A stretch of 26,755 nucleotides of DNA, from positions 1 to 26,755 of the IMG/VR virus record IMGVR_UViG_3300025769_013615; one strand, given 5' to 3'. Positions within the stretch are counted from its first letter, which is position 1; every line of letters begins with the position of its first letter. Position numbers and translations under genes: made by a program. Of this stretch, positions 1 through 26,755 are shown piece after piece. Under the pieces are notes generated by a model that was not told the DNA's origin, did no database searches, and saw only the letters and a program-made list of their open reading frames with translations. This DNA comes from a virus.

Positions 1-339
1 TCCGAGGGCACGCTTAGAAACTGGACCAACAAAGGTGCAGAAGAGCGCCGACACCAGGCCAAAGGGGGCAAGCCTCGCAAGCGCTTAAGCGCTTATCTAG
101 AATTTTTATTGGCTATAGAAAAGGCAATGGCTGATGCGCAGCTTAGTGACCTTGGAATCATTACGCGAGCTGCACACGATGGCGCTTGGCAAGCAGCGGC
201 ATGGAAGCTCGAGCGGCGCAACCCGTCACGCTGGGGCAAACAGCGCATTGAGGCCGAAGTCAAAGGCGGTTTGGTGGTCGAGGGGATCGACTGGCTAGAG
301 CAGAAGATTGACGCAGCCAAAGGGATCAAGGGCGACTGA
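1..339 (+). CDS. terS: Terminase small subunit, 5' end cut by window
   Basis: This frame is open from base 1, so the gene begins outside the window; 112 residues are visible. A TTG at 109 and an ATG at 127 lie inside the frame and are unlikely to be the true start. The N-terminal visible part is basic (KGGKPRKR) and the middle holds AAWKLERRNPSRWGK, a stretch typical of phage small terminases. This subunit recognises the packaging site and loads the large subunit onto DNA. The stop overlaps the start of terL as TGATG, which fits translational coupling. The assignment rests on the motif and the position directly before terL. Confidence 0.85.
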   Translation, partial: SEGTLRNWTNKGAEERRHQAKGGKPRKRLSAYLEFLLAIEKAMADAQLSDLGIITRAAHDGAWQAAAWKLERRNPSRWGKQRIEAEVKGGLVVEGIDWLEQKIDAAKGIKGD

Positions 340-1640
340 TGAAGCGCTGGGCATTTGGCACACCGAACAAGCAGCAGCGTGAGGTGTTAGTGTCACCGCA
401 TCGCATGATCTACTACCGGGGCGGTTTAGGTGCCGGCAAATCATGGTGCGGTGTTATGTTTGCAGCGTCATCAATCCTGCTGCACTCCGAAGGCGTCAAC
501 GGTGTCATCTTAGCGCCCACATACTCCATGCTTGATGATGTGATCAGGCCGCAGATTGAGGATCTATGGCCAGAGGATGTGGTGCAGTCATGGCACGGCA
601 CAGACAGAGCATACACTTGGCCCAATGGCTCCAAGGTGTTGCTGCGCTCAGCGGATCGACCAGGCAGGCTGCGTGGCATTCAGGTTGGCTGGGCCTGGCT
701 TGATGAGCCAGCTGAGATGAAGGATGAGATTTGGTCTGTGATCACCGGCCGACTCAGAGCGCAAACCCGTTGGCTCCATCAAGTGTTAGTGACTGGCACG
801 CCTAGCGGTTACAACTGGGTCCATGATGCCTTTGGACATCCAGGCGATAAGCTCGAAGAAGGCATTCATGTTGTCCAAGCAAAGACCGAAGACAACGCAG
901 AGCATCTGCCAGACGGTTACATTGAGAGCCTGCGCAACCTGTACAGCGCACGGTTGGCAGCCCAGGAGCTGGACGGATCAGTCGTACACCTTGACGGGTT
1001 GGTGTTCTCAGCGTTCTCGCCAGAGCGCCACGTCATTGATTGCAGTTGGCCTGACAACACGCCCACATGGGCCGGCATTGACTTTGGCTATCGCAACCCG
1101 GCTGTTACCTTCTGGCGCAAACATCCAGAGCGGCCAGAAGCTTGGGTTTGCTTTGATGAGCTTATGCCGCAAGACATAACGACCGAACAACTAGCCGACC
1201 GTATCAGCGCCAAGCGTTACAACTTGCATGAGGCATGGTGCGATCCAGCAGGCAAGGCAGCCACCACAGCAGGGCGCACAGATGTTGAGGCAATGAGGCG
1301 AGCTGGAGTGCCGGCCAAGTATAGAACAGCAAGCCGAATCAGGCGCATTGCGTTTGGTCTGGAGATTATGCGAGCGGCCTTAGATCCGGCCGATGGGTCA
1401 GAGCCCAGGCTATTTATCCATGAGCGCCTAACCAGCGGCGGAAAACGTGGCATTCATCGCGCGTTGCTATCGTATCGGTTCAAAGGCAATACAGAAGCGC
1501 CAGACAAAGACGGCACCTATGATCACGCGATTGATTGCGCACGCTATATGATCGCAAACACACTTGGACTTGATCGCCGGACGGTGAACAGCAGCAAAAA
1601 ACCTTTGCCCAGATTTACTCAGAGGATGATTGAGCTATGA
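339..1640 (+). CDS. terL: Terminase large subunit
   Basis: ATP-driven packaging motor and headful/cos nuclease, 433 residues, a normal length. The ATPase domain has a Walker A motif GGLGAGKS at residues 28–35 (K34) and a Walker B WAWLDE ending at D122–E123. The C-terminal RNase H-like nuclease domain shows acidic residues in GIDFGY (D248), CDPAG (D302) and YDHAIDCARY (D395, D399). The start overlaps the small terminase stop and the end overlaps the portal start as ATGA (1637–1640), so the three genes are probably translated as a coupled set. All expected catalytic residues are present. Confidence 0.97.
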   Translation: MKRWAFGTPNKQQREVLVSPHRMIYYRGGLGAGKSWCGVMFAASSILLHSEGVNGVILAPTYSMLDDVIRPQIEDLWPEDVVQSWHGTDRAYTWPNGSKVLLRSADRPGRLRGIQVGWAWLDEPAEMKDEIWSVITGRLRAQTRWLHQVLVTGTPSGYNWVHDAFGHPGDKLEEGIHVVQAKTEDNAEHLPDGYIESLRNLYSARLAAQELDGSVVHLDGLVFSAFSPERHVIDCSWPDNTPTWAGIDFGYRNPAVTFWRKHPERPEAWVCFDELMPQDITTEQLADRISAKRYNLHEAWCDPAGKAATTAGRTDVEAMRRAGVPAKYRTASRIRRIAFGLEIMRAALDPADGSEPRLFIHERLTSGGKRGIHRALLSYRFKGNTEAPDKDGTYDHAIDCARYMIANTLGLDRRTVNSSKKPLPRFTQRMIEL

Positions 1641-3190
1641 TTGATGAACTGATGGCCGAGCCCATGCGCCGGCTTAACCGGATGATGCAAGACCAAGCCG
1701 AAGGCAACCGCGCTGGTTGGATCGCTGAGATTCTAAGCATCGCTGACAAGTGGAGGCCCGAAGGCTACCGCAGAGCGTGCAACAAGCTCCAAGACTACTA
1801 CAACGGCCAGCAGCAAGAAGGTTTGATGCAGCAGTTGAAAGCATCCTTTCCTGAAACATGGAAGATGCTACCAACCGACATGATCCTGCCTGTGATGCGT
1901 CGATGGATTGACCAACAGGCGACGGTCTACCTAACGCAACCAGCTCGCACGCTCATTGATGAAAATGGCGACGCAATCCAAGAGGGGCCGATTAGCCAAG
2001 CGTTTGAGAAGCTGCAAAATGACGCAGCCTATTGGGAAGTCTGGCAGCAGCTAGATCGCATGGTCCATTTGTACAACTGCTCATTGCTGATGTTTGGTTG
2101 GAACAGTTGGCGCAATCGACTTGAAGCGCATGTGGTCGCACCACAGTTGGTGCATATTGTGCCTGATCCTGATGACCCGTCAGACTTGAGCCGTGCATGG
2201 GCCGTGTTGGTTGAGCTTGCATCGGCCACGGGCGTTGATAGCGTAGAAGATCCTAGTGACCGTCGATTCCTGGCCTACTGGCGCAGCACCACAGAAGAAG
2301 GCCGCGACGAGTGGCAAGCCGTGGTAATCCATGAGAGCGGCTATATTGAACTAGATGGCCTTGATGATGCCATGGACTTCACAGCGCCGGTCAGAGATGA
2401 GAATGGCAAGACCGTTCTTCCCATGATCTGGGTCCAAAAGGAATCGCAACACGGCATTGTATACAGCCGGCCCAATACCGATTTAATTTCAAGCCAAGAC
2501 GCCATCAATGAGACTTGGGTAGATATTCACGCCAGAGCAAGAACGTCTGGTTATGGCTCATACGTTGCCACCAGCTTAGACACCGATCGTGCACGGGGAG
2601 CGCTCAACATTGCGCCGGGTGGTGTCACGATCCTAGAAGAAGGCGAGACGCTATCAACGCTGACGGCTGACAGTCGGCTGTCTGAACACGTCGACATCTT
2701 GCAAACCTATCTCTTGCAGCAAGCTCAGCGCTTGGGCTTGTCGCCTTCGAGCTGGTCGCCAAAGGATCGGCCCAACCTGTCAGGCGTAGCGCTCAAGGTT
2801 GAGAATCTAGAGCAGGAAACGCACAGAGCCCAGCAGATCAATCGCTATTCTAGGATTGAGACCGAAGACGCATTCATTATCGCCAGAGCCGTTCACAACA
2901 GTTACGCCGTGCCTAATGGCGCTGATATGTTGCCGTGGTCTCTGACCATGCATTGGCGACCAGGCCCAACCAGCTTGCCGATCGATGAAGAGGCACAGCG
3001 GCGCATCTTAGATCATGACGTATCCAAGAACTGGATCACATCGGCCCAAGCCATGAGCAGAGCGCTTGGAATCACCGAGCAAGAGGCCCAACAGAATCTC
3101 AAAGACAACACGTCACAGAATCGCCAACAGATCCAGCCCGCAGGCTTAGGCTTAGCAGAGGCCGCACTTGGGTTGGTGGGCGAAGAATAA
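1637..3190 (+). CDS. Portal protein
   Basis: A 517-residue protein directly after terL, with the size and composition of phage portal proteins, which form the dodecameric ring through which DNA enters and leaves the head. The middle part (about residues 230–330) is rich in beta-prone sequence ending in SQDAINETWVDIH, comparable to the wing-to-stem region of portals. The C-terminal part is helical with a Q-rich tail. It starts in an ATGA overlap with terL. I identify it from context, length and the general portal pattern rather than from one diagnostic motif. Confidence 0.9.
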   Translation: MIDELMAEPMRRLNRMMQDQAEGNRAGWIAEILSIADKWRPEGYRRACNKLQDYYNGQQQEGLMQQLKASFPETWKMLPTDMILPVMRRWIDQQATVYLTQPARTLIDENGDAIQEGPISQAFEKLQNDAAYWEVWQQLDRMVHLYNCSLLMFGWNSWRNRLEAHVVAPQLVHIVPDPDDPSDLSRAWAVLVELASATGVDSVEDPSDRRFLAYWRSTTEEGRDEWQAVVIHESGYIELDGLDDAMDFTAPVRDENGKTVLPMIWVQKESQHGIVYSRPNTDLISSQDAINETWVDIHARARTSGYGSYVATSLDTDRARGALNIAPGGVTILEEGETLSTLTADSRLSEHVDILQTYLLQQAQRLGLSPSSWSPKDRPNLSGVALKVENLEQETHRAQQINRYSRIETEDAFIIARAVHNSYAVPNGADMLPWSLTMHWRPGPTSLPIDEEAQRRILDHDVSKNWITSAQAMSRALGITEQEAQQNLKDNTSQNRQQIQPAGLGLAEAALGLVGEE

Positions 3191-3193
3191 AGC

Positions 3194-4072
3194 ATGGCCA
3201 TCAATCCTGACTCCATATCCAAACGGTTTGAATCGACGTTACGCAAGTCGGTTGGCCGGCTTGAGAAATACATGGGTCAGTTGGTGGCGCAGCTTGACAC
3301 TGAAGACGAGTTTCTAGTCCCTAACCAAGAGAATCTGGCACGGGCTACGCTGATGCGTCAGCAGTTGACCGATGAGCTGAACCGGCTGGGCTTTCAATCT
3401 GACGTGCGCAACCTATACAAAGACGTGGCCAACGTCCTAGCCCGTGAAGCTGGCGACAATGAACAAGAGCAGCTGATCGCCGAAACGGTGCTGGCTGGCT
3501 TTGCGTCTAACTTCACCAGGCACTTGGACAACTCATGGTTTACAATGACCGGGCAGATTCAAGACATCGTTGAGCAGGCAATCCTAACCAATGCGCCAAT
3601 CTTAGACTTGCTCTACGTCCTAGCCGGCCCAGAGCGTGCAAGCATACGCATTAGCGCTCCACTAGATGCGCAGTTTAGCCAATGGCTCAACTGGAGCGCA
3701 GCAGCTGTTGACACTGCATTGTCTGGCTTGCTGCGTAAGATTGAGATTGTGCAGGCCACAGAGGCAGGCGTTGAGTTTTACATTTACTCAGGCACCTTGA
3801 TCAAAACATCACGGCCCTTTTGCGACTTGATGAAGGGCGTTGTGGTTAGGCTTGAGGATTTGCGAGCCATTGAGAACGACCCAAGGTTTTCAAGTCTCAA
3901 GCTCCTTAGAGGCAAAGAAGGCAGACAACCACCGATTGTCACCACGCTTGGCGGTTGGCGTTGTCGTCACACGCTCAGAGCCACCAGCTTGGCAGAGGCC
4001 AAACGATCCAACCGGCGCATTTTCATGGAAGTTGGCGACGAGCTAAACGCAGAAGCGAGGGCGCTGCTATGA
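3194..4072 (+). CDS. Minor head protein (head morphogenesis type)
   Basis: A 292-residue protein after the portal. The N-terminal two thirds is helical. The C-terminal third has the pattern SGTLIKTSRPFCDLMKG, then VVRLEDLRAIENDP, then GGWRCRH, a series seen in phage minor head proteins (TRPFC … T.EEI … GG.NCRH) encoded between portal and scaffold. Such proteins sit inside the head and are thought to help portal assembly or DNA ejection. The start follows the portal stop by three bases. The stop overlaps the next start as ATGA. Confidence 0.78.
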   Translation: MAINPDSISKRFESTLRKSVGRLEKYMGQLVAQLDTEDEFLVPNQENLARATLMRQQLTDELNRLGFQSDVRNLYKDVANVLAREAGDNEQEQLIAETVLAGFASNFTRHLDNSWFTMTGQIQDIVEQAILTNAPILDLLYVLAGPERASIRISAPLDAQFSQWLNWSAAAVDTALSGLLRKIEIVQATEAGVEFYIYSGTLIKTSRPFCDLMKGVVVRLEDLRAIENDPRFSSLKLLRGKEGRQPPIVTTLGGWRCRHTLRATSLAEAKRSNRRIFMEVGDELNAEARALL

Positions 4073-4530
4073 GTTGGGGCGTAAAGATGAGCAACACGAT
4101 TGAGTTGGATTATCTCAACAACGTGTTGACCACCAAACAAATGGAGTTGATCGGCTTTGCTGGCGCTGCTGTGATCCAAGAGGAAACGCAAGACGGCCAC
4201 ATTGATCAAGATGGCCGACGGTTCAAAGCGTATAGCAGAGACTATGCACAGTTTCGCAAAGAAGAAGGCCGAGGCAATAAAGTTGATCTGACCTTTACCG
4301 GCCAAATGCTCAACGCAATGAAAGTGCTTAGGGCAACGGATCGCACGGTCACCATCGGCTTTATTGATAGCCGACCAGCTCGCGGCGGCCTGACTCCATC
4401 ACAGAAGATGCAACGCACCAATGCTGTGCGGCCTTGGTTTGGCTTTGGGCGCAAAGGAAGCAAGCGCAGGCAGCGAATACAGCAAATCGGATCAGAGATA
4501 TTTATTGAGGCATTGACCCGTCAATCCTGA
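4069..4530 (+). CDS. Virion morphogenesis-like structural protein
   Basis: A 153-residue protein. I chose ATG 4069 because it overlaps the preceding stop as ATGA; an upstream in-frame ATG at 3955 would overlap that gene by 118 bases. The sequence has the layout of phage virion-morphogenesis/tail-completion proteins: IDQDGRRFKAYSRDYA near residue 45, VDLTFTGQMLNAMKV near residue 75, a short beta segment TVTIGF, and a basic C-terminus NAVRPWFGFGRKGSK. Such proteins act at the head–tail interface or in head completion. The exact role here is inferred from this pattern and from the position between minor head protein and scaffold. Confidence 0.68.
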   Translation: MSWGVKMSNTIELDYLNNVLTTKQMELIGFAGAAVIQEETQDGHIDQDGRRFKAYSRDYAQFRKEEGRGNKVDLTFTGQMLNAMKVLRATDRTVTIGFIDSRPARGGLTPSQKMQRTNAVRPWFGFGRKGSKRRQRIQQIGSEIFIEALTRQS

Positions 4531-4553
4531 CGGAATAAAAGGAGGAGGTCAAA

Positions 4554-5150
4554 ATGACCGAACAAGAGCAGTTGGCGGATGCCAACGGGGCCGCAACGGA
4601 TGCTGCGACTTCTACTGTAAGCCGTGATGAACTAAGCAAGGCAATTCATCGGAGAGATTCGGCGCTGGAGCGCGCCCGGTCTGCTGAAGAAAAGCTGGCA
4701 GAGTTAGAAACGGCTAGAGTTGATAGGGAGCGAGCGGAGAAGCAGGCCCAAGGCCAGTTTCAAGAGTTAGCCCAAGAGGCAGAGGCCAAGGCCACAGCCT
4801 ATGAAGCTGAACTCTTAGCCACCAGGCAGAAGCTCGAACGATTCGCAGCCAAGCACAAAGAACATGTGATGGCCCGTTTTGAATCGTTGCCCGAGGATAC
4901 AAGGCAGCATTTAGCCGACCGACTCGGCGAAGATCCTGACCTTGAGGCTCTAGATAATGCAGTAGCATTGGCCGAATCATTGAGGCCGGAAGCGGTGGCA
5001 CCATCTGTGCCTAGAAACATTGGAGCGCAACCCAGCGCAGGCAAAGTGGCCGGGGTCAACCCAGGCGGCAAAGCTACTGCAAGGGAAATCGCAAAGATGA
5101 ACAAGCAACAGATGGCGGCCTATCTAAAACAAAATTATGGCAAATATTAG
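4554..5150 (+). CDS. Capsid scaffolding protein
   Basis: A 198-residue, highly charged protein directly before the major capsid gene. Residues about 25–110 form a long E/K/A/R-rich coiled coil; the rest is flexible, with a short C-terminal helix ending KMNKQQMAAYLKQNYGKY. Scaffold proteins of this layout guide assembly of the capsid precursor and then leave, the C-terminal helix usually binding the shell protein. A strong ribosome site, GGAGGAGG, lies about six bases before the ATG, in keeping with high expression. The assignment rests on composition and position. Confidence 0.82.
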   Translation: MTEQEQLADANGAATDAATSTVSRDELSKAIHRRDSALERARSAEEKLAELETARVDRERAEKQAQGQFQELAQEAEAKATAYEAELLATRQKLERFAAKHKEHVMARFESLPEDTRQHLADRLGEDPDLEALDNAVALAESLRPEAVAPSVPRNIGAQPSAGKVAGVNPGGKATAREIAKMNKQQMAAYLKQNYGKY

Positions 5151-5176
5151 CCATCAGTTAAAGAAAGGGTTTTGCA

Positions 5177-6124
5177 ATGGCTGCAACAACCACAAGTAAT
5201 CTCGCTGCTCTAATCCCAACAGAGCTAATCTCGGGCGTTCTCGTCCAAAACATGGGCGACAAAGCCAGCTTGATTGAGCTGTGCGGCTTTCGCGGCGGCT
5301 TCAAGTCGTATGAGTTTGCAGAGCTTGGCCCATTGACGGCTGCTGCTGTTACCGAAGGCGCAGCGGTGACGCCTGCTGCAATCACGCCGGTTGGCACCGT
5401 CATCAACGCTAGCCCCCAGGAAATTGCACCAGTGCAGTTGACTCGCTTAGCGCTCGAATCCCAGCAGGGGCCAGACTGGCTCAACCTTGCAGGCGCTATG
5501 GGCAAGGCTCTCAAGAATCGTGTCAACGCACAGATTTGCGCCACGTTTGATGACACCTTCAACAGCAACCGCAACACGGTCCAAAGTGGCACCGGTGGTG
5601 GTGCGCCTGCTGCAATGGATCTTCAAACGCTTGAACTGGCGCTTGAAGTTGCAGCCGGTAACAACTCCAAATCAATGCCGTTTGGTGCTGATTCGGGCTT
5701 GGCTGCTGTTCTTCATCCCACTCAGGTTGCTGGCTTGCGCTCTGCTATCCGCACTTCGAGCAACTACGTTTCACGCGAAGACATCTTGGCCATTTACCCG
5801 GCATTGCCGACTGATGGTTTGGTGTTTGGTTACTACAACTGCGCTATTTATAGCAGCGTTGGCGTGGTCCAAAGCGGTTACTCGGTCAACGCTGGTACTG
5901 GCGTTAGCTTGAACACGGGCGGCGCGGTGCTTAGCTCGGGCAACACGCACAAAGGTGCGTTGTTCTCAATCAATGAGGCTGTTGGCTTTGTCATGCAGCG
6001 TGATCCTAACATCCGTATGCAAGAGGATGTGCTTATTGGATCGGGCGGCATGAACTTGGTTGCCGGTTACGTTGGGGAAGCTGCACGCATCAGCGAGCAA
6101 ATGACCCTGATCGAGAGCCTGTAA
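5177..6124 (+). CDS. Major capsid protein (HK97-fold candidate)
   Basis: A 315-residue protein following the scaffold, the usual place and size for an HK97-fold shell protein. The first 40 residues are an N-terminal arm-like segment (TSNLAALIPTELIS). A small-residue-rich region follows, with GPLTAAAVTEGAAV (E-loop-like), then helical (about 95–125) and mixed domains. The C-terminus reads LVAGYVGEAARISEQMTLI. There is no added protease or decoration domain, so the scaffold is supplied separately. The ribosome site AAAGAAAGGG lies just upstream. I did not find a unique motif; the call rests on order, length and the hydrophobic/alanine-rich character. Confidence 0.9.
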   Translation: MAATTTSNLAALIPTELISGVLVQNMGDKASLIELCGFRGGFKSYEFAELGPLTAAAVTEGAAVTPAAITPVGTVINASPQEIAPVQLTRLALESQQGPDWLNLAGAMGKALKNRVNAQICATFDDTFNSNRNTVQSGTGGGAPAAMDLQTLELALEVAAGNNSKSMPFGADSGLAAVLHPTQVAGLRSAIRTSSNYVSREDILAIYPALPTDGLVFGYYNCAIYSSVGVVQSGYSVNAGTGVSLNTGGAVLSSGNTHKGALFSINEAVGFVMQRDPNIRMQEDVLIGSGGMNLVAGYVGEAARISEQMTLIESL

Positions 6125-6125
6125 C

Positions 6126-6302
6126 ATGGCCGGGGCGTTGATTTATCTTCGCCATTCTTCCGGTCGTCAGCGCATTTGCTCTGAAGACCAGCTCGCGGAT
6201 TATAAGTCCGCGGGTTGGTCCGAAGAGCGGCGCGTTGAGGTTACGGTGGAAGCAAAGCCGAAGAAGAAGAAGGCACCAGCCAAAAAGAAGAAGGCCGAAT
6301 AA
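6126..6302 (+). CDS. Small basic protein with lysine-rich tail
   Basis: A 58-residue gene starting one base after the capsid gene stop and ending directly against the next ATG. The N-terminal part (MAGALIYLRHSSGRQRICSE, then a DYKSAGW segment) looks like a small folded module. The last 18 residues are almost only K, A and P (KPKKKKAPAKKKKAE), like the tails of DNA-binding histone H1-type proteins. Small genes at this position in phages often encode head-associated proteins. DNA or capsid-interior binding is my inference from the charge; no family is recognised. Confidence 0.72.
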   Translation: MAGALIYLRHSSGRQRICSEDQLADYKSAGWSEERRVEVTVEAKPKKKKAPAKKKKAE

Positions 6303-6560
6303 ATGTTTGATCCTGATTGGCTAAACGGGAAAGCACCTTACGCAGCGCACCTTATAACCTGGCTCATGGTTGGGTTGTTTGCGCATGGTGCGCGCGCTGA
6401 CGTAGACAAAGCGATTGCGGCAGCGCATCGACTACCTGTAGTCGAATCCCGTTTGGCTGATCAGGCTCGGCGTATTGAGCGGCTTGAATTGATGGATTCC
6501 AAGCTGGATCGTTTATCAGAAAACATGGCGGCAGTGATGCAAGAGGTAAAACGTAAATGA
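6303..6560 (+). CDS. Membrane-anchored coiled-coil protein, unknown role
   Basis: An 85-residue protein with one likely membrane helix (residues about 14–30, AAHLITWLMVGLFAHGA) followed by a charged heptad-like helix (about 45–85, RLADQARRIERLELMDSKLD). It starts immediately at the previous stop and its end overlaps the next start (ATGA at 6557–6560). The layout is like a small spanin- or holin-associated protein, yet it sits among head genes. I do not recognise a family; membrane location is predicted from composition only. Confidence 0.7.
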   Translation: MFDPDWLNGKAPYAAHLITWLMVGLFAHGARADVDKAIAAAHRLPVVESRLADQARRIERLELMDSKLDRLSENMAAVMQEVKRK

Positions 6561-7465
6561 TCCAAACGATACACAGAAGCACAGGCGGCACCATCCGCCA
6601 CGTTTGCACCTTTGGCCGTCCTAACGCTGGCACGTTTAGTTGGAATCTTTACGACCACGCAGGCGAGCTGGTGACGAGTGCAGCTGGTGTAGTGCTCGCA
6701 ACCCCAAACACTACGGCGCACAACAGCAGCAGCAAAATGGGCGACCGTACACTAACGACGGCTGATAGCCTTGCTGGTGGTTGGCGCACGCTGATGATCC
6801 AACCCCAAAGCTTTGGCAATATTGCTGTTCCTACTACCAAGCGCAGCTTTATGGTTGGCTTCCAAGTTGGCACCAGCAACACAGACGCCATTTTGTTTGA
6901 TCCGTTGCCCATTGATGTTGCGAGCGGCGACCGGATCGTTGTGCCAGAGGTTACGGTAGCAATTAGCAGCGCAGTTACTAGCGCTCAAGATGCCGGGATC
7001 TATTTCTTCGAAGTCATCGCCAATGATGAAGACGGAAACGAACACCGCGAAGCTTCACGCATTGCGATCACATCCGCCAACATCATGCAGCCTTCATCCT
7101 ACTCAAGCCTGACGCGCCGCTATCCGTTGTTGCGTGATCAAGGCCCGGCCGAAGATCCAGACTTTGCGGTTGCCTTAGATACTGCGCTGGAGCTGGTGAT
7201 CAGCCAAATGGAGCGCTGGTCGTTTGATTGGTGGAATCTGCGCACATGGGACCAACTAGAAGATGTGGTCAGCGCTCGATGTGCTGCGCAAGTCTTTGGT
7301 GCCATGGGGCCTGACTTTACCGAAGCAGCCGACCAGGCCAACGCACAGGCAAACGCTCTGCTGCGTGACACGATTGATTCTCTGGCTTGGGTTGATACTG
7401 ATGGCGATGGAACACCTAAAGGTGATGTTGCGCCTGACGTTGCACGGGTTTGGGTCAACCGATGA
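6557..7465 (+). CDS. Head–tail adaptor with N-terminal beta domain
   Basis: A 302-residue protein that appears to have two parts. Residues 1 to about 175 are beta-rich (FSWNLYDHAGEL, GIYFFEVIANDEDGN), resembling an immunoglobulin-like or decoration-type sandwich. Residues about 183–302 begin SLTRRYPLLRDQG and are helical, resembling phage head–tail connector adaptors that dock below the portal. A DTDGDG stretch near the end could be a metal-binding loop. The position after the capsid gene and before the tail terminator fits an adaptor. The beta domain attached to it is uncommon as far as I know. Confidence 0.65.
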   Translation: MIQTIHRSTGGTIRHVCTFGRPNAGTFSWNLYDHAGELVTSAAGVVLATPNTTAHNSSSKMGDRTLTTADSLAGGWRTLMIQPQSFGNIAVPTTKRSFMVGFQVGTSNTDAILFDPLPIDVASGDRIVVPEVTVAISSAVTSAQDAGIYFFEVIANDEDGNEHREASRIAITSANIMQPSSYSSLTRRYPLLRDQGPAEDPDFAVALDTALELVISQMERWSFDWWNLRTWDQLEDVVSARCAAQVFGAMGPDFTEAADQANAQANALLRDTIDSLAWVDTDGDGTPKGDVAPDVARVWVNR

Positions 7466-7917
7466 CTTGGCCATCTGATCCGGTCAGAAGCTTGATCGTT
7501 GACACTATCAAAGACGCAACTTTGATCGGATCGCCAGGCCCTACCGAATGGGACCAAATGAAACCGCTCGGCGCTAACTCATGGCGTCGATTTACGGTTT
7601 TGGTCGATAACGGAAATATTGAAAGTTTGACCGATGCGCCTGCTATTGGCGCAACGGGTATTGCCTACTTGCAGCGCGTTTATACCGTACGGGTTTACTA
7701 TGAGCGCGGCAAGAACAAGCAGTCGATTGGCGCAGATTCTGACGCCATGACCGATGACGCAGAGCGGTTGGTTGGTGCCATTCTGCGCATGAATTATGAT
7801 TATCCCAACACCGGTCTTGAGTTGCTAAAGCCTGCACCTTGGACCATTATCAGCCTGCCCAATGGGCAAGCATCCGTCGAAATACAATTAAGCGCCAGAG
7901 TGCGTAGGAGTCTCTAA
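7462..7917 (+). CDS. Tail terminator / tail completion protein candidate
   Basis: A 151-residue protein. I chose ATG 7462 because it overlaps the adaptor stop as ATGA; an in-frame TTG four codons upstream is less likely. The sequence has alternating beta and helical parts (RVYTVRVYYERGKN, then DAMTDDAERLVGAILRM), the pattern of small tail terminators that cap the tube and join it to the head. Its place between adaptor and tube genes fits this. No single diagnostic motif is visible, so a neck protein is an alternative. Confidence 0.6.
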   Translation: MTWPSDPVRSLIVDTIKDATLIGSPGPTEWDQMKPLGANSWRRFTVLVDNGNIESLTDAPAIGATGIAYLQRVYTVRVYYERGKNKQSIGADSDAMTDDAERLVGAILRMNYDYPNTGLELLKPAPWTIISLPNGQASVEIQLSARVRRSL

Positions 7918-7918
7918 A

Positions 7919-9241
7919 ATGAGCCTTAAAAGAATCAATCGAGTCAAGATTGGCAAGCTCTCTGGCACGCCGGTTTTTGATCAAGTCGAAAACTTCACAG
8001 CTGCTTCAATGGTTGGGACTGCGTACATTGACCTTGAGATGACCGACGCAAGCACGGTCGAGCTGACCAGCCCCCAAATCGAAATCACGGGCCAGCGTGG
8101 TGACGGCCAGGCCAGTCCAGGCGTTGACGGCAACAGAGACGGCGCACCGTCTTTGGCTTTCTATGTGCGCGGCTTGGATCTTAGCGGCGGCGCTGCAACC
8201 GGTATCAATGCCAACACTGCTGCTCCTCAATACGACATGTTACTTGAGCAAGCCACCGGCGGCACCGTGCGCAACACCATTGGCGCTGATGCTGATGCTC
8301 TATCATCGCGCTGGGTGATCAACTTTGCTGGTGGTGTCGTTGCCGGCATGGGCGTTGCGATCGGGGATATGCTCGGTTGGGTCAACGCTGCTGGCAAAAT
8401 GGAAGTCATGCCGATTGTTGCAGTTGGCGCAACCACCATTACGGTTGCCGGTCATGCGGTAAACGGCACTGGCGGCTTTAGTGATGCACCAGGCACCGGC
8501 GATGATATGTACGGCATGCGAACTTATGCAGTTGATCAAACCGCAGGCGCACGGCCGCACATCGCTGTCCACGCTCAGCTCGCTCAAAGTGGCGTTGAGC
8601 GCTTTGTGCTTGGTTGCATGGGTTCAGTGTCGTTTGCTGATGCTGATGGCCTGCTGATGGCAACTTGGGCCGGTCAGGCTCAGGATTGGAAGACGCCAGC
8701 AGAGCTTACCGGAGAGCCGACCTTTGGCACTTTTGTGCCGCCTAACCTTGGCCCAGTGTCAACGCGTGGCGCTCGCGTGCTTGTATGCGCTGAGAAGGAT
8801 TGGGGCGTTTCTAGCGCCGGTTCATTCTCAAACACTGATGTTGCAGTTGCCACGGCAATCAGCGGGAGCCTTGACCTTGCGACCGATATTCAGCAGCGCA
8901 CGGCAGCAACCGGCAACAATGGCCGTCAAGGCTTTGTGGCTGTTCAAAACGAGTGCTCTGCCGATCTTCGGCTTTATCATGACGGCACCACGGCAAACCT
9001 TTTGGCTGGCGCATCGCAAACGTTTGGTGATGGCGCTTTGCTGCAGTTCATGGGCGACCAAACCACGTCAATCATGATGCAGTTTGGCGATCAGCCAGGC
9101 AACACGATCGTTCTTGAGATTCCGTGTTATCAGGCCAACGCAGTGCTTGGCGAAGAAGGCGGCTTGGCTACTATTGATTTGACTGGCCGGGGTTTCCGTC
9201 CAGCGTACAGCACAGCAACTGCCAAAGTGCATTTGCTATAA
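7919..9241 (+). CDS. Major tail tube protein candidate
   Basis: A 440-residue protein rich in beta-prone, glycine and alanine segments, starting one base past the previous stop. It sits between the terminator and the tail chaperone genes, the fixed place of the tail tube gene in siphoviruses. The N-terminus (KRINRVKIGKLSGTPVFDQV) and sequences such as FTAASMVGTAYIDLEMTDAS suit a tube fold. It is longer than many tube proteins (about 150–300 residues), so extra surface domains are likely. The call is positional. Confidence 0.7.
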   Translation: MSLKRINRVKIGKLSGTPVFDQVENFTAASMVGTAYIDLEMTDASTVELTSPQIEITGQRGDGQASPGVDGNRDGAPSLAFYVRGLDLSGGAATGINANTAAPQYDMLLEQATGGTVRNTIGADADALSSRWVINFAGGVVAGMGVAIGDMLGWVNAAGKMEVMPIVAVGATTITVAGHAVNGTGGFSDAPGTGDDMYGMRTYAVDQTAGARPHIAVHAQLAQSGVERFVLGCMGSVSFADADGLLMATWAGQAQDWKTPAELTGEPTFGTFVPPNLGPVSTRGARVLVCAEKDWGVSSAGSFSNTDVAVATAISGSLDLATDIQQRTAATGNNGRQGFVAVQNECSADLRLYHDGTTANLLAGASQTFGDGALLQFMGDQTTSIMMQFGDQPGNTIVLEIPCYQANAVLGEEGGLATIDLTGRGFRPAYSTATAKVHLL

Positions 9242-9250
9242 GGGGGTAGA

Positions 9251-9733
9251 ATGGGCGAGGCAGCAGCGCTGGACAGCGCAGAGCTTGAGGCAACCGGCCA
9301 GATTAGTGATTGGGTTGATATAGTTGACACAGAGGGGGCACCGATCAAACGCGTGCGCCTAACGTTCATTGCATCAGCTCAATGGTTTTCGATCGAATCA
9401 CGCAAGACAGCTTTGGTCAAAGGCGCAAGCGCTATTGAACAAAGATTGGAAGAAGGCACATCGGATGACCCAGCAGCAGACGCAGCTCGGCTTGGATCAT
9501 ACAAGACCAGCTTGCTTGAAGTTGCAGGTGAAACGGTCGCCAGAAGCGTGCGGCAAATTGAGGGCCAAGAACCTTTCGAGGTTATCGACGGCAAACTTAA
9601 ACCTTCTGACGTGGAGGCCCTAGCTTTAGACGGGTTGTTCTGGGAGACGCACACAGCGGTTGTGCAAGCTCACTGGACAAGCCCCGAACAAGTTAGGGCG
9701 CTGTTTCGCAGCGGGTTGGGCCAGCCAGTTTGA
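9251..9733 (+). CDS. Tail assembly chaperone, short (zero-frame) product
   Basis: A 160-residue protein with a clear AGGGGG ribosome site, placed between tube and tape measure where tail chaperone genes lie. The sequence is mixed helical with a charged middle (EQRLEEGTSDDPAADAARL) and a conserved-looking tail segment FEVIDGKLKPSDVEALALDGLFWETH. Chaperones of this class wrap the tape-measure protein while the tube polymerises. The 3' end overlaps a second open frame (9630–10055) without a good start codon, the arrangement of the G/GT frameshift pair known in lambda and many other phages. Confidence 0.75.
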   Translation: MGEAAALDSAELEATGQISDWVDIVDTEGAPIKRVRLTFIASAQWFSIESRKTALVKGASAIEQRLEEGTSDDPAADAARLGSYKTSLLEVAGETVARSVRQIEGQEPFEVIDGKLKPSDVEALALDGLFWETHTAVVQAHWTSPEQVRALFRSGLGQPV

Positions 9734-10055
9734 AATTTTCAATTGTTCGACTTGTCCAGAGTCAGCGCGTCATTTGAAGGGTTGCACCTTGCCAGGGTTT
9801 GAATCGACAACACAACCACCAACTTTGAAGATTGGCGGCAAACCTTGGATCGGTTGCCCAGGCTCTCTGGCTTCAACCATCAAGGTTGCACAGATCAGGC
9901 GCTTGGCTTGGCATACTCAAGGCCGATTGGGGCTTGGCGTATCTCAAGCAAACCCTAGAATCTTAGACGCGCTCGAAAGTTATGTTTCAGGCCAAATGGC
10001 TGCGCAGGCGTCACAACATCAACGCGAGCTGGAGCGAGTAAAGCATGGCCAATGA
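9660..10055 (+). CDS. Second-frame extension of tail chaperone (GT part)
   Basis: The frame is open from 9630 to the TGA at 10053–10055. Its only starts near the 5' end are weak: TTG at 9660, with GGGAG 13 bases upstream. It overlaps the chaperone by about 100 bases and has gene-like sequence: a Cys cluster NCSTCPESARHLKGC, GGKPWIGCPGSLAS, and a charged end SQHQRELERVKHG. It is in the +1 frame relative to the chaperone. I infer it is made as a fusion by frameshifting at TTT CGC (9704–9709), giving about 267 residues. It overlaps the tape-measure start by 11 bases. Coordinates are those of the TTG-start frame. Confidence 0.6.
   Translation: MCKLTGQAPNKLGRCFAAGWASQFEIFNCSTCPESARHLKGCTLPGFESTTQPPTLKIGGKPWIGCPGSLASTIKVAQIRRLAWHTQGRLGLGVSQANPRILDALESYVSGQMAAQASQHQRELERVKHGQ
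9704..9709 (+). promoter_or_regulatory. Candidate +1 frameshift site TTT CGC
   Basis: In the chaperone frame the codons read CTG TTT CGC AGC. A phenylalanine tRNA on TTT can re-pair with the overlapping TTC, moving to the +1 frame in which GCA GCG GGT follows and the frame stays open to 10055. TTT followed by CGN is a known +1 shift motif in another system (influenza PA-X). A nearby alternative is CCC G at 9682–9685. Whether this site is used is inference; the overlap and the open +1 frame are seen directly. Confidence 0.4.
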
Positions 10056-11688
10056 TAGAACAACCATCATCATTGATGCCGATGCGTCAGGCGTTGCCGA
10101 AGGTGTACGCAAAGCCGATCAGTCTCTTGGCAAGCTCAATGCCTCTGTTGATAATCAAAACAAATCGCTCAACCGCTATGGCGAGAAACTAGGCAAAGCC
10201 TTTGGGCCTGGTGAGGGGTTACACGGTCGCCTCTCAGAATTAGAGACGCCGTTGCGTGACTCTGAGGGGGCGTTCGCAAGAGCGCAAATGGCGGCGCTTG
10301 AGTTTGGAAACAAAGGCGCAACGGCAGCTGATAAAGTTGGCGCAGGGTTTTTGTTGGTCAGCGATTCAATTGCTGCGTTTGCTTCTGGTGGTGTGGTTGG
10401 CATTGCCATTGCTGCTGCTGTTACCGGCTTTTCTCTGCTAACTAATGAAATCAACAAGCAAGAGCAGGCTTCCAAAGAAGCTGAAGAGGCAACGAAGAAA
10501 CAAGCAGAAGCGTTGCAGAATCTGGCCAAGTCAGCCAACGCAGCAAACGTTACCATTTCTCTTCTCAATGCTCAAAACAGAGAAAAGGAAGTGCGCGAGC
10601 GCGTCAGGTTTATTGATGAAGAGCGCCAAGACGTAAAAGCCCGCTACCTTCGGTTGCGAAAACTTTACGATGCAAACGAGGAAGAGTTTAACAAACTTCG
10701 GGTAGGCTCACGCAAGCGGGAACTAAAAGCACTAACTGAAACGCAATCCGCAGAGCTAGACAAACTAAAGAAGCAATTCGATACGCTGAATGACGAATAT
10801 AGTTTTTCGGATGAAAAGATCCGCAAAGCTCGCGCCGATGTTGAAAAGGAAATGCGCGAGAATAGCCAAAACGAAATTACGCTTTTGGTTAAGGATTTAG
10901 ACGCTAAGATTGAGGCGTCAACCAAAGCTGTTGCAAAGAAAACAGCCAGCGCAAGAAAAGCAGCAACTGGTGATTTTGGCACAGGCGCTGCGCTTGCCAG
11001 GCTTGATCAAGAGCGCATGGCCATTGATTCATCAGTTGCAGAATCTTTGGACAAAAATCGCGAGTTGTTGACGCAATACAGGCGAGAAGAGCAACAAGAA
11101 AAGTTTGAAGCCTTTCAAGCTGAAATGACCCAACAAGAGCGGTTGCGTCAGTTCTCTGTTGATACCGCAAGGCAGCGCCAAGAGGCATTCATGAAAGCCA
11201 ACGCTGTGCAGATCGCAGCGGTCAATGCTGTTGTAAATGGCCTTCAACAAATGGCCCATGATGGAGAAATCAGCTTTGCCAAGTTGGCTGATGCGGCAGC
11301 AACAGCGGCAGGAAATGAGCTTGTAGCGTCAGGCACCAAGCACTTGCTCGAAGGTGCCGCAACGGCGCTGGGCGGCTTAGCTCGAAGCAATCCCATTGCC
11401 GTTAGCGCTGGCACTGCTGAATCACTCAAAGGCGCTGCAATGATCACGGCTGGCATTGGCCTTGGCGCAGTCGGTGGATCAATCGGCCGTGGTGCAGGAT
11501 CAGCAAGCACGCCAGCAAGCACGCCAACCGATACTAGGGAGAGCCGAGCTGCATCAGGTTCAAGCGGTGGCGAAGGCGGCACCACCATTATTAACTTTAA
11601 CGGGCCGGCCTTTGATAAGCGTGGCGTTGCTAATGTTATTACATCAGGTCAGCGCATGGCGAAGCATCGCCGGATTGCCGGAGCATAA
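10045..11688 (+). CDS. Tail tape-measure protein
   Basis: A 547-residue protein that sets tail length and probably helps DNA entry. It opens with a DRTTIIIDADASGVAEGVRK segment typical of tape measures (beta strand, then helix). A hydrophobic stretch follows at about residues 97–132 (ASGGVVGIAIAAAVTGFSLL), then long K/E/Q coiled coils (about 135–350). The C-terminus is glycine- and serine-rich (GAVGGSIGRGAGSASTPAS) before a final TTIINFNGP strand. By the rule of about 0.15 nm per residue the tail would be near 80 nm. It overlaps the second-frame chaperone end by 11 bases. Confidence 0.93.
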   Translation: MANDRTTIIIDADASGVAEGVRKADQSLGKLNASVDNQNKSLNRYGEKLGKAFGPGEGLHGRLSELETPLRDSEGAFARAQMAALEFGNKGATAADKVGAGFLLVSDSIAAFASGGVVGIAIAAAVTGFSLLTNEINKQEQASKEAEEATKKQAEALQNLAKSANAANVTISLLNAQNREKEVRERVRFIDEERQDVKARYLRLRKLYDANEEEFNKLRVGSRKRELKALTETQSAELDKLKKQFDTLNDEYSFSDEKIRKARADVEKEMRENSQNEITLLVKDLDAKIEASTKAVAKKTASARKAATGDFGTGAALARLDQERMAIDSSVAESLDKNRELLTQYRREEQQEKFEAFQAEMTQQERLRQFSVDTARQRQEAFMKANAVQIAAVNAVVNGLQQMAHDGEISFAKLADAAATAAGNELVASGTKHLLEGAATALGGLARSNPIAVSAGTAESLKGAAMITAGIGLGAVGGSIGRGAGSASTPASTPTDTRESRAASGSSGGEGGTTIINFNGPAFDKRGVANVITSGQRMAKHRRIAGA

Positions 11689-11691
11689 CCA

Positions 11692-12453
11692 ATGGCCATC
11701 GCACCATCCCCTTGCATGTTTCGAGTTTTGAGCGCGCCTGGGAACATCCAGTTTGATGCAGTAGTTGGCGGCGCGCCCGTTGTTGTTGTTTGGACTGTTG
11801 GCACGGGCGTTGTCTCAGGCAGCGGCGCTGCTGACGATCTATTAGCAGCCATGCAAGCTGCGTTGGTTGCTGGCGGCGTTCCTGCAACCGTAACGTTTGA
11901 CGCAGCAGCCTGGAGGATCAGCATTGATGTTGGGGTTGGCAATACTATCTCAGTTTCGGGCGCTGCTGTTGCTACTACTTGCGATCTGCATCTATTTGGT
12001 TTTGACCAGGGGGTGACCACGGCAGCAGCTCAGACCGTAACGGCTCCACAGGCAGCGCTTGGCACTTGGGCAAGCCCAGTGCCGCTAGGTGGTGGCAATC
12101 TGCGCAGGCGAGCAACTCAGGGCGCTCAGGTTGTATCCGTCAGCGGTCGAGTGGTCAGCGTAAAGCGTAGCGCACATCTTAGCACCAACTTTGAGTTTAC
12201 CGATGTGGCAGAGGCCAGCGTTTTTCATAGCGGCGCAGACTTAGCGCCAACGGTCCATGATGCTGATGCGTTTGAGCGCTTTTGGGAAAACGTCAACGAT
12301 GGTGGTCAATGGCAATACAGCTTGGATCGCACGGTCCGAACACCGTCAGGCGTTTGGGTCATGGATATGGCCTCAGACTTTGCACCATCTCGCCGGCTTG
12401 ATGGCTGGCCATTCTTTACGTTTGCCTTTGATGCTCGCGAGTATGTGGCATGA
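11692..12453 (+). CDS. Distal tail / minor tail protein
   Basis: A 253-residue, beta-rich protein directly after the tape measure and overlapping the next gene as ATGA. The N-terminal half is alanine- and glycine-rich beta sequence (DAVVGGAPVVVVWTVGTG). The C-terminal half has the look of a distal tail protein: FERFWENVNDGGQWQYSLDR, then SRRLDGWPFFTFAFDAREY. Such proteins form the ring joining tube tip and hub. Identification rests on gene order and composition. Confidence 0.65.
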   Translation: MAIAPSPCMFRVLSAPGNIQFDAVVGGAPVVVVWTVGTGVVSGSGAADDLLAAMQAALVAGGVPATVTFDAAAWRISIDVGVGNTISVSGAAVATTCDLHLFGFDQGVTTAAAQTVTAPQAALGTWASPVPLGGGNLRRRATQGAQVVSVSGRVVSVKRSAHLSTNFEFTDVAEASVFHSGADLAPTVHDADAFERFWENVNDGGQWQYSLDRTVRTPSGVWVMDMASDFAPSRRLDGWPFFTFAFDAREYVA

Positions 12454-14729
12454 CGTATGACAGCCAAGCATCAGGCACAGTGCATGACATTACGCTTGAG
12501 TTGCGCGTGGCTTCTGGTGAATTTAACGCCATCTCAGGCAACGCCATCAGTCAAATCACATTTAGCACGGCCAAGGCTTCAAACTATCCGGTTGTGACCT
12601 TTCAGAGCGTAGGCGCTCAGCTCAACCCGTTGACGGCGCACAGAAGCCTTGCAGGCGTTTCAGTTGAGATAGCCGACACAGCAGAAGTACGCCGGGCCTT
12701 TGCCCCAGGGTACTTGATCCAAACGCAGTTGATTGAAGAAGTCGGCCCAGTTGAAACAACCTTTAAGATTCCCAAAGGCAAAGCAGCTGTTTTGTTGGCC
12801 GCTATGCGTGGCGCTTACACCTACGTTTTGCACATCGGATCAGAAACGGTTTTGGTTCAAGGTGGCGCAACGCTGGCTGACCATGACACTTTGACGGTGG
12901 TCAGAGGCAACGGCGCTGGCAACTTCAAGACAGACGCAACCGGCCACGTTTCAGGGTCTACTTTGGGCGCAGCTCCTCAGCGCTGGGTTGGCCGTTTGGT
13001 GTCAGAAGTTTTGGTTTACCCCAACGGGGATGAAAAGCTGGTGGCGCTTTATGCGTGCGACGATATGCCGTCCTATCGTGACGGGGTTTGGTCATTGCCA
13101 ATGCAAGATGCGCTTGGGTATTACAACCGCACGCTTGGCCGAGGCATGGCCCCAGCGAGGATTGCAGACGGTGCCGACTATGGAGACGCAACGCTTAACG
13201 CTCGCGGCATTTTGATTGCTGGCGATGAAGTAGCGGCCGAAGATTCAGCGGTCCCAAATACCTACCATCTCAACCCGGCTGGCTTTGTTGGTAACGATAA
13301 GCTGCTTTCTTCTTTGCGTGGCCGTGGCGCGGCGGCAGGCGTTAAGATTACTGACCCGGCTTTGATCAAACCTGATGCTTATTTCTGGGAGTGGGCAGAG
13401 TTTAGGCCAGTGCCCCAGCGTGGTGATTTTCTTGTTGGCGATGAGCTTGACCCGCGCATCCCGTTACAGAGTACAGCGGCTAATCTGTTTCTTGCGCTGC
13501 TGACTAGCCGCAAAGGTGACACTGCAAACGGCGGTTATGATGTGATACCGGGCAGCGATATTGCCCAAACGGGCGCAGGCATTGACGTTGCGCGCATCAA
13601 CACCAATGCGTTTGAGCTTATGCTGGGCGGCTTGCCCCACATGAGAATCACTATTCAGCCAGGTGATTTGGTGCTTGACGTGATTGAGCGCGAGCTGGCG
13701 TTTTTAAGCTTGTTCTTAGATATTGACTCAGAGGGCCTGATTACTCTGCGCAAGATCCGTTATCCCGTATCAACTCAAGACTGCGACCACCAACTAACAG
13801 ACTCCAGCTTGCACGCCACAGCGTCTGAAGAGTTGCGCATGAGCGGCCGCATTGTTTCTAGGGCCACGCTCAAAACTGGGTTTGATATTGTAAATGATGA
13901 ACACCGGGTAATCTTCAATCTGCCAGGCATTCAAACCAATGAGAATGATTTGGGCGAAGCGGTAACGTTTGAGCCTACTTGGTTCCCGGCACCAACGCTG
14001 CGCGCTGATATGTCACGCATTCGCGACGAGCTGGCGCGTGTTATCTCTAGATATGGCGCACCACATCCCGTCTTTGTGCTCGAGCATGATTGGACCCAAC
14101 ATCAAGTGCGCATTGGTGACACTGTAGCCGTTACCAACGCTCGTCTGCCTGATAGCAATGGCGGCTTGGGCGTTTCTATTGCTTGCCTTGTAACAGCAAC
14201 AGAAGCCGACCTTGAGTCAGGTTTGATGCGCATCACGGCTGAGGCCATCGGCGCTGCGCGTGGTGGTTACTTTTGCCCAGCCGGCGAAATCGTAGCCGTA
14301 ACAGCTTTGGGCGGTTCATCTTACACTTTGCAATTTCAGGCAGCAGCAACATCAAGGCTTGTTTCTGGCCTATTTGATACCGCTGGCAATGAGGCAGATG
14401 AGGCCGAATATTTTGCTACCGGTTGGGCTGTTGCTGGGCGCACCTATTCAACAGGCGCAACCACATGGACGGGCCAAGTTTCAGCCGTTTCAGGCGCAAC
14501 GGTTACGCTCACAGCCACAGCAGCTCCTTTGGTTGGCGAGATTGTATCCATGGACGCATACGGCACCTTTGGCGCTGCACCATCAACGCAACCCGTTGAG
14601 CTTGGATCGACTCCAGCAGGAAACAGACGGCCGGGGCTGGTGCCTAGCACCCAACCTGCGTATTTGTGGCTTGCAGACGCTAATGAGACGCTAGGCGCTG
14701 CGTCTGATGATCCGATGGAGTGGGCCTAA
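12450..14729 (+). CDS. Tail hub / tail-tip protein
   Basis: A 759-residue protein after the distal tail gene, the usual place for the gp27-like/Tal hub that closes the tube tip. Features that fit are TTFKIPKGKAAVLLAAMRGA (about residue 104), DLVLDVIERELAFLSLFLDIDSE in the middle with a following LITLRKIRY, and a beta domain containing VRIGDTVAVTNARLPD. The last 150 residues are A/T/G-rich beta repeats that may carry a fibre-attachment region. I see no peptidase or lysozyme motif. Start and stop overlap both neighbours (ATGA and TAATG), so the tail genes are coupled. Confidence 0.78.
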   Translation: MTYDSQASGTVHDITLELRVASGEFNAISGNAISQITFSTAKASNYPVVTFQSVGAQLNPLTAHRSLAGVSVEIADTAEVRRAFAPGYLIQTQLIEEVGPVETTFKIPKGKAAVLLAAMRGAYTYVLHIGSETVLVQGGATLADHDTLTVVRGNGAGNFKTDATGHVSGSTLGAAPQRWVGRLVSEVLVYPNGDEKLVALYACDDMPSYRDGVWSLPMQDALGYYNRTLGRGMAPARIADGADYGDATLNARGILIAGDEVAAEDSAVPNTYHLNPAGFVGNDKLLSSLRGRGAAAGVKITDPALIKPDAYFWEWAEFRPVPQRGDFLVGDELDPRIPLQSTAANLFLALLTSRKGDTANGGYDVIPGSDIAQTGAGIDVARINTNAFELMLGGLPHMRITIQPGDLVLDVIERELAFLSLFLDIDSEGLITLRKIRYPVSTQDCDHQLTDSSLHATASEELRMSGRIVSRATLKTGFDIVNDEHRVIFNLPGIQTNENDLGEAVTFEPTWFPAPTLRADMSRIRDELARVISRYGAPHPVFVLEHDWTQHQVRIGDTVAVTNARLPDSNGGLGVSIACLVTATEADLESGLMRITAEAIGAARGGYFCPAGEIVAVTALGGSSYTLQFQAAATSRLVSGLFDTAGNEADEAEYFATGWAVAGRTYSTGATTWTGQVSAVSGATVTLTATAAPLVGEIVSMDAYGTFGAAPSTQPVELGSTPAGNRRPGLVPSTQPAYLWLADANETLGAASDDPMEWA

Positions 14730-15358
14730 TGAGCACAACGATTGCCAACCCAAGGCCGGCTATGCGGTCAGAGGATGCAGAATCAAGACGGGCCATCTTA
14801 GCCAGCAGCTTTGAGGCCGCTTGGCAAAACATCGGCAACGCCTATGAACAGCTTAGCGTTTTACCTGCTCCGGGCAATGGGGCGCGCACAGTGCCAGCAG
14901 CGCATGACCACAGAGCGTCAGCCGATGGCGCATACGTCGCCCAAGCTCAATGCCGCTGGCAAGGCTTGAGCCAAGTTGGAGACGCTAATGGCAGAGCAAC
15001 TGCTTTCCCCCATGGGTTGGCGTATTTGTACGCATGGGCCGGCCTCATGGAAGTTTACACTACGCAAGAAGTTTCGCTTATTATCTTCGGCACTACTGGT
15101 GGTGCTGGCGGGGCTGATAGCCCAGGCAGTGTGGCTCAGGCGCTGGTTTTAGAGATTGGCGGCATTGCATTGCCCTATGAGTTTAGAACATCAAACGATC
15201 CCAACAGCTGGGTGATCACTTCAACGTTTACTTTAGGTGGTGGCACTCACACTGCTGCGCTCAGAGTTGATGCGCTCAACGCAGATGGCGAATCATGGGC
15301 CGTTGTTGGCGCTGAAGTGTGGTGCAGCTCGAACAATCAAATGGTGACGCCAGCATGA
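14729..15358 (+). CDS. Tail-associated protein, first of three HxH genes
   Basis: A 209-residue protein. I chose ATG 14729, which overlaps the hub stop as TAATG; a GTG three codons upstream is an alternative. The N-terminal 50 residues are helical (SRRAILASSFEAAWQNIGNAY), followed by AHDHRASADGAYVA near residue 58, and the rest is beta-sandwich-like (VSLIIFGTTGGAGGA, HTAALRVDALNADG). The layout recurs in the next two genes. A role in a tail fibre or baseplate appendage is inferred from place and beta content. No named family is recognised. Confidence 0.68.
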   Translation: MSTTIANPRPAMRSEDAESRRAILASSFEAAWQNIGNAYEQLSVLPAPGNGARTVPAAHDHRASADGAYVAQAQCRWQGLSQVGDANGRATAFPHGLAYLYAWAGLMEVYTTQEVSLIIFGTTGGAGGADSPGSVAQALVLEIGGIALPYEFRTSNDPNSWVITSTFTLGGGTHTAALRVDALNADGESWAVVGAEVWCSSNNQMVTPA

Positions 15359-16011
15359 CTTTTACACCTACCCGTCATGATTTACCCGCTGCTCTGGCTG
15401 CTGCTGACGCGCCTTTGAGCGCTGACGTTATGGGCAGAAGCGTTGAGGCCATTGAGTATCTTTGGCAAGTAACGACCAACAGCGCAGATGCAGCCGGCAC
15501 AGCTTTACCCGCACCACAAGGCCACACGCATGATGGCAAAAACGATCAGACGCTAACGGCAGCAAGTCAGCCTTTTGTCAAATGGTCATGCGGCTTTGGC
15601 GCTCCATTTCTGCGCTGCGATGATCCGTCAGGCTTTTCAAATCATTTGACGCCAAAAGGTGGTTGGGCTTCTGGCGCTGTTGCCATCACTCCGATCAGAT
15701 CGGTTGTGCATGTGCCGTTTGATGTGACCCTGGGCAGTCCAAACAATGCAGCGGTCAACGTCCAAGTTTTGATTGAAAAAGGCACAGCGCTAAGTGCAGC
15801 CAATGCCGTTGCGGTTAGTGTTACACTGGGCGGCGTTACGCTTACAGGCAACAGCGCAGCGGCAGCAGTTGGCCTTGAAGTCATAACCGTTGGCCCATTT
15901 GCAGCAGCAGCTTTGGGCGCTGGTGGAGTCAATGAACTTGCCATCAGTATTGCCACGGCTTTATCTCCGGACTTTGCACGCGTTTGGCATGCATCGGTGG
16001 TGACAACATGA
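15355..16011 (+). CDS. Tail-associated protein, second of three HxH genes
   Basis: A 218-residue protein starting in an ATGA overlap (15355–15358); an upstream GTG at 15319 is in frame but overlaps the previous gene by 40 bases. It has the same plan as its neighbours: a helical N-terminus (LSADVMGRSVEAIEYLWQVT), the motif QGHTHDGKND near residue 56, a middle part PFLRCDDPSGFSNHL, and a valine/alanine-rich beta C-terminus. HxH histidines bind metal in trimeric tips of some phage tail proteins. Metal binding here is only a possibility. Confidence 0.68.
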   Translation: MTFTPTRHDLPAALAAADAPLSADVMGRSVEAIEYLWQVTTNSADAAGTALPAPQGHTHDGKNDQTLTAASQPFVKWSCGFGAPFLRCDDPSGFSNHLTPKGGWASGAVAITPIRSVVHVPFDVTLGSPNNAAVNVQVLIEKGTALSAANAVAVSVTLGGVTLTGNSAAAAVGLEVITVGPFAAAALGAGGVNELAISIATALSPDFARVWHASVVTT

Positions 16012-16613
16012 CGCAACCAGCATCAAAACTTGGACCCGTTACGGTTGGCGGATCGGAAACGTTTGGCAACAGCTCGCAAGGCGTTTTTGAGACGCTGGCC
16101 GATATTCAGAGCACAGCCCAAGGTTGCGCAGAGTGGATTGATAACCTTGCAAGCGGCACAGGCCAGCGGCCAGAGTTTGCCCATGATCATCGTGGCGGCG
16201 TGTGGGGCCGGCCTTTAGGCGTTGGCCATTCAATGCCCATGCGTATTGCAGACGATCACGGGTTTTTTTATCAGGGCGTAACATTTCTTAATGTGCCTGA
16301 TGTTTCATCGCCCAACGGTGATGCCTACCCAAGCGTAGAAACCAACGGCGGCTATCAATACGTTGATCTTTATATCTACCACAACACAGCGGCTGGAACT
16401 AAATACATCACGGCAAATGTCAGCGTCTGGCGCGATGGCGTATGGACCACGCCAAACCGCACTACGCTTGAGCTAACAGCACCAGGCGGCGGCGCGAGCT
16501 GGACGCAAACCGAATCATTGCAGTTGCCGGCCGGGCTTGTAAGGCTCGAGCTTATCAATCAAAGTGTGATCACCGATTGGGAGTGGTCATCATTTGTTAT
16601 TCCGCAAAGGTAA
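16008..16613 (+). CDS. Tail-associated protein, third of three HxH genes
   Basis: A 201-residue protein starting at ATG 16008, which overlaps the preceding stop as ATGA; an in-frame upstream start at 15984 is less likely. It repeats the layout of the two genes before it: a short helical N-terminus (TLADIQSTAQGCAEWIDNLA), FAHDHRGGVWGRPLG near residue 60, and a beta domain with GYQYVDLYIYHNTAAGTKYI and a tryptophan-rich end TDWEWSSFVIPQR. Probable tail appendage or receptor-facing protein. Homology among the three is suggested by motif order and is not proved by high identity. Confidence 0.68.
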   Translation: MTQPASKLGPVTVGGSETFGNSSQGVFETLADIQSTAQGCAEWIDNLASGTGQRPEFAHDHRGGVWGRPLGVGHSMPMRIADDHGFFYQGVTFLNVPDVSSPNGDAYPSVETNGGYQYVDLYIYHNTAAGTKYITANVSVWRDGVWTTPNRTTLELTAPGGGASWTQTESLQLPAGLVRLELINQSVITDWEWSSFVIPQR

Positions 16614-16616
16614 ATC

Positions 16617-17279
16617 ATGAGAAGAAAACACCACAAAGCGCCAACAGTAACCGGTGACGCTACAGCTCGCTATGAGCGACTCAGCCACAGCGGATCAACT
16701 TGGTTTGATTTGATGCCTACGCCGGCTGATGCGACTGATGGCGGAACAGGCGGAATATGGCCGGCTTTTGATGGTTTGTCATGGGCTACCATTGGAAAGC
16801 CTTCTAAACTCGATTTTGCGGGAGCTTTTACGATCACCGGTTGGGCCTATCAAGACCCCAATCCACCAACTCAAGGCAATGAATACGTTATTGGCAGAGA
16901 CGGTGCCACGCGCAACGTCATCTATACGCAGAGCGACAACGGCAATCAGATCAGCTTCTTTTGCTGGACTCCTGGCTTTAACTCAGCGCAAGGCCCAGCA
17001 GCAACACCAGCCGGCCAATGGTATTTTACGGCGTGCGTCAATGAGGGCGCAGGTAATGACCTAAAAATCTACATCAACGGCGCTTTAGCAGGTACTGACG
17101 CAGGCGGCGGCGGCGTTGTGGCTTGGGGGGCCGATGACTGGGAGTTTGGGCGGCCGCAAAGTGGTGGCGCAACTGACTATTTTACGGGCCAAATCGACAC
17201 CGGGCGTTTTTATAATCGAGCGCTAAGCGCTGACGAAATATTTAGAGACTACAACGCCGGCAAGCCGGCCCATCCTTAA
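16617..17279 (+). CDS. LamG/concanavalin-like lectin domain protein
   Basis: A 220-residue protein whose body matches a LamG/concanavalin A-like jelly roll: FAGAFTITGWAYQDPN, then NDLKIYINGALAGTDAG, and the very typical closing pattern YFTGQIDTGRFYNRALSADEI. Such domains bind carbohydrate or protein surfaces and occur in phage tail fibres and tail-tip proteins, so host-surface contact is likely. The N-terminal 40 residues are a separate lead (MRRKHHKAPTVTGDATARYE). No signal peptide is seen, in keeping with a virion protein. Confidence 0.8.
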   Translation: MRRKHHKAPTVTGDATARYERLSHSGSTWFDLMPTPADATDGGTGGIWPAFDGLSWATIGKPSKLDFAGAFTITGWAYQDPNPPTQGNEYVIGRDGATRNVIYTQSDNGNQISFFCWTPGFNSAQGPAATPAGQWYFTACVNEGAGNDLKIYINGALAGTDAGGGGVVAWGADDWEFGRPQSGGATDYFTGQIDTGRFYNRALSADEIFRDYNAGKPAHP

Positions 17280-17291
17280 GGAGAATAGAAA

Positions 17292-17585
17292 ATGGCAAAT
17301 CCTACCAACGCAGAGCGAATGAATCGGCCTGTCTGGAACAACACAGCAAGCGTGACAGCGGTTGCATTGACTGGCGGTTTTGATGCTGTGTCAACCGATG
17401 GTTATTATGTGATCATCAGCAATGTTGGCGCTAATAACTGCTTTATTGGCCCAAGCAACACCGTCCCAGGCGTTTTGCTTCAGCCAGGCGCAACGTTTGA
17501 AACGGCAATTATTCCAGGCTCTGCGCTTTTTGCTCAAGGCACAGCAGGCCAGCCCATCACCGTTGTGCAATATGTGGGTGAGTGA
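17292..17585 (+). CDS. Small beta-rich tail/virion protein
   Basis: A 97-residue protein with a good ribosome site (AAGGAGAATAGAAA before the ATG). The sequence is almost entirely beta strand and turn: NTASVTAVALTGGFDAVS, GYYVIISNVGANNCFIGPSN, VLLQPGATFETAIIPGS. This pattern (strand, N-G turn, LxPG) is common in small phage tail or head-fibre proteins. Its stop overlaps the following start as TGATG. The exact role is unknown. Confidence 0.68.
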   Translation: MANPTNAERMNRPVWNNTASVTAVALTGGFDAVSTDGYYVIISNVGANNCFIGPSNTVPGVLLQPGATFETAIIPGSALFAQGTAGQPITVVQYVGE

Positions 17586-17776
17586 TGTTTGATTTTCTAA
17601 AAACTGGCGGCAAAGCGCCAACGGCTTTGATCCTGTGCGCCACTTGGGCCTCTGCGCTTGGCACCTTTGTTGCCGCTGCGTTTGGCTTGGCTGAGTTTGA
17701 CAATGTGGGCGCAGGCTTGCTGACGGGCGCAGCTTCTGCGCTCTACTATGGCAGACGCAAAAGCGATGCTAGCTAA
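17585..17776 (+). CDS. Holin candidate
   Basis: A 63-residue protein starting at ATG 17585, which overlaps the previous stop as TGATG. It has two likely membrane helices (PTALILCATWASALGTFVAAA and NVGAGLLTGAASALYY), a short acidic turn between them, and a basic C-terminal end GRRKSDAS. That layout matches small two-helix holins, which form the hole that triggers lysis. Its neighbours are other membrane proteins and a coiled-coil anchor protein. The call rests on topology and context; other small membrane proteins look similar. Confidence 0.6.
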   Translation: MFDFLKTGGKAPTALILCATWASALGTFVAAAFGLAEFDNVGAGLLTGAASALYYGRRKSDAS

Positions 17777-18023
17777 GATCATTGCGGGCTGTTTAGCTTT
17801 AATAGGCGCTGTGTCAGCGTTCTTTGCGATGTTAGCTTTAAGGCGAATTGACAGGAAACATGCACAAATCGAACTACTCAAAGCAAGGCAAGAAGCCCAA
17901 GCCGAAAACGAAGAAAACAAAGCGCGGCTCGAAGAAGAAATAACCAAGGTTGTTGAGCCGATCCACAAGCTGACCGACAGCAAAGAAGATCGTGAACAGC
18001 TCGCGAATCTTCTGGACGAATGA
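17748..18023 (+). CDS. Membrane-anchored coiled-coil protein (i-spanin-like)
   Basis: A 91-residue protein with one N-terminal membrane helix (about residues 9–30, IIAGCLALIGAVSAFFAMLA) and then a long charged coiled coil (about 33–75, ERKH-type heptads ending DREQLANLLDE). This is the layout of Rz-type inner-membrane spanins, which link inner and outer membrane to finish lysis in Gram-negative hosts. It overlaps the holin candidate by 29 bases. A partner outer-membrane lipoprotein was not recognised, so the spanin role is tentative. Confidence 0.6.
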   Translation: MADAKAMLAKIIAGCLALIGAVSAFFAMLALRRIDRKHAQIELLKARQEAQAENEENKARLEEEITKVVEPIHKLTDSKEDREQLANLLDE

Positions 18024-18109
18024 CGGCAGCGCTTTTGATTCTAATGCTCTGGTCAATCATCGGCACGGTGGTTGCCTTTGCGTTTGGAAAGGTAACAGGA
18101 TCATGTTGA
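18020..18109 (+). CDS. 29-residue membrane micropeptide
   Basis: A very short gene starting in an ATGA overlap with the previous stop and overlapping the next start by seven bases. It encodes MTAALLILMLWSIIGTVVAF followed by AFGKVTGSC, almost entirely one membrane helix. Overlapping starts on both sides suggest coupled translation. Possible roles are holin helper or antiholin, by analogy with other lysis clusters. No family is recognised, and expression is unproven. Confidence 0.45.
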   Translation: MTAALLILMLWSIIGTVVAFAFGKVTGSC

Positions 18110-18363
18110 TTATTGCTGTGCCGTGCGTTGCCTCTGCTGCTTTGGATCAAGGCCAAAAGGCAGAGTGTGACGGCATATTGATCAGCGCCCAAAAAGCCAA
18201 AGAAGCCGTGGCATGTGCGCGTGAGGTTGAGCTGCGCAAAACGTTTGAGTGCGCACCTTGTCCAGCTTGCCCAGAGTGCGACAAGCCAGAAACCATGCAG
18301 ATTGCCACGGCCTCTTTTTTCTCAGGGTTTGTGCTTGGGCTTTTGCTGCTGTTGGTACGCTAG
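18103..18363 (+). CDS. Cys-rich tail-anchored membrane protein, unknown role
   Basis: An 86-residue protein using ATG 18103; a longer version from GTG 17992 would overlap the previous genes and lacks support. The N-terminus is a short hydrophobic segment (MLIIAVPCVASAALDQG), the middle has CAPCPACPEC, and the C-terminus has a strong membrane helix (ATASFFSGFVLGLLLLLVR). It sits last in the rightward lysis cluster. The VPC sequence does not fit the usual lipobox, so I do not call a lipoprotein. A u-spanin-like or other lysis role is possible but unproven. Its 3' end overlaps the converging leftward gene by 42 bases. Confidence 0.55.
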   Translation: MLIIAVPCVASAALDQGQKAECDGILISAQKAKEAVACAREVELRKTFECAPCPACPECDKPETMQIATASFFSGFVLGLLLLLVR

Positions 18364-18534
18364 ATAAAGAGCGCGAGCGTTTGTCCAAGAGTAGCCAACA
18401 CCTTGCAGCGCATTAATAACGGCCGGCTCTCCATTTTCAAAGCAGCTGCTCAGCGCAAACCGGTGATGTGACGGCAGGCGTTCAAGCAAATATTGCCGTG
18501 ATGCTTCTTTCATTGCCTGTTGTTCAGTCTTCAT
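18322..18534 (-). CDS. Hypothetical protein, 70 residues
   Basis: A small leftward gene at the end of the early operon. I chose ATG 18534, which lies inside the end of the PP-loop gene and has GGGGA about nine bases upstream; a longer in-frame version (start 18690) would be buried in that gene. The protein is helical with ASRQYLLERLPSHH and ends in QQQQKPKHKP. The GEPAVINALQGVGYSWTNA segment resembles a small helix-turn element. No family is recognised. It overlaps the converging rightward gene. Confidence 0.5.
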   Translation of the reverse strand: MKTEQQAMKEASRQYLLERLPSHHRFALSSCFENGEPAVINALQGVGYSWTNARALYLAYQQQQKPKHKP

Positions 18535-19393
18535 TGTTGCTGGTCCCCATATCGCAAAGGCCCCACATGCGGCAGCCGGGTTGGCCCATATCCAAAAGCT
18601 TGAACTGGCGGCCGCCTCGATCGGTTTGCGCCCACTCAACCACGTCATCAATATAAGTTGGCTCGCCTTCTTTTTTGGTCGCTGATTCACGGTGAAACAT
18701 TGAGCCGCCTATTTCTTTTTCTAACGCTCGAATCTCATCAATGCGCCAGGGGTCGTTATTAGCTACCGCAGCAATTTCGCTTTTTCGGCTATAGATGCAC
18801 GGGTAGCAGCCGACCCGGCTCGCTGGGTTTTCTTTGCGTAAATACAAAGAACAAGGGCGGATGTTGTGTTTTGTGTGAATAGCCACCACATCCTCAACAC
18901 TCCATTCAATGATTGGCCGCCAGGTGTCTGCTTTCATAGGGCCGCCACTGTCCCACATATCAAGAGCCGCACGGCTTCTAGACTCAGCAGCTCGGATGCC
19001 AACGCAGTTTATTGGCGACTCTTCAAAAGTTGCCATGTGTTGTTTGATTGGATCGGTCTTAAGAAGCCTAGTACAAAACCGAATTGTTCGATGTGGGAAA
19101 ATCTTATTGGCCCGCACAGCGTCAACAAATCCGCCGGGATACTTTGCGTTTTTGGCTCGGTGTATCGGTCCTATAACGCCTTCAAGGTAATCGAGATAAT
19201 CGTAAAGGTCGGGATGTTCCCAGCCCGTGTCAGCAAAGACCCAATAGCAACGATCAGCCAAGCCTTGATCAATCAGCCAAAGCGCCATTGCTGTTGAGTC
19301 TTTGCCGCCACTAACTGACACCAACAACGGCCGGTCTTCAATAATCTCTGACCAGTGCCGAGCACCTTCTGCAATGCGATCTAAAACGCTCAT
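18524..19393 (-). CDS. PP-loop ATPase, PAPS reductase/DndC-like
   Basis: A 289-residue protein. I chose ATG 19393: it overlaps the dnaB-like stop as ATGA and has GGAG nine bases upstream; ATG 19408 in the same frame is an alternative. The PP-loop is VSVSGGKDST (motif at residues 28–34), with FADTGWEHPD, RFCTRLLKTDP and VGIRAAESRSRA as further family motifs, and Cys residues in RPCSLYL and VGCYPCIYSRKSE. Proteins like this adenylylate a substrate and often bind an iron–sulphur cluster; phage members are annotated PAPS reductase, and relatives include DndC. The substrate cannot be read here. No dnd neighbours are present. Confidence 0.87.
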   Translation of the reverse strand: MSVLDRIAEGARHWSEIIEDRPLLVSVSGGKDSTAMALWLIDQGLADRCYWVFADTGWEHPDLYDYLDYLEGVIGPIHRAKNAKYPGGFVDAVRANKIFPHRTIRFCTRLLKTDPIKQHMATFEESPINCVGIRAAESRSRAALDMWDSGGPMKADTWRPIIEWSVEDVVAIHTKHNIRPCSLYLRKENPASRVGCYPCIYSRKSEIAAVANNDPWRIDEIRALEKEIGGSMFHRESATKKEGEPTYIDDVVEWAQTDRGGRQFKLLDMGQPGCRMWGLCDMGTSNNED

Positions 19394-20670
19394 TGTCTCG
19401 CTCTCCATCCAAAACGGTGATTTGCTAAGTCTGGCACAATATCAATCGGCCCCAGCTCGCCCCAACGATTCTTTGCAACCAGCAGTTGAGCCGCTGCATC
19501 AGCATCATCATGATCAGGCCGATAGAGCAACAGGATGGCATCTGCATCTTGTTCAATAGCGCCCGAATCTCGCAAATGGTGTGCCGCTGGCTTTAGTGAT
19601 GCCTTGGCTGCTCGGTTGAGTTGAGACGCAGCAAGCACAACGCAATTGAGCCGTTGGCTTAGCGCTTTGCATTCTGACGACACAGCGCCAACTTCTAGCG
19701 TGCGAGTCTCAAACCGTTTGCCCTTGGGCGCGCTAAATGACGTTAAATAGTCAACCACCACGCAACCCAAATGGCCTGCTCTGCTCAGTTTGTGTGCGTC
19801 AGAACAAACATCATCAATCGAGCGACTAGGCTTGATCAACAGGCGCTCAAGGATCTGAGCTTGTGTATTGGCCGCCATAAGCACTTGATCCATTGCGCCG
19901 GCCTGTTGGTTGCGCAACGGGTTGATGAAGTCTCTGCCTTCCAAGCAGCACAGCGCTTTAAGCGCCAGCTCGGCTTCTGTCATCTCACAGGTGGCAAACA
20001 AAACCAGCATTTCAGGGTTTTTGCGCAGCAAATGCAAGGCAACCTGTAAAGTTATTGTCGTTTTACCATCACCGGGCCTGCCTCCAATCACATACATGCG
20101 GCCAGGCGTTAGCGGCATTCTGTGATCAAGTGGCGTGCCCGTCGTAAAGCCGGGCTTGAAGGCTTCTTCAAGGTTTGTGGTCAAGGTGTAAAACGCCTGC
20201 TGGAGCTTTACACTTTTGTTGCTCTCCACATCCTCAAGAGCGCTGCGCAGTGACTCTAGGGCAGTCTTTGAACTGTCGCCCCAACCTTCGGCAGCGTCTG
20301 CCACTTGGCGTGCGATGTGGCCGATCCTGCGCAGCCTGGAACACTCAAGCAAAGCCTCTGCCGCTTGATCATACCCGGCCAAGATACGATCAAGCTTATA
20401 TTGGCCAAAGCTTTCTACATACTCAGCGCCCCCAGCCACTTCCAGATCACCACTCTGGCGCAGCCTATCAACGATCACCAGCGTTGGTGCATCTCCGCCA
20501 CCATCGCGAATCTCTTCTAGGATCGCCGACCAAATGGTTTTGTGTTTCTCATTGTGAAAATCACTAGCCTTGATCGTTTCAATCTTCTCAAGCTCAAGTT
20601 TAGTGGCAAACATCGCTTGCGCTAAAAGCGTTAACTCTGCTTGCCTTGCTGTTGCCTCTGCTGGGTTCAT
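19390..20670 (-). CDS. dnaB: Replicative DNA helicase, DnaB-like
   Basis: A 426-residue hexameric helicase that unwinds the phage fork. The N-terminal domain (about 1–150) has the DnaB-type helical bundle, with FHNEKHKTIWSAILEE and VVDRLRQSGDLEVAGGAEYV. The RecA-like domain has Walker A GGRPGDGKTT at residues 196–205, Walker B GCVVVDYL (D307), and SQLNRAAKASLKPAAHHLRD followed by SGAIEQDADAILLLYR. All core motifs are present. The start is preceded by GGGGGCAGAG and overlaps the ruvC stop as ATGA; the end overlaps the PP-loop gene. Confidence 0.95.
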   Translation of the reverse strand: MNPAEATARQAELTLLAQAMFATKLELEKIETIKASDFHNEKHKTIWSAILEEIRDGGGDAPTLVIVDRLRQSGDLEVAGGAEYVESFGQYKLDRILAGYDQAAEALLECSRLRRIGHIARQVADAAEGWGDSSKTALESLRSALEDVESNKSVKLQQAFYTLTTNLEEAFKPGFTTGTPLDHRMPLTPGRMYVIGGRPGDGKTTITLQVALHLLRKNPEMLVLFATCEMTEAELALKALCCLEGRDFINPLRNQQAGAMDQVLMAANTQAQILERLLIKPSRSIDDVCSDAHKLSRAGHLGCVVVDYLTSFSAPKGKRFETRTLEVGAVSSECKALSQRLNCVVLAASQLNRAAKASLKPAAHHLRDSGAIEQDADAILLLYRPDHDDADAAAQLLVAKNRWGELGPIDIVPDLANHRFGWRARQ

Positions 20671-21215
20671 CTCTGCCCCCTGTCACGCACGTTTAACATC
20701 ATGCGCACAAGATCATGATCTTGCGCCGTCACAGCTGCGCCCAAAGCATCGGCCGCATGGTTGCGCTGAGTCTTTGTTATCGGCGCGAGCTGCTGCTCTG
20801 AATCATCGACCAAAAAGGCCAAAGCATTTTCCACAGATTGTTTGCTTGCGCTCGCATCATTGCAAATGGCCTTCTTTATCTCTTGCGGCCTAAACTGAAG
20901 AATCGGCGTTGCCCACACTTCGCCCAAAGCAGACAAGCAGCCCCAGGCCATGGCAACCGATCGGTCAGCATTAACAAAGCTTGTCCAGCTTTGGGCCTCT
21001 GCCGCAATCACAATGGGTTCATGTTGCCGTTGCAACTGCTGCAACTGCTTTGTGATGTGCGCAACTCTTCTGGCGTTATCATCGCAGCGCTTGAGCTTGC
21101 GATCCGGCTTAGTTCTAATCACTCCAGCGCCCAAGCACCTTGGGCGGTCCCCACTCAAATCGAGTAGGGACCAACCAAGGCTTGAGAAACCGGGATCAAT
21201 ACCCAGAATCACCAT
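20667..21215 (-). CDS. ruvC: RuvC-like Holliday junction resolvase
   Basis: A 182-residue endonuclease of the RuvC family that cuts four-way junctions made during replication and recombination. Catalytic acidic residues are seen in GIDPG (D7), AAEAQS (E73) and HAADALGAA (H153, D156). Length matches RuvC. It starts inside the end of the single-strand-binding candidate gene and ends in an ATGA overlap with dnaB, so it is part of the same operon. In phages it trims branched DNA before packaging. Confidence 0.92.
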   Translation of the reverse strand: MVILGIDPGFSSLGWSLLDLSGDRPRCLGAGVIRTKPDRKLKRCDDNARRVAHITKQLQQLQRQHEPIVIAAEAQSWTSFVNADRSVAMAWGCLSALGEVWATPILQFRPQEIKKAICNDASASKQSVENALAFLVDDSEQQLAPITKTQRNHAADALGAAVTAQDHDLVRMMLNVRDRGQR

Positions 21216-21685
21216 TGGGGAGCATCTCCAGCCGGGGCCGCTTGCTGTTGCGGTTGTTGCTGGAAGGCTTCCACACGTTTGATGCGGCTGCTTTGCTTCT
21301 GTTCACCGGCGTTGGTTTGATAGCTCCGAACGTCAGTAGTCAGCCTAAACGTCTGATTGCGAGCATCGCCGATCATGCGCGTCATGGTCATCAGCATTTG
21401 CTCTGGGTTGTCACCATCAGGCATTTGATTATAACCACAGGCGTCGTACATCATGCGAGCAAGCCAACCAAACTTCGCAGGATCATGCGGCCAATCTAGC
21501 CACAAGTAGCGGTTGCTGTAATCACCATCAATAATCACAAACGTCAGCGATGTGCGCGCTCTGCCGTCTGCGTCGTAACTCAGCTCACACTCTTTGAGCT
21601 GCGCAGCATACCGGCCAGCAGGCACAGGCGTTGAAGTGCCACCACTACCGCCCCAGGAATCCCAAACATCTTGCTTTGTCGTCAT
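21209..21685 (-). CDS. Single-strand DNA-binding candidate (DUF669-like)
   Basis: A 158-residue protein. I chose ATG 21685, one base after the Sak4 stop, because AAGGTG lies about nine bases upstream; the longer frame to 21943 is a shadow inside the Sak4 gene. The N-terminus DVWDSWGGSGGTSTPVPAGR leads into a beta barrel-like region (YAAQLKECELSYDADG, TSLTFVIIDGDYSNRYLW), in the manner of DUF669 phage proteins found beside Sak-type recombinases. The tail is glutamine-rich (FQQQPQQQ) and ends GDAPQW, recalling the flexible tail with terminal aromatic of single-strand-binding proteins. Confidence 0.7.
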   Translation of the reverse strand: MTTKQDVWDSWGGSGGTSTPVPAGRYAAQLKECELSYDADGRARTSLTFVIIDGDYSNRYLWLDWPHDPAKFGWLARMMYDACGYNQMPDGDNPEQMLMTMTRMIGDARNQTFRLTTDVRSYQTNAGEQKQSSRIKRVEAFQQQPQQQAAPAGDAPQW

Positions 21686-21686
21686 C

Positions 21687-22469
21687 TTATGCACCTTCTT
21701 TCTTAATGCGGGCCAATCCCGCGTATAAACTGTCCAAATCTGCTTGATTGCGGCTTGGCCAAATGTGCCAGCCTGCATCACGATCGCCGAACAACTCTTT
21801 GGCTGTGCGACACTTTGCCGTCTGTTGATTGCTGGGCCTGAAATCAAGGTAACGCGTGGACGGCTCAAGGTTAAGCCGCTCGGCCTCATGCTCTGCAACA
21901 ATGCGCAAGCGTGCCACGCAGTCAAACTGCCCAATCGCATCAACCGTGGATTTTTCTGGGATCGACGGCCGCCAATGACCGGTCAAGCCTTCAATCTCTT
22001 TGGCCTCTTGCTGAAACGTCGCAACCGCTGGCACGCCAGACCCAGCAGCGTCACGCAGAGCACGGATCGAGCGGGCCAACATGGCTTTACGCGTCCCATA
22101 GTGCTGCAGTTGGGGCGTATCAAGCAAGCCGGTTGCCTCGCGTAGTATCAACTCGCTAAGCTCTGACATTGTATCCACAGCAACCAAACCGCTTGGGTTG
22201 TCGATGGTGATTTGATTCTTTATCTCCTCCAATACCGCTTTGCCGTCACCATTGCTGGTGGCGCTCAAAAGTACAGTTTGAGATAACCCAACCTCGCGAG
22301 CTGCTGAATACAAGCCGCGCTCTGTGTCGATCAGCAGCGCTGACCGTTGGTGATTCTCAGCAGCTTTGGCCAAACCAGCCAAGAGCGTGCTTTTGCCTGT
22401 TCCAGGCGCTCCATAAATCATGAGCGTCATTGCCGATGATGGCGCTGCGCTCAAATCAATCCGTTCCAT
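21687..22469 (-). CDS. RecA-fold ATPase, Sak4-like annealing protein
   Basis: A 260-residue protein with Walker A GAPGTGKSTLL at residues 20–30, an ALLIDTERG segment and Walker B GLVAVDT (D99). Size, gene order and motifs match Sak4-type (RecA-like) single-strand annealing ATPases in phages, which sit beside a DUF669 protein and a Cas4-like nuclease. AGGAGGCA is seen upstream of the ATG. Probable role is recombination during replication. The alternative is a general AAA ATPase; the neighbours favour Sak4. Confidence 0.85.
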   Translation of the reverse strand: MERIDLSAAPSSAMTLMIYGAPGTGKSTLLAGLAKAAENHQRSALLIDTERGLYSAAREVGLSQTVLLSATSNGDGKAVLEEIKNQITIDNPSGLVAVDTMSELSELILREATGLLDTPQLQHYGTRKAMLARSIRALRDAAGSGVPAVATFQQEAKEIEGLTGHWRPSIPEKSTVDAIGQFDCVARLRIVAEHEAERLNLEPSTRYLDFRPSNQQTAKCRTAKELFGDRDAGWHIWPSRNQADLDSLYAGLARIKKEGA

Positions 22470-22484
22470 AGTTGCCTCCTAAAG

Positions 22485-23516
22485 CTAGAACGTCAGTTGA
22501 CCATGCCGCACTAGGGCGGCGTACAAATGCACAGCGGGGTTGGTGCGGTATTTATCCGCAAGCGCTGGCAGGTTTTTCGTTTTACTTGTCGTCTTGTATT
22601 CGATGATCGCAAGTTGACCATTGGTCAGCCTGACCACCATATCTGGAATCCCGTGCAGCCACTTCTTTGACCCGGGCATTTTCATGACTCGGCGGCGCTC
22701 TGACTCGACAATCTCAACCACGTCACGCATTGCCAAATCAAACATGCTGCGTGCGCGCTCGGCCATTTCTTCCAAGCCGTCATTCTCAACCAGCTCGTTA
22801 AATGCCTCTGAGTCAATCTGGCTGTTTTCGTGCATCTCAATCGCTCGGATGCCTAGTTCAATGCGCAGGTCATGGCTTGTTAGACTCTGATCTTTAGCGA
22901 GCATCTCAAGCAGATGATGTGTGAGACTGCCACGGATACGCGCAACAGCCTTTTTGCCTTCAGATACCTGACGTTTGCGCCAGCGATACTCAATCGCCCA
23001 AAGCCGTTGGCATTTGGCAAAAGATCGCATCTCGCTTGGGCTGATCACAAAGCCGCGCCGGTCTCGCTTTATTTCCTTTGATGTGCGCCCGTATTTGATG
23101 CGGATCGTTGAAGGTTCTTTGGCCTCTTCAACGTTGAGCCAGCCATCAATATCAGACGCCATCGGGTCTGACTCGCAATAGATGCGCCAATGGCACATCT
23201 CGCAGGCGAAACCGTTTTTGGGAGGGAGCAAACTGCTCTTGGCAATGGCCTTTTGATAGTGCTGAGCATCATAGAGCGCCGAGTTGGTCAGCGTATCATC
23301 TGCCCACATATCGTAGCCAAAAACCCATGCCTCTTGATCGCGCTGCTGCAAGTGCTCCAAATACGTCTGATCAACGTCTTGGCCTTGATCGTCGCAAGTC
23401 TTCACATACAGCGCAGCTGTTGTGTCAGCTCGCAAGTTGGTTGAGACTTTGCCGCTCTTGAGCACTTGAGGTTTGCTGGGCGGCGTAGGCCGTCCCAAAA
23501 TATAACGAATCAACAT
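22485..23516 (-). CDS. Cas4-like PD-(D/E)XK nuclease, halves in permuted order
   Basis: A 343-residue protein with a good ribosome site (AAGAGGCAACA before ATG). Residues 1 to about 117 look like the normal C-terminal half of a phage Cas4-like nuclease: IRYILGRPTPPSKPQVLKSG, then DTTAALYV, TYLEHLQQRD and the triad C105, C108, C114. A linker follows (about 118–155). Residues about 156–343 look like the normal N-terminal half: FVISPSEMRSFAKC (C169), GSLTHHLLE (H200), HGIPDMVV (D292), IIEYKT (E306, K308) and AVHLYAAL, where the protein ends. All four cluster cysteines and catalytic residues are kept, so it is probably active. Family membership is firm; the permutation is inferred. Confidence 0.88.
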   Translation of the reverse strand: MLIRYILGRPTPPSKPQVLKSGKVSTNLRADTTAALYVKTCDDQGQDVDQTYLEHLQQRDQEAWVFGYDMWADDTLTNSALYDAQHYQKAIAKSSLLPPKNGFACEMCHWRIYCESDPMASDIDGWLNVEEAKEPSTIRIKYGRTSKEIKRDRRGFVISPSEMRSFAKCQRLWAIEYRWRKRQVSEGKKAVARIRGSLTHHLLEMLAKDQSLTSHDLRIELGIRAIEMHENSQIDSEAFNELVENDGLEEMAERARSMFDLAMRDVVEIVESERRRVMKMPGSKKWLHGIPDMVVRLTNGQLAIIEYKTTSKTKNLPALADKYRTNPAVHLYAALVRHGQLTF

Positions 23517-23530
23517 TGTTGCCTCTTTTC

Positions 23531-24076
23531 CTAGTAGCCATAGCCTTGATGGCGTTTGCCGTGTTGCGCTTCTCTGCGTCGCAAAACGTGTTTTGGGTCT
23601 GGTGTTTTGTGCTCTGACTCAACGTCATGCAGCCAGTAGATGTAGAGATTGCGCATATCTATAGACAGCTGATCGTTGGCTTCGCGATAACTCAAAATCA
23701 CTTGTCTGCGCTGCTCGGCTGGCGAAGATGACTCAAAGCGCCAAATCAATGCGCGCTCTTGCTCTTCAGCCTGTTCCTTTTCCAGCGCAGCTCGCTTTGT
23801 CTCCCTAAGCTCAATCAACTCTTTGCGGCGTTTATCGAATAACTCGTTCCCATAGTCTTCGGCCGCTTCTAAGTGAATACCCGTGCAGTTTTTCAAGCGA
23901 TCTTCAACATAGCTTGCAGCGACTCGCCCGCTGTATTGGCCTAAGATTATTGAATCAGCACCAGCAAAATCCACACACTCACGCACCATGTGTTCAATCT
24001 CACGGCGTGCGCGATTATAAGCCCACTGCATGGCAGCGACTTTGCGCCAATCAATCTCAGGTTCTTTGTTTGCCAT
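23531..24076 (-). CDS. Helical, highly charged protein of unknown function
   Basis: A 181-residue protein in the early operon. I chose ATG 24076 because AAAGAGGC sits six to ten bases upstream; the longer TTG start at 24109 has no ribosome site. The sequence is mainly helical, with an E/K/R/A-rich coiled-coil centre (RRKELIELRETKRAALEKEQ) and a basic end (HGKRHQGYGY). No enzyme motif is seen. It ends 14 bases before the nuclease gene, whose product it may support. I do not recognise a family. Confidence 0.68.
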   Translation of the reverse strand: MANKEPEIDWRKVAAMQWAYNRARREIEHMVRECVDFAGADSIILGQYSGRVAASYVEDRLKNCTGIHLEAAEDYGNELFDKRRKELIELRETKRAALEKEQAEEQERALIWRFESSSPAEQRRQVILSYREANDQLSIDMRNLYIYWLHDVESEHKTPDPKHVLRRREAQHGKRHQGYGY

Positions 24077-24120
24077 GTTTGCCTCTTTATCTTCCAGCTC
24101 GCGTTGCAAGCCAGTCTAAA

Positions 24121-24198
24121 TCAATCCTCTGACACGCTAAGCCCAGCAAAGAAGCCGACCAGCGCCACCAACACCATCAGCATTTGTATCACCACCAT
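24121..24198 (-). CDS. 25-residue membrane micropeptide
   Basis: A tiny gene reading MVVIQMLMVLVALVGFFAGL then SVSED, starting in a TGATG overlap with the preceding gene. It is one hydrophobic helix with a short acidic end. Translation coupling to the upstream gene is suggested by the overlap. There is no strong ribosome site of its own. No function can be assigned, and chance cannot be ruled out for a sequence this short. Confidence 0.35.
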   Translation of the reverse strand: MVVIQMLMVLVALVGFFAGLSVSED

Positions 24199-24413
24199 CA
24201 GTGATAAACCGGGTGGATCGTGCAGATAAAATCAAAGCCGTCTTTTTCAGTGCACCAATCTGGTGCGCCACAACCTTGAGTTATGCCAAACATTGACGTT
24301 TCTTTGTCTTTGATCACCACCATCGACTCAGCAGTTTTGTTGGCAAGCATCAAAGCTTTACCGGCTGCTCTCAATGCGTTCTTGTGCCAAACGCAATCAG
24401 TGAACTTGCTCAT
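24198..24413 (-). CDS. Hypothetical protein, 71 residues
   Basis: A small early-operon gene. I chose ATG 24413, which overlaps the preceding stop as ATGA; an upstream start at 24425 is in frame but within that gene. The protein starts MSKFTDCVWHKN, has a helical middle (ALRAAGKALMLANKTAES), and a Cys-containing end (GCGAPDWC and FICTIHPVYH). Several Cys and His residues could bind a metal. No family is recognised. Confidence 0.6.
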   Translation of the reverse strand: MSKFTDCVWHKNALRAAGKALMLANKTAESMVVIKDKETSMFGITQGCGAPDWCTEKDGFDFICTIHPVYH

Positions 24414-24571
24414 GAGCTGGCCCACTTTCCTTCACGCACCATGGCTTCAATTCGGTCAGCCATTTCCAACAGGAAACACAGCTGGCCTTCAAAGTCTTTT
24501 GGCGCTTCGGTCTGCGCTTCTTCGATCCTGTCCAGTTGGTCATCAAGTTGTTGTCTTAGTACTTTGCTCAT
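24410..24571 (-). CDS. Hypothetical protein, 53 residues
   Basis: A short gene with GAGAGGCAGAGCAA before ATG 24571. The product is a charged helix: MSKVLRQQLDDQLDRIEEAQ, then EGQLCFLLEMADRIEAMVRE. It overlaps both neighbours: its start lies in the ATGA end of the preceding gene and its stop overlaps the next start as ATGA. The tight overlaps and the ribosome site argue for a real gene. The function is unknown. Confidence 0.6.
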   Translation of the reverse strand: MSKVLRQQLDDQLDRIEEAQTEAPKDFEGQLCFLLEMADRIEAMVREGKWASS

Positions 24572-24762
24572 TTGCTCTGCCTCTCATGGGCCTCAGCCCA
24601 GCTTGCAGCCCGCAGGATGCAGTCCATATCTTTCTGCGGCATGTGCTTTGCTAAGAAGCCATCCTCACAGTATTTGTCTTGCTTCATAATCACGATCAAC
24701 TCTGGGTTGCGATACATCAGCAACACACCACGCCAAACCTTCTCAGTCGTTTTGGTCTTCAT
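24568..24762 (-). CDS. Hypothetical protein, 64 residues
   Basis: A small gene with GGAGTG six bases before ATG 24762; a longer in-frame version starting at 24825 lies inside the preceding gene. Sequence parts: MKTKTTEKVWRGVLLMYRNP, an ELIVIMKQDKYCEDGF stretch, and a charged helix ending ASWAEAHERQSK. It overlaps the preceding gene by 20 bases and the next by four. No family is recognised. Confidence 0.6.
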   Translation of the reverse strand: MKTKTTEKVWRGVLLMYRNPELIVIMKQDKYCEDGFLAKHMPQKDMDCILRAASWAEAHERQSK

Positions 24763-25117
24763 CCCAAACACTCCACAGAAACGATCGGCCGACCATCTCC
24801 ACAATAGGGTAATCATCAGCCACACTGCTGCGCACTTTGAAGAAGCCTTTCAACTCAGGCTCATGGTGCATGAGCAAGCGAGCAAAAAAGGCCCCAAAGT
24901 TGTTATTGATTTTGAAGTCATCGTTGCCGGTATTTAAAGCCGTATGCCAGCGCACCACTTCAAACAGGCTTTTGATGCCGTATTGCTTGTGGCCAACTCT
25001 TCTCAGTTGAAAAGATAAGCGCTTCAACTCCGAATACACAGCCGGGTTGTCACGGTGAAACTGGATAAAAGCCTCGATCATTGCTGGGGCTTCTGGATTA
25101 TAAGAAAGTTTTCTCAT
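24743..25117 (-). CDS. Conserved phage protein of unknown function, 124 residues
   Basis: A 124-residue gene. I chose ATG 25117 because GGAGAGGCAGCA precedes it; a longer start at 25195 would overlap the preceding gene. The middle reads SLFEVVRWHTALNTGNDDFK, then INNNFGAFFARLLMHHEPEL and KGFFKVRSS, a pattern I recall from hypothetical proteins in phages and bacteria. No catalytic motif is clear. It lies in the small-gene end of the early operon, which in phages often carries host-takeover genes; that role is only suggested. Confidence 0.68.
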   Translation of the reverse strand: MRKLSYNPEAPAMIEAFIQFHRDNPAVYSELKRLSFQLRRVGHKQYGIKSLFEVVRWHTALNTGNDDFKINNNFGAFFARLLMHHEPELKGFFKVRSSVADDYPIVEMVGRSFLWSVWDEDQND

Positions 25118-25164
25118 TGCTGCCTCTCCATACCGGAGCCCATCCCGGCGCAGGGCGTTAGGGT

Positions 25165-25476
25165 TTAGCCGTTGTCGGGATGTGACGCCCACCAATACAG
25201 CATGTGCAAAAGCTCGGATTGGTTCTTTGGCATTAGCATTAACTTGACACTGTCCAGTCCGTTTTCATCAAACGGGTCAAACCCGGTGCCTTCTTTCCAA
25301 TATACGCTGTCGCTCTGCAGTAGCCAGTCAACAGAGAGACACAGGGTTTTGCCTGTATCCTCACACTCCTCTAGCATGTTGCGCTTCCATTTTTTAAGAG
25401 CGTCTCTTTTGTTAGTACAGTAGCTAAAGCCGTAGTGGCTTCCATCGTCGAGCCGACTTGGCACTCGGTAAATCAT
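25165..25476 (-). CDS. Hypothetical protein, 103 residues
   Basis: The product has a basic N-terminal half (RDALKKWKRNMLEE) and an acidic middle (FDPFDENGLDSVKLML), and ends LLHMLYWWASHPDNG. The start overlaps the preceding stop as ATGA (25473–25476), so it is probably translated by coupling, with no ribosome site of its own seen. No known domain is recognised. Confidence 0.62.
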   Translation of the reverse strand: MIYRVPSRLDDGSHYGFSYCTNKRDALKKWKRNMLEECEDTGKTLCLSVDWLLQSDSVYWKEGTGFDPFDENGLDSVKLMLMPKNQSELLHMLYWWASHPDNG

Positions 25477-25667
25477 AGCTGCACCAACTTAAGCGCGTGC
25501 TCATAACCGCAGATCTGCCCTTTGCGCCCCCACAAGCCCGTGCTGCGGTTCCAGAAAAAGCGACCGTTCGGACCCGTCAAGGTGGCTACGGTGCGCTTGC
25601 CTTTGTACTTGACCTCTTCAAGGGTACAGTTAGGCGCAGGAGTAGAAGTAAGATATTGAGGTTGCAT
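25473..25667 (-). CDS. Hypothetical protein, 64 residues, first gene of leftward operon
   Basis: I chose ATG 25667 because AAAGAGGCAAA lies directly upstream; the longer frame to 25730 has no such site. The protein begins MQPQYLTSTPAPNCTLEEVK and has a compact beta-like part, KRTVATLTGPNGRFFWNRST followed by GLWGRKGQICGYEHA. It is the first gene after the divergent intergenic region, so its promoter should lie between 25668 and about 25870. The function is unknown. Confidence 0.62.
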   Translation of the reverse strand: MQPQYLTSTPAPNCTLEEVKYKGKRTVATLTGPNGRFFWNRSTGLWGRKGQICGYEHALKLVQL

Positions 25668-25890
25668 TTTGCCTCTTTCTGCCTTGCGGCGTTGAGCGGG
25701 TAACCATCCCGCACATCCCTTATCGGGCATACTTCAACTATTAGCAAGCATTTTGACGCACAAAGTTGCGCACTAGGATTGAGCAAGCAAATCAATAAGT
25801 TGCAACACGCACCTAAACCAATGACTTTGAAATCCTGAAATTTGCAAAAAAATCCTCACGCTCCCCTGCTTAACCGCGGTGCTGGCTATA

Positions 25891-25934
25891 CCCCCTCCCC
25901 CTTCCCCCTTAAAGGGGAAGAGGGGGAGGGGAGG
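25891..25934. repeat. Pyrimidine/purine hairpin, C-rich then G-rich
   Basis: Twenty pyrimidines in a row (CCCCCTCCCCCTTCCCCCTT, 25891–25910) are followed by 24 purines (25911–25934), largely the reverse complement of the first arm. Bases 25892–25902 pair with 25921–25931 over 11 positions, and an inner CCCC/GGGG stem follows across a small mismatch, with a loop of about five bases. The top strand has G-runs of 4, 5, 4 and 2, and the bottom strand has three runs of five G. The structure is seen directly; its function is not known. Confidence 0.75.
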
Positions 25935-26046
25935 TAGAAAGCCCAGCCAGCGAGCTGGAGCAAAGCACTTGCATCAGGCCACCGACTAATCCAGAATGCG
26001 CCCAGCGCTGCTCAGTTTCACCATCAGACAGCGTGCCGAAGTTAGG

Positions 26047-26074
26047 CCGGCCGACACGTTGCCTCGTCGGTCGG
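26047..26074 (+). promoter_or_regulatory. Hairpin upstream of endolysin gene
   Basis: CCGGCCGAC (26047–26055) can pair with GTCGGTCGG (26066–26074) over nine positions, one of them a G·U wobble, around a ten-base loop. It ends 24 bases before the endolysin ATG and is followed by TCTGCTTTGG, without the T-run of a standard terminator. It may lie in the endolysin leader and influence translation; this is inference. Confidence 0.45.
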
Positions 26075-26098
26075 TCTGCTTTGGCCTTTGGAGGCACC

Positions 26099-26755
26099 AT
26101 GCTCAAGCAAGGCTCACAGGGCCCGAACGTCTACCGTTGGTCAGCTTTCCTGCGTCACCAGGGGATGTACAAAGGCGGATCAACTCCCAAGTTTGGCCCG
26201 AGCTTGCATCTTGCAACGCTCAAGTTTCAGGATCAGGCCGGAGTCTTCGCCGATGGTATTGTTGGCCCGATCACAACTCATGCAGCTGAGACGATCGGCT
26301 TTGAAGGGTTCACCGTGCTTGCAGAGCCACAAGGCTTGGCAGATCGTGCAGGAATCCCGCCAGAAGTGCTTGAGGCATTCCGCAAGGTTGAAAGCAATGG
26401 GGACAGCAGCGCCATCAGGTTTGAGCCACACTTATTTGTGCGCTTCAATCCTCGCACGGCTGGCACCATCCCCTACACTCCGAGCAAGCACGGGCCATGG
26501 TCTGTGATGACTAAGGAAACCAACCGGGCTGCGTTTGATCGAGCGTTTAAGATCGATCCACATTCAGCGGTCAAGGCTACAAGCTGGGGAGCGTTCCAAG
26601 TGCTAGGGCAGCATTTGCTTGATGAGTTTGACAACCGACCAGACAAAGCGGTTGCAGGCTTTGACGCCAACCCAGAAGACGTATCAGCGTTTCTGCTGGT
26701 GCGTTGGTTTGCAGCCAACCAGAGAGCCAAAGGATACGCCAACCAAAGCCCACCA
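26099..26755 (+). CDS. Endolysin, N-acetylmuramidase type, 3' end cut by window
   Basis: The frame is open from ATG 26099 to the window edge (219 codons), with GGAGG five to nine bases upstream. Residues about 1–65 form a peptidoglycan-binding domain (LKQGSQGPNVYRWSAFLRHQ, VFADGIVGPITTHAA). Residues about 85–219 match the DUF3380 N-acetylmuramidase family: VLEAFRKVESNGDSSAI with the likely catalytic E98, FEPHLFVRF, and ATSWGAFQVLG. It cuts the glycan backbone of peptidoglycan in the final step of lysis. It is about 8 kb from the putative holin/spanin genes within this window. Confidence 0.92.
   Translation, partial: MLKQGSQGPNVYRWSAFLRHQGMYKGGSTPKFGPSLHLATLKFQDQAGVFADGIVGPITTHAAETIGFEGFTVLAEPQGLADRAGIPPEVLEAFRKVESNGDSSAIRFEPHLFVRFNPRTAGTIPYTPSKHGPWSVMTKETNRAAFDRAFKIDPHSAVKATSWGAFQVLGQHLLDEFDNRPDKAVAGFDANPEDVSAFLLVRWFAANQRAKGYANQSPP

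Follow-up and report, generated by a model that had tools for sequence, protein, structure and literature searches.

Sequence evidence for a circularly permuted Cas4-like PD-(D/E)XK nuclease encoded next to a Sak4-like gene in metagenomic viral contigs

The open reading frame at positions 22485–23516 of a metagenomic virus record raises the question of whether a Cas4-like PD-(D/E)XK nuclease can be encoded with the two parts of its chain in swapped order. Here, we analyzed this gene in its window, which spans the whole of a 26,755-base IMG/VR virus record. The original prediction had interpreted the product as a circularly permuted member of the family, and its placement of the motifs proved correct (LKSG at residues 19–22, DTT at 31–33, the cysteines C105/C108/C114, SPSEM at 159–163, C169, H200, D292, E306-x-K308 and Y332). 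The gene lies on the minus strand, starts with an ATG at 23516 and encodes 343 amino acids plus a stop. It is set 15 and 14 bases off its two neighbours, and a purine-rich stretch resembling a ribosome-binding site precedes the start codon. The parts of the protein and the surrounding genes are given in Table 1.

Table 1 Features of the permuted nuclease gene and of its neighbours in the window
Feature	Position	Strand	Basis
Residues 1–118, matching the C-terminal third of canonical proteins (strand following the QhXXY helix, LKSG...DTT, Cys triad)	23163..23516	-	hhalign, HMM, alignment
Linker, residues 119–152, old C-terminus to old N-terminus	23061..23162	-	Equal length in 6/6 full-length permuted proteins
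Residues 153–343, matching the N-terminal two thirds of canonical proteins (lone Cys, motif I His, Asp, ExK, Y helix)	22488..23060	-	hhalign, PF12705
C105-x2-C108-x5-C114, predicted Fe-S ligands	23175..23204	-	Invariant in permuted and canonical alignment
C169, predicted to be the fourth Fe-S ligand (N-terminal Cys of canonical proteins)	23010..23012	-	Sequence alignment
H200, motif I histidine	22917..22919	-	Sequence alignment
D292 ... E306-x-K308, catalytic motifs II and III	22593..22643	-	Sequence alignment
Degenerate QhXXY, A328-V-H-L-Y332, Gln to Ala (codon 22533–22535)	22521..22535	-	Motif comparison
RecA-like ATPase, Sak4-like (AAA_24), next gene downstream of the nuclease	21687..22469	-	PF13479, E 7.2e-14
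Conserved small protein encoded after Sak4, possibly binding ssDNA	21209..21685	-	Position and recurrence
RuvC-like resolvase	20667..21215	-	PF02075, E 3.2e-15
DnaB-like helicase	19390..20670	-	PF03796, E 1.6e-42

Results

Two parts of one nuclease in swapped order

Canonical phage exonucleases of this family, with about 21% identity to the permuted protein, run from a lone cysteine through the core to a cysteine triad, whereas the protein studied here runs from triad through linker and lone cysteine to core. As the linear order of one cysteine before and three after the core was not found (triad at 105–114, lone cysteine at 169, core after it), the protein was filed as a permuted variant and not as an ordinary pfam12705 member. 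In its natural order, PF12705 covers residues 158–339 only (model positions 2–172), with 62 bits against a gathering cut-off of 22. When the protein is concatenated with itself, the check that had been proposed along with the permutation, PF12705 extends over 158–457 (model 2–246 of 247) and phrog_1218 over 156–470 (model 8–342 of 364), each as one continuous alignment across the end–start junction. A single rotation raised the PHROG 1218 score from 58.1 to 65.1 bits (55.4 when the N part was shuffled), and rotating a related protein from another contig, L006, took PF12705 from 74.1 bits to 79.7, with the whole model covered.

Since these gains from the Pfam and PHROG models were modest, a sharper canonical HMM was trained on canonical relatives from phages and viral contigs. 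Three permuted proteins, the window protein (P0001) first, scored 26.4, 26.2 and 28.9 bits in natural order and 59.7, 60.0 and 62.3 bits when the same sequences were rotated; with the N part shuffled 300 times, the means were 26.5, 24.9 and 29.3 bits and the maxima 30.0, 31.1 and 33.2. On its own, the N part (1–152) reached 25–29 bits in all three against at most 6 bits after shuffling, and the motif set of this reading frame is thus far beyond chance. The region of residues 1–118 corresponds to canonical HMM positions 186–305, and a scan of cut points placed the top scores at 130–152, inside the linker, in 3/3 proteins.

Profile–profile comparison with hhalign gave two crossing alignments in natural order (155–332 to canonical 13–176, E 3.5e-10, and 9–126 to 194–316, E 7.3e-9) and, after rotation at the linker, a single continuous one of 294 columns (E 1.2e-18). 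There is hardly a seam at the join, where the terminal HGQLTF and the initial MLIRYILGRPTPP overlie the canonical loop and strand GVIWDYIR.KPP. In tblastn, the rotated L006 protein produced single matches spanning the junction to named phages (E 9e-5 and 2e-4). In the searches made, the N part alone gave no match to a nuclease family of Pfam or PHROG. Residues 1–126 do not belong to an unrelated family, as they align to the same Cas4-like family as the rest of the chain.

With rotation, the permuted protein thus acquires near full-length homology (E 1.2e-18) to the pfam12705/PHROG 1218 exonucleases of the Pseudomonas phages Lebethron and PMBT14, of ctfzr933 and of Yersinia phage vB_YenM_P744. 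It shares with these Cas4-like exonucleases the cysteine and H/D/E/K/Y motifs and the slot directly upstream of Sak4. CRISPR Cas4 (SSO0001, Pcal_0546) likewise has the RecB motifs and the four-cysteine Fe-S staple, but in canonical order. The nuclease domains of AddB, AdnA, Dna2 and EXO5 are also of canonical order, and AddB, AdnA and Dna2 are large multidomain enzymes, unlike the permuted protein.

A reading of the protein as a CRISPR-associated Cas4 was rejected, with a TIGR00372 score of 20.8 bits lying far below the NCBIfam cut-off of 65. No cas genes were recognised among the neighbours of the nuclease; those recognised were Sak4-like, RuvC and DnaB.

Recurrence, selection and phylogeny

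The same order in related phages, which the original prediction had suggested looking for, was found in five further full-length genes (L002, L006, L034, L035 and L036). Four partial copies accompany them (L037, L003, L038 and L039), and the nine copies, on contigs from eight IMG/VR datasets, all show or fit the permuted order. L002 and L006, with 71% and 55% identity to the window protein, agree with it in order and in the Sak4 neighbour, while L034–L036 (full length) and L037–L039 (partial) were obtained by a search of further datasets with L006. Of the partial copies, L003, L038 and L039 hold only the 3' end of the gene, stopping at the same point, and the L003 contig starts within the gene. 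All six full-length genes have a common breakpoint, linker length and Sak4 neighbour. Each begins just before (L/F)IRY, with start codons that differ among the genes (ATG, GTG, TTG). The window protein had no match in the cultured phages of the collection searched, a pattern scan of genome contigs gave no permuted protein, and the L006 protein had no match in the plasmids searched.

The permuted genes are under purifying selection, with dN/dS of 0.07–0.17 in both halves where dS was measurable; several comparisons were saturated at synonymous sites and give no ratio. In a tree of 32 sequences, the six permuted proteins form one clade (100/100 support), whose long branch is placed within the canonical phage proteins, and the permuted order represents one change in 200/200 bootstrap trees. 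We infer that the permuted form is derived from the canonical one, since the usual order is shared by Cas4, AddB, Dna2 and every canonical phage relative. Taken together, the rotated alignment and the recurrence in other contigs bear out the permutation in its main point, and at the level of sequence the product is confirmed as a circularly permuted member of the Cas4-like PD-(D/E)XK nuclease family, with a function predicted by homology and a permutation that is fixed.

As to its origin, a canonical gene was probably duplicated in tandem and then lost the outer halves, which is a plausible route. A search for leftover nuclease pieces in all six frames of the window and its relatives turned up no convincing match (E of at least 0.3 throughout). 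The lack of duplicate remnants in the flanks would suit gene fission, in which the C-part and N-part became separate genes in swapped order and later fused, and the end product of both routes is identical. We nevertheless hold fission and fusion to be unlikely: tandem duplication is the simpler route, the start of the linker still aligns to the canonical tail, and a split intermediate was not found.

Catalytic residues

The claim that all catalytic residues are kept stands for H, D, E, K, Y and the four cysteines and does not stand for the glutamine of the QhXXY motif. The permuted proteins conserve C105, C108, C114, C169, H200, D292, E306, K308 and Y332; among these residues, the RecB motifs His, Asp and (D/E)-x-K (H200, D292, E306-x-K308) are invariant and align to the canonical ones, and the four cysteines, with their C-x2-C-x5-C spacing, agree with an iron staple. 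In place of QhXXY, the window protein reads AVHLY, with Ala328 at the position of the glutamine. This residue is Ala in P0001 and P0002, Gly in L006 and Gln in the sister lineage L034–L039 (QTFLY, QTYLY or QVHLY). By a simple pattern match, it is present in 26 of 28 canonical proteins (e.g. QLLLY, QVILY), and in the other two a nearby Q was missed by the pattern.

Because the lost glutamine belongs to a motif whose residues are critical for activity in Cas4 (PMC4176176), activity could be changed in the lineage of the window. The substitutions in P0001, P0002 and L006 might even point to a catalytically weakened or inactive, DNA-binding relative. This appears improbable, however, as H200, D292, E306, K308 and Y332 are invariant, the sister lineage keeps the glutamine and the genes are under purifying selection.

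Fold and iron–sulfur cluster

In Cas4, one N-terminal and three C-terminal cysteines bind one cluster (PMC4176176, PMC3466216); the ends of the chain are therefore close together, and joining them by a linker is structurally sensible. In the permuted protein, the old C-terminus (after the triad) is connected to the old N-terminus (before the lone cysteine) by a linker of about 34 residues, and the new break lies in the loop between the QhXXY-bearing helix and the next beta strand. The chain would then fold back into the standard fold and, by homology, its four cysteines would bind one Fe-S cluster, the staple now closing an internal loop.

AlphaFold2 gave a poor model of the permuted protein (mean pLDDT 57.4, pTM 0.38) with an alignment of few sequences. 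This alignment held three permuted sequences and canonical C-part fragments; L034–L036 were not included, and canonical N-part fragments, which MAFFT misplaced, were left out. VIA-align matches of this low-confidence model had Z of 6–7, below the level that can be trusted, with Dna2 and AddAB matched weakly (Z about 6) by its C part. A canonical control model (pLDDT 74.9) matches AdnA, AddB, ACE1, EXO5 and SSO0001, and in it the permutation break falls between helix 169–180 and strand 188–195.

The low confidence of the permuted model (pLDDT 57.4), together with the decameric state of Cas4 SSO0001 (PMC4176176), leaves some room for chains that do not fold back on themselves, either forming a domain-swapped dimer or oligomer or carrying the cysteine triad part as a separate module. 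Against this stand the linker, which is long enough, the position of both old termini at one Fe-S cluster in Cas4 structures and the co-conservation of all motifs, and we judge such an arrangement to be improbable.

Genomic neighbourhood and proposed role

The nuclease belongs to a minus-strand replication cluster together with the Sak4-like ATPase, the small protein after it, RuvC, DnaB and a PAPS-reductase-like protein, while terminase, portal-like and other structural genes occupy the plus strand of the window. Among the permuted contigs, no more than about 20 bases separate the nuclease from the Sak4 gene that follows it. In Lebethron, vB_YenM_P744 and a Desulfofustis phage, the gene immediately upstream of the Sak4-annotated one encodes a canonical Cas4-like exonuclease, and phages with a canonical nuclease such as ctfzr933, Yakult and Fowlmouth have an AAA or RecA-like gene in the Sak4 position. 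The permuted gene thus occupies the slot of the canonical nuclease, before Sak4.

Several other genes of the region were noted. The small protein after Sak4 had no Pfam match. Upstream of the nuclease, a 192-aa protein (23531–24109, minus strand) had no Pfam match either and is unrelated to the nuclease profile. Directly downstream of DnaB lies a gene for a PAPS-reductase-like protein (18524–19408, minus strand, PF01507 E 1.1e-21); in L004, a DNA cytosine methyltransferase-like ORF (2817–3764), recognised by eye from its translation, holds this slot after DnaB.

Mainly because permuted and canonical genes share their position beside Sak4, we propose a role in recombination. Based on homology and gene position, the protein is most likely an Fe-S exonuclease that would degrade DNA ends and thereby supply ssDNA to the neighbouring Sak4 recombinase.

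Discussion

Altogether, we consider it highly probable, at roughly 85%, that the gene encodes a natural permutant of the canonical Cas4-like nuclease, presumably refolded around one Fe-S cluster and feeding Sak4. An assembly artefact, in which the two halves were wrongly joined in the contig, might be suspected for a metagenomic record whose gene is in no cultured phage of the collection, but is next to impossible given that order, breakpoint and linker length are common to six diverged full-length genes, on independent contigs from different datasets, with intact coding constraint.

No permuted Cas4 or PD-(D/E)XK nuclease was described in the literature searched, with the main superfamily review (Steczkiewicz 2012) outside that search and an earlier description possible, and the string “permut” does not occur in “Phylogenomics of Cas4 family nucleases” (PMC5704561). 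Tentatively, this could be the first described natural circular permutant among iron-staple nucleases, kept since one old event because the working of the enzyme changed, an idea that we regard as possible but doubtful. If true, the new termini, placed next to the active-site helix, could for example make contact with Sak4 or control how DNA leaves the enzyme, and the Fe-S staple would now serve to close an internal loop.

The idea behind the Fe-S “staple” is that it keeps the ends of the nuclease domain from coming apart. As the permutant would join these ends covalently, it offers a ready-made test of this idea, and its stability should depend less on the cluster. Part of the family can escape annotation by linear profiles, since the N part alone matched none of its Pfam or PHROG models. 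More generally, the permuted gene would represent a new connectivity for a nuclease found in phage recombination modules and suggests that an iron–sulfur enzyme family tolerates natural circular permutation.
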